Assembly: GCF_009707365.1 (NCBI RefSeq)
Contig: NZ_CP046122.1
Span: forward strand, 2,108,001 to 2,172,000
Direction of reading: 5' to 3'
From: Microlunatus sp. Gsoil 973
GTDB taxonomy: Bacteria; Actinomycetota; Actinomycetes; Propionibacteriales; Propionibacteriaceae
DNA length: 64,000 nt
Below are positions 1 through 64,000 of this stretch, piece by piece. The notes under the pieces were generated by a model. The model was not told the DNA's origin. It saw only the letters and a list, made by a program, of their open reading frames with translations, and made no database searches. Position 1 is the first letter of the stretch. The number at the start of each line of letters is the position of its first letter. The position numbers were made by a program, and so were the translations under genes.

Positions 1-425
1 GGCACCTCGAGCAGCTCGGCACCGTAGGACAGCGCCGTTGCGCTGCCGTTGGTGTAGGTCGGCGATTCCACCACCACCAGATCGCCCGGGTCGATGAAGA
101 GCTTGCCGAACAGGTCCAGTCCCTGCATACCACCGGCGGTGACGGTCAGCCGTTCGCCGGTCGTCGCGTCCGGGGTATCGGAAAGCAGGTCGAGCAACGC
201 GCCGCGCAACCACGGGTCGCCCTCGGTCGCCGCGTAGTCGAACGCGTCGGCGGTCAGCACCGCGGGCGCAAGGTCGTCGAAGACCGCTGTGGGGATCGCC
301 TCCTCGGCCGGACTGCCGATGGCGAATCGGACGATGTCGTGACTCTGCTTCTGCAGCAGTGAGGTCGAGGAGTCGATCACCGACCCGACCAATCGGTTCG
401 TCCGTCCTGCCAACAAACTCATCAT
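1..425 (-). CDS. PLP-dependent class I/II aminotransferase, N-terminal part (cut by window edge)
   Basis: About 141 N-terminal residues are visible and the gene runs off the left edge. The fold-type I pattern is clear: a VTAGGMQGLDL stretch followed by PGDLVVVESPTYTNG, as in the MocR/2-aminoadipate-type aminotransferases. The active-site lysine lies outside the window. The start ATG at 425 shares its A with the TGA of the upstream ectoine-hydrolase gene (a second ATG lies at 422), so translation is probably coupled. In this neighbourhood a role in transaminating a diamino acid or keto acid from the catabolic pathway is plausible, but substrate cannot be read from sequence. Confidence 0.8.
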   Translation of the reverse strand, partial: MMSLLAGRTNRLVGSVIDSSTSLLQKQSHDIVRFAIGSPAEEAIPTAVFDDLAPAVLTADAFDYAATEGDPWLRGALLDLLSDTPDATTGERLTVTAGGMQGLDLFGKLFIDPGDLVVVESPTYTNGSATALSYGAELLEV

Positions 426-1654
426 CAACTCCGTCCGCGCTTGATCCACAGTGACTGGTCGACGTGGGTGAGCCGCTCGGCACCGGTGTCGGTGACCAGG
501 ATGGGCTCGCTCAACTCGTAGCCCCAGCCGTCCATCCACATGCCGGCGATGACGTGGAAAGCCATGCCCGCCACGAGTTCGGTCCGCTCCTCGGCGCGCA
601 GACTGACCGTCCGCTCACCCCAGTCCGGCGGATAGCCGATGCCGATCGAATACCCGATCCGGGACTCCTTGACCAGACCGTGCCGGATCAGCAGGTCGTT
701 GAACGTGGCATGGACCTCGCCACCGGTCACGCCGGGCTTGATCATCTCCAGCAGGGCGGTCATGCCGTCACTGACGATCCCGGCGACCCGGGTCAGCCTG
801 GGCTGCGGCGTGCCCAGCATCACGGTCCTGGCCAGCGGCGCGTGGTAGCGGTGGCAGACGCCGCTCAACTCGATGGTCGTCGCCTCGCCGGCGAGGAAGC
901 GGTCGTCGGTCCAGGTCAGGTGCGGAACACCGGCCGACCTCCCGGTCGGCAACATCGGCACGATGGCCGGATAGTCCCCGCCCTGTTCGGGGGTTCCGGC
1001 GATCTGCGCCTCGCTGATCCGGGAGACCACGTCGCACTGCCGGACACCGACGGCGATCGCATCGAGAGCGACCACCATGGCCTGTTCACAGATCCGACCC
1101 GCCCGCCGCAGCTGATCCTGCTCGTACGGCGATTTGATCACCCGCACCCAATTGACCAGTTCGGCGCTGTCCACCAGGCGCTCGGCGCCGAATCGCGCCG
1201 CCAGCGCCAGATAGCCGCGGACCGGGAAGTAGTGCGCGTCACCCTCGACCGCGACCTGCCCGCCCGCGGCGAACAGGCCGAGCTCGGCCACCCGGTCAGC
1301 GATCCAGCTGTACGGATGGGTGTCCGGCTGGTGCACCAGCGACTCCGGATAGCCGTGCACACCGGCAGGGCGGTGTCCGAAACCCGCGCCGGCTGCGTCC
1401 ATCGCGCGGGCGAAGAAATGCGGCTCGCCACCGGCCGGAACGATCAGGCACTGCGGCGTGTAGAAGCTCCAGGCGTTGTAGCCGGTCAGGTAATAGATGT
1501 TGGCCGGATCGGCAACCACCAGCCCGGCCAGCGACCGGGCCGCGAGTGCCCGGTCGACCTGGCCCAGGCGTCGCCGGAACTCGGTTTCGTCGGGCAGCCC
1601 GGCGGACGGGCCCGGCGCGCCGGGTACCGGCGAGGGAGGTGCAGTACAGGTCAA
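425..1654 (-). CDS. doeA: DoeA/EutD-like ectoine hydrolase (M24 peptidase fold)
   Basis: Encodes 409 residues, the usual length of DoeA-type ectoine hydrolases, which open the ectoine ring to acetyl-diaminobutyrates. The N-terminal creatinase-like domain includes VVADPANIYYLTGYNAWSF; the C-terminal pita-bread domain includes GGDYPAIVPMLPTG, PHLTW and GYPPDWGERTVSLR, blocks I remember from DoeA. Where metal-dependent M24 enzymes carry paired Asp ligands, this protein has ELSG and HAPLART, so it is likely metal-independent like creatinase. I chose the TTG at 1654, which overlaps the TGA of the upstream gene; the open frame continues upstream but that part is Arg-rich antisense of the next gene. 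Hydrolysis of ectoine is inferred from family resemblance. Confidence 0.8.
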   Translation of the reverse strand: MTCTAPPSPVPGAPGPSAGLPDETEFRRRLGQVDRALAARSLAGLVVADPANIYYLTGYNAWSFYTPQCLIVPAGGEPHFFARAMDAAGAGFGHRPAGVHGYPESLVHQPDTHPYSWIADRVAELGLFAAGGQVAVEGDAHYFPVRGYLALAARFGAERLVDSAELVNWVRVIKSPYEQDQLRRAGRICEQAMVVALDAIAVGVRQCDVVSRISEAQIAGTPEQGGDYPAIVPMLPTGRSAGVPHLTWTDDRFLAGEATTIELSGVCHRYHAPLARTVMLGTPQPRLTRVAGIVSDGMTALLEMIKPGVTGGEVHATFNDLLIRHGLVKESRIGYSIGIGYPPDWGERTVSLRAEERTELVAGMAFHVIAGMWMDGWGYELSEPILVTDTGAERLTHVDQSLWIKRGRS

Positions 1655-2376
1655 GAGGCACACCCGACCAGGCCATGTCCGGCGGAGAACAATCGCTGCC
1701 CCGGCCCGACCGGCGTCCGGCCGATCAACCGAAGGAGCCCCCACATCGTCGCCTGGTTCGCAGTGATCACCGGCTTGTCGATCACCGCCTCGACCCGACG
1801 GATCAGGTCGTAGGTGACCACGTTCGTGCACGCAACCAACAGGCACTCTGCCTCCGGCCGGTCCGCGGCCAGCAGCAGGTTCCAGATGACGTCGGGGTCG
1901 ACCCGCCAGATCTCCCGGGTGAGCCCAAGGTAGGTCGCTTCGACCACGTCGACGGCCGCCTCGTTGAGGTAGCGGACGAACGCGTCGGAGACCCGACGGT
2001 CGTAGGGGTCGGCCACCGCGACGACCCGCAGCCCGAGTTCGGTCACCGCGGCGACCATGGAACCGCTGGTCGTGACCGCGGGACGGCCGGTCGCGGTCGT
2101 GATGGCGTCGGTGATCGCCCGTTCCCCGGCGACCCCGTAGATGAAACTTCCCGAGGTGCAGCCGTAGGCGTACGCCAGCGGCTCGACGGCGACCAGGTCG
2201 GTGGCAGCGCGGGCGATCATCTCCGGATCGCCGAGGTCCTCGACGAGTTCGGTGGTCACCGCGAGCGGCGAATAGGGCGTCCGGGTCAACAGCAGCGTCA
2301 CATCCTCCGGTGTCCACCGCCACAGCTCACGATCGAGTGCCATGTCGTGCGGCACCACGATTCCCACCGATTCCAT
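1651..2376 (-). CDS. eutA: EutA-like Asp/Glu racemase-superfamily protein
   Basis: 241 residues of the Asp/Glu racemase, maleate isomerase and arylmalonate decarboxylase superfamily. Two cysteines sit where the catalytic pair is expected: GCTSGSF near residue 73 and VACTN near residue 183. In ectoine-utilisation clusters such as the rhizobial eut operon a protein of this type (EutA) is encoded beside the M24 hydrolase (EutD), and the same order occurs here. Its stop TGA overlaps the TTG start of the hydrolase gene. The promoter should lie in the 64-base divergent gap to the dehydrogenase gene. The exact reaction of EutA is not firmly known to me. Confidence 0.8.
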   Translation of the reverse strand: MESVGIVVPHDMALDRELWRWTPEDVTLLLTRTPYSPLAVTTELVEDLGDPEMIARAATDLVAVEPLAYAYGCTSGSFIYGVAGERAITDAITTATGRPAVTTSGSMVAAVTELGLRVVAVADPYDRRVSDAFVRYLNEAAVDVVEATYLGLTREIWRVDPDVIWNLLLAADRPEAECLLVACTNVVTYDLIRRVEAVIDKPVITANQATMWGLLRLIGRTPVGPGQRLFSAGHGLVGCAS

Positions 2377-2400
2377 TCAGTGAGTGTGCATCCTCAGGTC

Positions 2401-2414
2401 GATTGTTGACAATC
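2401..2414. promoter_or_regulatory. Candidate operator: 6-bp inverted repeat in divergent promoter region
   Basis: The sequence GATTGT-TG-ACAATC is a perfect 6-bp inverted repeat with a two-base spacer. It overlaps the TTGACA -35 box of the rightward promoter and lies 25 bases in front of the leftward eutA start, so a regulator bound here could control both directions. The LacI protein encoded at 5385 is one candidate, but LacI-type sites usually have a central CG, and a GntR-type regulator outside the window would fit at least as well. Confidence 0.45.
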
Positions 2415-2433
2415 CTGCACGTAACACTAGTGT
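2406..2433 (+). promoter_or_regulatory. Putative promoter of the rightward dehydrogenase operon (leaderless)
   Basis: TTGACA at 2406-2411 and TAGTGT at 2428-2433 are separated by 16 bases. The GTG start at 2441 begins 7 bases after the -10 box, so transcription and translation would start at almost the same base. Leaderless genes of this type are common in actinobacteria. Confidence 0.5.
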
Positions 2434-2440
2434 CGCGATC

Positions 2441-3433
2441 GTGGCACAACCCCGGATCGCCGTACTCTGCCGTGATCACGACCGGCCGCCCGGACTCGAT
2501 GCCCTGCCCGCCGACGTCGTGTACACCGATGCCTCCGGGTTGCCGACGGCGATCGCCGGCTGCGACGCCCTGCTGCTGTGGGACTTCTTCTCCTCCGCGC
2601 TGCGTTCGGCGTGGCCGTACGCGAACCGGTTGCGCTGGATCCATGTGGCCTCCGCAGGGGTGGACGCGATCCTGTTCGACGAACTGGTCGTCTCCGATGT
2701 CGTGCTGACCAATGCGCGCGGCATCTTCGACCGACCCATCGCCGAATACGTCCTGGCAGCCGTTCTTGCGCACGCCAAGCAACTGCACGCCAGCCGCGAC
2801 CTGCAGCGACAGCGGGTCTGGCAGCATCGCCAGACCCGGTCGATCGCCGGCCAGCAGGCCCTGGTGGTCGGCACAGGCGGCATAGGCCGGGCGACAGCGC
2901 GCCTGCTCCGCGCCGCCGGGATGCAGGTCCGCGGCGCCGGCCGACGTCCGATCGCCGACGATCCTGATCTGGGCACGGTGGTCGCCAGTGACGAGTTGGG
3001 CCGTCACGTCGCCGACGTCGACCACCTGGTGGTTGCCGCGCCGTTGACCCGGCAGACCGCCGGGATGATCGATGCCGAGGTACTGGCCGCGATGAAGCCG
3101 GGAGCACATGTGATCAACATCGGACGTGGACCGCAGATCGATGAGACGGCACTGCTCGAAGCACTCGACTCCGGGCGCGGAATCACCGCGACACTTGACG
3201 TTTTCGCCACCGAGCCGCTACCGGTCGATCATCCGTTCTGGGTACGCGACGATGTGATCATCAGTCCGCACCTTGCCGGTGACACCGAAGGTTGGCGGGA
3301 TCGCTTGGCCGCCCAGTTCGTCCAGATCGCCGGCCGGTGGCTGGACGGGCGCCCGTTGATCAATGTCGTCGACAAGGACCGGGGCTATTCCCGTTCCGGC
3401 GCAGCTGCTTGGGGCCAGGAGGAGGGTCGGTGA
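2441..3433 (+). CDS. D-isomer-specific 2-hydroxyacid dehydrogenase (NAD-dependent)
   Basis: 330 residues. The Rossmann nucleotide-binding motif GTGGIG lies near residue 145, the INIGRG block carries the conserved Arg, and SPHLAGD supplies the catalytic His. The family reduces 2-keto acids or oxidises D-2-hydroxy acids. The start is GTG 2441 directly behind a TTGACA promoter; the upstream in-frame codons would begin within that promoter. It is the first gene of a rightward unit and its TGA overlaps the GTG of the amidase gene (GTGA). Context suggests it handles a keto or hydroxy acid released during breakdown of the substrate of the island; the substrate is unknown. Confidence 0.85.
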   Translation: MAQPRIAVLCRDHDRPPGLDALPADVVYTDASGLPTAIAGCDALLLWDFFSSALRSAWPYANRLRWIHVASAGVDAILFDELVVSDVVLTNARGIFDRPIAEYVLAAVLAHAKQLHASRDLQRQRVWQHRQTRSIAGQQALVVGTGGIGRATARLLRAAGMQVRGAGRRPIADDPDLGTVVASDELGRHVADVDHLVVAAPLTRQTAGMIDAEVLAAMKPGAHVINIGRGPQIDETALLEALDSGRGITATLDVFATEPLPVDHPFWVRDDVIISPHLAGDTEGWRDRLAAQFVQIAGRWLDGRPLINVVDKDRGYSRSGAAAWGQEEGR

Positions 3434-4857
3434 GTCAGACCGCGATGATCACTGCCACGGAGCTGCTCGACGCCTACCGCAGAAGGACGATCTCCCCCGT
3501 CGAGGCGACCGAGGCGGCGTTGGCCGCCATCACCGCCTACAACCCTGTGGTCAACGCCTATGTCCTGGTCGATCCCGAGGGTGCGCTCGCCGCGGCGGCG
3601 GCGGCGGAGCGTCGATGGGCTGCCGGGCGTCCGCTGGGTCCGCTGGACGGCGTGCCGATGTCGATCAAGGACATCTTCCTCACCTCCCGGTGGCCCACGC
3701 TGCGCGGCAGCCGGCTGATCGACGAGTCCGGTCCGTGGACCGAGGATGCCCCGGCCGTGGCCCGGCTGCGTGAGTCCGGTGCGGTCTTCCTCGGCAAGAC
3801 CAGTACCCCGGAATTCGCCTGGAAGGGCGTGACCGACTCACCGCGGTACGGCGCCACGGGCAATCCGTGGGGTCCCGACCGGCACGCGGGCGGGTCCAGC
3901 GGAGGTTCGGCCGCGGCGGTCGGTCTCGGCATGGGGCCGGTCTCGATCGGTACCGACGGTGGCGGGTCTGTCCGGATCCCGGCCTCCTTCACCGGAACGA
4001 CCGCCCTGAAACCGACGTACGGCCTGGTGCCGATGTATCCGCCGAGCCCGTTCGGCACACTGAGCCACGCCGGGCCGATGACTCGGACCGTGGCCGATGC
4101 GGCGCTGCTGATGGACGTCATCACCGGTTTCGACTCCCGCGACTGGTCGGCGATGCCGACCCCGCAGGGGTCCTTCACCCGCGGCCTGACCGATCCGATC
4201 GCCGGATTGCGGATCGCATTCTCGCCGACCCTCGGCTACGGCACCAATGACACCTCGGTCGAGGACGCCGTGCGCGCAGCGGTCGACGTCCTCGCCGATG
4301 CCGGTGCGGTGGTCGCCGAGGCGGACCCGAAGATCATTGAGCCGCTCGAGGCGTTCCAGGTCCTTTGGTTCGCCGCCGTCGCCAAGGTCCTCCAAGGTCA
4401 TGATCATCAGCTCGACCTGGTCGACCCGGGCCTGGTGGCGATCGCCGAACAGGGCCGGGGCCTGAGCGCGTCGCAGTACCTTGACGCGACCGCCGTACGG
4501 ATGGAACTGGGGATCGAGCTTGGCCGCTTCCATTCCGAGTACGACATCCTGGTCACGCCGACGATGCCGATTCCGGCGTTCTCCACCGATCTGCAGGCAC
4601 CCGAGGGCTGGCGCTCCTCGTTGTGGACGACCTGGACGCCGTACACCTACCCGTTCAACATGACGCAGCAGCCGGCCTTGAGCGTGCCGTGCGGCTTCAG
4701 CGCCGACGGCATGCCGGTCGGACTGCAGATCGTCGGGCCCCGGCACTCCGACCGCACGGTTCTGCAGGTCGGACAGGCCTTCCAGGACCTCACCGATTGG
4801 CACACCAGGGTGCCGAACCTCGTGAACCGTCTCGCGACACCAGAGCCGAAAGGTTGA
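3430..4857 (+). CDS. Amidase signature family hydrolase
   Basis: 475 residues. The amidase-signature Ser-cisSer-Lys triad is visible: the lysine in MSIKDIF near residue 78, and the Ser pair in the glycine/serine block GGSSGGS followed by GTDGGGSVRIPA. Members hydrolyse amides, for example to free an acid and ammonia, or act in GatA. A GatA role is unlikely because no gatB/gatC genes are beside it. It is translationally coupled to the preceding dehydrogenase gene and followed two bases later by the DUF3830 gene, so all three probably form one operon. The substrate may be an N-acyl or amide compound in the same catabolic pathway, which is inference. Confidence 0.9.
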   Translation: MSQTAMITATELLDAYRRRTISPVEATEAALAAITAYNPVVNAYVLVDPEGALAAAAAAERRWAAGRPLGPLDGVPMSIKDIFLTSRWPTLRGSRLIDESGPWTEDAPAVARLRESGAVFLGKTSTPEFAWKGVTDSPRYGATGNPWGPDRHAGGSSGGSAAAVGLGMGPVSIGTDGGGSVRIPASFTGTTALKPTYGLVPMYPPSPFGTLSHAGPMTRTVADAALLMDVITGFDSRDWSAMPTPQGSFTRGLTDPIAGLRIAFSPTLGYGTNDTSVEDAVRAAVDVLADAGAVVAEADPKIIEPLEAFQVLWFAAVAKVLQGHDHQLDLVDPGLVAIAEQGRGLSASQYLDATAVRMELGIELGRFHSEYDILVTPTMPIPAFSTDLQAPEGWRSSLWTTWTPYTYPFNMTQQPALSVPCGFSADGMPVGLQIVGPRHSDRTVLQVGQAFQDLTDWHTRVPNLVNRLATPEPKG

Positions 4858-4859
4858 TC

Positions 4860-5360
4860 ATGTCCCGCTTTCTCCGTGTCACCCTGCACTCCCGCAACGT
4901 CAGCTGCCGGGCGAGACTTCTGGACGACGACGCACCGCGGACGGCCGATGCCGTCTGGAAGGCGCTGCCGCTGTCCGGCCAGGTGTTCCACGGCAAGTAC
5001 GCCCGGAACGAGATCTACAACCTGGTTCCCGCCTTCGCCGACGTGGAACCCGGCAAGGAGAACACCACGGTCACTCCGATCCCCGGCGATCTCTGCTATT
5101 TCGCCTTCGACGCCGACGATCTGGCAACGCCGTCGCATGGCTACGGCAGCGGCGAGGGCCCGAAGGACCTGGCCAAGATCATCGACCTGGCTGTGTTCTA
5201 CGGACGTAACAACCTGCTCTTGAACGGTGACCAGGGCTGGGTGCCGGGCAACGTGTTCGGAACGATCGTCGACGGTCTGGAGGAGTTCGCGGCCGCCTGT
5301 AACGACATCTGGATGAGCGGTGCCCGGGGCGAGACTCTCACTTATGCCCGCGACGAGTAG
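4860..5360 (+). CDS. DUF3830 family protein (cyclophilin-like fold)
   Basis: 166 residues resembling DUF3830, a small family predicted to adopt a cyclophilin-like barrel. Characteristic stretches are LPLSGQVFHGKYARNEIYN and FYGRNNLLLNGDQGWVPGN. The ATG at 4860 follows the amidase stop by two bases, with GAAAGG as a ribosome-binding site. No biochemical role is known to me. Its placement between an amidase and a LacI regulator, across from an ectoine hydrolase, points to a helper role in small-molecule catabolism. Confidence 0.85.
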   Translation: MSRFLRVTLHSRNVSCRARLLDDDAPRTADAVWKALPLSGQVFHGKYARNEIYNLVPAFADVEPGKENTTVTPIPGDLCYFAFDADDLATPSHGYGSGEGPKDLAKIIDLAVFYGRNNLLLNGDQGWVPGNVFGTIVDGLEEFAAACNDIWMSGARGETLTYARDE

Positions 5361-5384
5361 ACGATTGGTCGTTACTCTTGCGTC

Positions 5385-6437
5385 GTGACGGCAACAAACA
5401 CCACCGGCGGTAACTCCACCACCGGGAACCGGCGGCCGACGATGAAGATGGTCGCTGAGCGCGCCGGAGTCTCGGTGGCGACCGTGTCGTTCGTGCTCTC
5501 CGGCCGCCCCAGTGGCCGGATCGCTGCGTCGGAATCGACCGCCGAGCGGGTCCGCGCAGCCGCGGCCGCACTGGGCTACCGGCCCAACCAGGCGGCTCGG
5601 GCCATCCGGACCGGGCGTTCGGGTCTGGTGCTGCTGTCACTGACCCAACTCTCCGATCCCTGGTGCCAGTCGTTGAGCGAGGCGGTCAACGAGGCGACCG
5701 CCGGCCTGCATCTGCAGCCGCTCATCCTGGCCGACGGGGACTGGGGTGAGGTGCTCGACGGTCAGCCGGTCGACGCCGCGTTCATCGATGGGGCTGAGAC
5801 CGACGACCTGGCCAGGATCCGCAGCCTGGTCGAGCGGGGTCTGAAGCTGATCGTCTTCTCCGACACCCTGGAGCCTGACGGCTTCGACGTGATCAGGAGC
5901 GCGCAACGGCCCGGCTGCGAACTGGCCATCGCCCATCTGGTCCAACGGCACACCCGGATCGGTTGTCTGGCCGGGAGCAACCCCAACCGCCCGGGATGGC
6001 ATCGGGAGCAGGCCTACATCGACGGCCTGGCGGCAGCCGGTATCGAGCAACGGGCCGGCGATCTGCAGCGCTACACCCGCGACCAGGTCGGGGCGTACGA
6101 GGCGTCGCTACGACTGCTCGACCGCAAGGACCGGCCGACCGCGATCTTCGCGTCGTCGGACTTCGCGGCGATCACTGCCGTCAACGTCGCCGTCCGGCTG
6201 GGCATCTCGGTTCCCGACGAGCTGGAGGTGATCGGAGTCGGCAACACCGCCGAGGCCGCGCAGATGCACCCGTCGCTGAGTTCGGTCGGACCGGCAGACC
6301 TGTTCACCAAGGTTGCCGAGTTGATCATCGATGTCGCGCAGAACGACGGCCGCCACTCATCGGCTCGTTGGGATTTCCCCTGGCAGTTGTATCTGCGGGA
6401 GACCAGTCGATCCGAGGAGTTGATCAAGACGGTTTGA
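5385..6437 (+). CDS. LacI-family transcriptional regulator
   Basis: 350 residues. The N-terminal helix-turn-helix reads MVAERAGVSVATVSFVLSG, with the hinge region ALGYRPNQAARAIRTGRSG, followed by a periplasmic-binding-protein-like effector domain (residues about 75-340, with GNTAEAAQMHPSLSSV near the end). It starts at GTG 5385, 24 bases after the DUF3830 gene, so it may be read from the same transcript or from its own promoter. It is the only regulator in this island and is the natural candidate to control both divergent units. The inducer is unknown. Confidence 0.9.
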   Translation: MTATNTTGGNSTTGNRRPTMKMVAERAGVSVATVSFVLSGRPSGRIAASESTAERVRAAAAALGYRPNQAARAIRTGRSGLVLLSLTQLSDPWCQSLSEAVNEATAGLHLQPLILADGDWGEVLDGQPVDAAFIDGAETDDLARIRSLVERGLKLIVFSDTLEPDGFDVIRSAQRPGCELAIAHLVQRHTRIGCLAGSNPNRPGWHREQAYIDGLAAAGIEQRAGDLQRYTRDQVGAYEASLRLLDRKDRPTAIFASSDFAAITAVNVAVRLGISVPDELEVIGVGNTAEAAQMHPSLSSVGPADLFTKVAELIIDVAQNDGRHSSARWDFPWQLYLRETSRSEELIKTV

Positions 6438-6633
6438 CCGGCGCTGCTACCGCCGACCGGGCAGGTCGGACAGCCGGGATCGCAGCCTGAGCGGCGGCCA
6501 ACCGATTAACCAAATCGTTACCTGAATGCTTGCCGACCCCCTCCTCGATGGCCTAGCGTCCACACTGAGTCCATTAGTGAGTCGCATTACCGACGCGGCA
6601 TTGTCATCACTCGCCGAGGAGACCTTCCAGCAT

Positions 6634-7956
6634 ATGTCTGCCAAACCTCTCAGCACTCCCGATCTTGATCGACTGCGGAAGGAGTTCAGCGCAGACGCCA
6701 CGGCGAAGCTGCTGCAGAACGCCCTGACCGCGGCCGAACTGAAAGACATCGCCCTCGACCGCGAGGTGCTGACGTCCATCGACACAACGATGTCCCATCG
6801 GCTCGACGACTGGTCGGTCACCAACCAGAAGCAGAGCGGTCGATGCTGGCTGTTCGCCGGGCTCAACCTGCTGCGCGCCGGCACGGCCAAGAAACTCGGC
6901 GTGAAGGACTTCGAGTTCAGCCAGAACCATGCGATGTTCTTCGACAAGATGGAGCGGGCGAACTACTTCCTGCAGTCGATTGTTGATCTTGTCGATCGGG
7001 AGACCGACGATCGGACGCTGGCAACCCTGCTGCAGGACTGCATGGGTGACGGCGGCCAGTGGAACATGTTCGTCGCGGTGATCGCCAAGCACGGTCTGGT
7101 GCCGAAGTCGGCCATGCCGGAGACGATCAGCTCGTCCGGCACCCGGCAGATGAACTCGTCGCTGCGCAAGATCCTGCACACGGCGGCACGGGACATCAGG
7201 GTTGCCGCAGATCCCGACGCTCGCGCGGAGATCGTCGAGACCACACTGAGCACGGTCTGGCGGGCACTGTGCATGCACCTCGGTACACCGCCGGACAGGT
7301 TCTTCTGGCAGTGGACCGACGCTGACAAGCAGTTCCACCGGGACGGCTGGTTGACGCCGCAGGAGTTTCGTAACAAGTACCTGACAATCGATCCCGACGA
7401 CTATGTCTGTCTGGTGCACGACCCACGCAACCCGGTCAATCGCACCTACACCGTCGAACTGCTCGGCAACGTCGTCGGCGCCCCTCAGGTGGTCTACCTC
7501 AACGTCGACGTCGAACTGATGAAGAAGCTGACCGCCGAGATGATCATCGACGGCTCACCGGTGTGGTTCGGCTGCGATGTCGGCCAGATGATGGACCGCG
7601 AACGCGGCTTCTGGGATGCCCGGCTGCTCGACCTCGAGGGCGTCTACAACACCCGGTTCACGCTGGACAAGGCCGCCCGGCTGGAATACCACCAGACGAT
7701 GATGACCCACGCCATGCTGTTCACCGGTGTTGATCTTGTCGACGGTGCCCCGCGGAAGTGGCGGGTGGAGAACTCCTGGGGCGAGGAGAGCGCCGAGAAG
7801 GGCTTCTACACGATGAACGACTCGTGGTACTCCGAGTACGTCTTCGAGATCGCTGCACCCAAGTCGAGCCTGCCGCCCGAGGTGCTCGCCGCCCTCGACA
7901 CCGAACCGGTCGTGCTCCCTGCCTGGGATCCGATGGGCGCCCTTGCAGGCCGCTGA
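6634..7956 (+). CDS. pepC: C1B aminopeptidase C / bleomycin hydrolase
   Basis: 440 residues of the papain-like bleomycin hydrolase family, cytosolic cysteine aminopeptidases. The catalytic Cys is in QKQSGRCWLF near residue 70, the His in the MMTHAM segment and the Asn in VENSWG, all in the expected order. The start ATG at 6634 is preceded by GAGGAGA; the frame extends further upstream, but that part does not look like the family. It stands alone. One base after its stop codon begins a copy of the interspersed hairpin repeat. Confidence 0.92.
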   Translation: MSAKPLSTPDLDRLRKEFSADATAKLLQNALTAAELKDIALDREVLTSIDTTMSHRLDDWSVTNQKQSGRCWLFAGLNLLRAGTAKKLGVKDFEFSQNHAMFFDKMERANYFLQSIVDLVDRETDDRTLATLLQDCMGDGGQWNMFVAVIAKHGLVPKSAMPETISSSGTRQMNSSLRKILHTAARDIRVAADPDARAEIVETTLSTVWRALCMHLGTPPDRFFWQWTDADKQFHRDGWLTPQEFRNKYLTIDPDDYVCLVHDPRNPVNRTYTVELLGNVVGAPQVVYLNVDVELMKKLTAEMIIDGSPVWFGCDVGQMMDRERGFWDARLLDLEGVYNTRFTLDKAARLEYHQTMMTHAMLFTGVDLVDGAPRKWRVENSWGEESAEKGFYTMNDSWYSEYVFEIAAPKSSLPPEVLAALDTEPVVLPAWDPMGALAGR

Positions 7957-7957
7957 T

Positions 7958-8000
7958 CCCGCCGAGGGGTCAATAAATCCCTCATCTGTGCCGTGTGTCG
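7958..8000 (+). repeat. Interspersed 43-base hairpin repeat, copy A
   Basis: This copy begins one base after the pepC stop. It contains the inverted pair GAGGG and CCCTC separated by ten A/T-rich bases, followed by a conserved tail ending in GTGTCG. It matches copy B (21073-21115) at 38 of 43 positions by eye, and copy C (42441-42482, reverse strand) over the hairpin and the tail. Confidence 0.75.
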
Positions 8001-8028
8001 TGCCCAGGGTGGTGGGTACGGCACCGAC

Positions 8029-8571
8029 ATGGCAAAAGCACTCACGATCAGCACGAACTACGGCGTGGAACAGGACGAGTTGGTCGTCCCGGTCGAGGAG
8101 TTGACCGCACGCGGTGTCGCGGTGACGGTCGCCGCTGCCGCCAAGGAGCCGATCCAGACCCTGGTCGGGGACAAGGACCCGGGCAAGGTGGTCGATTCCG
8201 ACGCGTCGTTCGACGAGGTGGACCCGAGCGAATTCGACGTCCTGATCATCCCGGGTGGCACGCTCAACGCCGACTCCCTGCGACTGGACGACACGGCGCT
8301 GTCGATCATCAAGAACTTCACCGACAGTGGTCGACCGGTGGCAGCCATCTGCCACGGCCCGTGGGCGGTCCTGGAGGCCGGCGGCGTCGAGGGCAAGTCA
8401 CTGACGTCGTACGCCTCGCTGCAGACCGACATCGCCAATGCCGGTGGTTCCTGGACCGACCAACCGGTGGTGATCGACAACACCGGCGGCTATACCTTGA
8501 TCACCTCGCGGAATCCCGACGATCTGAAGGACTTCGTCGGGGCGATCGGGCAGGCACTCGACCTGTCCTGA
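8029..8571 (+). CDS. DJ-1/PfpI family protein (type 1 glutamine amidotransferase-like)
   Basis: 180 residues with the nucleophile elbow AICHGPWAVLEAG (Cys near residue 105) and the LIIPGG strand, typical of DJ-1/PfpI proteins, which act as glyoxalases, deglycases or stress proteins. The start ATG at 8029 is chosen because MAKALTIST is where the family alignment begins; the codons upstream run into the hairpin repeat. The nearby pepC suggests a general proteostasis setting but nothing specific. A second member of the family is encoded at 16232-16795. Confidence 0.85.
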   Translation: MAKALTISTNYGVEQDELVVPVEELTARGVAVTVAAAAKEPIQTLVGDKDPGKVVDSDASFDEVDPSEFDVLIIPGGTLNADSLRLDDTALSIIKNFTDSGRPVAAICHGPWAVLEAGGVEGKSLTSYASLQTDIANAGGSWTDQPVVIDNTGGYTLITSRNPDDLKDFVGAIGQALDLS

Positions 8572-8596
8572 TCCCACCGCTCCCCGGTCCGGTCGG

Positions 8597-8791
8597 TCAG
8601 CGCTCGCTGGCCGGGAGCTCCAGCGCCTCCCAGACCGCGCGCCAGATGGTCTTGCAGTCGATTCCGGCGTCCATCGCCTCGTCGACCGTACGCCCACCGA
8701 GTGCCGCGAGGTTGTGCTGGCTGGCCCAGACCTGGCTGTACGCCGGGCCGAGATGGGTGCGCATCCGCTCCCAGAATTCCGTTTCACGCAT
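8597..8791 (-). CDS. DUF3046 family small protein
   Basis: 64 residues, Trp-rich, with the family signature MRETEFWERMRTHLG and WASQHNLAALGGRT. DUF3046 proteins are actinobacterial and are usually encoded directly upstream of recA, near clgR. Here clgR lies 9 kb away and no recA is present on either side within the window. The function is unknown. The ATG at 8791 gives the canonical length. Confidence 0.88.
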   Translation of the reverse strand: MRETEFWERMRTHLGPAYSQVWASQHNLAALGGRTVDEAMDAGIDCKTIWRAVWEALELPASER

Positions 8792-8862
8792 GATGTGGTC
8801 CAGCCTACGGGCCGTTCACGAACAAGAGTTCGGCGTCCCTTTGCCCGCCGGCAACTAGCAGC

Positions 8863-9361
8863 TCAGCTACCTGCACGTCGACTGACAGTGGCGTCGATCA
8901 CGTGCAGGGTGAAGCCCTCGTCGGGTTGCGGTTCTTCGAAGAGATCTCGGAGGTGGGCGATCCCGTCGGCCGTGATCCGGTGTGAGGTCGGATCCGTACG
9001 CCGGGCCGCCTGCGCCATCGCTGTCCGCAGCGGCGTCCGCAGGTAATGGAGATGTGGTCGGATGCCGAGCCTTCCTGCGCGGGTCACGGCGTCAGCACGT
9101 CGTTCACGGCTCCACATGTTCCAGTCGAGGATGACGGCGACGTCGGTAGCGATGACCTGTGTGGCGGTGTCCCAGATGAGTCCTCGGCAGCGTTCGGCCA
9201 ACTCGGGGTATCGCTGGTCGTCGAACGACAGGCCGTGCAGCCGGAGCATCCATTCATCCAAGCTGAATCGAATCCCGGGGAGGGTTCGGGCGAGTTCCCC
9301 TGGCCAGAGTCGTCTTCCCTGCGCCGTTGAGTCCGGCGAGCAGGTGAATGTCGGCCGCCAT
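8863..9361 (-). CDS. Predicted P-loop kinase (AAA_33/zeta-like), interrupted by a one-base frameshift
   Basis: The start ATG at 9361 gives MAADIHLLAGLNGAGKTTLAR, a Walker A motif at residues 9-17, but this frame stops after 35 residues. Dropping one base from the CCCC run at 9297-9300 joins it to a second frame that continues ELARTLPGIRFSLDEWM and then about 130 further residues to the TGA at 8863. The joined product of roughly 165 residues looks like a small nucleotide or metabolite kinase: an LDEWM acceptor region and an Arg-rich lid. The indel is in a homopolymer, so a sequence error is as likely as a pseudogene. The substrate is unknown. Confidence 0.7.
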
Positions 9362-9452
9362 CTGCGGATCGTATCGACATGGTCCTTCGTGACCTGCCCC
9401 GGTTCCGCCTTCCGATCCGGGGAGTGTCGGTGCGGCGCGGCAAGATGGTCGG

Positions 9453-12400
9453 GTGCGAACGAACACGGCTGATGGGTGCGAGGCGGGTGGGTTCGAGGCC
9501 GGCGGCTTCGGGACCCTCGCGGGCTTCAGCGAGCCGACGCGCACCTGGTTCACCGAGGTGTTCGCCGCGCCGACCCTGGCACAGAGCGGAGCCTGGCAGG
9601 CGATCTCGGCCGGCGAGAACGCCCTGGTCATCGCGCCCACCGGCTCCGGCAAGACCTTGGCCGCCTTCCTGTGGGCCCTCGACCAGTTGGCCGGCCGCCC
9701 CCGGCCGCCGGACAAACAACGCTGCCGGGTGCTGTACGTCTCGCCGCTCAAAGCCCTGGCGGTCGATGTCGAGCGAAACCTCCGGGCCCCGCTGGCCGGC
9801 ATCTCGCGTACGGCCGAACGGCTCGGTGCCGAGGTGCCACAGATCCGGGTCGGCATCCGGTCCGGCGACACCAGCCCCTCCGATCGCCGCAAGCTCACCA
9901 GCCGCCCCCCGGACATCCTGATCACCACGCCGGAGTCGCTGTTCCTGATGCTCACCTCTGCGGCCAGGGAGACCTTGCGGTTCGTCGACACGGTGATCGT
10001 CGACGAGGTGCACGCGATCGCCGGCTCCAAACGTGGCGCCCACCTGGCTCTTTCCCTCGAGCGGCTCGCCGAGCTGACCGGGAAGAACTTCCAGCGGATC
10101 GGGCTGTCGGCGACCGTGCGTCCGCCCGAACGCGTTGCCGGGTTCCTGGGCGGACAGCATCCGGTGCGGGTCGTGGCGCCCGCGGCGGAGAAGAACTGGG
10201 ACCTGCAGATCGTCGTGCCGGTCGAGGACATGTCGGATCTCGACGGTGACCGGCTGGCCGGGGAGGCGGTCGGCCCGCCCTCGATCTGGCCACATGTCGA
10301 GGGCCGGATCCTCGACCTGATCCTCGATCATCGGTCGAGCATCGTGTTCGCCAATTCCCGACGGGTGGCCGAGCGACTGACCTCCCATCTCAACGAGCTG
10401 TACGCCGAACGCCTCGGCGCCGACGTCCCCGACGATGTCCAACCCCCGCCCAGGTGATGGCCCAGTCCGGCGCCGCGAAGGGGATGGACGGAACCGATGC
10501 CCCGCTCATCGCCAAGGCTCACCACGGCTCGGTCAGCAAGGAACAGCGAGCGATCGTCGAGGACGAGCTGAAGTCCGGGCGTCTACGCTGCGTCGTCGCC
10601 ACGTCCTCCCTCGAGCTCGGCATCGACATGGGTGCGGTCGACATCGTCATCCAGGTCGAGTCGCCGCCGTCGGTGGCCAGCGGCCTGCAGCGGGTCGGCC
10701 GTGCGGGCCACCAGGTCGGCGCGATCTCCCGTGGTGTGTTCTTCCCGAATCACCGAGGCGATCTGATCGAGTCCACGGTGGTGGCCACCCGGATGCGCGA
10801 AGGCAGCATCGAGGAGGTCGCCGAGTTGCACAATCCGCTGGACGTGCTGGCCCAGCAGATTGTGGCGATCGTCTCCGACGAGGACATCGACGCCGACCGG
10901 CTTTTCGATCTTGTCCGGCGAGCCGACGGCTATCGGGAACTGCCGCGGAGTGCCTACGAGGCGGTGCTGGAGATGCTCAGCGGCCGCTATCCGAGTGAGG
11001 ACTTCGCCGAGCTCCGACCGCGGATCATCTGGCACCGGGACACCGGATTGTTGCAGGCCCGGCGAGGCTCCCAACGATTGGCCGTGACGTCGGGCGGGAC
11101 CATCCCCGATCGCGGGCTGTTCGGGGTCTTCCTGATCGGCGAGGGCGCCGGTCGGAGGGTCGGCGAGCTCGACGAGGAGATGGTCTACGAATCCCGGGTC
11201 GGCGACGTCATCACCCTGGGCACGACCAGCTGGCGGATCGAAGCCATCACCCACGATCAGGTGCAGGTCTCCCCCGCCCCGGGCGTACCGGCACGTCTGC
11301 CCTTCTGGAAAGGGGATGCGCCGTCCCGACCGGCTGAACTGGGCCGGGCGCTCGGCGGTTTCGTCCGGGAGATCGCGGCGATGCCGGCCACCGAGTCCAA
11401 GCCGCTGCTGCAGTCGACCGGCCTGGACGACTGGGCCGCGGACAACCTGATCGGTTATCTGCATGATCAACAGCAGGCGACCCGGGGACTGCCGACCGAC
11501 ACGCAGCTGATCATCGAACGGTTCCGCGACGAGCTCGGCGACTGGCGGGTCTGCATCCATTCGCCGTTGGGTTCCGCGGTGCACTCGCCCTGGGCGTTGG
11601 CGATCGAGGCGGCGGCCCGCGAACGCTACGGCGTCGACGCATCGGCGACCGCGACCAACGACGGCATCGTGCTGCGGATCCCCGACACCGAGTCCGAGCC
11701 GCCCGGAGCGGACCTGATCATTCATGATCCGGAGACCCTGGAGCAGATCGTCACCGATGAGGTCGGTGGTTCGGCGCTGTTCGCGTCCCGGTTCCGGGAG
11801 TGCGCGGCGCGGGCCCTGCTGCTTCCCCGCCGGGATCCGCGATCCCGCTCCCCGCTGTGGCAACAGCGGATGCGATCGGCCCAGCTGCTCGGCGTCGCTG
11901 CCCGCTACCCGGAGTTCCCGATCGTCCTGGAGACGATGCGGGAGTGTCTGACCGATGTGTTCGATCTTGGATCCCTGCTGGAACTGCAACGGCAGATCGC
12001 GTCCCGGCAGGTGCGGATCGTCGAGGTCGAAACGCAGGAGCCGTCACCGTTCGCCAAGTCGTTGCTGTTCGGCTATGTCGGCGAGTTCGTCTACGAGGGC
12101 GACGTGCCGCTGGCGGAGAAGAAGGCCGCCGCGTTGTCGCTGGACGCCGGACTGCTCGCCGAACTGCTCGGCAAGGACGGCCTGGAACAACTGCTCGACG
12201 CCGACGTGATCGCCGAGGTCGAGGCGGAACTGCAGGGGCTCACCGACGAACGCAGGGCCCGTCACACCGAGCAATTGTTCGACCTGATCCGGACGGCCGG
12301 CCCCTACGACCGGGAGGAACTCGGGCAGCGGACCGCTGAGCTCGATCTCGATACAGCGCTGACCGAGCTGATCGACTCCCGCCGGGTGACCGGGGTGATG

Positions 12401-14044
12401 ATCGCCGGGCGTCACCGGCTCGCCGTCGTCGAGGATCTGGCGCGGCTGCGCGACGGTCTCGGCATCCCGCTGCCACCGGGGATGGTGGCCGACGCCGACG
12501 AGGCGACCGACCCGATCCGTGATCTTGTGCTGCGCTGGGCCAGGACGCATGGACCGTTCCGAGCCCGGACCGTCGCCGAGCGCTACGGCCTCGGGATCGG
12601 CGTGATCATGGGTGCGTTGCGCGGTCTGGTCGACGACCGGACCATCATCGTCGGCAGGTTCCTCGGCGGGGACCAGGAGTCCGAGGGTCGCGAATACTGC
12701 CACCAACGCAACCTGGCGTTGATCAAGCGCCGCACGCTGGCCAAGCTGCGACACGGCATCGAGCCTGTTGATCAGGTCGCCTACCAACGCTTCCTGATGG
12801 ACTGGCAGGGCATCGGATCCGGTGTCCGCGGCACCGAGGCGGTGCTGTCGGTGCTGGAGCAGCTGGCCGGGTACCCGCTGCCGGCGAGCATGATCGAATC
12901 GGTGATCCTGCCGGCTCGGGTCGCCGACTACTCGCCCACCATGCTGGACGAACTGACCTCCTCTGGCGAGGTGGTCTGGATCGGTGACGGTGCGATCGGC
13001 GACAGCGACGGCTGGGTGCGCTTCTATCCGCACGGCAGCGAGTTGCCCGAACCTCTGGACCCGCCGAGCCCACAGGCCGCAGAGCTGCTGGATCGGTTCG
13101 CCTCGGGTGGCGGCTTCTTCTTCGACGATCTGCTGCCTTCCGACGTCGGCCCGGGCATGGACACCAGGCGGCAGAGCTATGTCGACGCGTTGTGGGACCT
13201 GGTCTGGGCGCGCCAGCTCAGCTGCGACACGTTCGCCCCGGTCCGTGCCCTGTCGGCCGAGGGCGCCCTCAAACGACCGGCCCAGCCGCGCGCCCGGGTG
13301 TCGGGGCGGGCCCGGTTCGGTCCGGGTGGCGGGCTGACCCGGCGCCCGCCGCGACCGGGTTTCCGGATGAGTTCGCCGACCACGGTGGGGCGATGGTCGG
13401 CGGTCCGCCGATCAGGTGCTATGGAGCGGGTCCGGTTCGCCGGCGATCTGTTCGCCCGGCTCGATCGGTACGGCGTGCTGACCCGGGGATCGGTGTTGGC
13501 CGAGGACGGCGAAGGCGGCTTCGGTGCGGCCTATCGGGCACTGGCGACGATGGAGGAATCCGGACAGTGCCGGCGCGGCTATTTCATCGAAGGTCTGGGA
13601 GCGGCGCAGTTCGCCGTCACCGGGGCGATCGACCGGTTGCGTGATCATCAACGGGAGATCGAGTTCGACCGGCCGACCGCGGTCGTGCTGGGTGCCACCG
13701 ATCCGGCCAATGCGTACGGCTCCGCGCTGCCCTGGCCGGAACGCGCCGGACACCGGCCGGGCCGCAAGGCCGGCGCGCTGGTCGTGCTGGTGGACGGCCT
13801 GCTGACGCTCTATGTCGAGCGTGGCGGCCGTACGCTCCTGACCTTCATCGAGGACGATCGGATCCTCGGCCCGGCGGTCAATGCGCTGGCCGGCGCGGTC
13901 CAGGCCGGAAACCTCGGCCGGGTCACCATTGAACGCGCCAACGGCGAGCAGATCTTCACCGCCGGCCGGCTCAGCGAGCTGCTGCAGGGGGCGGGATTCA
14001 GGATGACGCCCCAGGGGCTCCGGCTGCGTCCGGAGCGCCGATGA
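9453..14044 (+). CDS. lhr: Lhr-type large DNA helicase, split by a one-base frameshift
   Basis: Two abutting frames together encode about 1530 residues, close to mycobacterial Lhr. Part one (9453-10457, GTG start) carries Walker A APTGSGKT, motif II VDEVH and SATV. Part two (10454-14044) continues with SSLELGIDMG, the motif VI region LQRVGRAGHQ, the winged-helix/Lhr-core domains and the long C-terminal domain. Adding one C in 10443-10451 fuses them (expected ...PPPQVMAQSG). As written, the first frame ends TGATG, so coupled translation of two polypeptides is formally possible, but helicase domain 2 would be separated from domain 1. Lhr is a superfamily 2 3'-5' translocase linked to DNA repair. 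Confidence 0.85.
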
Positions 14045-14510
14045 GGTGTTCTGACTTCTGGGGTGCGGGCACGGCGACCACGGGCACATTGCTGCGTGCC
14101 AGGCAGTAGCGACTGACCGAGCCTTCCAGCAACCGGTCGAACCCGCGGTGCTCGCGGGTGCCGACGACCAGCAGGTCCGCCCGCTCCGATGCACGAACCA
14201 GTTCCGGACCCGGCTCGCCGGAGATCTGGCTGAGCTTCCAATCCGGTTCCGGGGTGACGGAGCGGTACAGCTCGGCGATCGCCTGCCGATCCTCCTCGTC
14301 CCACGATTGTTGGTCCACGAGTGGGGCTCCCGCGACACCGACAGCGAAGGGCAGGCCGGCATGCCAGTGCGGATGGACCGATATGACGTGCAGTCGCGAT
14401 CCGGTGCTCAGGACGTAATCGACCGCCCATTCCAGTGCTGCGCGGGACGGCGCCGAGCGATCGATGCCGACAACCACGGTTCTTCTCGATGCAAACCCTC
14501 TTGGTCCCAT
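13998..14510 (-). CDS. Universal stress protein (UspA family)
   Basis: 170 residues. TVVVGIDRSAPSRAALEWAV at the N-terminus and LLVVGTREHRGFDRLLEGSVS near the C-terminus form the UspA ATP-binding pattern (G-2x-G-9x-GS type). The start ATG at 14510 is used; the open frame extends upstream without homology. Its 3' end overlaps the convergent lhr gene by 47 bases. It probably binds ATP in the cytosol and takes part in stress or dormancy responses, as inferred from the family. Confidence 0.88.
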   Translation of the reverse strand: MGPRGFASRRTVVVGIDRSAPSRAALEWAVDYVLSTGSRLHVISVHPHWHAGLPFAVGVAGAPLVDQQSWDEEDRQAIAELYRSVTPEPDWKLSQISGEPGPELVRASERADLLVVGTREHRGFDRLLEGSVSRYCLARSNVPVVAVPAPQKSEHLIGAPDAAGAPGASS

Positions 14511-14601
14511 GATCACCAATCTCCCGCGGTGACGACGTCGCAAACAGGTGCGCAAGTCCGTCCGTGCGGGTGACCAAGGTCCCCTTGTCGCACCCGCGCC
14601 G

Positions 14602-15501
14602 TCAGAGCAGCCGGCGTCGCAGGAAGTCCAGCTCGGCGGCAACCACCGGGTCGTGTTGATCAAGGAAGGGCGCGTAGTGCCCGCCGGGGACGGTGACCGT
14701 CTCCGCATCCGGAACCCTGTCGGCTGCGCGCCGGGCCGGACCGGGCAGCACAGTCTCATCGTCGGCGCAGATGATCAGCTGCATCGGGCACCGGATCCGC
14801 GCGGCCATCCTGCCCGGACGGTAGATCATCAGCGGCAGCACGGAACGGGCAGCGATCAGCCGACGCCACTGAGGATAACGGCCGTGCGGATCCAGTGCCC
14901 GGTCCGCGTCGAGGGAGTCCGGGGTATTGAGCATCGCGACCGTGCCTCGCGGTCCTGCCAGAGGGATCAGCCGCGGCGGACGTCCGAACAGCCCGCCGAT
15001 CACGTCTGCCAGTGCGATCAGCGGAAAGGTGAGCGCGACGCGCGGCGACTCGTACCGCAGGGCGTTCGGCGCCGCGACGAGGTTGTCCGTCAGCGGGGAT
15101 TGTGCGATGACTGCGGCGACCCCGGGTGTCCTGGCGGCGATGGTGAACAGATGTCCGCCGGTCAGCGAGAAGCCCCAGCAGGCGACCCTGGCCGGGTCGA
15201 CCTCCGGGAGTCGGTGGGCGAAATCGACCGCGGCTGCCAGGTCGGCCAGCTGCTCACCCACCCGGACCACCTGACGTGGCTCGCCCTCACTCTCGCCGAG
15301 GTGCCGGTAGTCGAAGGCCAGCACGCTGAATCCCTCGGCGTGGAACCGCGCAGCGAACCGATCGGTGCCGGGCTCCTTCGTGACGCCGCCGCCGGGCGCC
15401 ATGACGACACACGCGCCGTTGACGCCGGGATAGTGCCAGGCCACACAGTTCTGACCACAACTGCTGAAGCGGACCCGTTGCCGCACGTCGATCGATGACA
15501 T
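14602..15501 (-). CDS. Alpha/beta hydrolase
   Basis: 299 residues of the alpha/beta hydrolase fold. The oxyanion region is VVMAPGGG, the nucleophile elbow is CWGFSLTGGH (Ser in GFSLT, a variant of GxSxG), and the C-terminal VTVPGGHYAPF supplies the His. An ICADDE segment carries the acid. Similar proteins hydrolyse esters or thioesters of unknown type. The ATG at 15501 faces the TetR gene, which is encoded on the same strand 55 bases upstream, so the regulator may control it. Confidence 0.85.
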   Translation of the reverse strand: MSSIDVRQRVRFSSCGQNCVAWHYPGVNGACVVMAPGGGVTKEPGTDRFAARFHAEGFSVLAFDYRHLGESEGEPRQVVRVGEQLADLAAAVDFAHRLPEVDPARVACWGFSLTGGHLFTIAARTPGVAAVIAQSPLTDNLVAAPNALRYESPRVALTFPLIALADVIGGLFGRPPRLIPLAGPRGTVAMLNTPDSLDADRALDPHGRYPQWRRLIAARSVLPLMIYRPGRMAARIRCPMQLIICADDETVLPGPARRAADRVPDAETVTVPGGHYAPFLDQHDPVVAAELDFLRRRLL

Positions 15502-15556
15502 GAGAGAAGTGAACCACGTGGTTCACAACTTGTCGAGAGGGTTCCGGCTCCGCCTT

Positions 15557-16174
15557 TCAGCCGGCCGCCTCCTCACGATCCAGGGCACGTTCCAGCGCGG
15601 CGAGCCCGGCGTCGATCCGCTCCGAATCGCGATTGGTACGCCACTCGACGAGGAATCCGCGCATCGCGGCAAGCATCAGTTCAGCGACCTCCCGTCGACG
15701 CGCTGCGGGCCAGTGGGACGGGCAGAGCGACTCCAACGGCTCGATGTACTGGTCGGCAGCGTCCCGGGCCAGGTGTCGGTAGCGCTTCGGGTCGTACATC
15801 GCCAGTCCGATCGCCTGGTCGATCACCCGGAGTCCGGTGGCATCGTCGGCGAGCACCGGCCAGATCGCCCGGACCCGCCCGGCCAGCGTCGGTATCGCCC
15901 GCGCCCGGATCAGCGCGTTGTCGATGCGCCGGTCGCGGAGACCGAGGAGCGCCTGGCGGAGCAGGTCCTCGATGCCGTCGAAGTGATACAGCAGCACCTT
16001 GTGGGTGGTGCCGGCCGCGCGTGCGGCCCGGCGCAGCGAGAAGTCCGCCAGGCCGTTCTCGGCCAGGTCGTCGGTCACCCGGTCCAACAGCTGCTGCCGC
16101 CGCTGCAGCCCGCGTGCGGTGCCGACGGACCGCCGGTAGGGGGCTGTTCCGGCAGGCTTGGGCGTACTCATCAC
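15557..16174 (-). CDS. TetR-family transcriptional regulator
   Basis: 205 residues. The N-terminal DNA-binding part contains ENGLADFSLRRAARAAGTTHKVLLYHFDG, a typical TetR helix-turn-helix with the LYHF recognition helix. The remainder is a helical ligand domain. Two ATGs at 16174 and 16171 are possible starts. It precedes the alpha/beta hydrolase gene on the same strand, its most likely target. The ligand is unknown. Confidence 0.88.
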   Translation of the reverse strand: MMSTPKPAGTAPYRRSVGTARGLQRRQQLLDRVTDDLAENGLADFSLRRAARAAGTTHKVLLYHFDGIEDLLRQALLGLRDRRIDNALIRARAIPTLAGRVRAIWPVLADDATGLRVIDQAIGLAMYDPKRYRHLARDAADQYIEPLESLCPSHWPAARRREVAELMLAAMRGFLVEWRTNRDSERIDAGLAALERALDREEAAG

Positions 16175-16231
16175 CTGATTGTGCCCGACACCGCACGAAC
16201 GGCGGCCCGGACCGACCCGAACCCGCCCCGG

Positions 16232-16795
16232 CTACTCCACCGGGTGGCGTGCGCTGAGCAGCTTCATGAACTCGCGCATCCACGTCGGGTGGTCCGGCCA
16301 GGCGCGGCCGCTGACCAGGTTGCCGTCCACCACCCCACCACCGTCGGCGAAGACTCCGCCGCCGAGCTCGACGTCGACCCCGAGTTCGGGGTAGGCCGAG
16401 GAGGTGCGCCCCTTGAGGACGCCGGCGGCGGCCAGCAGCAGCGGCCCGTGGCAGAGTGCCGCGACGGGTTCGTCGGCGTCGAAGAAGTACCGGACGATCC
16501 GTCGGGCGTGCTCGTCGTTGCGGATGTACTCCGGCGCCCGCCCGCCGGGAACCACGGCGGCGATGTAGTCGGCGGGATTCACGTCGGCGAACGCGACGTC
16601 GGCCTCCCAGGTGTGCCCGAGTTTCTCGGTGTAGGTGTCGAAGCCGTCGACGAAGTCGTGCACCACGAACTGCAGCCGCTTCTTCTGTGGTGCTGCGATG
16701 TCGACGTCGTACCCGGCCTCCTGCAATCGTTGGTAGGGATAGAAGACCTCGAGGGTCTCGGCAGCGTCGCCGGTCAGGATGATCACTTTGGGCAT
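16232..16795 (-). CDS. DJ-1/PfpI family protein (second copy)
   Basis: 187 residues starting MPKVIILTGDAAETLEV, with the nucleophile elbow ALCHGPLLLAAAG and the VVPGGRAPEY strand. It belongs to the PfpI/protease-I-like branch and is distinct from the protein at 8029-8571. ATG 16795 is preceded by GGAGATCG. The family covers deglycases, chaperones and isocyanide-hydratase-like enzymes, so the precise activity is open. It is 58 bases upstream of the TetR gene on the same strand and may share its transcript. Confidence 0.85.
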   Translation of the reverse strand: MPKVIILTGDAAETLEVFYPYQRLQEAGYDVDIAAPQKKRLQFVVHDFVDGFDTYTEKLGHTWEADVAFADVNPADYIAAVVPGGRAPEYIRNDEHARRIVRYFFDADEPVAALCHGPLLLAAAGVLKGRTSSAYPELGVDVELGGGVFADGGGVVDGNLVSGRAWPDHPTWMREFMKLLSARHPVE

Positions 16796-16914
16796 CACGA
16801 TCTCCTCTGCTGCGGCTCCTCGCGTGAGCCGGTCCAGGCCAAGCATCCCGCCGGTCGGAGGTCGGGGCAAGCGGCGTCGGCGGACCTCGCGTCAACGGTC
16901 AGTGCTGGCCGGCG

Positions 16915-17993
16915 GCGTTCCGCGGCCTGTTCCGCGGAGCCGAGCGGGGCCGAGCGTTCGGCATGTTCGGCGCCACCATCGGCGTGTCAACCGCCATCGG
17001 CCCCATCCTCGGCGGGCTCCTGGTCAAACTCGGTGGGCCGGACTTCGGTTGGCGGCTGGTGTTCTACGTCAATGTCCCCGTCGGCATCGTGTTGTTGGTG
17101 CTGATCCGTCGCCTGCTGCCCTCCGGACAGCCCGGGCGTTGGCAGTCACTCGACCCGGTCGGCGTGCTGATCTTCGCTTTGTCGGTGCTGCTGGTCCTGT
17201 ACCCCGTGGTGACGGGCAACCAGGGCGAGCCGCTGTCGCACCGGCCCTGGTGGCTGCTCGGCCCGGCCGTCGCCGGACTTGTCATCTTCGTGTTCTGGGA
17301 GCGGTTCTGGACGTCCCGTGAGCGGGCGACGCTGGTGGAGTTGGCGTTGATGAAGCAGCCGTCGTACGTCTTCGGGCTCGGCCTTGGCACCTTCTACTTC
17401 GCCGGGTTCACCTCGATCTTCCCTGATCACGACGCTGTTCCTGCAGAACGGGCTGGATTACAGCGCATTGCAGGCCGGGGCAACGCAGATGACCTTTGCC
17501 GTGGGCTCAGCGGTCTCGGCCTGGTTGAGTGGCCGGCTGGTCCAGCGCTACGGCCGGTTGCTGGTGGTGATCGGTCTGGTCGCCGTGGCCGTCGGCCTGG
17601 TCGGCCTTGATCTGTTGGCGTCGCGGGTGACTGGAATGGTCGGACTCAAACTGGCGCCGGCACTGCTGCTCACCGGGCTCGGCGGCGGGTTGGTGGTGTC
17701 AGGCGAATGTGACGTTGACCCTTGCCGACGTCGACCCCGTCCATGCCGGGGCCGGTGGCGGCATGCTGCAGACCGCGCAGCGAGTGGGTTCCGCGCTCGG
17801 GGTCGCTGTGGTCCTCGCGCAATTCTTCGCACGTCTCGGCCAGACACGAGGCGACTATCCGAAGGCGTTCTCCGACAGCCTGCACACCACGATCGGGTTC
17901 GTCGGGCTCGCGCTCCTGCTGGCCCTGCTCGACCTCTTCCGGAGGCGGATCAGGCGGCGGCCCGGGCCAGCGGCCGAACCGGCAGCGGCATGA
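16915..17993 (+). pseudogene. MFS drug transporter (EmrB/QacA, DHA2 type), 5'-truncated and frameshifted
   Basis: The first recognisable residues are FRGLFRGAERGRAFGMFGATIG, from the middle of the first half of a 14-TM transporter, so the N-terminal helices are missing. The protein then continues in three frames. The switch near 17421-17423 is an extra C (expected SIFLITTLFLQNG) and the one at 17702-17703 an extra G (before VTLTLADVDPVHAG). Several hydrophobic segments remain (VFYVNVPVGIVLLVLI, LLLTGLGGGLVVS). The two indels might be sequence errors, but the missing start shows that this is a remnant. Its end overlaps clgR on the other strand by 44 bases. Confidence 0.8.
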
Positions 17994-18258
17994 CGATCTT
18001 CTCGTGGATCGCGAGCTTCTCGCTGACCACGGACAGGATCACCGACAGGGGCACGTTCAGGGCGTTGCAAATGGCCCCCAGCAGCTCGCTGGAGGCTTCC
18101 TTCTGACCGCGTTCGACCTCCGACAGATAGCCGAGGCTGACCCGGGCGGCTTTGGACACCTCCCGGAGCGTCTTGCCCTGCAGTGTGCGCTCTTCACGGA
18201 GGGTCTCGCCGATCAACTCCCGCATGAGAATCGGCTTCAGCGTTTGGACCTCACCCAT
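17950..18258 (-). CDS. clgR: ClgR-like XRE-family regulator
   Basis: 102 residues. The helix-turn-helix segment [31 protein letters not shown] is almost the family consensus for ClgR, the actinobacterial activator of clp protease and related stress genes. The start ATG at 18258 matches the usual N-terminus ([18 protein letters not shown]). It lies downstream of cinA on the same strand, the typical order rimO-pgsA-cinA-clgR. The expected downstream neighbour, recA, is absent. Confidence 0.93.
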
Positions 18259-18398
18259 GGCAGACACTGTACCCACCCTTCGAACCACATCCTTGCGGTA
18301 TTCCGTTGCTGATCATCCGAAGTCACAACAACCAGTGGTTGCCGAATCATTCCGACCCGGAACACGATGCGCACCGGACGGGTCGCCGATGCGGCGGC

Positions 18399-18992
18399 TC
18401 AGGCCTGGCAGACCTGCTGCAACTGGCGCAGCGAGGCGCGGACGGTCTGCTCACGGACGGCAGCGCGATCACCGTGCAGCGCGAGTTGTCGGACACACAC
18501 CACACTGTCGGTGTGCTGGTCGTCCCAGCTGCCGGCAGCCGGCGGCTTGCGAGCCACCGCGGTGAACACGGTTCCCGCGGGATGGCCCTCCTGCTCATCG
18601 GGTCCGGCGACCCCGGTCACCGCGACTCCCCAGGTGGCATCGCACCGCTCGGCGATGCCCAGCGCCATCTCGACGGCGGTCAGCTGGGCGACCGCGCCGT
18701 GTTCGGCCAGCGTGCGTTCCGACACCCCGACCAGTGCCGCCTTCAGATCGGTGGCGTAACTGATCACGCCGCCACGGAAGATCGCCGACACCCCGGGGAC
18801 GCTGGTCAGTACGGCGCCGATCAGTCCTCCGGTGAGCGATTCGGCGGTGGCGACCGACTCGCCGCGCGCCGAGAGCGTCTCGATCAATCCGGCGATCAGC
18901 TCCTGCAGATCCGGATCGGCGAGGAGATCGCCGGGGCCACCCGCCTGCCCGCTGCTCGGGGTCCGGATGCCTTTGGCCATCGTGTCAGTCAC
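18399..18992 (-). CDS. cinA: CinA C-terminal-type nicotinamide-nucleotide amidase
   Basis: About 197 residues, corresponding only to the C-terminal CinA/PncC domain, which deamidates nicotinamide mononucleotide. The core motifs are VATAESLTGGLIGAVLTSVPG, SYATDLKAALVGV and GVAVTGVAGPDEQEG. The GTG at 18992 overlaps the pgsA stop and is a likely start; ATG 18980 is an alternative. Actinobacterial CinA proteins at this locus are often single-domain. It is probably co-transcribed with rimO and pgsA upstream and clgR downstream. Confidence 0.88.
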   Translation of the reverse strand: MTDTMAKGIRTPSSGQAGGPGDLLADPDLQELIAGLIETLSARGESVATAESLTGGLIGAVLTSVPGVSAIFRGGVISYATDLKAALVGVSERTLAEHGAVAQLTAVEMALGIAERCDATWGVAVTGVAGPDEQEGHPAGTVFTAVARKPPAAGSWDDQHTDSVVCVRQLALHGDRAAVREQTVRASLRQLQQVCQA

Positions 18993-19626
18993 GTTCACTC
19001 CCGTCCGGCCGATCTGGTGCGTCCGCGCCACTCGTCGGTGGCGCACTGTTGCGCAATGCCGTGCGGCGCACCCTGTTGGCCTCCACCACGTAGTCCACAC
19101 CGGTCACCACCGTGACGACGAAGGCGGCAGCCATCACCACCCAGCCCAGCGGCAGCAACCAGTCCGGCAGCGGCAGCAACAGCAGACCGAGGGCCAGGGC
19201 CTGCAGCACTGTCTTGATCTTGCCGCCCCGGCGGGCGGCCATCACGCCGTAGCGCAGCACGACGAAGCGCAACAGGGTGATACCCCATTCGCGGACCAGA
19301 ATCACGATGGTCACCCACCACCACAGCTCCCCGATGATCGACAGGCCGATGAAGGCCATTCCGGTGAGCGCCTTGTCGGCGATGGGATCGGCGAGTTTCC
19401 CGAACGTCGTGATGATGTCGTACTTGCGTGCGATCCGGCCGTCCAGGAAGTCGGTGAAGATCGCGAGCACGAAGATCACCGCGGAGGCGATCCGCCAGCC
19501 GGTCTGATGAGGGTGGCTGAGCAGCACGATCGCGAACAGCGGAACCAGCACCAGCCGGAAGGCGGTGAGCGCATTGGGGATGTTCCACGCCGAGGGCTTG
19601 GCATCCTGGTTCGCCGTCGAGCTCAT
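18985..19626 (-). CDS. pgsA: CDP-diacylglycerol-glycerol-3-phosphate 3-phosphatidyltransferase
   Basis: 213 residues with about five hydrophobic segments. The CDP-alcohol phosphotransferase motif D-G-x2-A-R-x8-G-x3-D-x3-D is visible in [11 protein letters not shown] followed by [11 protein letters not shown]. The enzyme makes phosphatidylglycerophosphate at the membrane. The ATG at 19626 overlaps the rimO stop by four bases (ATGA), so it is coupled to rimO. A hydrophilic tail rich in Asp, Arg and Pro ends the protein. Confidence 0.93.
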
Positions 19627-21185
19627 CGCCGCCGGCCATCTGCGACGCGCGGGCGCGCGGCGAAAAGATCGACGCCCTCGGATCCGGTGATCATCACATC
19701 GATGATGTCCCCGCGGGCGATGCCACGAAGATCACCGGCAGGTTCGAGTCGGACCACGCCGTCGACCTCGGGCCCCTGGTGTTCAGCACGGCCGACCAGC
19801 CGGCCGTCCTCCTCCGATTCGATCAACACCCGGGCACGTTCGCCGATCCTTTCCTCGGCACGCTGGGCGATGAGTTCGTCGGCAAGATCAGCGATCTCTG
19901 CACGTCGCTCCTCGATCGCATCGCTGTCGATCTTGCCGTCCATGCCGGCCGCCTCGGTCTCTTCCTCGTCCGAATATCCGAAAACCCCGATGGCATCCAG
20001 TCTCGCCGCTGTCAGGAAATCGGCAAGGGTAGCGACGTCGCGCTCGGTCTCGCCCGGGAAACCGACGATCACGTTGCTGCGAATGCCGGCCTGCGGCGCG
20101 CGCTCGCGGATCGAGTCGATCAATGCCAGGAACGAGTCGGGGTCGCCGAAGCGGCGCATCCTGCGCAGCACCGCGGCCGAGGCGTGCTGGAACGACAGGT
20201 CGAAGTACGGCACCACCTTGGGCGTGCTGGTCATCGCCTCGACCAGACCGGGTCGGGTCTCGGCCGGTTGCAGGTAGGAGACCCGGATCCAGTCCAGTTC
20301 GTCGATCTCCGACAGCCCGGCAAGCAGCTTCTCCAACAGCCGGATGTCGCCGAGGTCCTTGCCGTAGGACGATGAGTTCTCGCTGACCAGGAACACCTCG
20401 CGTACGCCTTGGGTGGTCAGCCAGTGGGCCTCGGCGACAATCTCGTCCGGGGTCCGTGAGACGTAGGCGCCGCGGAATCGTGGGATGGCGCAGAACGCGC
20501 ACCGCCGGTCGCAGCCCGCCGCCATCTTCAGCGGCGCCGAGGGGCCGGAGCCGAGCCGTCGGCGAGCGGTCCGCGGGCCGCTGGCCGGAGCCAGCCCTTC
20601 GGGCAGATCCGGTGCCGTGTGCACGCCGGGCGTCGCGACCCGTGCGCCGCGCCGCTCGACCGGGCTGATCGGCAGCAGCGTGCGCCGGTCCGTCGGAACG
20701 TGGGAGACGTGCTGCTCCCCGTGCAGGATGCCGTTGAGCTTGTCCGCGATCCGGTCGTAATCGTCGAAGCCGAGCACCGCGTCGGCCTCCGGCAGCGACT
20801 TGGCCAGTTCCTGCCCGTAGCGCTCGGCCATGCAACCGACCGCGACAACCGCCTTGGCCCGGCCGTCGGTCTTCAGGTCTGCGGCGGCCAGCAGGGTGTC
20901 GACGGAGTCCTTCTTGGCGCTCTCGATGAAACCGCAGGTGTTGACCATCACCGCGTCGGCGTCGGCCGGATCGTCGACCAGCCGGAACCCGCCATCGGCA
21001 AGTCGCCCGGCGAGTTCCTCGGAGTCCACCTCGTTGCGGGCACAGCCGAGCGTCACCAGGTGCACCGCCACCCCCGCCGAGGGGTCAGTAAATCCCTGAT
21101 TTGTGCGGCGTGTCGCGGTCTGCGTGACCGCCCGCGCCGCGTCGGACTGAGACAACGGGCGGTTATCTGCGGTGTCGGTGCTCAT
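19623..21185 (-). CDS. rimO: Ribosomal protein S12 methylthiotransferase RimO
   Basis: The radical-SAM enzyme that methylthiolates an Asp of ribosomal protein S12. The N-terminal UPF0004 domain ([31 protein letters not shown]), the radical-SAM cluster CDRRCAFC and a C-terminal TRAM-like domain are all present. The frame opens at ATG 21185, giving 520 residues, but the family normally begins about 38 residues later at [12 protein letters not shown] 21071 would give that start. The extra N-terminal codons run through copy B of the interspersed repeat without a stop, so the true start is undecided. Coupled to pgsA by a four-base overlap. Confidence 0.93.
21073..21115 (+). repeat. Interspersed 43-base hairpin repeat, copy B
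   Basis: Matches copy A at 38 of 43 positions. The hairpin pair is GAGGG and CCCTG, so one stem base is mismatched. It lies antisense to the extreme 5' end of rimO, ending two bases upstream of the GTG at 21071. If rimO starts at 21185 the repeat is translated (in part as [11 protein letters not shown]); otherwise it is in the untranslated leader. Confidence 0.75.
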
Positions 21186-21299
21186 CAGGAAGCCAGTATG
21201 TCAACTGGTCTGCCCGGCACCGCATCCGGCGGTTGGCGCATTCGGTGCACCGGACGCAGCGATTCCGGCGGACCCGCGGACCCGGATCCGCCAAAGCCG

Positions 21300-21596
21300 T
21301 CAGGCGAAGCAGCGGTGGGCGGTCCACAGCCTGCCCGCCCGGACCGCCGCGGCCTCGATGAGGGCAGCCAGTTCCGGACGGTCCGGAACCCGGAACGAGA
21401 CGTATCCGGACCGGCCGCCTGCGACCGGTCTGCCGTACGCCTTGGCCGCCAGCCCGCCGTCGGGCAGCAGTCGTACGTTCAGAGTCTGCAGCTCGAACTC
21501 CCGACCGCGACGACTGTCGGTCCAACGCAGCGATTCCGGGATGTTCACGTTGATCGCGAGGGCACTCACCTCGACGGATTCCTGATCCTCCGGCAT
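21300..21596 (-). CDS. Hypothetical protein (98 aa)
   Basis: 98 residues from ATG 21596, beginning MPEDQESVEVSALAINVNIPE. It has no signal peptide or membrane segment. A central FELQTLNVRLLPDGG and GRPVAGGRSGYVSFRVPDRPEL look like beta strands with a final helix (LAALIEAAAVRAGRLW). I do not recognise the family. It lies between rimO and a divergent small gene. The codon pattern is normal for this genome and the open frame upstream is not credible protein. Confidence 0.5.
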   Translation of the reverse strand: MPEDQESVEVSALAINVNIPESLRWTDSRRGREFELQTLNVRLLPDGGLAAKAYGRPVAGGRSGYVSFRVPDRPELAALIEAAAVRAGRLWTAHRCFA

Positions 21597-21710
21597 GTTC
21601 TCATCCTCTCCCGACCCGCAGGCGGCGTGCCGGCAACAGGACCATCGGTGCGACCGGCGAGGGACCAACGCCCCTGCGCCGGTCGAAGTGCCCGACCTAG
21701 CGTGGCGTGC

Positions 21711-21977
21711 GTGACGACCGAACGCGATGTGGGTGGACGCCGTCGGAGCCGGCCCAATCCGCGCTGCCCGATCCGCGATGAGCCGTGCAATCTGTGCTTC
21801 CCCGGAGCGACCGGACCGCAGGACTGTGGTCTGGTCTACCTTGTGCAGTCCGACCCGGAACTGCGCGCGGCGCTGCACCAGACGACGCTGGCGAATCGGC
21901 GCGCAGCCGGTACGCCGACGGCCGTGGCCGGCGAGTCTCAGAGCGCGGCCCTGACCACCCGCTCGACCTCGCCGTAG
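21711..21977 (+). CDS. Small Cys-containing actinobacterial protein (possibly DUF6767)
   Basis: 88 residues from GTG 21711. The segment CPIRDEPCNLCFPGATGPQDCGLVYLVQSDPELRAAL has four cysteines in a possible metal-binding arrangement and resembles a small actinobacterial domain I recall as DUF6767. The function is unknown. The 3' end overlaps the convergent phosphotransferase-like gene by 40 bases. It is divergent from the 98-residue hypothetical protein at 21596. Confidence 0.6.
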   Translation: MTTERDVGGRRRSRPNPRCPIRDEPCNLCFPGATGPQDCGLVYLVQSDPELRAALHQTTLANRRAAGTPTAVAGESQSAALTTRSTSP

Positions 21978-22897
21978 TTGGCGAGGTTCCAGCGTGCCGT
22001 CTCGATCGTGTCGGCGAGCTGGTCCTTGTGGTCCGGCAACATCCGGCGGTGCAGCCGGCCCGACGCGACGGCCTGGTTGTAGCCGGCCTCGGCGACATTG
22101 CCGATCGTGATCAAGGCAGGCAATGCCGCAATGTCGTCGGCGGACAGCGGATTGGATCGGTGGTAGCCGCGGAGCAGTGGACCGATGTGCTGCAACCGGT
22201 CGGCGACCGGTCGGGCACGGCGCCAACGCAGCCGCATCCGGCGGGACAGATATCTGGCGACGTCCCAGATCCGCGGTGCGGTCGGCAGGTGGTCGAAGTC
22301 GATGAATGCCGCGACCTGCCCGGGCCGGCGGAGCAGGACGTTGGCCGGAGTGAGGTCGCCGTGGACCAATTGCACGGGCAGATCGGTGATCGCCTCGGTG
22401 AGCACCGGTCGACGTACGGAAAAGCCATCCCGGACATCCGGCGGGAGGGGCAGCTCACCCGACAGAGCTTCGCTCCACCGCTCGCGATAGGAGTTGGCGG
22501 GCCAGGGATAGCCCGCCAGCGCCCGGTGCAGCCGGCCGATGGCGCCGCCGACGGTCTCCTCCAGATCCAGCACCTCCGACGGCTGAAAAACGTCGGCGGG
22601 TATCCGCGGCATCAGGACGTAGGAGTCCTGGATCTCACCGGCGAACAGCCGGGCATGATCAGTGATCATGAACTCGGCCACCTCGATCCCCTCGGCGGCA
22701 AGCCGGCGGAGCACACGTGCCTCGTCGGCCACCGGGAGATTGCGCCAGGGCCCGAGCCGTTTCAGGAAGTACTCCGCTCCGCCGTCGGCGACCACCGGCC
22801 ACAGTGCGCGACCGGCCTGTTCGGGTCCGACGCAGGGGTGGGTGCCGAGCACAGTGGCCCAGGACTGCAGGACAACAGACAACGGGTTCGGGGGCAT
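21938..22897 (-). CDS. Aminoglycoside phosphotransferase-fold kinase
   Basis: 319 residues of the APH/choline-kinase superfamily. The catalytic loop is VHGDLTPANVLL and the metal-binding motif is FIDFDHLP, in the right order; the N-lobe includes YFLKRLGPW. Such proteins phosphorylate small molecules, including homoserine, fructosamine or antibiotics, so resistance should not be assumed. It starts at ATG 22897 and stands alone between the small Cys protein and the nucleotidyltransferase. Confidence 0.8.
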   Translation of the reverse strand: MPPNPLSVVLQSWATVLGTHPCVGPEQAGRALWPVVADGGAEYFLKRLGPWRNLPVADEARVLRRLAAEGIEVAEFMITDHARLFAGEIQDSYVLMPRIPADVFQPSEVLDLEETVGGAIGRLHRALAGYPWPANSYRERWSEALSGELPLPPDVRDGFSVRRPVLTEAITDLPVQLVHGDLTPANVLLRRPGQVAAFIDFDHLPTAPRIWDVARYLSRRMRLRWRRARPVADRLQHIGPLLRGYHRSNPLSADDIAALPALITIGNVAEAGYNQAVASGRLHRRMLPDHKDQLADTIETARWNLANYGEVERVVRAAL

Positions 22898-23030
22898 GAC
22901 GAGAACACCTCATGATCGAGATCGGTCGGGGCCGACGATGAGTCGTCGCGGATCGTGGCCAGACGTGGTGCCCGGGCGAGAACAGGAAAGCACAGGGCGT
23001 CGCGGCAATGCACGACTCAGGTGATGCAGA

Positions 23031-23662
23031 TCACAAGACGTCCAGCCAGGTGTGGCCGGGGTCGGTGAGCTCGATCGCCCATCGCAGCCAGGACCGATCG
23101 GCCGTGTCCAACAGCGGAAGCGCCGCACCGAAATCCTGTTGGTCCTTCGGCCGGAGGCGACGTGCCTTGTGCAGCAGCTGGATCTCCGGGCGCAGGTAGC
23201 TGATGCCGTCCCGTGACCAGAGGATCTGATCAACTGCACGGGTGATCCGCCGGTCCCGCTTGAAGACCCAGGTGTCTGCCCGGACGTCCATCAGGATGAT
23301 GTCGTATTCCCACGGGTCGGCCCCGCCGCCCGCGCCCAGACGTTCTCGCAGGTGGTGGGCAGCTGGTCGTTCTCGGCATCCTCGGGCAGCAGCAGGCGAA
23401 GCGTCTCCTGATCAGCAGCCCAGAGGTCGATCCGTCCGGCAAGATGTCGCCGCAAGGACGGCAGCTCGTGACGCGGAATGCTCGGGTCGATGTCGTCATG
23501 ATCACGGGAGACCCCGGTGTACGCCTCGATCGCCCAGCCTCCGGCGATCCACCAGCGGCCGGGATAGCCGGTCATCATCGCGGCCACGTCGGCCGGAGTG
23601 CGGGCACGCCACGGACCGTAGATCCGAAGGATCTCGGCCTTGGTCAGATCGCCGGCGGGCAC
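23031..23662 (-). CDS. Nucleotidyltransferase-fold protein (AadA/DUF-like), frameshifted
   Basis: Frame one (from 23662) contains WWIAGGWAIEAYTGVSRDHDDID, a GG-W-x-D-x-D nucleotidyltransferase pattern, and ends with about 20 out-of-frame residues. Frame two continues (R)GGGADPWEYDIILMDVRADTW to VLLHKARRLRPKDQQDF and the stop at 23031. One missing G in the run read as CCC at 23329-23331 restores a single protein of about 210 residues. The fold resembles aminoglycoside nucleotidyltransferase-like and MNT-type proteins; the substrate is unknown. The stop lies just downstream of the phosphotransferase-fold gene start region. Confidence 0.7.
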
Positions 23663-23677
23663 GACGCGACGCTGTCG

Positions 23678-26329
<2,652 letters not shown>

Positions 26330-26447
26330 GGGCCCTAAGGTACGCCATCCGCCCCATCCGTCACTCCGGTTACACGCCGCAACCTGCCGGACTCGCGGCG
26401 GACCGGCCGCCGAAGCGTTGTGCCACCGGCTGGCTAGGCTCGCGTCC

Positions 26448-27011
26448 GTGGGCGATCCTGCGGCGCGAACCTTCCTGATCACCGGCGGCGTACGCTCCGG
26501 AAAGTCCTGGTACGCCGAGCAGCTTGTCGCGGGGTTGACCGGGCCGGTCAGCTACGTCGCGACCGGGCCGCAACCGGGTCCGGACGATCCGGAATGGTCC
26601 GCCCGGATCGCAGAGCACCGGTCCCGGCGCCCGGCCGACTGGTCGACCGTCGAGACCCTCGATCTGGCGACGACCCTGGTCAACGCGCCCGGCCCGGTGC
26701 TGATCGACTGTTTCGGCACCTGGCTCACCGCGGTGATCGACGAGCTGGACGGCTGGGACCGACCGGTCCTGCAGTGGAAGCCCGATTTCGACCTGCGGTT
26801 CGCACGGGTGCTCACGGCGTGGCGCAGTTCGAGCCGGCCGATCGTCGCCGTGAGCAACGAGGTGGGCTGGGGTGTGGTGCCTGCCTACCGCTCCGGTCGG
26901 GTGTTCGCCGATCTGTTGGGCGAGGTGAACCGCAGCATCGCCGACGTCAGTGATCGACTCGTGTTGATGGTGGCGGGCCGGCCACTGGTCATCCCCGACG
27001 AACGTCAGTAG
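26448..27011 (+). CDS. cobU: Adenosylcobinamide kinase/guanylyltransferase
   Basis: 187 residues from GTG 26448. The P-loop [16 protein letters not shown], the [16 protein letters not shown] block with the guanylylated His, and [24 protein letters not shown] near the end are diagnostic of CobU/CobP. It converts adenosylcobinamide to GDP-cobinamide. It is convergent with cobS, overlapping it by seven bases, while divergent from ftsK. With cobS and cobT it forms the late nucleotide-loop assembly step for cobalamin; no cobalamin riboswitch was seen in front of it. Confidence 0.93.
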
Positions 27012-27769
27012 CTCAGAATCATCCCGGCGGCCATGATCGTCGCCGTGATCTCCACGGCCGCGCCGAGGACGTCACCGGTCACGCCGCCGAACCGTTTGAT
27101 CGCATGCCGGACCAGCAGCATGCATCCGGTGTAACCGGCCATGGCGGCGATCACCCCGACCTGCGCACCCGACGGCCCGCGATCCAGCGCGCCGGCCACC
27201 GCCAACACCATGATCGACACCAAGCCGATGATCACCGCCGCAGGCACCGGGATGCTGCCGGCGACCGTCGCCCCCAGCCCGTCCGGTCTTGCCGACGGCA
27301 CCGATCGCGCACAACTCACCGCCAGCGCCGTCCGGGACAGGCAGATGATCACCGCAACGACCAGTGCACCCGTGGCGTCCTCGGCCAACACGCCGAAGCC
27401 GTACGCCTGGAGCCCGACCGTGATGATCATCGCGGTGACACCCATCGGGCCGACGTCACCGCGGCGCATGATCGACAGTGCCCGATCCCGGTCCCAGCCG
27501 GAACCGAATCCGTCGACCGTGTCGGCCAGACCGTCCAGGTGGAAGGCCCGCGTGCCGAGTGCCAGCGTCGCGACACCGAGCAACCCCGCCACGGCTGCCG
27601 GGGCGTGCAGCAGGCGGACGCCCCAGATCACCGCGGCGACCAGGATCGCGATCGGCAGCACGGCCACCGGTGCCCACACCATCATCGCCGGCGCGGACCG
27701 CCGGTCGAATCGTCCGCCGCGTATCGGCAGGACCGTCAACAGCCCGGCCGCCGACAGCAACGCCCTCAT
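27005..27769 (-). CDS. cobS: Adenosylcobinamide-GDP ribazoletransferase
   Basis: 254 residues, a polytopic membrane protein with about six hydrophobic segments. The family signature FHLDGLADTVDGFGSGWDRDRALSIMRRGDVGPMG is complete. It joins adenosylcobinamide-GDP to alpha-ribazole at the membrane. ATG 27769 lies 19 bases after the cobT stop, so the two form an operon with cobT first. The 3' end overlaps the convergent cobU by seven bases. Confidence 0.93.
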   Translation of the reverse strand: MRALLSAAGLLTVLPIRGGRFDRRSAPAMMVWAPVAVLPIAILVAAVIWGVRLLHAPAAVAGLLGVATLALGTRAFHLDGLADTVDGFGSGWDRDRALSIMRRGDVGPMGVTAMIITVGLQAYGFGVLAEDATGALVVAVIICLSRTALAVSCARSVPSARPDGLGATVAGSIPVPAAVIIGLVSIMVLAVAGALDRGPSGAQVGVIAAMAGYTGCMLLVRHAIKRFGGVTGDVLGAAVEITATIMAAGMILSY

Positions 27770-27788
27770 CGGCCCATGTCCGACAGAC

Positions 27789-28817
27789 CTAGAGATCCGA
27801 CAGCAGTGCCATGTCACGCAGCAGCAGCACCGCCGAGCGGAGCAGCGGTACCGCGGCGAGCGCCCCGCTCCCCTCCCCCAGCCGCAGCTGCGCGTCCAGG
27901 ACGGGAACAAGATCGAACTTCTCCAGCGCAAGACGTTGCCCGGGCTCGGTCGAGCGGTGGCCGGCGCGGCACCAGCCGATCACCCCCGGTTCGAGATCCT
28001 CCGCGGAGACGGCCTCGGCGACCGCGATCAGACCGTCGAGCAGGATCGGCAGCCGGGCCTTCGCCGCGGTGACCATTGCTGCGACGCCGGCCACCAGATC
28101 GGCAGATCCCAGCGCGAGGAGCCGCTGCCGGGGATCCTGTGCCCGGTCGCCGACCCGTTGCAGTGCGAGGCGGACGAGTTCGGTCTTGTGCTGCAGCGCC
28201 TCACCGGTAACGCCCGTCCCGGCCCCGGTGACCAGTTCGGCGGGAAGTCCCAGGGAGGCGGCGATCAGGCACGCCGCGGGCGTGGTGTTGCCGATACCGA
28301 GATCACCGATGATCAACAGGTCCGTACCGTCGGCGATCAGACTCTCGATGATCGCGACCCCCGCATCCCAGGCGCGGCGCGCATCGACCTCGGTCAGTGC
28401 GTCCTCCAGGTGCACCGCACCCGAGGACCGGCGGATCTTGTAGCGGGTGATCTGCTCAGGCAGGCCGTCAAGCTCATCATCGACGCCCAGATCGTGGATC
28501 CGGAGGTCGACGCCATGTTGGGCGGCCAGCACCGAGGCCGCAGCCCTGCCCTGGGCGAAGGTCCGGACCATCGCCGGGGTGACGCTGCGCGGATATGCCG
28601 AGACGCCGCACTCGGCCACACCATGATCACCGGCCAGGACGACCGCCCGGACCCGGTCCAGTGGACGCGGCGGAACGCTGCCCTGACACGCGGAGATCCA
28701 GGCCGCCCACTCCTCCAGCCTGCCCAACGCTCCCAGGGGCTTGGCCAAGCCGTCGCAGCGTGCGCGGGCCAGGCGCTCGATCTCCGGATCGGGCGCCGGT
28801 ATCCCGGTCAGTGTCAT
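27789..28817 (-). CDS. cobT: Nicotinate-nucleotide-dimethylbenzimidazole phosphoribosyltransferase
   Basis: 342 residues. Recognisable blocks are KPLGALGRLE near the N-terminus, VVLAGDHGVAECGVSAYP, LIIGDLGIGNTTPAACL and the catalytic-Glu region FDLVPVLDAQLRLGEGSGA. The enzyme makes alpha-ribazole phosphate for the lower ligand of cobalamin. ATG 28817 starts the cobT-cobS unit. The ECF sigma gene ends 55 bases upstream on the same strand, so read-through is possible. Confidence 0.93.
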   Translation of the reverse strand: MTLTGIPAPDPEIERLARARCDGLAKPLGALGRLEEWAAWISACQGSVPPRPLDRVRAVVLAGDHGVAECGVSAYPRSVTPAMVRTFAQGRAAASVLAAQHGVDLRIHDLGVDDELDGLPEQITRYKIRRSSGAVHLEDALTEVDARRAWDAGVAIIESLIADGTDLLIIGDLGIGNTTPAACLIAASLGLPAELVTGAGTGVTGEALQHKTELVRLALQRVGDRAQDPRQRLLALGSADLVAGVAAMVTAAKARLPILLDGLIAVAEAVSAEDLEPGVIGWCRAGHRSTEPGQRLALEKFDLVPVLDAQLRLGEGSGALAAVPLLRSAVLLLRDMALLSDL

Positions 28818-28872
28818 GGTGCTCCTCGTCGATCAGGCCGGCCCGGGTCCAGCTCCCGGACCGCAGTCGTGC

Positions 28873-30136
28873 CTACTCTGCCCCGCGGACCGGCCGGTTG
28901 TCATCCGCGGCCTGCCCACGGCGCCGGACGAGATGCGCCCGCTCCGCCTCGTTGCCGCACAGCGCGATGGCCGCGTCGAAGGCCGCCAGCGCGCCCGGCA
29001 GGTCACCGGCCCGCCAGAGCAGTTCGGCCCGGGCCGCGGGAAGTCGGTGCCCGAGAAGCGCCACGCCGGACAGAGCGTCGAGGCCGGCCCGCGGACCGTC
29101 GGCCTCGGCCACGGCGATCGCCCGGTTGAGCCGGAGAACCGGCGAGTCGCCGAGTTCGAGCAGCTCGTCGTAACGGGCGACGATCCGGCTCCAGTTCGTC
29201 TCCTGCGTGGTCGGCGCGATCGCGTGCTCGGCTGCGATCAACGCCTGCAGCAGATAGGGCGAGGCCGGTGCGGTCGCCAACGGGGTCAGCAACTCCAGCG
29301 CTTCGGCGATCTCGTCCTGCCGCCAGCGGCCGCGGTCCTGGTCGGGCAGCAGCACCAACCGGCCGTCGCGGACCCGCGCGTCCCGGCGCGAATGCTGCAG
29401 CAGCATCAGCGCGAGCAACGCGTCCAGGTCGGACCGCTCGTAGGTCGTCGGGAGCACCGAGCGCAGCACCCGGACCAGTCGGATCGCCTCACCCGACAGC
29501 TCGGCCCGCAGCACGTCGGTGCCCGAGCCGGGCGCGTACCCGGCCGTGAACGCCAGGTAGGCGATCTCACAGACCACACCGACGCGTTCGACCAGCTCCT
29601 CACCGGGCGGAACGGTCAGGTGTTCCCCGGCGATCTTCCTGCGCGCCCGGGTAAGCCTGGCCGACATGGTCGCCGGCTGCACCAGGAACAGTCGTGCGAC
29701 GTCCTCTGTCGGTACGCCGAGAACCAGTCGCAGGGTGAGGGGCGGCGGCCGCCTCCCGGGAGAGCGTCGGGTGGGCGCAGAGCAGGACCAGTCGAAGCCG
29801 TTCGTCCACCAACGTCTCCCCGGCATCGGCCAACGTCCGGCCGCCGTCGCTGAGATCGGCGTCGACGACGAGCAAGGGGAACTTCCGGGCGGCAACCGCC
29901 TCGGCACGCATCCGGTCCAGGATGTTCCGCCGGGCGGCAGTCAGCAGCCAGGCCTGCGGATTGTCCGGAACACCGGCCGTCGGCCACACCCGGATCGCCG
30001 CCTCGAACGCCTCGCCCAGCGCGTCCTCGGCCAGATCGATCCGCCGGAACCGCGTGACGAGCAGGGCCAGGAGACGGCCCCACTCGTCGCGCAGCAGCTG
30101 TTCGAGCAGCTCCTCCAGCGGGTGATCGGCGGTCAA
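28873..30136 (-). CDS. ECF sigma factor with C-terminal extension (ECF42-like), frameshifted
   Basis: About 420 residues once one extra C (the GGGG run 29739-29742 on the + strand) is removed, joining ...HPTLSREAAAA to LTLRLVLGVPTEDVARLFLV. Sigma region 2 (RLLALLVTRFRRIDLAEDALGEAFEAA) and region 4 (VLGVPTEDVARLFLVQPATMSARLTRARRKI) are followed by a long helical C-terminal domain (TTQETNWSRIVARYDELL, LGDSPVLRLNRAIA), as in ECF42 sigma factors. The start TTG 30136 overlaps the stop of the upstream DGPF gene. No anti-sigma factor is encoded nearby; these sigma factors are thought to be controlled through the C-terminal domain and by the adjacent DGPF proteins. Confidence 0.88.
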
Positions 30137-30480
30137 TCCATTCCCACCTCGAGCACTTCGCGCACCTCGCGGCTGTACTCGTCGGGCAGCAGTGCAGCCA
30201 ACGCTAGGGCGTCGTCGCGGGTCGGGACGTCGATCAGATAGAAGCCGCCCAGTTGTTCGGTGGTCTCGGCGTACGGACCGTCCGCGATGCGACCGCCCGG
30301 CAGGACGGTACCGGCCTGTTCTGGATGGACCAGGGCTTCCCCGGCGACGATCCGGCCGCGTTCGCCGACAGCCCGGGTGAAGGCACCGAAGTCCTCGTGG
30401 ACCCGCTGTCGCTGCTGTGCGTCGGCCCGGTCCCAGCGTGCGAAGTGGTCGTCCTCGGCCATCAGGATGAGGTACTTCAT
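30133..30480 (-). CDS. YCII-related (DGPF) protein 2
   Basis: 115 residues starting MKYLILMAEDD. The family signature is ADGPYAETTEQLGGFYLIDV, the DGPF-type motif of proteins found with ECF42 sigma factors. Four-base overlaps on both sides (with the first DGPF gene and the sigma gene) make a three-gene coupled operon. The YCII fold is a ferredoxin-like dimer; the role in sigma control is known only by association. Confidence 0.9.
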   Translation of the reverse strand: MKYLILMAEDDHFARWDRADAQQRQRVHEDFGAFTRAVGERGRIVAGEALVHPEQAGTVLPGGRIADGPYAETTEQLGGFYLIDVPTRDDALALAALLPDEYSREVREVLEVGMD

Positions 30481-30911
30481 GAGTCCGCCGCTCCGCCCCC
30501 TTGATCAATACCGCCCTCATCAACACCGCCCTGATCAACACCGCCCTGATCAACACCGGCATGATCAACACATGCCCGTACCTCGATCGTGCCCTCGGCA
30601 CCGGCCAGGATGCCGCAGATCTGCAGCAGGTCGTCAAGATCATCGGACTCGACCAGGTAGAAACCGGTCAGCTGTTCGACGGTTTCGGCGTATGGACCGT
30701 CGGTGATCATCACCGCGCCGTCGGCGCCGAGACGGACCTGTTTCGCCGACCGCGAGTGGGTGAGTTCGGCGCCGCCGGTGACCTTGTGGCCGCGGGACGC
30801 CAGTGTCCGCGCGAATTCCTCATGCCGGGCATAGACCGCGGCCCGGTCCTCCGGTCCGGTCTGTTCCCAGGTGGCTTCGTCGCCCGGCAGCAGGATGACG
30901 TACTCCGTCAT
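30477..30911 (-). CDS. YCII-related (DGPF) protein 1 with repetitive C-terminal tail
   Basis: 144 residues, first gene of the ECF operon, with MTEYVILLPGDE at the start and TDGPYAETVEQLTGFYLVES as the DGPF motif. Beyond the family domain (about residue 115) it carries five imperfect copies of a pentapeptide, VDHAG-VDQGG-VDQGG-VDEGG-IDQGG, encoded by a 15-base tandem repeat. The start ATG 30911 has GGAGG-like bases just upstream. The tail is absent from the sister protein at 30133-30480 and looks like a recent slippage expansion. Confidence 0.88.
   Translation of the reverse strand: MTEYVILLPGDEATWEQTGPEDRAAVYARHEEFARTLASRGHKVTGGAELTHSRSAKQVRLGADGAVMITDGPYAETVEQLTGFYLVESDDLDDLLQICGILAGAEGTIEVRACVDHAGVDQGGVDQGGVDEGGIDQGGGAADS
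30496..30570. repeat. 15-base in-frame tandem repeat (about five units)
   Basis: Unit on the coding (minus) strand: GTTGATCAGGGCGGT, with variants. Copies differ by one to three bases. It encodes the VDQGG-type tail of the upstream DGPF protein and is in frame, so copy-number change would lengthen or shorten the tail by five residues without disrupting the operon. Confidence 0.85.
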
Positions 30912-31012
30912 GGGTCGTTCCTCCCTTGGTGATCGAGTCTGACAGAGACCATGACGTACGGCACCGGGAGATTTCGACAACGCGCGTCGGTCGTTTGCCG
31001 ACGTACCGCCCG

Positions 31013-31984
31013 TCAGCGGTAGTGATCCCACCCGGCATCGTCGTCCCAGGCCTGGCCGTCGACCGTGACCGACGGCTCGTCGACGGCACCGCTCACCGAT
31101 CCGATCACGACCCAGTCCTCGGGAACGTCCGATGCGGCGAAGGTGGCCGCCAGCGCATGGTCCTCGCCGCCGGTGAGGATCAGGTTCAGCGGGTCGGAAC
31201 CGGTTGCCGCCGCCACGGCCTGCAGGGTGTCCGGCACCTCGAAGGCATTCCGGGCGACGTCGATCGCGACCCGGGACCGCTCGGCGAGGTGTCCAAGATC
31301 AGCCAGCAGGCCGTCGGAGATGTCGATCATGGACGTGGCGCCGGCCGCCGCGGCAACCCGTCCCGTCCCGTACGGCACGTCGGGCACCTGGTAGGCCTGC
31401 ACGGCAAGCCGCGGCGAGCGGAATCCCCTGCCGAGCACCGCCAACCCGGCAGCGGCCCAGCCGAGCCGCCCGCGCAGCGCCACCACGTCTCCGGGGCGGG
31501 CACCGGACCGGGTCACCGGAGCCAGCCCACCCAGGCCGCCGAGCACGGTGACCGAGATCGCGATCTTGGCGGCGCGGCTGATGTCACCGCCGAGCAGCGC
31601 GACGCCGGCGGTCTGGCACTCGGCTCGCAGACCACGGGCGAAGTCCAGCACCCAGGACTGCTGGGTTTCCGGCGGTGCGGCGAAGCCGATCACCAGGCCG
31701 GTGGCGGTCGCCCCCATCGCCTCGATGTCGGCGACGTTGACCGCCACGGCCTTGCGCCCGACGGACTCGGCCGGTGACCACTGTGTCTTGAAGTGCACGT
31801 CCTCGACCAGCACGTCGACCGAGCAGACGACCGGACCGTCCACTGAGATCACCGCGCCGTCGTCCCCGGGTCCGATGAGCACATCCGACCGGTCGGGCAG
31901 GTCGGCGATGATCATGTCGATCAACCCGAATTCACCCACTTCGGCCAGTGTCGGCCCGCCCTGCCCGCCCGCTGTGGGGAACAT
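31013..31984 (-). CDS. thiL: Thiamine-monophosphate kinase
   Basis: 323 residues. GEFGLIDMI near the start, IGPGDDGAVIS with the metal-binding Asp pair, AVNVADIEAMGA and LLGGDISRAAKIAISVTVLG, and MIDISDGLLADLGHLAERS are the ThiL/PurM-like motifs in order. It phosphorylates thiamine monophosphate to the diphosphate cofactor. The ATG at 31984 faces the divergent AsnC-domain gene 84 bases away. In M. tuberculosis thiL likewise lies near ddl. Confidence 0.93.
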   Translation of the reverse strand: MFPTAGGQGGPTLAEVGEFGLIDMIIADLPDRSDVLIGPGDDGAVISVDGPVVCSVDVLVEDVHFKTQWSPAESVGRKAVAVNVADIEAMGATATGLVIGFAAPPETQQSWVLDFARGLRAECQTAGVALLGGDISRAAKIAISVTVLGGLGGLAPVTRSGARPGDVVALRGRLGWAAAGLAVLGRGFRSPRLAVQAYQVPDVPYGTGRVAAAAGATSMIDISDGLLADLGHLAERSRVAIDVARNAFEVPDTLQAVAAATGSDPLNLILTGGEDHALAATFAASDVPEDWVVIGSVSGAVDEPSVTVDGQAWDDDAGWDHYR

Positions 31985-32067
31985 CGTGGATTCCTGCTCC
32001 GTCCGTGACTGTGGTGTTCTGGGGTAGCGTGAGACCAGCCAGAGCGTACTCGAGGAGGGTGGGTTCC

Positions 32068-32304
32068 ATGTCCGTGCAGGCGTACATCCTGGTCCAGACC
32101 GGTGTCGGTCAGGCGGCCGAGGTCGCGAAGAAGATCCGCGCCATCACGGGCGTCACCCTCGCCGAGGACGTCACGGGTCCCTACGACGTGATCGTCCGGG
32201 CCGAGGCGGCCAACGTCGACGAGTTGGGCTCGCTGGTGGTTGCCAAGGTGCAGACCGTCGAAGGGATCACCAGGACGGTGACCTGCCCGGTGGTGCACAT
32301 CTGA
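32068..32304 (+). CDS. Lrp/AsnC ligand-binding domain protein (no DNA-binding domain)
   Basis: 78 residues consisting only of the RAM/AsnC effector domain: AYILVQTGVGQAAEVAKKI, DVTGPYDVIVRAEA and VQTVEGITRTVTCPVV. There is no helix-turn-helix. Stand-alone RAM domains may sense amino acids as oligomers or act on another regulator. The ATG at 32068 has GGAGGGTGGG just upstream. It is the first of two rightward genes between thiL and ddl. Confidence 0.85.
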   Translation: MSVQAYILVQTGVGQAAEVAKKIRAITGVTLAEDVTGPYDVIVRAEAANVDELGSLVVAKVQTVEGITRTVTCPVVHI

Positions 32305-32360
32305 TCGGTACGGCCTGATCGGGATCCCTTGCTGACTTGTTGAAGTGCGACCCTGCTGAG

Positions 32361-32855
32361 GTGTCTTCGCGACATCGCCGTGTCGGCCGCGCACGGCGCG
32401 GAATCCGGTCGGCCACCGGCTGCGCGGCGAGCTTGGCGATCATGCTTGTTGCCGGCTGCTCGGGGCCGGTCGATGTTGCCGCGCCAACACCGGAAGGCAA
32501 CGCCCGGACGATCTGTCGCGACCTCATCTCACACACCCCGGATGTCGTCGACGGCAACGAGCGCCGGGAGATCGCCCATCCGTCGCCCTATGTCGCCGCG
32601 TGGGGCAACCCGGCCATCACGTTGAGTTGTGGCGTCGCCAGACCATCCGGGCTGAACGCTGCCAGCGAGTGCTTCGAGGTCAATGGCGTCGGATGGTTCT
32701 CCGAGAAGCGCCCGGACGGCTACCGCTTCACCACCATCGGGCGGAAGGCGTTCGCGCAGATCGTGGTGCCGGACAAGTACGTCCCGTCCGATCCGCTGGT
32801 CGACCTGTCGCAGGTGATCAATCATCATCTGCCGGTGGTGCAGCGCTGCGTCTAG
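32361..32855 (+). CDS. DUF3515-family lipoprotein
   Basis: 164 residues from GTG 32361. An Arg-rich N-terminus is followed by a hydrophobic stretch ending in the lipobox LVAGC (Cys near residue 33), so it should be a lipid-anchored exported protein. The remainder (ICRDLISHTPDVVDG, ITLSCGVARP, VNGVGWFSEK) matches my memory of the actinobacterial DUF3515 proteins that sit next to ddl, with a conserved Cys near the C-terminus. The function is unknown. A further in-frame TTG at 32337 is a less likely start. Confidence 0.8.
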   Translation: MSSRHRRVGRARRGIRSATGCAASLAIMLVAGCSGPVDVAAPTPEGNARTICRDLISHTPDVVDGNERREIAHPSPYVAAWGNPAITLSCGVARPSGLNAASECFEVNGVGWFSEKRPDGYRFTTIGRKAFAQIVVPDKYVPSDPLVDLSQVINHHLPVVQRCV

Positions 32856-32870
32856 CGCGGGCCGTCGTGG

Positions 32871-34004
32871 TCAGCGCAGCCCGGTCGGCCGCTGCAAAGC
32901 CAGCTGCAGAAGGCGATCGACCAGGGTCGGATAATCGACACCGCTGGCCGCCCAGACCCGTGGAAACATCGAGTGCTCGGTGAATCCGGGCATCGTGTTG
33001 ATCTCGTTGATCACCGGCCGACCCTCAGCGGTCAGGAAGAAGTCGACTCGCGCCAGTCCCTCGCCGCTGATCGCCTCGAAGGCACGGGAGGCCAGCGCCT
33101 GCATCTCTCGAACCACCTCCGGATCGAGATCGCGGGCGGGCACGTCGAGATCCACCTGCTCCTCGGGCAGATATTTCGCCTGGAAATCGTAGAAACCCGA
33201 TTCGGTGTGCATCCGGATCTCGGCGACGGCACTCACCTGCGGCAGGCCGCCGTCCAAGGACTCCAGCACACCGCATTCCAGCTCCCGGGCGTTCTCGAAC
33301 CCCTCTTCGACGATCACCTTCGGATCGAATCCGTGGGCGAACGCGATGGCATCCTCCAGTTGCGACTCGTCGGTGATCTTGGTGATCCCGATGCTCGAGC
33401 CGCCGCGGGCGGGTTTGACATACAACGGGTAGGTGAGCTGGGAGACCGACTTCAACGCCTGCTGCGGATCCCGGCGCCAATCCGCCGCGGTGATCACGGC
33501 GTACGGACCGACCGGGAGTCCCGCGGCGGCGAAGATCGTCTTCATGAAGTGCTTGTCCATGCCGACGGCACTGGCCAACACACCGGATCCGACGTAGCGG
33601 GTTCCCATCATCTCGAACAGGCCCTGGATGGTCCCGTCCTCACCGAACGGTCCGTGTAGCAACGCGAATGCGACATCGACCGGTCCCAGTTCGGCCAGCG
33701 CGCTCCCGCCGACCGTCCGCCGGAGCAGTTCGCCGCCGGACTTCCCGGGCAGCAACATGGCCTCGCCGCCCGATTCGGTCGGCCCGTCCTCGGTCAGTTC
33801 CGGAAGGTGGCCGGCCCGCACCTCGAGGGCCGTGAGCTGCTCCCGGGGAACGACCATCCAGCGGCCGCTGCGGGTGATCCCCACGCCGACGACGTCGTAG
33901 CGTTCGGGGTCGAGAGCAGACGCGACACCGCGCGCCGTCAGGCACGACACCGGGTGCTCTTCGCTCGCGCCGCCGAAGACCAACGCGACCCGGATCCTGC
34001 TCAT
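32871..34004 (-). CDS. ddl: D-alanine-D-alanine ligase
   Basis: 377 residues. N-terminal VALVFGGASEEHPVSCLTA, ATP-grasp segments LHGPFGEDGTIQGLFE, YPLYVKPARGGSSIGITKI and the C-terminal FFLTAEGRPVINEINTMPGFTEHSMFP with the Mg-binding residues are all present. It makes the D-Ala-D-Ala dipeptide for peptidoglycan in the cytosol. It converges with the DUF3515 gene 16 bases apart and diverges from the transsulfuration-type gene. Confidence 0.95.
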   Translation of the reverse strand: MSRIRVALVFGGASEEHPVSCLTARGVASALDPERYDVVGVGITRSGRWMVVPREQLTALEVRAGHLPELTEDGPTESGGEAMLLPGKSGGELLRRTVGGSALAELGPVDVAFALLHGPFGEDGTIQGLFEMMGTRYVGSGVLASAVGMDKHFMKTIFAAAGLPVGPYAVITAADWRRDPQQALKSVSQLTYPLYVKPARGGSSIGITKITDESQLEDAIAFAHGFDPKVIVEEGFENARELECGVLESLDGGLPQVSAVAEIRMHTESGFYDFQAKYLPEEQVDLDVPARDLDPEVVREMQALASRAFEAISGEGLARVDFFLTAEGRPVINEINTMPGFTEHSMFPRVWAASGVDYPTLVDRLLQLALQRPTGLR

Positions 34005-34100
34005 CCGCCCTCCCTCATCACCGCGACCTTACATGGCTGATGCGGCTGTCCAGGAAAGCCGCGCGCACGACAGAAGTACCCGTGTCGCAGACTTGGGCGC

Positions 34101-35192
34101 ATGCAGAACGACCCAAGTCCGTCCTGGAAGCCCGAGACTCTGGCGGTTGCCGCGGGTCGTCCGGACCGCCTTCCGGACGCGCCACTCAACCAACCGATGG
34201 TGCCCGCGTCGACCTACATCGCCGGCCAGGAGACCGAACTGATCGGTTACGGCCGGTACGGGAATCCGGGCTGGACAGCACTGGAGGAGGCGGTCGCCGC
34301 GCTGGAGGGCGGGGCGACAGCGCTGGCCTTCGCCAGCGGCATGGCGGCTGCCGCAGCGGTCCTGGCCGCGATCCCGGCGTCCGGGACGATCGTTCTACCG
34401 CAGCACTGCTATCTCGGGGTCGCCGGGCTGGCCGAGGAATACCGGCGCCGTCACGGCCTGTCCGTCCGGACCGTCGACATCTCCGACACCGCTGCCGTTC
34501 TGGAGGCCGCCGTCGGGGCGGATCTGGTCTGGATCGAGTCGCCGGCGAACCCGACGATGGACGTCGCCGACCTGGCTGCGGTCTCGGCCGGGTTGCCCGA
34601 CGGATGTCTGTTGCTGGTTGACAACACCTTCGCCACCCCACTGCTGCAGCAGCCGTTGCAGCAGGGTGCCGACGTCGTGCTGCATTCGGCGACCAAGTTC
34701 CTGTCCGGTCATTCCGATGCGCTGTGCGGCATGCTGGTCTTCACCCGGTCGGTCGATGATCTTGCCGGTAGGGCCCGGAACGCGCGGAAACTGCATGGAG
34801 CGACACCTGGGGTGTTGGAGTCCTATCTGGTGTTGCGCGGGATCCGCACCCTTCCGGTACGGGTCAGGCAGGCCGAGGCGAATGCCAAGGTGTTGGTCGA
34901 ACTGCTGTCGGGGAACCCATTGGTTGACCGGATCCGCTATCCGGGCTTCGGTTCCATGCTGGCGATCGAACTTCCCGATGCCGCGACCGCGGACGGGCTG
35001 ATCGACAAGCTTCGGCTGTGGGTAAACGCCACCAGCCTCGGTGGTGTCGAATCGACCCTGGAGCGACGGCGTCGCTGGCCGACCGAACTGCCGTCGGTCC
35101 CTGAGGGTTTGATCCGGATGTCGGTCGGCGTCGAGCACATCGATGATCTCGCCACCGACCTGACCCGGGCGCTGGACAGCCTGCGGCACTAG
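34101..35192 (+). CDS. Cys/Met-metabolism PLP enzyme (cystathionine gamma-synthase-like)
   Basis: 363 residues. The family landmarks are [51 protein letters not shown] and the PLP-lysine block [13 protein letters not shown]. It ends [18 protein letters not shown], a family signature. Cystathionine gamma-synthase, gamma-lyase and methionine gamma-lyase cannot be separated by eye here. It stands alone between divergent ddl and convergent gpsA; a small hairpin lies between it and gpsA. Confidence 0.88.
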
Positions 35193-35202
35193 CGACCGGG
35201 CG

Positions 35203-35220
35203 GGCCGGAGACCGCCGGCC
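35203..35220. terminator. Small inter-genic hairpin between convergent genes
   Basis: GGCCGG-AGACCG-CCGGCC is a perfect 6-bp stem with a six-base loop. It lies 10 bases after the PLP-enzyme stop and 5 bases after the gpsA stop. There is no T-tract, so it may be a weak bidirectional terminator or none. Confidence 0.3.
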
Positions 35221-35225
35221 GATCC

Positions 35226-36221
35226 TCAGTAGCGTTCGGGTTTCGGCGCCCGTGCCAGCAGTGCCTGGACCAGCGAGGTCGGGTCGAGTGATCCGTCGAT
35301 CACCGCGCACACGGCGTAGGTGATCGGCATGTCGACGCCGTACTTCTCGGCCAGCGCCTTGATCGAGAAACAGGATTTGACGCCCTCGGCAACCTGGCGG
35401 GTCGCACCGGCGATCTCGGAAACCGTGCGCCCCATGCCGAGTTCCTCGCCGAAACTGCGGTTACGCGAGAGCGGCGAGGAACAGGTCGCGACCAGATCCC
35501 CCATCCCGGCCAGTCCGGAGAAGGTGTGCGGGTCGGCTCCCATTGCCTCACCGAGCCGGATGATCTCGGCCAGACCACGGGTGATCAACGAGGCCGCCGC
35601 ATTGGCGCCGTAGCCCATCCCCGCGGCCATTCCGACCGCCAGTGCGATCACGTTCTTGGTGGCGCCGCCGAGCTCACAACCGATCACATCGGTGTTGGTG
35701 TAGGGCCGGAAGGTCGCGGTGTGGAACAGGTGCTGCACGGCAAGTGCCGTCTCCTCGCGGGTGCTGGCGACGACGGCGGCGGCCGGCTGGCGTTCGGCGA
35801 TCTCGTGGGACAGGTTCGGACCGGTCAGTACGGCGATCCGCTCGGCCCCGACCCCGGTCACCTCCATGATCACCTGGCTCATCCGCAATCCGGTGCCGAG
35901 TTCGATGCCCTTGGCGAGGCTGACCACAACGGCCTGGTCGGGAATCGTCCAGTTCGACAAGGTCGCGCGCAACGCCTGCGACGGTACGGCCAGGACGACG
36001 AAATCCGCATCCTTCATGGCGAGTTCGGGATCCTGCACCGCCTGCAGATGATCGGGCAGCACCAGGTCACCGAAGTAGTCGGGATTACGGTGCCGACGGT
36101 TGATCGTCTCGCAGACCTCGGTGCGGCGGGCCCACATGGTGACTCGGTGATCGTTGTCACACAGGGTCAACGCCATGGCTGTACCCCAGGACCCGGAGCC
36201 CATCACCGCAACCGTGCTCAT
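35226..36221 (-). CDS. gpsA: NAD(P)-dependent glycerol-3-phosphate dehydrogenase
   Basis: 331 residues. The Rossmann motif AVMGSGSWGTAMALTL at the N-terminus, KGIELGTGLRMSQVI, GPNLSHEIA and the catalytic block GCELGGATKNVIALAVGMAAGMGYGANA followed by GMGDLVATCSSPLSRNRSFGEELG are canonical. It makes sn-glycerol-3-phosphate for phospholipids. The ATG 36221 overlaps the plsC stop by four bases, so the two phospholipid genes are coupled. Confidence 0.95.
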   Translation of the reverse strand: MSTVAVMGSGSWGTAMALTLCDNDHRVTMWARRTEVCETINRRHRNPDYFGDLVLPDHLQAVQDPELAMKDADFVVLAVPSQALRATLSNWTIPDQAVVVSLAKGIELGTGLRMSQVIMEVTGVGAERIAVLTGPNLSHEIAERQPAAAVVASTREETALAVQHLFHTATFRPYTNTDVIGCELGGATKNVIALAVGMAAGMGYGANAAASLITRGLAEIIRLGEAMGADPHTFSGLAGMGDLVATCSSPLSRNRSFGEELGMGRTVSEIAGATRQVAEGVKSCFSIKALAEKYGVDMPITYAVCAVIDGSLDPTSLVQALLARAPKPERY

Positions 36222-36892
36222 TTGTCGGGATCGTACGCTACCGGGGGGATTTCTCCGCGCAACTGCGCGACCAACCCGGTGATCACCGTCATGATCCTGC
36301 GGGTGGCCTGCTCCGGCGACAGGCCGTCAGTCTCGATCGGATCCCCGACCAGCATGGAGATCTGCTTGCGCGGCAGGAACGCCGGTATCCCGATCCGCTT
36401 GCCGTACAGGATACGTTCGGCGCCCCACTGGCCGATCGGGATCACCGGAACACCCGTCCGGGCCGCCAGTCGGGCTGCACCGGTCTTCGCCCGCATCGGC
36501 CACAAACCCGTGTCGGTGGTGATCGTCCCCTCCGGATAGATCACCACGCAGCCACCCTGCTCGATGGCGGTCACCGCATGTTCCAGCGCATCCCCTGCCG
36601 TCGCCGTGCCGCGTTGCACCGGGATCTGGGCGATTCCGGTCAGGATCCTGCCGAGGATCGGGACAGCGAACAGTGAGTCCTTGGCGAGGAAACGCGGCCA
36701 CAATCCGTGCCGGGCCAGGAATGCTCCGACGAGCGGCGGATCGACATTGGAGATGTGATTGACCACGATGATCGCTGGGCCGTGCGGCAGCTTCTCCGCA
36801 TTCCTCCAGTCGGGCCGGACGAGCAGATTGATCACCGAGATCACCAGCCAGGCGGCAGGCCTCAGCAGTTTTGCAACCGGGGTGAGATCCAC
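36218..36892 (-). CDS. plsC: 1-acyl-sn-glycerol-3-phosphate acyltransferase (PlsC family)
   Basis: 224 residues. Motif I NHISNVDPPLVG (the catalytic HX4D), motif II around GIAQIPVQRG and motif III VVIYPEGTITTD are present. One hydrophobic segment near the N-terminus anchors it to the membrane. It makes phosphatidic acid from lysophosphatidate and is coupled to gpsA. ATG 36892 faces the divergent cofC gene across about 70 bases. Confidence 0.9.
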   Translation of the reverse strand: MDLTPVAKLLRPAAWLVISVINLLVRPDWRNAEKLPHGPAIIVVNHISNVDPPLVGAFLARHGLWPRFLAKDSLFAVPILGRILTGIAQIPVQRGTATAGDALEHAVTAIEQGGCVVIYPEGTITTDTGLWPMRAKTGAARLAARTGVPVIPIGQWGAERILYGKRIGIPAFLPRKQISMLVGDPIETDGLSPEQATRRIMTVITGLVAQLRGEIPPVAYDPDK

Positions 36893-36960
36893 GCCTCAAC
36901 CTAACCCGGTCGGCACCAGCCGGGCGAACAGCGCCGCCGGGAGTTTGACAGGATCAGCCC

Positions 36961-37770
36961 ATGGTCGGAGTCGGGTCGGTGGTCGCGCTCAAGCCGGCCG
37001 CGGTTTCCAAATCGCGGCTGGGAGCACTCGTCGTGCCGTTGCGAGAGCGGCTGGCCCGGTGCATGGCGCTGGACACCCTGACGGCGCTGGCTGCGGCAAC
37101 CGATCGGCTGGTCGTGGTCAGCGATGATCCGACGCTGTCGGATCAGCTGGCCAGCGTCGGAATCGACGCGACCGTCGTCGCCGAGCCCTCACCCGACGGG
37201 ATGAACGCGGCACTTTCCTTCGGTGATCGGCTGTTGCGCGATCGAGGCTGCGGACGCGTTCTGGCATCGGTGGGTGATCTGCCGGCGCTGACCGGCGAGG
37301 CGGTCGGTGATCTTCTGGCCCGTACGGCCGATCTGCGCCGGGCGTTCGTCCCGGACCACACCGGTTACGGAACCACCATGCTGATCGCGCCCGCCGGCGA
37401 ACTCAACCCGCGATTCCAGGGCGCCTCCGCTGCTGCACACAGCAGGTCGGGAGCCGTTCCGGTCGAAGCGATTGATCCCAGGCTGCGCAGCGATGTCGAC
37501 GCCGTCGACGATCTTGCCGCCGTCATCGCCCTCGGTGTCGGACGGCACACCGCGCGCCTGGTCGCCGGTGATCGACTCGGCAGCTATCTGGCGGCGACGG
37601 TTGCCGACCCGGTGCCGCAGGGCTCCGAAGACTATGTCGTGATCAGTGACAGCGGAGTCCGCGCTCGGTTGCCGGCTGCCGCGCTGGATGGGCAAATCAG
37701 GTTCCTGCGTTCCGGTCAACGACTGCATGCCGTCTGGGACAGGGAGCGGCCGATCTCGGCCTGGCTGTAG
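36961..37770 (+). CDS. cofC: CofC/FbiD-like phospho(enol)pyruvate guanylyltransferase with C-terminal extension
   Basis: 269 residues. The N-terminal nucleotidyltransferase domain has SVVALKPAAVSKSRLG, LVVVSDDPTL and VLASVGDLPALTGEAVGDLL, the CofC/FbiD pattern of coenzyme F420 synthesis. In M. tuberculosis the homologue (fbiD) also lies between gpsA and hupB. The family is usually about 210-220 residues; the last 50 or so (from EDYVVISDSGVRARL to ERPISAWL) look like an added small beta domain. ATG 36961 is used. No other F420 genes are in the window. Confidence 0.85.
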   Translation: MVGVGSVVALKPAAVSKSRLGALVVPLRERLARCMALDTLTALAAATDRLVVVSDDPTLSDQLASVGIDATVVAEPSPDGMNAALSFGDRLLRDRGCGRVLASVGDLPALTGEAVGDLLARTADLRRAFVPDHTGYGTTMLIAPAGELNPRFQGASAAAHSRSGAVPVEAIDPRLRSDVDAVDDLAAVIALGVGRHTARLVAGDRLGSYLAATVADPVPQGSEDYVVISDSGVRARLPAAALDGQIRFLRSGQRLHAVWDRERPISAWL

Positions 37771-37803
37771 TCGAAGCCTGCCGAACAGGTCGACCGGCAT
37801 GGG

Positions 37804-37836
37804 AAGGCCCGGACGGTTCCGAACCGTCCGGGCCTT
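37804..37836. terminator. Strong bidirectional hairpin terminator between cofC and hup
   Basis: A 15-bp perfect stem (AAGGCCCGGACGGTT and its complement) closes a three-base loop CCG, with a CTTC tail on one side and a run of TTCCC on the other. It lies between the convergent cofC and hup stops and should end both transcripts. Confidence 0.85.
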
Positions 37837-37874
37837 CTTCCCGATCGTGTTGTCGCGCGGAGTCGGTTGGCGAC

Positions 37875-38486
37875 TCACGCCTTCTTGGCGGTGCGCTTGG
37901 CGGTTGCCTTCTTCGCCGGTGCCTTCTTGGCCGGAGCCTTCTTGGCAACGGCCTTCTTGGCGGGTGCCTTCTTCGCCGGCGACTTCTTGGCAGCGGTCTT
38001 TGCCGGTGACGCCGTCTTCGCCGGGGTGGCCTTCTTGGCCGGCGACGACTTCTTGGCGGCTGCCTTCTTGGCGGTGCTCTTGGTAGCAGTCGTCTTGGTT
38101 GCGGCGGTCTTGGTTGCAGCGCTCTTGGTCGCTGCAGTCTTGGTGGCACCAGTCCTGGACGCGGTGGTCTTGGCCGCTGCCTTCTTCGCCGTCGCACGTG
38201 GCGGCTTCTTCTCACCTGACACGTACGCCTTCAGATCCGAACCTGCGCGGAACTTCGGGACCGACGTTGCCTTGGCGCGCTTGCGCTCTCCGGTGCGAGG
38301 ATTGCGGACCATCCGAGCCGGACGCCGCACGCTCTCGAACACACCGAAGCCGGTGATCGACACCTTCTCGCCGCGTGCGGTCGAGTAGGTGATCGTGTCG
38401 GTCACCGCTTTCAGCGCCTTGGCTGCCTGGGCCTTGTTGCCGTCGAAGTCGGCGGCAAGCGCCTCGATCAATTCAGCCTTGTTCAC
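37875..38486 (-). CDS. hup: HU-family nucleoid protein with long basic C-terminal tail
   Basis: 203 residues from GTG 38486 ([14 protein letters not shown]). Residues 1-92 are a normal HU domain ([25 protein letters not shown]). The remainder is a histone-H1-like tail of AAKK, TAATK and PAKKA repeats with roughly a third Lys. This is the actinobacterial HupB/Hlp form, which binds DNA and compacts the chromosome. A GGGAAG ribosome-binding site and a TTGTCT/TAGCGT promoter lie upstream; the bidirectional terminator at 37804 follows. Confidence 0.93.
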
Positions 38487-38537
38487 AGCTTCCCTTCTTC
38501 GAACGCTCCTGTGCCGCACTTTGCGACTACGCAGCTA

Positions 38538-38566
38538 ACGCTAGGGAACCCAACGCTTTCAGACAA
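38538..38566 (-). promoter_or_regulatory. Putative promoter of hup
   Basis: On the minus strand TTGTCT (38566-38561) and TAGCGT (38543-38538) are 17 bases apart. The -10 box ends about 52 bases before the hup start, leaving room for a leader with the GGGAAG ribosome-binding site. There is no competing match in this gap. Confidence 0.45.
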
Positions 38567-38575
38567 CGACCGCAA

Positions 38576-38619
38576 GCCCCGAAACGCCGTGTCGTAAGGA
38601 AATTCGGCGATTTCGGGGC
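38576..38619 (-). terminator. Long stem-loop downstream of leuD
   Basis: GCCCCGAAA-CGCCG pairs with CGGCG-A-TTTCGGGGC, a 14-bp stem with a single bulged base and a loop of about 15 bases. It lies 45 bases after the leuD stop and just upstream of the hup promoter, so it should insulate hup from leuCD transcription. No T-tract follows on the minus strand, so termination may be imperfect. Confidence 0.6.
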
Positions 38620-38663
38620 TGTTTTCGGTGTTTGGCGGCCGATTCCGGGTGATCAGAGCCGGA

Positions 38664-39272
38664 TCAGCCGGCCGTTCGGACGGGCACCGTTGTCGGTTTG
38701 AAGGACTGCCGATTCGCCTCATAGGCAGCAATCTTGTCGTCCTCACGCAGCGTCAGCCCGATGTTGTCCAGGCCCTCGAGGAGCCGCCAGCGGGTGTAGT
38801 CGTCGATCGTGAAACCGGTGGTGAAGCCGTCGCTCGCGGTGATCGAGCGGGCCTCAAGATCAACGGTGATCTCGGTCTCCGGGTGGTTCTCGACGATCTT
38901 CCACAGGTGCTCGACGTCCTCGTGGCTGACCTTGGCCAGCAACAGGCCGGCGTTGCCGGAGTTGTTGGAGAAGATGTCGCCGAAGCGCGACCCGATGACC
39001 ACCTTGAATCCGTAGTCCTGCAGGGCCCAGACGGCGTGCTCCCGGGAGGATCCGGTGCCGAAGTCCGGGCCGGTGATCAGGATGGTCGCCAGCTTGTACT
39101 GCGGCAGATTCAGGACGAACTGCGGATCCTGACGCCAGGCTGCGAACAGGCCGTCCTCGAAACCGGTACGGGTGACCCGCTTGAGGTAGACGGCCGGGAT
39201 GATCTGGTCGGTGTCGACGTTGCTCCGGCGCAGCGGCAGACCGGTGCCGGTGTGGCTGGTGAATTTCTCCAT
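38664..39272 (-). CDS. leuD: 3-isopropylmalate dehydratase small subunit
   Basis: 202 residues. The swivelling-domain motifs [40 protein letters not shown] and [21 protein letters not shown] are intact. With LeuC it isomerises 2-isopropylmalate. The ATG 39272 is 38 bases after leuC on the same strand, with a GGAACC site in front. A long hairpin ends the unit. Confidence 0.95.
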
Positions 39273-39310
39273 GATCGAGGTTCCTTGCTGTTGTTCGGCT
39301 GCGTCGGCTG

Positions 39311-40723
39311 TCAGGAGGCGGCCGGCAGATCGGCCGGTGCGGTCAGCTTTCCGGTGATCGCCGTTGCTGCCGCGACGACCGGGGACACCAGGTGGGTCCG
39401 ACCGCCCTTGCCCTGCCGGCCTTCGAAATTCCGGTTCGAGGTGGATGCGCTGCGTTCTCCGGGCGCCAACTGGTCGGGATTCATGCCAAGGCACATCGAG
39501 CATCCGGCACCGCGCCATTCGGCACCGGCTTCCTTGAAGACGATGTCCAGGCCCTCGGACTCGGCCTGCAGCCGGACCCGGGCGGACCCGGGAACGACCA
39601 GCATGCGTACCGAATCGGCGATCTTGTGTCCCTTGATCACATCGGCAGCGGCCCTCAGGTCCTCGATCCGGCCGTTGGTGCAGGAGCCAAGGAAGATCGT
39701 GTCGACGGCGATGTCGCGCATCGGCGTACCCGGCTTGAGATCCATGTACTCCAGCGCGTTCTGCGCCGCCGTCCGGGCGGATTCGTCGAAGAACGTCTCC
39801 GGATCGGGCACCGAGGCGGACAGCGGTACCCCCTGGCCCGGGTTGGTTCCCCAGGTGACGAACGGAGCCAGTTCGGCGGCCTCAAGATCGACTTCGACGT
39901 CGAAGGTCGCGCCGTCGTCGGTCCGCAAGGACTTCCAGTACGCAACCGCGGCATCCCAGTCGACGCCCTGGGGAGCATGCGGACGGCCCTTCAGATACTC
40001 GAAGGTCGTCTCGTCCGGAGCGATGATGCCGGCCTTGGCACCCCACTCGATGCTCATGTTGCAGATGGTCATCCGCGCTTCCATGGACATCTTCTCGATC
40101 GCGGCGCCGCGGTACTCGGCCACATAGCCCTGGCCGCCGCCGGTGCCGACCTTGGCGATCAACGCCAGCACGAGGTCCTTTGCGGTGACACCGGCCGGCA
40201 GGTCGCCGTTGACGTTGACCGCCATCGTCTTCGGCTTGCGCTGTGGCAACGTCTGGGTGGCCAGCACATGCTCCACCTCGGACGTGCCGATGCCGAAGGC
40301 CAGGGCACCGAAGGCGCCGTGGGTCGAGGTGTGGGAATCGCCGCAGACGACGGTCGTTCCCGGCTGGGTGAGACCCAACTGCGGGCCGATGATGTGCACG
40401 ATCCCTTGATCGAGGTCGCCCAGTTTGTGGATCCGCAGACCGAACTCCTCGGCGTTCCTGCGCAACGTCTCGACCTGGGTCCGGGAGACCGGATCGGCGA
40501 TCGGCTTGTCGACGTCGATGGTCGGGATGTTGTGGTCCTCGGTGAGCAGGGTCAGATCCGGACGCCGTACCGGGCGGCCGGCCTGGCGCAGGCCGTCGAA
40601 CGCCTGCGGACTGGTGACCTCGTGCACCAGATGGAGATCGATGTAGAGGAGATCGTTGTTCTCGTCCGACGTGACGACGTGGGCGTCCCACAGTTTCTCG
40701 CTCAACGTCTTGGCAGTACCCAT
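39311..40723 (-). CDS. leuC: 3-isopropylmalate dehydratase large subunit
   Basis: 470 residues of the aconitase superfamily. [21 protein letters not shown], the iron-sulfur ligand Cys in [17 protein letters not shown] and [13 protein letters not shown], and the [11 protein letters not shown] block are present. It is the first gene of leuCD and starts at ATG 40723; the open frame beyond that point overlaps the divergent regulator gene. Regulation by the divergently encoded IclR-type protein is likely. Confidence 0.95.
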
Positions 40724-40837
40724 CGGTTTCTCCCTACTCCCGTGACTCACCTGGCTGATCCACACCTGCGGTGTCTGGTTGGTGTGTCTCGTGGTGCGAT
40801 TGTTGATCTTGATCGTATTAATCGGCCTGTCGAACTT

Positions 40838-40850
40838 GCATTCCACATGC
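40838..40850. promoter_or_regulatory. Candidate operator in the leuC-IclR divergent gap
   Basis: GCAT-TCCAC-ATGC is a short inverted repeat lying 21 bases ahead of the regulator start, inside the 147-base gap between it and leuC. IclR-type regulators of the LtbR/NdgR group bind this gap in other actinobacteria. The match is short and I have not compared it to a published motif, so this is a weak call. Confidence 0.3.
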
Positions 40851-40870
40851 CGAGACGGCAATATCAAGAC

Positions 40871-41593
40871 ATGGACAACTCTAGCGGTGTCGGCGTTCTC
40901 GACAAAGCGGCGCTGGTTCTCGGCGCCCTGGAGACCGGGCCGACCACCCTGGCCGGGCTGGTCGCGGCGACCGGACTGGCCCGTCCGACGGCCCATCGTC
41001 TGGCGGTCGCCCTGGAACACCATCGTCTGGTCAGCCGGGATCTGCAAGGTCGCTTCGTCCTCGGCCCGCGGCTCGGTGAACTGGCGTCGGCGGCCGGTGA
41101 GGACCGCCTCCTGGCAACCGCGGGTCCGGTCCTGGCGCGGTTGCGGGACATCACCGGGGAGTCCGCCCAACTGTTCCGCCGGCAGGGCGACTACCGCGTC
41201 TGCGTTGCCGCCGCGGAGCGGACCTCCGGGCTCCGGGACACCGTTCCGGTGGGTTCCCAGTTGACCATGTCGGCCGGTTCTGCGGCCCAGATCCTGCTGG
41301 CCTGGGAAGAGCCGGAACGGATGCAGCGCGGGCTGCGCGGGTCGCGCTACTCCGCCGTCGCCCTGGCCGCCGTCCGGCGGCGTGGTTGGGCGCATTCGGT
41401 CGGTGAGCGGGAGGCCGGTGTGGCCTCCGTTTCTGCTCCCGTCCGCTCCCCCTCGGGCAAGGTGATCGCCGCGGTCAGCGTCTCCGGACCGATCGAACGC
41501 CTGTCCCGCCAGCCCGGCCGGCTGCACGCACCGGCGGTGATTGCCGCGGCTGAGCGGCTCAGCGAGGTCCTCCGGCGCACGGGCACCGAGTAG
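40871..41593 (+). CDS. IclR-family regulator of leucine biosynthesis (LtbR/NdgR-like)
   Basis: 240 residues. The N-terminal winged helix is [34 protein letters not shown], followed by the IclR effector domain ([41 protein letters not shown]). It is divergent from leuCD, which is exactly the setting of LtbR in corynebacteria and NdgR in streptomycetes, where it controls leucine and other amino acid genes. The start ATG 40871 is used. The large open frame that covers it upstream is antisense of leuC. Confidence 0.88.
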
Positions 41594-41645
41594 CCGACCG
41601 GTTTTCCGGTGGCCCGGGCGGCGGCATACCTGACAGGCTCTTGGC

Positions 41646-42413
41646 ATGGACGACGCCAGGTTCCTTGATCATGTGGCCGACCGGCTGGCCGGCCTGCCGA
41701 CCGTCGAGGCCGTTGCGCTCGGCGGATCGCGGGCGCAGGGCACAGCCCGACCGGACAGTGACTGGGATCTGGCCGTCTACTACCGCGGCGACTTCCGGCC
41801 CGACGATCTGCGCGGTCTGGGTTGGCCGGGCGAGGTCTCGGAGCTCGGTGGCTGGGGCGGTGGCGTGTTCAACGGCGGCGCCTGGCTCGAGATCGACGGG
41901 CGGCGGGTCGATGTGCACTACCGCGATCTCGCCGACGTCGAGCACCAGGTCTCGGAGGCCGAGGCGGGCAGGTTCACTGTGGAGCGCTTGATGTTCCACG
42001 TGCTGGGCATCCCGACCTATCTGGTGGTCGCCGAACTGGCGCTGAACGTCACGCTCCGCGGCTCACTGGCCCGGCCCGACTATCCGGCCCGACTGCGGAC
42101 CGACGCACCACGCAGTTGGTGGGACTGGGCAGGCAGCACCTTCGACTACGCGCTGGCCAACCATGCGCCGGCAGGGCGTACGGTCCTGGCTCTCGGACTG
42201 GCCGCACAGGCCGCGGCAGCGTCGGCGCACGCGGTGCTCGCGGCGCGCGGCATCTGGATCACCAACGACAAGAGACTGCTGGGCGCCGCCGGGCTTGATC
42301 ACCTCGACCGGCACTTCACGGCCGCCGTCGATGCACCGGGACGACTTGTCGACCTGGTTTCGGAGATCAGGGATCACTGTGCCGAGGCGGTGCGAGCCGT
42401 CGGGGTGTGCTGA
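41646..42413 (+). CDS. Nucleotidyltransferase domain protein
   Basis: 255 residues. [21 protein letters not shown] matches the GS-x11-DxD motif of polymerase-beta-like nucleotidyltransferases, with a third acidic residue in VDVHY. The C-terminal part is helical ([33 protein letters not shown]). The substrate is unknown; antibiotic or tRNA targets cannot be told apart. It starts at ATG 41646, 52 bases after the IclR gene. Confidence 0.82.
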
Positions 42414-42440
42414 CCGGGTCCGACAGGTTGCTCGGGATCG

Positions 42441-42482
42441 CGACACGCCGCGGAAATGAGGGTTTTTGTGACCCCTCGCCGG
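42441..42482 (-). repeat. Interspersed hairpin repeat, copy C
   Basis: On the minus strand GAGGG and CCCTC form a perfect five-base stem around ten bases, followed by the conserved tail ending GCGGCGTGTCG. It lies 9 bases beyond the 3' end of tRNA-Gln and in the same orientation as the tRNA. The left flank is shared with copies A and B only from CGAGGGGTCA onwards. Confidence 0.75.
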
Positions 42483-42491
42483 ATGGGCTGG

Positions 42492-42563
42492 CTGGGGTAC
42501 CAGGACTCGAACCTGAACTAACTGAACCAGAATCAGTCGGGCTGCCAATTACCCCATACCCCA
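42492..42563 (-). tRNA. tRNA-Gln (CTG anticodon)
   Basis: 72 bases. The acceptor arms TGGGGTA and TACCCCA pair over seven bases with G as discriminator. The anticodon stem ACTGA/TCAGT closes the loop TTCTGGT, so the anticodon is CTG. The T-arm loop is TTCGAGT. No 3' CCA is encoded. It lies one gene away from gltX, a place where actinobacteria often carry a tRNA-Gln/tRNA-Glu pair; no tRNA-Glu is seen next to it. Confidence 0.93.
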
Positions 42564-42602
42564 TGGGATTGCCGGCCGTGAAGGGCCGGGCAACGAGGAA
42601 GA

Positions 42603-42631
42603 ACTCTACTGCAATCGGTCTCCACACCCAA
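42603..42631 (-). promoter_or_regulatory. Putative promoter of tRNA-Gln
   Basis: On the minus strand TTGGGT (42631-42626) and TAGAGT (42608-42603) have the ideal 17-base spacing. Transcription would start about 33 bases ahead of the tRNA 5' end. Confidence 0.6.
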
Positions 42632-42684
42632 AACCGGAGGATGGCCGGACGTGGTCGAGCTGCAACCGGGCCACCGGGCCCTGA

Positions 42685-43602
42685 TCAGGTCGTCGTTCTC
42701 AGCCGCATCGCCCGGGCGACGAGCCACGCGGCCACCGCGAACAGGGCGAAGGTGCCGACATCGAATGCGGCGCTGGTCCAGTTGATCTGTTGCAGTCCCC
42801 GGGTCTGGGACAGCGTGCCGGTCAGCGCGCCGAGCCCGAAGGCGTACACGTTGTTGATCACGTGCGCGGCTATGCCGGCCTCGATGCCTCCGGTTCGGGT
42901 GACCAGCATGGCCGCGAGCAGTCCGAAGGCGAACCGGTCTATGAACAGCGGCAGGTTCTGGGTGCCGTGGAACAGTGCGAAGACCAGGGACGAGATGACG
43001 ATCCCGAACCACGGCGACTTCACGACACTGCCGAACGCCTGCAGCAGGTAGCCGCGGAAGAGATACTCCTCACCGGCCGCCTGCAGCGGGGAGGTGATCA
43101 GGATGATCACCAGATACAGCCAGGCTCCGGGAACCGGATCGAAATGTGCCTTCTGGGTGATCACCGACAGCACCAGGTTGATGGCCAGTACGACGGCGGC
43201 GACGGCCAGGGTGACCAGCAGGTAGCCGCGCCGCAGGCGGGGTCGTACCGAGCCGAGCCAGCGCGGCCGGACCTGGTGCACGACCATGATCACCAGGAAG
43301 GTGATCGGGATCAATGCGGCGATGCCGAGGTTGGTGCCCAGCACGCCGGCCGGCGTCCCGAACGCGATCGATTTCTGGTAATACGCCTGGAAGGTGCCGC
43401 CCGGAGAGACGATTGCGAAACCGGCCAGGATCAGGCCCTGGCTGATCACGCCGACCAGCAGGAAGTACAGGGACAGCGCGATCAGCACGCCGAGCAGGGA
43501 ACGCCACCAGGCGTACCCGGTGGTCCGCAGGATCTGCGGATAGCTGACGCCGGACGGCGGGCTGAGTTCGACGCCATACGACGTCGGCCGGATGATGCTC
43601 AC
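42685..43602 (-). CDS. CPBP-family intramembrane metalloprotease (Abi/Rce1-like)
   Basis: 305 residues with about eight hydrophobic segments. The active-site set is clear: GEEYLFRGYLLQAFG (EExxxR), LVFALFHGTQN (FxxxH) and AAHVINNVYAFG (HxxxN). These are membrane-embedded glutamic-type proteases, related to CAAX prenyl proteases and bacteriocin immunity proteins. The role is unknown. It lies 10 bases downstream of gltX on the same strand, so it may be read from that transcript. Confidence 0.85.
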   Translation of the reverse strand: MSIIRPTSYGVELSPPSGVSYPQILRTTGYAWWRSLLGVLIALSLYFLLVGVISQGLILAGFAIVSPGGTFQAYYQKSIAFGTPAGVLGTNLGIAALIPITFLVIMVVHQVRPRWLGSVRPRLRRGYLLVTLAVAAVVLAINLVLSVITQKAHFDPVPGAWLYLVIILITSPLQAAGEEYLFRGYLLQAFGSVVKSPWFGIVISSLVFALFHGTQNLPLFIDRFAFGLLAAMLVTRTGGIEAGIAAHVINNVYAFGLGALTGTLSQTRGLQQINWTSAAFDVGTFALFAVAAWLVARAMRLRTTT

Positions 43603-43612
43603 CGACGGCCTC

Positions 43613-45140
43613 TCAGGCCACCGTCGCCCGCGCCCGGGCGATCCGATTCAGCGAGGACTCCCTGCCGAGCAGTTCCATCGACTCGAACAGCGGCGGAGAG
43701 ATCCGCTTACCGGTGATCGCGGCACGGACCGGACCGAAGGCGTGCCTCGGCTTGAGGCCGAGTCCCTCGACCAACGCAGCTCGCAGGGCAGCCTCGATGC
43801 TGTCGTGACTGAACGGCTCGAGATCGCTGATCGCAGCCGCTGCGGCATCGAGCACCGGAACCGCATCGGCCTTCAGACCGGCGTCGGCGGCGATCGAGAT
43901 GTCCTCGTCGGCGGCGAACAGGAAGCCCAACAGCGCAACGGATTCGGAGAGGGTGTTCATCCGCTCGTGCACCAGCGGGGTCGCCCTGGCCAGAATGTCC
44001 ATCTGTTCGGGGGTCGGCGGGTCGGACAGCACACCGGCATCGGTCAGGTAGGGCGTCATCCGGGTGGTCAGTTCGGCCTCGTTGAGCAATCGGATGTGCT
44101 CGGCATTGATCGCCAGGCACTTCTTCGGGTCGAAGCGGGCCGGATTCGCGTTGACGCGGCGGATGTCGAAGGCCTGAACCATCTCGTCGATGGTGAAGAT
44201 GTCCCGGTCGTCGGCGATCGCCCAGCCCAGCAGGGCAAGGTAGTTGAGCAATCCGGCCGGCAGGTAGCCCGCCTGCTGGTACTCGGCCAGCCCGGATCCC
44301 TTGTCCCGCTTGGAAAGCCGCCGGTTTCCCTCACCCAACACGGTCGGCAGGTGGCCGAACCGAGGTATCCGGCCCGGGCCGATGCCCAGCTGTGCGAAGG
44401 CCTGGTAGAGCACGATCTGCCGCGGCGTCGAGGAGAGCAGGTCCTCCCCGCGCAGTACGTGGGTGATCTCCATCAGCGCGTCGTCGGTGGGATTGGTCAG
44501 CGTGTAGAGGGGGGGAACCGTCGGCCCGGACGATCACGTAGTCCGGGACGTTGTCCGGCTCGAAGTGCACCGGGCCGCGGACCAGGTCGACGAAGTCGAT
44601 CGGCATGTCCGGCACCCGGACCCGGACCACCGCGGGCGTTCCCGCCGCCTCTCTGGCCGCGATCTGCTCCGCGGTGAGGTCGCGGCAGAAACCGTCGTAC
44701 CCCGCCGGGCCGGTCCGGCCGGCCACCTTGTGACGCTCCTCGATCTCCTCGCGGGTGCACCAGCACTTGTAGGCATGGCCAGCCGCCAGCAGCTTGCCGA
44801 CCACGCCGGCATAGATGTCGAATCGCTGCGTCTGCACGTACGGCGCATACGGGCCGCCGACCTCCGGGCCCTCGTCCCAGTCAAGTCCGAGCCAGCGCAG
44901 GGCGTCGATCAGCCCCTCCAGCGAACCCTCCTGGTTCCGCGCGGTATCGGTGTCCTCGATCCGCAGCACCAGCGTTCCGCCGTGATGTCGCGCGAACGCC
45001 CAGTTGAACAGCGCGCTGCGCACGTTGCCGACGTGGAGGTTGCCGGTCGGCGACGGGGGGAAGCGAACGCGTACGGCGGTCGGGTCGAGATCGCCGAGGA
45101 CGTCGGCCTCGGTCAGCGGTGCGGGTCGGTCGGAACTCAC
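43613..45140 (-). CDS. gltX: Glutamate-tRNA ligase, interrupted by a one-base frameshift
   Basis: Frame one from GTG 45140 has the HIGH-type motif PPSPTGNLHVGNVRSALFNWAF and LVLRIEDTD and runs to YVIVRADGSP. The protein continues in another frame with MEITHVLRGEDLLSSTPRQ, the KMSKS-like RRLSKRDKGSG and the anticodon-binding domain to 43613. Removing one base from the seven-G run at 44509-44515 gives a continuous protein of about 508 residues (expected SPLYTLTNPTDDALMEITHVLRG). The gene is essential and seems otherwise intact, so a sequence error is likely. Confidence 0.93.
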
Positions 45141-45239
45141 GCCGGCCAACTCTACCGGCGACCCGGCCGCGCTCCTGAGTGCGCACCGCACCGTGCATTC
45201 CTGCCGCCTCGAGGCGACCGGACGACGGGTCCGGCCGGG

Positions 45240-46040
45240 TCAGCCCGCTGCGACCACCGGGTTGCTCAACGTGCCGATCCCGTCGATCTCGATGGAGACC
45301 CGCTGGCCGGCGTCCATCGTCCCGACGCCCGCCGGGGTGCCGGTGAGGATCACATCACCCGGAAGCAGCGTGGTGAAGCTGGTGATGTAGACCACCAGGT
45401 CGACAATCTTGTTCAGCATCAGCTCGGTCGAGTCGTGCTGGCGCTGCTCGTCGTCGACGGTTGTGGTGATCATCAGGTTCTCCGCCTCCTCGATCGAGAA
45501 GTGGGTGACCATCCACGGGCCGATCGGGCAGAAGGTGTCCGACCCCTTGGCCCTGGCCCACTGCTTGTCAGGACCCTGCAGGTCCCGCGCGGTGACGTCG
45601 TTGGCGATGGTGTAACCGAAGATCACCTCGGGCACCCGCTCGGCGGGTACCTCCTTGCAGATCCGGCCGATCACGATCGCCAGCTCACCCTCGTAGCTGA
45701 GCTGCTTGGTGTAGTTCGGGTAGACGATCGCGTCCTCCGGCCCGATCACCGAGGTGTTCGGCTTGAGGAAGATCAGCGGCGTCTCGGGAACCTCGTTGCC
45801 CAGTTCGGCAGCGTGTTCGGCATAGTTGCGCCCGACCGCCACCACCTTGCTGCGCGGGATGACCGGCGCGAGCAGACGGACCTCGGCCAGCGGGAACCGC
45901 TGACCGCTGAGCTGCACCTTGGTGGCCAGCGGGTCACCGGTGAGCGCCGCGACGGTGTCGGGGTGCTCACCGCCGTCGACCGCGAGCTCGACGATGCCGT
46001 ACTGCGGATCCGAACCTGTGGAGAATCGGGCGATGCGCAT
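45240..46040 (-). CDS. Fumarylacetoacetate hydrolase-family protein
   Basis: 266 residues. KVVAVGRNYAEHAAELG, the metal-binding stretch SYEGELAIVIGR, GYTIANDVTARDLQ and DVILTGTPAGVG are the FAH-domain blocks. Family members hydrolyse or decarboxylate 2-oxo or acylpyruvate compounds with a divalent metal. The gene lies next to gltX as in mycobacteria. It starts at ATG 46040 and diverges from deoA over 23 bases. The substrate is unknown. Confidence 0.9.
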   Translation of the reverse strand: MRIARFSTGSDPQYGIVELAVDGGEHPDTVAALTGDPLATKVQLSGQRFPLAEVRLLAPVIPRSKVVAVGRNYAEHAAELGNEVPETPLIFLKPNTSVIGPEDAIVYPNYTKQLSYEGELAIVIGRICKEVPAERVPEVIFGYTIANDVTARDLQGPDKQWARAKGSDTFCPIGPWMVTHFSIEEAENLMITTTVDDEQRQHDSTELMLNKIVDLVVYITSFTTLLPGDVILTGTPAGVGTMDAGQRVSIEIDGIGTLSNPVVAAG

Positions 46041-46063
46041 GCCCTAGAGGTTATCGTCCAACC

Positions 46064-47347
46064 ATGGCCGAACCGTTCGACGCCCTCGAGTTGATCAAGC
46101 TCAAGCGGGACGGGGGCACACTCAGCCCCGCCGCGATCGACTGGTTGATCAGCCGGTACGCCTCAGGCACGGTCGCCGACGAGCAGATGGCGGCCATGGC
46201 GATGGCCGTCTTCTTCCATGGCCTGAACGGCGCCGAACTGTCCGCCTGGACCACGGCGATGATCAACACCGGGGACCGGATGGACTTCTCCGGCCTCGAC
46301 CGGCCGACGGTGGACAAGCACTCCACCGGCGGGGTCGGAGACAAGATCACCCTGCCGCTGGCGCCGCTGGTGGCCGCCTGCGGTCTCGCCGTGCCGCAGT
46401 TGTCCGGCCGGGGCCTGGGCCATACGGGAGGCACCCTGGACAAGCTGGAGGCGATCCCGGGGTGGCGCGCCACGCTGACCAATGAGGCGATGCTGCGACA
46501 GCTGACCGAGGTCGGGGCGGTGATCTGCGCCGCCGGATCCGGACTGGCGCCTGCCGACCGCAAGTTGTACGCCCTCCGCGACGTCACCGGAACCGTCGAG
46601 TCGATCCCGTTGATCGCCTCCTCGATCATGAGCAAGAAGATCGCCGAGGGCACCGGTGCCCTGGTGCTGGACGTGAAGACCGGGAGCGGTGCCTTCATCA
46701 CCGACCTCGACAGGTCACGACAGCTCGCCCGGACCATGGTCGGCCTCGGTGCCGACGCCGGCCTGCCGACGGTGGCGTTGGTCACCGACATGGCGACGCC
46801 GCTCGGGCGGGCCGCCGGCAACGCCGTCGAGGTGGCCGAATCGATCGAGGTGCTGGCCGGCGGTGGCCCGGCCGATGTCGTCGAGCTGACCCTGGCGCTG
46901 GCCCGCGAGATGCTTGCACTGGCCGGACGGGACACCGTCGATCCGGCGGACGTCCTCGCCTCCGGCCGGGCGATGGACGTCTGGCGGACCATGATCGCTG
47001 CCCAGGGCGGCGATCCGGACGCACCACTGCCCCGGCCCCGGACGACCGAACAGGTCGTCGCCGACCAGGACGGATACCTGTCCCGGCTGGATGCCCTGCC
47101 GGTCGGCGTCGCGGCGTGGCGGCTGGGAGCCGGACGGGCCCGCAAGGAGGATCCGGTCCAGGCAGCCGCCGGGGTGCTGATGCATGCCAAACCGGGCGAC
47201 CCGATCGCCGCGGGACAGCCGCTGTTCACCCTGCAGACCGACCATCCCGACCTGATCCCGCGCGCCGTCGCCGCGCTCGACGGCGCCTGGGCGGTCAGTG
47301 ATCACCCGCCGTCCGCCGGTCCGCTGATCATCGACCGCATCGACTAA
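46064..47347 (+). CDS. deoA: Thymidine phosphorylase
   Basis: 427 residues. LIKLKRDGGTLSPAAIDWLI at the N-terminus, DKHSTGGVGDKITLPLAPLVAACG (phosphate site), SGRGLGHTGGTLDKLEAIPGW and KTGSGAFITDLDRSRQLA are the pyrimidine-nucleoside phosphorylase signature. It cleaves thymidine or deoxyuridine for nucleoside salvage. ATG 46064 is preceded by a short gap to the divergent FAH gene. No other deo genes are adjacent. Confidence 0.95.
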   Translation: MAEPFDALELIKLKRDGGTLSPAAIDWLISRYASGTVADEQMAAMAMAVFFHGLNGAELSAWTTAMINTGDRMDFSGLDRPTVDKHSTGGVGDKITLPLAPLVAACGLAVPQLSGRGLGHTGGTLDKLEAIPGWRATLTNEAMLRQLTEVGAVICAAGSGLAPADRKLYALRDVTGTVESIPLIASSIMSKKIAEGTGALVLDVKTGSGAFITDLDRSRQLARTMVGLGADAGLPTVALVTDMATPLGRAAGNAVEVAESIEVLAGGGPADVVELTLALAREMLALAGRDTVDPADVLASGRAMDVWRTMIAAQGGDPDAPLPRPRTTEQVVADQDGYLSRLDALPVGVAAWRLGAGRARKEDPVQAAAGVLMHAKPGDPIAAGQPLFTLQTDHPDLIPRAVAALDGAWAVSDHPPSAGPLIIDRID

Positions 47348-47388
47348 AGAACTGGCGTCAAGCCGTCGCTCCCCGGCAGGCTTGGTCC

Positions 47389-48036
47389 ATGGACCTCGCC
47401 GCGATCTGGCCACCCTACGGGTTGGTGATCACTGCCGGCGACCTGCGGTTGTCGATCATCACCGATGACGACGCGCCCGAATTCGTCGACCTGGTGTTGG
47501 ACGGGGTCCACGATCCCGACTTCATGCCGTTCGGCGTGGAGTGGACCGACGCACCACGGGACGATCTCCCGGCCAACTTCGTCCGCTTCCACTGGGCCAC
47601 CAGAGCAGCCATGACACCGAAGGACTGGACGCTGCGGTTCGCAGTCCGCCGCGACGGTGAGCTGGTCGGCACCCAGGACGTCGGTGGCAAGGACTTCATG
47701 ATCGCCCGGACCTGCTCGACCGGATCGTGGCTCGGTCGGCGCTTCCATCACCAGCACATCGGCACGCGGATGCGGCAGGCCGTCTGCGCTTTCGCGTTCG
47801 ACGAGCTCGGTGCCACCCGGATGACCTCCGGGGCGTTCGCCGACAACGCACCGTCGCTCGGCGTCAGCCGTAGACTCGGCTATCGCACCAACGGTGTCGA
47901 CGTCGTCGTCCGCCGCGGTGTCCCCACCGAGCACCGGTCGCTGCTGCTCACCGCCGACGCCTTCGTCCGCGGCGCCGACCCGATCACCGTGCGCGGCGCC
48001 GAGGCTGTCCGCCGGTTCCTGGAGATCGAGAAGTGA
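47389..48036 (+). CDS. GNAT N-acetyltransferase 1
   Basis: 215 residues of the RimJ/RimL-type GNAT fold: LSIITDDDAPEFVDLVLDGVHDP, the acetyl-CoA region WLGRRFHHQHIGTRMRQAVCAF, FDELGATRMTSGAFADN and SLGVSRRLGYRTNG. It is closely similar along its length to the next protein (48056-48703), so the pair arose by tandem duplication. The substrate is unknown. The start ATG 47389 is about 40 bases after deoA. Confidence 0.88.
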   Translation: MDLAAIWPPYGLVITAGDLRLSIITDDDAPEFVDLVLDGVHDPDFMPFGVEWTDAPRDDLPANFVRFHWATRAAMTPKDWTLRFAVRRDGELVGTQDVGGKDFMIARTCSTGSWLGRRFHHQHIGTRMRQAVCAFAFDELGATRMTSGAFADNAPSLGVSRRLGYRTNGVDVVVRRGVPTEHRSLLLTADAFVRGADPITVRGAEAVRRFLEIEK

Positions 48037-48055
48037 GCGGAGAGATGAGTCGGCA

Positions 48056-48703
48056 ATGATCATGGAAGAGATCTGGCCGCCGTACGCGGTGACGATCACC
48101 AGCGGCGAGCTGTCGATGCGGGTGGTCCGCGACGACGACCTGCCGGAGCTGGTCGATCTGGTCCTGTCCGGCATCCACGACCCGGACCGGATGCCCTTCT
48201 CCTTCCCCTGGACCGACGTGGACCCTGCCGAACTGCCGGCCAACTTCGTGCGGTACCACTGGCAGGTGCGGTCGCAGCTGTCCCCGGCCCGGTTCAGCCT
48301 GGAGTTCGCCGTCCGCCAGGCCGGCGAGATGGTCGGGATCCAGGGATTCTCGGCGCAGGACTTCGCGGTCACCCGGACCGGTGAGACGGGATCCTGGTTG
48401 GCACGACGGTTCCACGGCCGGGGCATCGGCACCCGGATGCGCCGCGCGATCTGCGCCTTCCTGTTCGACGAACTGGGCGCGACGGAGATCACCTCCGGAG
48501 CTTTCACCGACAACCCGGCGTCGAAGGCGGTCAGCCGCAAGGTCGGCTATCGGCCCAACGGCACACAACGACTGGCCCGCCGCGGCACGGTCGGTGTGAT
48601 CGAACGCCTGGTGCTGGCGCCGGAGGATTTCGTCCGCGGTGACGAGCCGGTGCAGGTCACCGGAGCGCGGCCGCTGCGTAGCTTCCTGAAGGTGGACCGA
48701 TGA
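48056..48703 (+). CDS. GNAT N-acetyltransferase 2 (tandem paralogue)
   Basis: 215 residues; the start ATG 48056 (another at 48062) follows the first acetyltransferase by 19 bases. It shares with it IWPPY, DLPELVDLVLSGIHDP, LPANFVRYHW, GSWLARRFHGRGIGTRMRRAICAFLFDELGAT and the VSRKVGYRPNG end. The two could acetylate related substrates or form a heterodimer. Its TGA overlaps the ATG of the next gene. Confidence 0.88.
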   Translation: MIMEEIWPPYAVTITSGELSMRVVRDDDLPELVDLVLSGIHDPDRMPFSFPWTDVDPAELPANFVRYHWQVRSQLSPARFSLEFAVRQAGEMVGIQGFSAQDFAVTRTGETGSWLARRFHGRGIGTRMRRAICAFLFDELGATEITSGAFTDNPASKAVSRKVGYRPNGTQRLARRGTVGVIERLVLAPEDFVRGDEPVQVTGARPLRSFLKVDR

Positions 48704-49260
48704 TGAACCTGGTCTTCCTGCACGGCGGGCCTGCGTCGGGCAAGCTCACCACGGCACGGGCGATGGGGCGCAGGCTCGGTTACCCGGTCTTCCACAACCA
48801 CCTGACGGTCAACATGCTGACAACGGTCTTCCCGTTCGGCTCCGAACCCTTCGTTCGCCTCCGGGAGCAGATCTGGCTCTCGGTGATCACCGATGCGGCA
48901 CGGACCGGCCGGTCGGTGATCTTCACCTTTGCCCCGGAGTCGACCGTGCAGTTCGGATTCCCGGATCGGTTGCGGGCTGCGGTCGAGGACAACGGCGGCC
49001 GGCTGTGCTCGGTCCGGCTGGAGGTCAGCGAACGGACCCAGGAGGCGAGGATCGCCAACCCCAGCCGGGTCGCGGTCGGCAAACTGGCCGATGTCGAACT
49101 GCTCCGCGCCGGACGGAAGCATCATTCACCGGTCGAGTTCCCCACCGCCGAACTGACCATCGACACCGACAGCAGTGATCCCGAACGCAGTGCCGAAACG
49201 ATCATCGCGTCGTTCGACCTCCGGCCGGAGCAGCCGGTGATCAGCTTCCCGGAACCATGA
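48700..49260 (+). CDS. Predicted P-loop kinase/AAA-family ATP-binding protein
   Basis: 186 residues. MNLVFLHGGPASGKLTTARAMG is a Walker A motif in which the usual Lys-Thr/Ser is KL-T. The middle carries FHNHLTVNMLTTVFPFG and SVIFTFAPES, as in small AAA_33 kinases. A possible shikimate- or nucleoside-kinase-type reaction is unproven. It overlaps the preceding acetyltransferase gene by four bases and converges on cimA, overlapping its 3' end by 20 bases. Confidence 0.75.
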   Translation: MMNLVFLHGGPASGKLTTARAMGRRLGYPVFHNHLTVNMLTTVFPFGSEPFVRLREQIWLSVITDAARTGRSVIFTFAPESTVQFGFPDRLRAAVEDNGGRLCSVRLEVSERTQEARIANPSRVAVGKLADVELLRAGRKHHSPVEFPTAELTIDTDSSDPERSAETIIASFDLRPEQPVISFPEP

Positions 49261-50857
49261 CCGCTGAACGCAGCAGGCCATAGCTGTATGCCTCGCTGAG
49301 CGCTTCCCAGGACGCTTCGATCACATTCTGGCCGACGCCGACGGTTGTCCAGGTGTGCAGCCCATCGGTCGTCTGGATCAGCACGCGGATCGTCGCGTCC
49401 GTGCCGTGTCCCTGATCGAGGATCCGGACCCGGTAGTCGCTCAACTCGAACCGGTCGACGACCGGATAGACCGGCAGCAGCGCCTGCCGGAGAGCATGAT
49501 CAAGTGCGTTCACCGGACCGTTGCCCTCGCCGACGACCCGGGTGGCGGTGCCACCCGCCTCGAGTTTGATCGTGGCCTCGGTGTCGATCTCGCCGTCCTT
49601 GCCGGAGTGGGTGAAGACCCGCCAGGACCGGGCGACGAAGAACTCCGGCAATTGATCAAGTTCGCTGCGCAGCAGCAGCTCGAAGCTGGCGTCGGCACCC
49701 TCATAGGTGTAGCCGTCCGCCTCGCGCTCCTTGACCTTGTCGGTGATCTTCGCCGCCAGGTCCCGATCGGACAGGTCGAAACCGAGCTCGCCACCCTTGA
49801 TCTGGATGTTGGCCCGGCCCGCCATGTCGGACACGAGCATCCGCATGTCATTGCCGACCAGCGCCGGATCGATGTGCTGGTAGAGATTCGGGTCGACCTT
49901 GATCGCGCTGGCGTGCAGCCCCGCCTTGTGGGTGAAGGACGACAGACCAACATAGGGTTGACGATTGCTCGGTGGAACATTCGTCACCTCGGCGATCGCA
50001 TGGGATAGTCGCGTCGCCTCGGCCAGCGATCCGGCCGGCAGCAGCTGCCAGCCGTACTTCAGCTCGAGATTGGCCACGATCGGGATCAGGTCGGCATTGC
50101 CGGTCCGTTCCCCGTAGCCGTTGATGGTTCCTTGGACGTGCATCGCACCGGCGTCGACCGCGGCCATCGTGTTGGCGACCGCGCACCCGGTGTCGTTGTG
50201 AGCATGCATGCCGAGCCGGGCCTCGGTGCGCTCGGCGACCTCGCTGACGATCTCGCCGACCCAGCTGGGCAGCATGCCGCCGTTGGTATCGCACAGCACA
50301 GCGACCTCGGCACCGGCCTGCATCGCAGTGCGGACCACCTCAAGGGCGTAAGCCTTGTTATCCCGGAAGCCGTCGAAGAAGTGCTCGCAGTCCAGGAACA
50401 CCCGCTGTCCCTGGGCGACCAGGTGGCTCACCGTGTCGGTGATCATCGCCAGGTTCTCCTCCAGGGAGGTGCGCAGCGCCCGGAGGACGTGTTGATCATG
50501 ACTCTTGGCCACCACACAGGCAACGGAGGCGCCGGAGTCGCGGAGCGCGGCGGTCAGCGGGTCGTCGGCCGCCCGTCCCCCGACCCGGCGGGTGAAGCCG
50601 AAGGCCGCCAGGGTCGCGTTCTTCAGCGTCAGCTCGCCGGAGGTGGCTGCCGCGAAGAAGGCCGTGTCGTTGGGATTGGCTCCGGGCCAGCCGCCCTCGA
50701 TGTAGTCCACCCCGAGTTCGTCCAGGTAGCCCGCGATGTGCAGCTTGTCCTGGACGGAGAGCCGCAGGCCCTCCTGCTGTGCGCCGTCGCGCAGCGTGGT
50801 GTCGTACACATGGAACTCGGCGGGCCGCGGATGCGGTGCCGACGGTGTGGTTGACAT
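49241..50857 (-). CDS. cimA: Citramalate synthase
   Basis: 538 residues. The DRE-TIM motif DTTLRDGAQQEGLRLSVQDKL, metal-binding HAHNDTGCAVAN and NGYGERTGNADL, and the C-terminal LeuA-dimer regulatory domain identify the citramalate synthase branch (the LeuA-like but longer N-terminal module with EGGWPGANPND). It makes citramalate from pyruvate and acetyl-CoA, the entry to threonine-independent isoleucine synthesis. ATG 50857 has GAGGAA upstream; an alternative ATG at 50887 lies inside the leader terminator. A leader peptide and attenuator precede it. Confidence 0.92.
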   Translation of the reverse strand: MSTTPSAPHPRPAEFHVYDTTLRDGAQQEGLRLSVQDKLHIAGYLDELGVDYIEGGWPGANPNDTAFFAAATSGELTLKNATLAAFGFTRRVGGRAADDPLTAALRDSGASVACVVAKSHDQHVLRALRTSLEENLAMITDTVSHLVAQGQRVFLDCEHFFDGFRDNKAYALEVVRTAMQAGAEVAVLCDTNGGMLPSWVGEIVSEVAERTEARLGMHAHNDTGCAVANTMAAVDAGAMHVQGTINGYGERTGNADLIPIVANLELKYGWQLLPAGSLAEATRLSHAIAEVTNVPPSNRQPYVGLSSFTHKAGLHASAIKVDPNLYQHIDPALVGNDMRMLVSDMAGRANIQIKGGELGFDLSDRDLAAKITDKVKEREADGYTYEGADASFELLLRSELDQLPEFFVARSWRVFTHSGKDGEIDTEATIKLEAGGTATRVVGEGNGPVNALDHALRQALLPVYPVVDRFELSDYRVRILDQGHGTDATIRVLIQTTDGLHTWTTVGVGQNVIEASWEALSEAYSYGLLRSAVMVPGS

Positions 50858-50888
50858 GGTTCCTCGGACGTTTCGGTTGGTGGGCATG

Positions 50889-50919
50889 AAAAAACCTCCC
50901 GGCGGGAGCACAGGAGGTT
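50889..50919 (-). terminator. Attenuator terminator in the cimA leader
   Basis: On the minus strand AACCTCC pairs with GGAGGTT (7 bp) around a 13-base loop, followed by a T-run of six. It lies 41 bases after the leader peptide stop and 32 bases before the cimA start. A second hairpin, GCGCGCTG at 50960-50953 with CAGCGCGC at 50928-50921, sits between leader and terminator and can act as the competing structure. Confidence 0.8.
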
Positions 50920-50959
50920 GGCGCGCTGGGTGCTGTCTCGTGGGCAGCCGCTCAGCGCG

Positions 50960-50989
50960 CTAGCTAATGATGATGGCCTGGAATGCCAT
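50960..50989 (-). CDS. cimA leader peptide, MAFQAIIIS
   Basis: A nine-codon reading frame from ATG 50989 to TAG 50960-50962 with three consecutive Ile codons (ATC ATC ATT). The stop codon overlaps the 5' arm of the first hairpin, and a rho-independent terminator follows before cimA, so ribosome stalling at the Ile codons should decide read-through. CimA feeds isoleucine synthesis, so the codons match the pathway. Ribosome-binding site and promoter are not obvious. Confidence 0.7.
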   Translation of the reverse strand: MAFQAIIIS

Positions 50990-51055
50990 GGGAGCAGTCT
51001 GCACCCGCTCGGGACGATTCGCCACAGTTTCGTCCGAATCCTGAGACTGTTCGGC

Positions 51056-51517
51056 TCAGCCGAGGGCCGCCTCGATCACCGCGCGCTGGGCGGCACGCAG
51101 ATCGTCGGGCAGGTCCGCGACAGGGAAGAAGCGAGCCTCCTCGACCTCGACGCCGTCGATCGTCGGCTCCGCCGAGCCGGAGACGCGGGCCACGACGCCG
51201 ACCTCGATGCGCAACCGGAACCCGGAGTTGATCTTGATGACCCGCACCTGGTCGACCGTCAGGCCGGTCTCCTCACGGACCTCGCGGGCGAAGCCGTCCT
51301 CGATCGCCTCACCGCGTTCCAAGTAGCCCGACGGTGTACCCCAGGGGTTGTCCTTCCAGAATCGATGCTTCAGCAGCAGGACGCGGTCGGCATCATCAAG
51401 AACGGCACCGGTGACGCCGATCATGAAGGTGGCGTGCCTGCACCACAGGATGCGCCACTGGGCCGGACCGTGCAGGCGCTTCCAGATGCCGGCCAGCAGG
51501 TCCCAGCGGTTGGTCAC
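51056..51517 (-). CDS. NUDIX hydrolase
   Basis: 153 residues. The Nudix box GYLERGEAIEDGFAREVREETGL matches G-x5-E-x7-REUxEExGU completely, inside a fold that starts ATFMIGVTGAVLDD. It cleaves nucleoside diphosphate-linked or similar compounds; the substrate is unknown. It lies six bases downstream of ilvE on the same strand, so the two are probably co-transcribed. Confidence 0.9.
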   Translation of the reverse strand: MTNRWDLLAGIWKRLHGPAQWRILWCRHATFMIGVTGAVLDDADRVLLLKHRFWKDNPWGTPSGYLERGEAIEDGFAREVREETGLTVDQVRVIKINSGFRLRIEVGVVARVSGSAEPTIDGVEVEEARFFPVADLPDDLRAAQRAVIEAALG

Positions 51518-51522
51518 CGGGG

Positions 51523-52626
51523 TCAGCAGACCTTGTGCATCCAGCCGTGGGTGTCCTCGGCGCGTCCGTACTGGATGTCCAGCAGGGTGCTGCGAAGACC
51601 GTCGGTGTGTGGACCCGACTGCCCGCCGTTGATGGTGTAGGTCTTCTCGGCGGTCTTGATCGATCCGATCGGATTGATCACTGCCGCTGTTCCACAGGCG
51701 AAGATCTCAGTGATGGCGCCCGATTCGATGCCGTCGAGCACCTCGTCGATGGCGATCCTGCGCTCCTGGATCACCAGTCCGCGCTCCGCACCGAGGGTCA
51801 GCACCGAGTCCCTGGTGACACCCTCGAGGATGGTGCCCTCCAGTGCCGGGGTGATCAACTCATCGCCGGCGACCAGGTAGACGTTCATGCCACCGAGTTC
51901 CTCGACCCATTTCCGCTCGGCGCCGTCCAGGAAGAGCACCTGCTCACATCCGTGTTCGTACGCCTCCTGCTGGGCCACCAGACTGGCGGCGTAGTTGCCG
52001 CCGGTCTTGGCCGCACCCATCCCGCCCGGACCGGCTGCCCGCACGTAGTTCATCGAGAGCCAGATGTTCACCGGTTGCACGCCGTTGGGGAAGTACGCCG
52101 CGGCGGGGCTCGCGATACAGCAGTAGGTGACCGTCCGTGCCGGCCGGACGCCGAGGAACACCTCGTTGGCGAACATGAACGGCCGGATGTAGAGGTTGCT
52201 CTCCCCGCCGCCGGGCACCCAGGCCTGGTCGGTGGTGACCAGGGTCTCGATGCTGGACAGGAAGTCCTCGGTCGGCAGCACCGGAAGCGCCAACCGGGCA
52301 GCGGACCGGGCGAACCGTTCGGCGTTCTTGTCCGGACGGAAGAGCCAGATCGAATCATTGGCGTGTCGGTACGCCTTCAGGCCTTCGAAGATCTCCTGCG
52401 CGTAATGCAACACCGCACTGGCCGGGTCGAGTTGGAACGGTCGGTAGGCGCCGACCTCCCGGTCGTGCCAGCCCAGGTCGGCGGTCCAGGTGGCCAGTGC
52501 CATGTGATCACTGAAATGCAACCCGAATCCCGGGTCGGCGAGGATCGCCGCCCGCTCGGCCTCGGTGCGCGGCTGCGGATTCTGGTGGACCTCGAACATG
52601 ATCGGCACGGTAGCACTCGCTTTCAT
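51523..52626 (-). CDS. ilvE: Branched-chain amino acid aminotransferase
   Basis: 367 residues. Class IV PLP enzyme with [16 protein letters not shown] near residue 85, [15 protein letters not shown], the [16 protein letters not shown] block with the PLP Lys, and [18 protein letters not shown]. It makes leucine, isoleucine and valine from keto acids. ATG 52626 is used; ATG 52599 at the conserved MFEVH is an equally good alternative. It diverges from leuB across about 60 bases. Confidence 0.92.
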
Positions 52627-52688
52627 CGGCTGTGTTGGTGAACGAGATGGTGGCTCCCGGGGCAGGAGCTGCTGGCTACGATGCCCGG

Positions 52689-53738
52689 GTGACGAGCAGA
52701 AATCTGGCAGTGATCGGCGGCGACGGCATCGGTCCGGAGGTGGTTGCCGAGGGTGTGAAGGTGCTGCAGGCGGTCGCCCCGGCACAGTTCGAGCTCACCG
52801 ACTACGACCTCGGCGCGCAGCGGTGGAAGCGGACCGGCGAGGTGCTTCCCGATTCCGTGCTGGACGAACTGCGGCAGGCCGACGCCATCCTGTTCGGTGC
52901 CGTCGGTGCGGCGCCTGGCGACAAGACGATGCCCAGCGGCATCCTGGAGCGGGGGCTGATCCTCAAGATCAGATTCGCCTTCGACCATTACGTGAATCTG
53001 CGCCCCAGCAGGATCTACCCGGGCATCCCGACGCCGCTGGCCGACTCGGTCGTCGCCGGCAAGGACGTGGATTTCGTCGTCGTCCGCGAGGGCACCGAAG
53101 GCTTGTACGTCGGCAACGGTGGCGTGGTACGTGCCGGCACACCGGCCGAGATCGCCACCGAGGTGAGCGTCAACACTGCCTACGGTGTCGAGCGGGTGGT
53201 CCGTGACGCGTTCGCCCGCGCAGCGCGGCGCCGCGGCAGGATCACCCTGGTGCACAAGCACAACGTGTTGGTCAATGCCGGCGGCTTGTGGCGTCGGATC
53301 TTCGAATCGGTGGCCGCGGAGTACCCGGATGTCGACACCGACTATCTGCACGTCGACGCGGCGACGATCTTCCTGGCCACCGATCCGGCACGATTCGACG
53401 TGATCGTCACCGACAACCTCTTCGGTGACATCATCACCGACCTGGCGGGTGCGGTCACCGGCGGCATCGGGCTGGCGGCCAGCGGCAACATCAACCCCGA
53501 CGGGGCCCATCCCTCGATGTTCGAGCCGGTCCACGGGTCTGCTCCTGACATTGCCGGTCGTGGAGTCGCCGATCCGACAGCGACGATCCTGTCGGTGGCG
53601 TTGCTACTTGATCATCTCGGAATGGCCGAGGAGGCCGGTCGGGTGGAGACGGCGGTATTGGCTGACATCGGCCGCCGCTCGACCCAACAGCAGCGCAGCA
53701 CCTCCGAGATCGGCGACGCGATCGCGTCAGCTGTCTGA
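52689..53738 (+). CDS. leuB: 3-isopropylmalate dehydrogenase
   Basis: 349 residues from GTG 52689. [21 protein letters not shown], the Arg-rich substrate site [64 protein letters not shown] and [16 protein letters not shown] are canonical. It oxidises and decarboxylates 3-isopropylmalate in leucine synthesis. Isolated from leuCD but adjacent to ilvE, which is common in actinobacteria. No leader peptide was found in front of it. Confidence 0.95.
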
Positions 53739-54002
53739 TCGCTCGCGGCCGGCCTGATTCCGGATGGCGTTCCGGATGACGGCGGGCCGGTCCTCGTGAG
53801 TCCTCCGTGCCCGCCGTCGCGGTCGGTCGGCGACCTGTTCGCGTGATGACTCGCGGTCGGCCGTTCGGGGCCCGCCCCACCAGTCCGGATACATCTCGTA
53901 CATGGCACCGGAAATATTAGGACGTCCGACTATTTCCGCCAGATAATGGGACGACAGTCTCGTATGCTGGACAATTGGTGTCTGCGATGGAACACTGGTC
54001 TG

Positions 54003-54566
54003 GTGAGCGCCCCACCGGATCTGCCCGAGATCGTCACCCGTGCGCTGCGGATGTCGCTGCAGCACGGATACGTGATGACGTCTCGCACCGAGACCGGGCG
54101 GCTGCTGGCCACCCTGGCCGCCACCCGGAGCGGCACGATGGCCGAATGCGGCACAGGATGCGGAGTCGGCGCCGCCTGGCTGCGGACCGGTGCCCCCAAG
54201 GCCACCCGGGTGCTCACCGCCGAACTGGATCCCGAACTCGCCCACGGCGTGATGGAGATGTTCGCCGGCGACGACATCGACGTGATGCACGCCGACTGGG
54301 CGTCCCTGGCCGAGCACGCACCGTTCTCACTGATCTTCATCGACGCCGAGAGCGCCAGGCATTCTCCGCGGGAGGAGATCGTCGACATGCTGGAGACCGG
54401 CGGGATGATCGTGATCGACGATTTCACGCCGAGTGCCGACTGGCCACCGATGGACTCGGGCCGGGTCGACCAACTCCGCCAGGAGTGGCTGGCCGACGAG
54501 CGTTTCACCAGCGCCGATGTGATGGTCGCCTCCGACACCTCGGTGCTGATCGCGGTCAAGCGCTAG
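54003..54566 (+). CDS. Class I SAM-dependent methyltransferase (O-methyltransferase-like)
   Basis: 187 residues from GTG 54003 (an upstream ATG at 53964 in frame is possible). The SAM motif MAECGTGCGVGAAWL and the TAELDPEL acidic loop, followed by DVMHADWASL, FIDAESARHSPREEIVDML and MIVIDDFTPS, resemble the catechol-O-methyltransferase-like group. The 5' gap of about 260 bases after leuB holds no other gene and shows AT-rich stretches (AAATATTAGGACG) that may hold its promoter. The substrate is unknown. Confidence 0.8.
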   Translation: MSAPPDLPEIVTRALRMSLQHGYVMTSRTETGRLLATLAATRSGTMAECGTGCGVGAAWLRTGAPKATRVLTAELDPELAHGVMEMFAGDDIDVMHADWASLAEHAPFSLIFIDAESARHSPREEIVDMLETGGMIVIDDFTPSADWPPMDSGRVDQLRQEWLADERFTSADVMVASDTSVLIAVKR

Positions 54567-54604
54567 CCCCCCACTCGGGATCAGGCCATCCGGGTGATCC
54601 CGGG

Positions 54605-55386
54605 TCAGTCGCCGGAGCCTCTCCGGTAGGCGGTCGGCGACATCTGGTAGCGGGTGCGGAAACGCCGCGACAGGTGGAATTCGTCGGAGAAGCCGATCCG
54701 CCGGGCGATCTCCCGACAGGTCAGATTGGTGGCTCGCAACAGGGTTGCGGCGACGTCGAGTCGCCGGTCGTTGCGGAAGGCGAGCGGTGAGCGGCCGAAG
54801 CGGTCCCGGAAGACCCGGCGGAAGCGGTCGTAGTCAAGATCGAGCCGGGCAGCCACCTCGCGCATCGTCAGCTGCCGGTGCAGATCCTCGCTGAGCATGG
54901 AGGCCGCCTCGTCGCAACGCGCCGTCTCGTCGTCGACCGCCGGGGCAAGTGCGTCCGCGAGCCAACCGGCCAGCGCCCAGATCTGCTGTTCGGCGCCCGA
55001 ACGCGGCGGGGCGCGGCGCAACAACAGCACCAGGTCGGCCGTCCGTACCCCCTGGCCAGCGGTCGGGGACCCGACCAGGTCAGGCGCCCCGACTGCCGGA
55101 TCAGGTCGAACACCGGCCCTTCCACGACGGCGAACCACTCGCTCCAGCGGCGTCCCGGGTGAGTGCCGTACCAATGCGGCTCCCCGGGAAGGACCACCGT
55201 CAGGGACGGACCGACGATGGATTCGGTCCGCAGGTCGGCGTGCCGGTAGTAGCCCTCCCCCTCGGTGACCAGCGAGATGACGGTGCCGGACAGGGAATGC
55301 AGTGGGCCGGGCACCAGCGGTTCGGCGTCGCTGACCTCACCGGCCAACAACACCCTGCCGAACGGAGTCGGGTCCTGGTCGGACAT
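54605..55386 (-). CDS. AraC-family regulator, frameshifted
   Basis: About 260 residues after restoring one G to the run read as CCCCC at 55049-55053. Frame one from ATG 55386 (MSDQDPTPFGRVLLAGEV) is a cupin-like sensor: GYYRHADLRTESIVGPSLTVVLPGEPHWYG. Frame two ends with the double helix-turn-helix MREVAARLDLDYDRFRRVFRDRFG and TCREIARRIGFSDEFHLSRRFR. It diverges from the dioxygenase gene at 55517, which it probably regulates. ATG 55416 is an alternative start. Confidence 0.82.
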
Positions 55387-55516
55387 GGTGATCCGCTGGT
55401 ATCCGCCCGGCATGGCGACACGATACTGCGCAAATAGGACCGCGTCGCCAGAACATTCATGGACCAGCCACGCTGAGCATTCCTTGGCCCGGCCCGCGTC
55501 TGCCAAGGTGATCATC

Positions 55517-56290
55517 ATGACCCGAACAGACGATCCCGGGGCCGAACTCGTCACCGACGACCTGGTCGCCCAGTACCGCGACGAGGGCTATTTCATCCTT
55601 GAGAAGGTGATCGGCGCCGACGATCTTGACCTGTTGCGGAGTGCGGCACAGTACTCCATCGACCGTCTCGACGCTGCGATGGACGCCGCGGGCGTCGACC
55701 GGCTGGGCATCAACGCCAAGGGCAAGCGCTACTTCAGCAACATGATCTACCAGCAGCGCCCCGAGCTGCGGCACTTCATCTTCGGTCCGATCATGGAGGA
55801 CATCTGCCGTCGGGTGCTCGGTGAGAACGCCTACCTCTTCTGGGAGCAGTACGTGATCAAGGCGGGCGATCCCGACACCACGTTCGCCTGGCACCAGGAC
55901 TCCGGCTACGTCCACGAGAACCACACGCCGTACCTGACCTGTTGGATCGCCCTGGACGACGTCACCGAGGAGAACGGATCGGTCTACCTGCTGCCCTACA
56001 GCAGGTCCGGGATCCGCTCCTACATCAAGCATGTCCCGATCGGGACCGGTGACCAGGTCTGCTACTTCGGCTCTGATCCGGGAATGCCAGTGATCGTCCC
56101 GGCCGGGTCGATCGTGTGTTTTTCGAGCACGGTCATCCACCGCAGTGGCGCGAACCTGACCGATCGGCTCCGTCGGGTCTATCTGTTGCAGTACTCCCCC
56201 GAGGTGATCATGAACGCCGAGGGCACCCAGCCGCACGGATCCTTCGAGCCGTTCCTGGTCGATGGACGGCTGGCCGCCGACCCCGCGTGA
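55517..56290 (+). CDS. Phytanoyl-CoA dioxygenase (PhyH) family protein 1
   Basis: 257 residues. The Fe(II)/2-oxoglutarate facial triad is visible in FAWHQDSGYVHENH (HxD) and VIHRSGANLTDRLRRVYLLQYS (distal His and Arg). These enzymes hydroxylate small molecules; some make hydroxyectoine, but that branch was not recognised. The ATG at 55517 is used; the open frame begins earlier over the divergent promoter. Adjacent AraC and a second PhyH 0.5 kb downstream form an island. Confidence 0.87.
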   Translation: MTRTDDPGAELVTDDLVAQYRDEGYFILEKVIGADDLDLLRSAAQYSIDRLDAAMDAAGVDRLGINAKGKRYFSNMIYQQRPELRHFIFGPIMEDICRRVLGENAYLFWEQYVIKAGDPDTTFAWHQDSGYVHENHTPYLTCWIALDDVTEENGSVYLLPYSRSGIRSYIKHVPIGTGDQVCYFGSDPGMPVIVPAGSIVCFSSTVIHRSGANLTDRLRRVYLLQYSPEVIMNAEGTQPHGSFEPFLVDGRLAADPA

Positions 56291-56332
56291 GCTCTCCTGG
56301 GCCGGAGGAGACATTGCCGGCACGCTCGGGAG

Positions 56333-56520
56333 GCTCGTCAGCAGGTCGTGGGTGATGTAGAGGATCCCAACACCACGTCGTGCACCAACTGGTTGAACAG
56401 CTCGAGTACCTCGGCGCGGATCGACACATCGAGGCTCGAGATCGGCTCATCGGCGACGATCAGCTCCGGCTCGATCGTGCCGGCGCCCGGATCGCGCGAA
56501 GGCCCTGCCGGCGGGATGAC
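56333..56520 (-). pseudogene. Remnant of an oligopeptide/dipeptide ABC transporter ATPase
   Basis: On the minus strand the fragment LIVADEPISSLDVSIRAEVL carries Walker B and D-loop, followed in another frame by VGILYITHDLLT with the H-loop. Upstream of Walker B a decayed RQGLRAIRAPA matches the usual signature region in a third frame. There is no start and no Walker A, so only 180 or so bases survive. Confidence 0.75.
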
Positions 56521-57782
56521 GTGGAGGGCACGCTGACCGGTTGGGAGTACACCCGGAGGCTCTCGGCGAGGCGTTGCGGCACAGCCGTGACGTCACCGGC
56601 GGGACACCGATGCTGGTCACCGAGAACGGCATCGCCACGGGCGACGACACCCGACGGGTCGACTACACCGCGGGTGCGCTGAGCGGGATGCTCGGGGCGA
56701 TCGAGGACGGTTGCGATGTCCGCGGTTACCTGCACTGGTCGCTGCTGGACCCGCCGCAACGAGCTGCCGCGGGTGGCCGAGCGTCCCGAGGCCGACGGCA
56801 ACTTCCAGGACGCGGTCGCTCGGCTCCACACGCGGGCCTGAAGCCCCGGCCGAGGCCCGACGGTCCAGCCCTCAGGACCGGCCGGCTCCGCCGGTTCGGT
56901 GGTCAGGCCGAATCCGTGGCTGCGATGGATGTGATCGGTCGGCTGTTCGGTGAAGCGCGCCGCCGTGGTGAGCACCGGATGGTCGAAGAAGCTCTCCGTC
57001 CCGATGGGGAACTCCAGTGGGGTCCCGACATCGAGCCAGTTGCTGACATGCATCATCGCGATCATCGGCCGCGGCCGGTCGGTGTGGTTGGGCATTCCGG
57101 CGTGCCACAGGCGCACGTCGCGGATCATCACGCTGCCGCGCCGCATCGTCGGCTGGATCGGCGGGCAGATCTCCCGTCGGGCCTCGAGGGCTTCGGCCGG
57201 CACCTCGATGTCGCTCCCGACGCCCACGGTGACCTCGCGGTGGGTCCCCAGCCAGATCTCGGTCGCCCCGTTCTCGGCCGACACGTCGACCGTCGGAACG
57301 TTCACCACCAGCTGGGCCGCCGGGTGCGCCACCTCGAGCACGTCGGACGGCCAGAGGTGGCCGATGTCGGCATGGACCGGCTGCCGGGTGTCGCTGGGCA
57401 ACGCAGTGTTCCCGCTGTACATGACATTTCGCATACCCGGACCGAGCAGCGCCGAGGTCACCGCGATGGCCTGGGGATTGCACAGGACGTCCGCGAAGAG
57501 GTACGGATGGAACGGCGGCGGATCCTGCTGGATGTTTCCGGCCGTCCAGTTGTAGGGAGCATCCGGGCGGGCCCGCAGGGCGACCAGGTCGCTCACCATC
57601 CGCTCGTGCAGCGCGTCGAGGTGATCCGGGTCGACGACATCGGCCAACACCACCACTCCGTCCAGGCGCAGGGCCTCCAACGCCGCCTTCAATCTGTCCG
57701 GCGACAGTCCGCCGCCCGCCCGGTCCGATTCCGGAACCTCGATGGTGATCACGGTTCTACCTATCCTCACGACGCTTGTCAC
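56460..57782 (-). CDS. Phytanoyl-CoA dioxygenase family protein 2 with read-through tail
   Basis: 440 residues as an open frame, about 300 of which are a PhyH protein: VVVLADVVDPDHLDALHERM, HADIGHLWPSDVLEV (His and Asp), ATEIWLGTHREV and RDVRLWHAGMPNHTDRPRPM (distal His and Arg). From about residue 300 the sequence (GWTVGPRPGLQARV onwards) is antisense of the GH1 remnant and then ends inside the ABC remnant. The natural stop seems lost at the junction near 56850-56880. The start is ATG 57782 or GTG 57749, the latter with a better ribosome-binding site. Confidence 0.78.
   Translation of the reverse strand: MTSVVRIGRTVITIEVPESDRAGGGLSPDRLKAALEALRLDGVVVLADVVDPDHLDALHERMVSDLVALRARPDAPYNWTAGNIQQDPPPFHPYLFADVLCNPQAIAVTSALLGPGMRNVMYSGNTALPSDTRQPVHADIGHLWPSDVLEVAHPAAQLVVNVPTVDVSAENGATEIWLGTHREVTVGVGSDIEVPAEALEARREICPPIQPTMRRGSVMIRDVRLWHAGMPNHTDRPRPMIAMMHVSNWLDVGTPLEFPIGTESFFDHPVLTTAARFTEQPTDHIHRSHGFGLTTEPAEPAGPEGWTVGPRPGLQARVWSRATASWKLPSASGRSATRGSSLRRVQQRPVQVTADIATVLDRPEHPAQRTRGVVDPSGVVARGDAVLGDQHRCPAGDVTAVPQRLAESLRVYSQPVSVPSTSSRRQGLRAIRAPARSSRS
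56535..56750 (+). pseudogene. Remnant of a family 1 beta-glucosidase (C-terminal part)
   Basis: The fragment VHPEALGEALRHSRDVTGG, PMLVTENGIATGDDTRRV and DVRGYLHWSLLD is from a GH1 glycosidase and includes the nucleophile motif TENG. It lacks the N-terminal two-thirds and is cut immediately after HWSLLD, where a NYEW-type motif should follow. A further stretch to 56841 (ELPRVAERPEADGNFQDAVARL in another frame) may be the end of yet another gene. Confidence 0.8.
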
Positions 57783-57941
57783 ATTCGCGGTCGATGATCA
57801 CTTTGGCAGAGATAGAGTCGAAGCGGGAATGACCACACTGGCAGATCAATGTACGTTCTGACAGCTGCCGCGAGGCCCGCTGGCGCCTGGCGACGGCTGT
57901 TGGCATCATGTGCACCAGTCCTGTCGGGAGGAGGGGGCGGC

Positions 57942-58484
57942 ATGGCGGCTGCCAGACGGCACCGGGCCGGCCGGATCCTGATCGGGATCGTCATCATGAT
58001 CATCGTCGCGGCGATCCCGTTCGTGATCTTGAGCCGGTACGCCGGCGGCTGGGGTGTGCCCTACTTCTCTTTCGTCACCGACCGCGGCACGACCTGCGTG
58101 AACGACTTCACCGGTTACCACTGCGGCAATCTCACCCGGGCCGACATCGAGTGGTGGGGCGACATCAAGCTGCCGGTAGGCACGAAGTTGATCAGCTCGC
58201 ACTACAAGTCGACCCACGACTTCACCCTGGACGCGCTGGTGGAGATCCCGGTGGCGAAGCAGAAGCCGACGCTACGATCCCTGGAGAAGTCCTTCGGCAA
58301 GTGTGTCGCCGACCATCCCACGGTGATGGACACCACCGGGCTGAAGAGGATCTGCGTCCGCGCCAACGACGCGTCGGAGGACAGCGACTCCTCCCGGCCG
58401 CTGGCCGACACGTTGTACGAAGTCACCAGCGCCTATCGCAGGAACGGCGCTCTGCTGGTCAACATCCACGAGGAATCGCGGTAG
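57942..58484 (+). CDS. Hypothetical single-pass membrane protein
   Basis: 180 residues from ATG 57942, which follows GGAGGAGG closely; an upstream ATG at 57849 is possible but not needed. Residues 10-35 (ILIGIVIMIIVAAIPFVIL) form a membrane anchor, with basic residues before it. The outer part has a TTCVNDFTGYHCGN cysteine pair, a SHYKSTHDFTLDALVEIP segment and two further cysteines (FGKCVADHP, KRICVRAN). I do not recognise the family. It lies between a dioxygenase gene and ilvC. Confidence 0.6.
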   Translation: MAAARRHRAGRILIGIVIMIIVAAIPFVILSRYAGGWGVPYFSFVTDRGTTCVNDFTGYHCGNLTRADIEWWGDIKLPVGTKLISSHYKSTHDFTLDALVEIPVAKQKPTLRSLEKSFGKCVADHPTVMDTTGLKRICVRANDASEDSDSSRPLADTLYEVTSAYRRNGALLVNIHEESR

Positions 58485-58505
58485 CCGTTCCCCGCTGTGG
58501 CGACG

Positions 58506-58533
58506 GGTTCCGGGGGCGGACACCCCCGGAACC
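58506..58533. terminator. Strong hairpin between convergent ends of the membrane protein gene and ilvC
   Basis: An 11-bp perfect stem GGTTCCGGGGG/CCCCCGGAACC with a six-base loop. It lies 22 bases after the membrane protein stop and 31 bases after the ilvC stop. There is no T-tract, but the stability is high. Confidence 0.6.
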
Positions 58534-58563
58534 ACGACTCGCGGAGTGATCAGCTGATTGCGG

Positions 58564-59595
<1,032 letters not shown>

Positions 59596-59691
59596 TTGGT
59601 TCCAACTCCTGAAATTCGTTCGGTTGAGGGTGTTGCGTCGGCACCGGAATCGTACGACCCGGCGTCGGCTGATCCGGCCACGGTGGTCGGA

Positions 59692-60252
59692 TCAGGAGAT
59701 CGCGCGGATGGCCTTGTTCCGGTCGCCGCCACGATCGCCGGAGCGGTCCGCCCTGGGCGTGCGATCGGTGATCGACCGACTGCCGCGGCCCAGGGCCACC
59801 AGCCCGGACTGCACCAGCTCACGGATGCCGTACGGTTCCAGCATCGCGAGCAGGGAGTTGAGTTTGTCCGGGTTCCCGGTCGCCTGGATGGCGATGGTGT
59901 CTGCGGTGACGTCGACCGACTTCGCCTTGAAGAGCTGGACGATCTCCAGCACCTGGCCGCGGGTCTGCTGGTCGGCGCGCACCTTGACCAGGATCAGTTC
60001 GGAGCGGATCGAGTCCGGGTCGAGCTCGACGATCTTGAGGACCTCGACCAGCTTGTTCAGCTGTTTGGTCAGCTGCTCCAGCACCGCGTCGTCGACGTCG
60101 GTGGCAATGGTGATCCGTGAGGTGTCCGGGTGTTCGGTCGGCCCGACGGCGAGCGAGTCGATGTTAAAGCCCCGCCGGGAGAACAGTCCGGCCACCCGGG
60201 CGAGCACACCGGGTTTGTTCTCGACGAGAACCGACAGCGTGCGACTGGTCAC
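59692..60252 (-). CDS. ilvN: Acetolactate synthase small (regulatory) subunit
   Basis: 186 residues: an N-terminal ACT domain [36 protein letters not shown], the linker, and a C-terminal domain [19 protein letters not shown] Ser/Arg-rich end ([16 protein letters not shown]) extends it. It binds valine and controls IlvB. Its ATG 60252 overlaps the ilvB stop by four bases. Confidence 0.95.
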
Positions 60253-62030
60253 AGCTCGTCCCCTTCCCAGTTCGGAGCAAGATCACGAGCGATCTTGATC
60301 GCGTCGTTGCTGGTGCCGGCAGCGACCATCGGCCAGACCATCGCATCCTTGTGCACCACGAATTCCACAACCACCGGCGCGTCGTTGATCGAGAGCGCCT
60401 TGTCGATCACCGAGTCGACCTCGTCCGGCGTCTCGGCCCGCAGCCCGACACAACCCATCGCCTCGGCCAGCTTCTGGAAGTCCGGAATCCGGTTGGTCTT
60501 CAGATCGGTGTTGGAATAGCGGCCCTGATAGAAGAGGGTCTGCCATTGCCGGACCATGCCGAGGCTCTGGTTGTTGATCACCGCGATCTTGACCGGGATG
60601 CCTTCCAAAGCACAGGTGACCAGCTCCTGGTTGGTCATCTGGAAGCAGCCGTCACCGTCAATACACCAGACGGTGGCGTCGGGCTTCCCGACCTTGGCAC
60701 CCATCGCGGCGGGCACGCCGTAACCCATCGTGCCCAGGCCCCCGGAGTTCAGCCAGTGCCCTGACCGTTCGAAGGGTAGGAAGTGTGCCGACCACATCTG
60801 GTGCTGGCCGACACCGGTGACGTAGTACGCGTCCGGACCGGTCAGCTCACCGATCCGCTGGATCACGTGTTGTGGGGACAGGGTCCCGTCCGCCGGCTCG
60901 TCGTAGCCGGTCGGGTAGCGGGCGGCGAGGTCGTCCAGGTAGGCCTTCCACGGACCGAAGTCCGGGAGCGGGCGGTCGGCCTGCAGCACCGTGGTCAGCT
61001 CGGTGATCACCTCGGTGCAGTCACCGACGATCGGCACGTCGGCCTGCCGGTTCTTGCTGATCTCCGCCGGGTCGATGTCGGCATGGATGACCTTGGCACC
61101 CGGAGCGAACGAGGCGAGGTCGCCGGTCACCCGGTCGTCGAACCGGGCGCCGAGGGAGATCAACAGGTCGCTTCGCTGCAATGCGCCCACGGCGGCGACC
61201 GCGCCGTGCATGCCGGGCATGCCGTAGTTGAGCGGGTGGCTGTCCGGCAGGGCGCCACGAGCCATCAGCGTGGTGACCACCGGGATGCCGGTCAGGTCGA
61301 CCAGTCGGCGAAGCACCTCCGACGCACCGGACTTGACCACGCCGCCGCCGACGTACAGCACCGGATGCTGGGCGGCATTGATCAACTTTGCCGCCTCCCG
61401 GATCTGCTTGTTGTGCGGTTTGGTGACCGGACGGTAGCCCGGGAGGTCCAGCCGCTTGGGCCAGCGGAAGGGTGCTGTGCCCTGCAACGCGTCCTTGGTG
61501 ATGTCGACCAGCACCGGACCGGGCCGACCGGTCGCCGCGATGTGGAACGCCGCGGCGATGGCGTGCGGGATGTCCTCGGCCTTCTTCACCAGGAAGCTGT
61601 GCTTGGTGATCGGCAGGGTGATGCCGGTGATGTCGGCTTCCTGGAAGGCGTCGGTGCCGATCGAGCCGGAACCGACCTGGCCGGTGATGGCGACGATCGG
61701 GACCGAGTCCATGTGCGCATCGGCGATCGCGGTGACCAGATTGGTCGCACCGGGGCCGGAGGTGGCCATGCAGACGCCCACCTTGCCGGTGACCATCGCA
61801 TAGCCCTCGGCGGCATGTCCTGCGCCCTGCTCGTGGCGGACCAGGATGTGCCGTACGGCCTCGGAGTCGTAGAGCGGGTCGTAGGCGGGGAGGATCGCTC
61901 CCCCGGGGATCCCGAATACGACGTCGGCCCCGACACGTTCCAGCGACCGGACCAACGCCTGCGCTCCGGTCAGGGCCGCTCCCGCAGTCGCGGGGTCGGC
62001 CGAGCTGTTCTCGGACCGCTCCTCAGCCAT
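60249..62030 (-). CDS. ilvB: Acetolactate synthase large (catalytic) subunit
   Basis: 593 residues from ATG 62030, with GGAG just upstream. N-terminal [19 protein letters not shown] and [21 protein letters not shown] (catalytic Glu), the central domain, and the ThDP-binding block [29 protein letters not shown] are canonical. It makes acetolactate or acetohydroxybutyrate. It heads ilvBNC and is preceded by a leader peptide and terminator. The open frame extending upstream to 62090 passes through the terminator. Confidence 0.95.
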
Positions 62031-62084
62031 GTCCAAACTCCTGCCTCGGTGGATGTGCCACGTTTTCGGTACACAGCTCCGTAC

Positions 62085-62120
62085 AAACAAAAACCCCCGC
62101 CGCCGTTAGGCAGACGAGGG
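62085..62120 (-). terminator. Attenuator terminator in the ilvB leader
   Basis: On the minus strand CCCTCGTC pairs with GGCGGGGG (8 bp with G-T pairs) over an 11-base loop, followed by TTTTTGTTTG. It lies 24 bases after the leader stop and 55 bases before the ilvB start. AGCGCG near 62155 and CGCGCT near 62125 form a competing hairpin across the leader stop. Confidence 0.8.
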
Positions 62121-62143
62121 AGCGCGTCGGTGTGGAGCCTTGC

Positions 62144-62191
62144 TCAGCCGGCGCGCTTTCTGAGTACGAGAATCGTGGATGCATTACGCAC
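62144..62191 (-). CDS. ilvB leader peptide with Ile-Leu-Val-Leu codons
   Basis: A 15-codon reading frame (MRNASTILVLRKRAG, starting with GTG 62191, TGA at 62144-62146) with consecutive ATT CTC GTA CTC codons. Together with the terminator it has the layout of a branched-chain amino acid attenuator, as known ahead of ilvB in corynebacteria and streptomycetes. TAGGTC directly in front of the start suggests a near-leaderless transcript; TTGACA farther upstream is spaced too widely to be its obvious -35 box. Confidence 0.8.
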   Translation of the reverse strand: MRNASTILVLRKRAG

Positions 62192-62448
62192 GGACCTAGC
62201 GTGCGCCCAACTACCTGGCGATGTCAACTTCTGATACCACCCGTCTTGCTATCTGGTCGCCCGGCAACCGGTCCTCGGCGCGGCCGACTTGCTCGACGTG
62301 GCCAGGGTACGGATGGGGACACGCCGGAGCCATCGGTCTTGACGAGCGAGGCGGCCCGCGGATAGACCTGAAGCCTGCCTAGACGTGACGACAGGGATCA
62401 ACTGGCCAACGACGTGATCGCCGGCGAAGACGACGAAGCGGAGGATCC

Positions 62449-63526
62449 ATGCACCGACGCGGTTCCGGCCGAGGACGGTTCAGGAGATCGTTGCTGTGCC
62501 TGTTCCTGGGATTGTGCTGCGTACTGACCGCCTGCGGGGGTCCTGATCCGCGTCCCGGCGTGTCGCTGATCCTCAAGACCCAGACCAATCCCTACTTCGT
62601 CGCCATGAAGCAGGCAGCGCAGGCCGAGGCGGCGCGTCAGGGGGATCCGACTGTCGGTGGCCGCCGGAACCCAGGACGGCGACACCCAGAACCAGATCAA
62701 CGAGATCTACACCGCGATGGCCCGTGGGGACAAGGGCATCCTGGTGACGAGCAACGGCAATGCGATCAACGCAGCGCTCCGCCAGGCGCAGGAGTCGGGG
62801 CTGTATGTCAGTGCGCTGGACACGCCCCTGACTCCCGTCGACACCGCCGACAACACCTTCGCCACCGACAACCACCAGGCCGGCCTGTTGATCGGTAAGT
62901 ACGCCGCCGCCCGGCTCAACGGTCAGAAGGCGACGATCGCCATGCTCGACCTGTACAACGACCAGGTGGTCGAGGTGGACACCGCCCGTGATCACGGATT
63001 CCTCGACGGCATGGGCATCCCGAACGATCCCCGGGCGATCAACGGACTGGAACCCAAGTCCGGCCACTACAAGGGCGGCAAGGGCGGCGACTACCGGATC
63101 GTCTGCCATCGACCGACCCAGGGAGCGATCGACGGCGGCCGGCAGGCCATGGAGCAGTGTCTGTCGGCCAATCCGAACATCAACGTCGTCTATGCGATGA
63201 ACGAACCGGCCGGCGAGGGCGCCTATGCCGCACTGCGGGCGGCCGGCAAGGCGGACAAGGTGTTGTTGGTGGTGATCGACGGCAGCTGCGACGGGATCGA
63301 GATGGTGCGCAGCGGTGAGTTCGACGCCGACGCCGTGCAATACCCCGGCAAGATGGCACGGCTCGGTGTCGATGCCGTCGCGAAGATTGCCCGCGGTGGC
63401 GCGCCGCCGCCGAAGAGCAAGGGGAAGGACTTCTACGACACCGGCACTGCCCTTGCCACGGCACATCCGGTGGACGGTGTGGACAGCCAGACACCGGATG
63501 AGGCTGCGAAGAAGTGTTGGGGCTGA
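62449..63526 (+). CDS. Sugar ABC transporter substrate-binding lipoprotein, frameshifted
   Basis: About 358 residues after removing one G from the five-G run at 62640-62644. The signal region RRSLLCLFLGLCCVLTACGG ends in the lipobox LTAC (Cys near residue 29). SLILKTQTNPYFVAMKQAAQ, GDTQNQINEIYTAMARGDKGILVTSNGNAINA and VYAMNEPAGEGAYAAL are typical of the ribose/xylose-type binding proteins. It begins with a GGAGGATCC ribosome-binding site and is followed by a permease gene 72 bases later. The ligand is unknown. Confidence 0.85.
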
Positions 63527-63598
63527 CGACCGGCCCGCAGAGCAGAGCCATTCACAGCTGACGCGTTCTGAGGACGTGCGGCGGCGGAGAGGAAGCCG

Positions 63599-64000
63599 AT
63601 GACCACCCAGGTAGAGAATCCGGCCAGCGTGGAGGATCTGCTGAGCCGGAGGCGCAGCCCGCTGGAACGCATCCAGCATCTGCTGCACGGCAGTCCGGCG
63701 CTGAGCCCGTTGATCGTGTTGATCGTCGCGATCATCGTCTTCGGCATCGTTTCCGAGGGCTTCCTGCGGCCCCAGGCACTGTCCCTGCTGGTGCAGCAGA
63801 TGGCAGTCGTCGGCGCGCTGGCCGCGGGCCAGACCTTGATCATCCTGACCGCCGGTGTCGATCTTTCCATCGGCATGGCGATGGTGCTCGCCTCGCTGGT
63901 GATGGCCAAACTCAGCTTCGACGGGGTGCCGGGCGTGATCGCGTTGTTGATCGGCTTCGCGGTCGCGGTCGCCACCGGCCTGTTGAACGGGTTCCTGGTG
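63599..64000 (+). CDS. Sugar ABC transporter permease, N-terminal part (cut by window edge)
   Basis: 134 residues are visible. Three to four hydrophobic segments (LSPLIVLIVAIIVFGIVSEGFL, MAVVGALAAGQTLIILTAGVDLSIGMAMVLASLV, GVIALLIGFAVAVATGLLNGFLV) with LTAGVDLSIG are the RbsC-type family signature. GGAAG lies before ATG 63599. It is the partner of the preceding binding protein. Confidence 0.88.
   Translation, partial: MTTQVENPASVEDLLSRRRSPLERIQHLLHGSPALSPLIVLIVAIIVFGIVSEGFLRPQALSLLVQQMAVVGALAAGQTLIILTAGVDLSIGMAMVLASLVMAKLSFDGVPGVIALLIGFAVAVATGLLNGFLV

Follow-up and report, generated by a model that had tools for sequence, protein, structure and literature searches.

The 101-nt leader that lies between a Nudix gene and cimA on the minus strand of Microlunatus sp. 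Gsoil 973 very probably represents a transcription attenuator of the actinobacterial ilvB type, one that works through the ribosome, responds to isoleucine and occurs across much of the class. This broad claim is made because of the anatomy of the leader, the match between control codons and downstream genes, and the tested relatives in M. tuberculosis (ilvB1) and C. glutamicum (ilvBNC). Gene identity, the open reading frame, the hairpin, the terminator, their conservation, covariation and spacing rules, and the codon-gene match were observed directly. CimA opens the pyruvate route to isoleucine, and if an isoleucine sensor stands before its gene, many actinobacteria, antibiotic producers included, set this branch apart from the shared ilv genes. 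cimA would join the genes already known to be attenuated in this class. The kind of control is a familiar one and the platform is widespread, the gene being what is new; the layout is unusual in that no base-paired antiterminator was found. The cimA leader could also be a practical handle for the production of isoleucine or citramalate.

Anatomy of the cimA leader

All features below are on the minus strand of the window, the whole 64-kb stretch of DNA that was analysed. The nine-codon frame MAFQAIIIS with three adjacent isoleucine codons, as proposed in the sequence-only reading, is present at 50960..50989 (ATG GCA TTC CAG GCC ATC ATC ATT AGC TAG). Its control codons ATC ATC ATT (50966..50974) begin 14, 11, and 8 nt before the arm of a hairpin, here hairpin 1, and its stop TAG occupies 50962-50960. 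The perfect 8-bp hairpin of the same reading was recovered by sequence, folding, and covariation, with the 5' arm GCGCGCTG (50953..50960) pairing at 8 of 8 positions with the 3' arm CAGCGCGC (50921..50928). The stop had been placed in the first arm, which is true of the last G of TAG and not of the rest of the codon. One base after hairpin 1 follows the T-tailed terminator that had been expected ahead of cimA, an intrinsic terminator hairpin at 50893..50919 (AACCTCCTG at 50919-50911 with CGGGAGGTT at 50901-50893) and a U tract of T6 at 50889..50894, the first two T of which are shared with the stem. The leader has the parts by which leader-peptide attenuators are recognised, namely a short ORF that precedes the gene and carries codons for the amino acid produced, and an intrinsic terminator between ORF and gene. 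A hexamer resembling a -10 element, CAGACT (50996..51001), ends 6 nt before the leader ATG, and its position suggests a leaderless transcript that starts at this ATG.

The downstream gene cimA (49241..50857; ATG at 50857, GAGGA upstream) encodes a citramalate synthase of 538 aa. Its product scored 609 bits against TIGR00977, the curated NCBI model for citramalate synthase with a cut-off of 450, and was the sole match over the cut-off genome-wide. Upstream on the same strand lie ilvE (52602-51523) and the Nudix gene (51517-51056). Another ATG right after the U tract (50887-50857) is in frame with cimA, which may therefore start 10 codons further upstream; by eye, such an ATG was also seen in the relatives L084 and L085 and not in L086.

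The 101-nt leader folded at -44.5 kcal/mol, and none of 200 dinucleotide shuffles folded as well (z -3.6). A terminator scan of a 1-kb region on both strands returned one site, the cimA-leader terminator; because shuffles gave 0.4 sites on average, the terminator alone is weak evidence.

Covariance model and distribution among actinobacteria

Nineteen actinobacterial cimA leaders of other lineages served to build a covariance model, R1; no training record was titled Propionibacteriaceae, and two (L031 and L050) were MAGs of unclear family. Searched against the window, R1 recovered the cimA leader with 44 bits (E 1.7e-11), a second good site at 62182-62086 with 22.2 bits (E 1e-4), which is the ilvB leader, and a weak third match (E 0.8). 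Against the 4.9-Mb genome, with 150 of 8395 first-look candidates scored, the cimA leader was the sole significant place listed (E 1.3e-9), followed by a match at E 0.3. This search was not exhaustive because of the share of candidates scored and because its list came without the ilvB leader that the window search gave. Neither the window leader nor the loci L083, L015, L066, and L182 had a match above the gathering cut-off in Rfam 15.

In the class sample, R1 matches at E 0.01 or less were obtained under strict filters in 184 of 296 genomes, some of the 184 being ilvB leaders, and TIGR00977 matched in 234 of 296 genomes, 230 of them over the cut-off. Sixty loci, one per genus, were fetched from the listed, best-scoring R1 matches of this sample; cimA was the next gene on the same strand in 59 of them and ilvB in one (L182). 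The phylum sample contained R1 matches in 32 of 149 genomes, six of which belong to the class. Taxa with the element comprise Streptomyces, Nonomuraea, Thermobifida, Pedococcus, Knoellia, Nocardioides, and others, with leader frames such as MIIGSRRAGPQ, FYGLLIISRRAG, QAIIIVRRAG, and VIID, each ending at a stop. Within the genus, MAFQAIIIS occurred again in L084 and MAFQALIIT in L085.

The set of cimA loci consisted of 80 loci from named genomes and 30 from Propionibacteriaceae, the family of the window, in which a cimA relative was matched in 161 of 197 genomes. By a scripted rule, a terminator with a preceding hairpin was found upstream in 95 of 111 loci, the window's own locus being counted twice. 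In the 16 loci where the rule found no terminator, L067 keeps the peptide and L004 is cut by its contig.

The leader is not universal before cimA. Homologous loci that lack the element, which the sequence-only reading had held to count against it, do exist outside the genus: it was absent from 14 of 19 testable family loci there, the other five being L006, L100, L103, L104, and L107, and from 19 of 20 further cimA upstream regions. Those 20 regions were taken from 17 genomes without a reported R1 match and 3 with one (G252, G348, and G207), and the element was present only in that of G207 (L228, 38.4 bits). Within the genus no such loss was met, as all 17 fetched loci carry the element (20 same-genus genomes had a cimA match). 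In several small genomes among the 20 regions, cimA lies directly 3' of ilvE. Eight loci of one family, f19, without the isoleucine leader (L209, L210, L211, L213, L222, L224, L225, and L227) carry another conserved stretch before cimA, GGCGGYGAACCCGTC..GTCGCGCG..CCGG, which has no Rfam match and a possible short GTG frame without isoleucine.

Spacing rules and covariation

The alignment with related genomes that the sequence-only reading had called for bore it out: the isoleucine frame, the hairpin, and the terminator are kept in many loci, the loop and the spacer from terminator to cimA drift, and the arms covary. Anatomy was counted on 112 of 152 elements, 40 near-identical Streptomyces elements being left out; 109 of the 112 are distinct, and three pairs are identical over the core. 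The frame was chosen for each leader as the one richest in Ile for frame and spacing counts, or in Ile/Leu/Val for residue counts. In 110 of 112 elements, a start, an isoleucine codon, and a nearby stop are in the same frame. For 88 of 110 leaders, the first isoleucine codon was placed at -14 or -11 nt relative to the hairpin; the stop codons range from -4 to +23. Hairpin 1 and the terminator are separated by 0 nt in 78 and by 1 nt in 21 of 110 leaders, the search having covered about -4 to +12. The loop of hairpin 1 ranges from 3 to 52 nt in this count and up to 55 nt in the loci examined by the scripted rule. Between the terminator and the first cimA residue matched lie 20 to 282 nt, a variable spacer that favours a transcription switch. 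Of the 96 leaders with a start in the examined frame, 80 have a -10-like hexamer (A at 2 and T at 6, or equal score) 5-9 nt and mostly 6-7 nt ahead of a start codon, a raw count.

In alignment A2 (98 rows), 96.1% of the hairpin 1 cells were paired compared with 83.8% after shuffling, and 184 double changes were counted compared with 49; since the alignment was fitted to the model, these counts lean towards it. When the partner was slid, pairing fell to 62.5% or less. Of the five lower GC pairs, three are invariant and the other two change in two sequences each; hence these pairs say little. Among the rows of A2 are also the window's ilvB leader and three short matches on the reverse strand. 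A T run follows the terminator stem in nearly all aligned rows.

Related leaders before other genes

The ilvB leader of the window (62191-62086) begins with the ORF VRNASTILVLRKRAG, ending at a stop (62144..62191, minus strand), followed by a hairpin and a terminator, and stands before ilvB (62030-60249, minus strand). The cimA and ilvB leaders of Microlunatus sp. Gsoil 973 look like relatives. Other genes behind R1 matches were examined in 25 loci, L182 and L233-L256, the latter 24 from the phylum sample. Curated models named the downstream gene in 19 of the 25: 14 are ilvB, and leuA (L235), 3-isopropylmalate dehydrogenase (L234), leuS (L249), cimA (L242), and isocitrate lyase (L251) occurred once each. 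The downstream genes of L238, L241, L247, L252, L255, and L256 were not named by these models.

The residues encoded before the hairpin amount to 238 Ile, 65 Leu, and 52 Val in 111 cimA leaders, and to 11 Ile, 17 Leu, and 17 Val in 11 ilvB leaders, a set that excludes the ilvB leaders L239, L240, L244, and L253. The leuA leader has NLLLT before the hairpin and the distant cimA leader SIIIIR, while the frame of the leuS leader is VRTGLLLTEPR before its stop. The stalling codons had been said to match the pathway, and this view held, the cimA leaders being rich in Ile, the ilvB leaders in Leu, Val, and Ile, and the leuA leader in Leu. As far as the sequences go, control codons follow the downstream gene, the leuB case aside. 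In that case, at about 1475-1560 of L234, a frame ..AVIIIE ending at a stop (leuB leader VIIIE) and a hairpin precede the 3-isopropylmalate dehydrogenase gene; here an isoleucine run stands before a gene named for leucine synthesis, the product of which could act in the citramalate route. The match before the isocitrate lyase gene in L251 is weak (E 6e-4) and counts against the attenuator explanation.

Comparison with described leaders

The ilvBNC attenuator of C. glutamicum and the ilvB-II motif resemble the cimA leaders in their short, near-leaderless BCAA frame, hairpin, and adjoining U-tailed terminator, and differ in standing before ilvB with Leu/Val control codons, whereas those of cimA leaders are mainly Ile (PMC11857589, PMC10272879). 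The two-hairpin arrangement of the ilvB type, a BCAA frame running into a hairpin that adjoins the terminator, was found here with a gap of 0-1 nt in 99 of 110 leaders, and R1 cross-matches ilvB leaders. In ilvBNC, the antiterminator borders on the terminator and has three bases, GCC, in common with it (PMC11857589). In contrast to this shared GCC, or to the pairing of the P1 loop with the terminator in these systems (PMC11857589, PMC10272879), no pairing shared with the terminator, be it a GCC boundary or loop-to-terminator, was found in full or masked folds of cimA leaders.

The ilvB1 leader of M. tuberculosis likewise has a frame of BCAA codons and a terminator, and in its model a ribosome at the stop masks the antiterminator; it differs in the gene and in its control codons LVVI (PMC13236596). 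Exchange of LVVI for AAAA resulted in low, dose-independent reporter expression (PMC13236596). S. lividans ilvL, MRTRILVLGKRVG (PMC8079986), and the ilvB leader of the window share the GCGCG arm of the cimA leaders. The ends of these ilvB-leader peptides, ..KRAG or ..KRVG, resemble the ..SRRAG of Streptomyces and Nonomuraea cimA leaders. These ilvB leaders differ in having Ile, Leu, and Val codons and a frame that reads through the hairpin arm. In S. coelicolor, codon changes in a similar leader before ilvB were reported to be without effect (PMC1262725), which counts against the attenuator explanation.

The leuS leader of Streptomyces, described as a classical attenuator, is similar to the cimA leader in its leaderless frame, hairpin, and U-tailed terminator, and differs in its leucine codons and tRNA synthetase gene (PMC1262725, PMC8079986). 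The R1-matched leuS leader L249 is close to S. lividans MRAVRLLLSEPR before leuS (PMC8079986). The widespread LEU element before leuA of Actinobacteria also has a leader frame with a series of codons for the amino acid that the pathway makes, and differs by a pseudoknot with the leuA ribosome site and by the lack of an obvious terminator (PMC1262725). As an identity for the cimA leader the LEU element was ruled out, since a U-tailed terminator is present and cimA follows at a variable 20-282 nt.

No attenuator of cimA was found in the openly accessible literature searched, in agreement with the sequence-only reading, which knew of no such leader for this gene; an entry in a data table is possible. 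In the accessible text of PMC1262725, the species of which include S. coelicolor, S. avermitilis, and T. fusca, and in that of PMC10272879, "citramal" and cimA did not occur. The accessible part of PMC8079986 gives eight leader peptides, none of them at cimA. The accessible main texts of PMC11109978, PMC8269248, PMC2965389, and PMC8632094 had no occurrence of "citramal", and that of PMC13236596 none of cimA. From the accessible part of a S. clavuligerus study, 96 novel premature transcripts are reported, not all of which are named.

Proposed mechanism

Transcription would probably begin at the leader ATG. When Ile-tRNA is plentiful, the ribosome would reach the stop codon, situated at the first arm of hairpin 1 or inside it, and cover this arm, and the polymerase would halt at the terminator. 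When Ile-tRNA is scarce, the ribosome would wait at the first isoleucine codon, usually 11-14 nt before the hairpin, with its front edge approximately at the start of the arm; hairpin 1 could then fold ahead of it, flush with the foot of the terminator, and the polymerase would continue into cimA. The folded hairpin would remove the loop and set the ribosome against the terminator foot while the polymerase is at the U tract. Translation of the frame, sensing of Ile-tRNA, and this direction of the response are what we infer from the conserved layout.

The front edge of a ribosome lies about 12 nt ahead of its A site. By this figure, the edge would come to about +1 (median) for a ribosome at the first isoleucine codon and to about +10 for one at the stop, so the former would leave arm 1 nearly free and the latter would cover it. 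The wait would have to fall on the first isoleucine codon because at the last one (mostly -8) the ribosome would hide about five of the arm's bases.

No alternative pairing that breaks the terminator was identified. With arm 1 masked, the terminator still folded in all 23 hand-picked leaders, a set with the window and without Streptomyces, and in 103 of 110 leaders with Streptomyces included; several of the seven exceptions, e.g., L154 and L191, seem to be hairpins that the script put in the wrong place. Both hairpins formed together in the full fold of 104 of 110 leaders, and the nascent RNA of the 23 hand-picked leaders, folded before the 3' arm of the terminator, gave no strong competing structure. 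Hairpin 1 therefore does not resemble a textbook antiterminator, as the terminator survives masking and the hairpins coexist. A classical four-segment attenuator of the trp type was rejected, since these folds showed no 2:3 antiterminator that uses the 5' arm of the terminator and is exclusive with it, and the terminator folds with arm 1 masked. Several pairings picked out by eye in some leaders did not hold across the set: GGUCUGC with GCAGACC at the terminator foot in leaders of the Nonomuraea type, AGG or GAGG next to arm 1 opposite CCU in the arm of the terminator, and loops resembling the terminator arm. The isoleucine-codon attenuator reading is supported with the caveat that no classical antiterminator was found.

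Because the folds made contained no base-paired antiterminator, crowding at the flush junction is put forward as the way in which hairpin 1 and the waiting ribosome would defeat the terminator, a tentative idea to which we give somewhat less than even chances. It would explain why both short spacings are fixed and the loop is free. Hairpin 1 may instead act in the opposite role, as a pause or pro-termination hairpin. More doubtful is a wider generalisation, that in Actinomycetota the leaders of cimA, ilvB, leuA, and leuS form a single, exchangeable sensor platform, in which the control codons can be swapped and which works with no base-paired antiterminator. On this view, a ribosome 11-14 nt before the hairpin would let it fold and end flush at the terminator foot, blocking its closing, and evolution would have fixed the two short spacings and not the loop. 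The natural variants, i.e., codon swaps, loop lengths, and losses, are enough to test attenuation without an obvious antiterminator. How this works has been a question on actinobacterial ilvB and leuA leaders since the comparison of 2005 (PMC1262725).

Alternative explanations

The position of ilvE and the Nudix gene upstream on the same strand means that the terminator would stop their transcript, and it might do merely this, with coincidental isoleucine codons and a cimA promoter further down. We consider this very unlikely, as the combination of isoleucine frame, flush hairpin, and terminator is preserved in many genera in which the sequence further upstream differs, and the identity of the codons tracks the downstream gene. 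The latter also bears on an element made of RNA only, a riboswitch or protein-binding site in which the isoleucine codons arose by chance: Leu/Val codons replace Ile before ilvB, leuA, and leuS, variation at the isoleucine codons of leaders is mostly ATC/ATT, and start, Ile, and stop share one frame in 110 of 112 elements. Such an element would suit the strong conservation of GCGCG in the hairpin arm and of the ATT codon, the missing base-paired antiterminator in the folds, and the lack of an Rfam 15 match; on balance it appears even less probable than a mere transcript end.

Least probable of these is translational control, by which the leader hairpins would gate the cimA ribosome-binding site and not transcription. 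It could draw on the 3' arm of the terminator in the window, GGGAGG, with an ATG in the reading frame of cimA 7 nt beyond it, and on the actinobacterial LEU element, which pairs with the leuA ribosome site (PMC1262725). The varying distance between terminator and cimA (20 to 282 nt) and the T run after the stem in nearly all aligned rows speak against it and are consistent with the preferred transcription attenuator.

Isoleucine codons in the leaders

Threonine is the precursor in the other route to isoleucine. A single isoleucine codon was present in 13 of 110 leaders, some with Thr beside it, which counts against the attenuator explanation; in L100, L103, L104, L191, L203, L204, and L205, the single Ile is followed by Thr (or Thr-Pro) codons instead of an isoleucine run. 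ATT accounts for 53% of the isoleucine codons in leaders (109/207) compared with 3% in cimA genes (56/1862), related sequences being treated as independent. One and the same tRNA reads ATT and ATC, and the excess of ATT in the leaders may reflect slower wobble reading or a constraint on the RNA.
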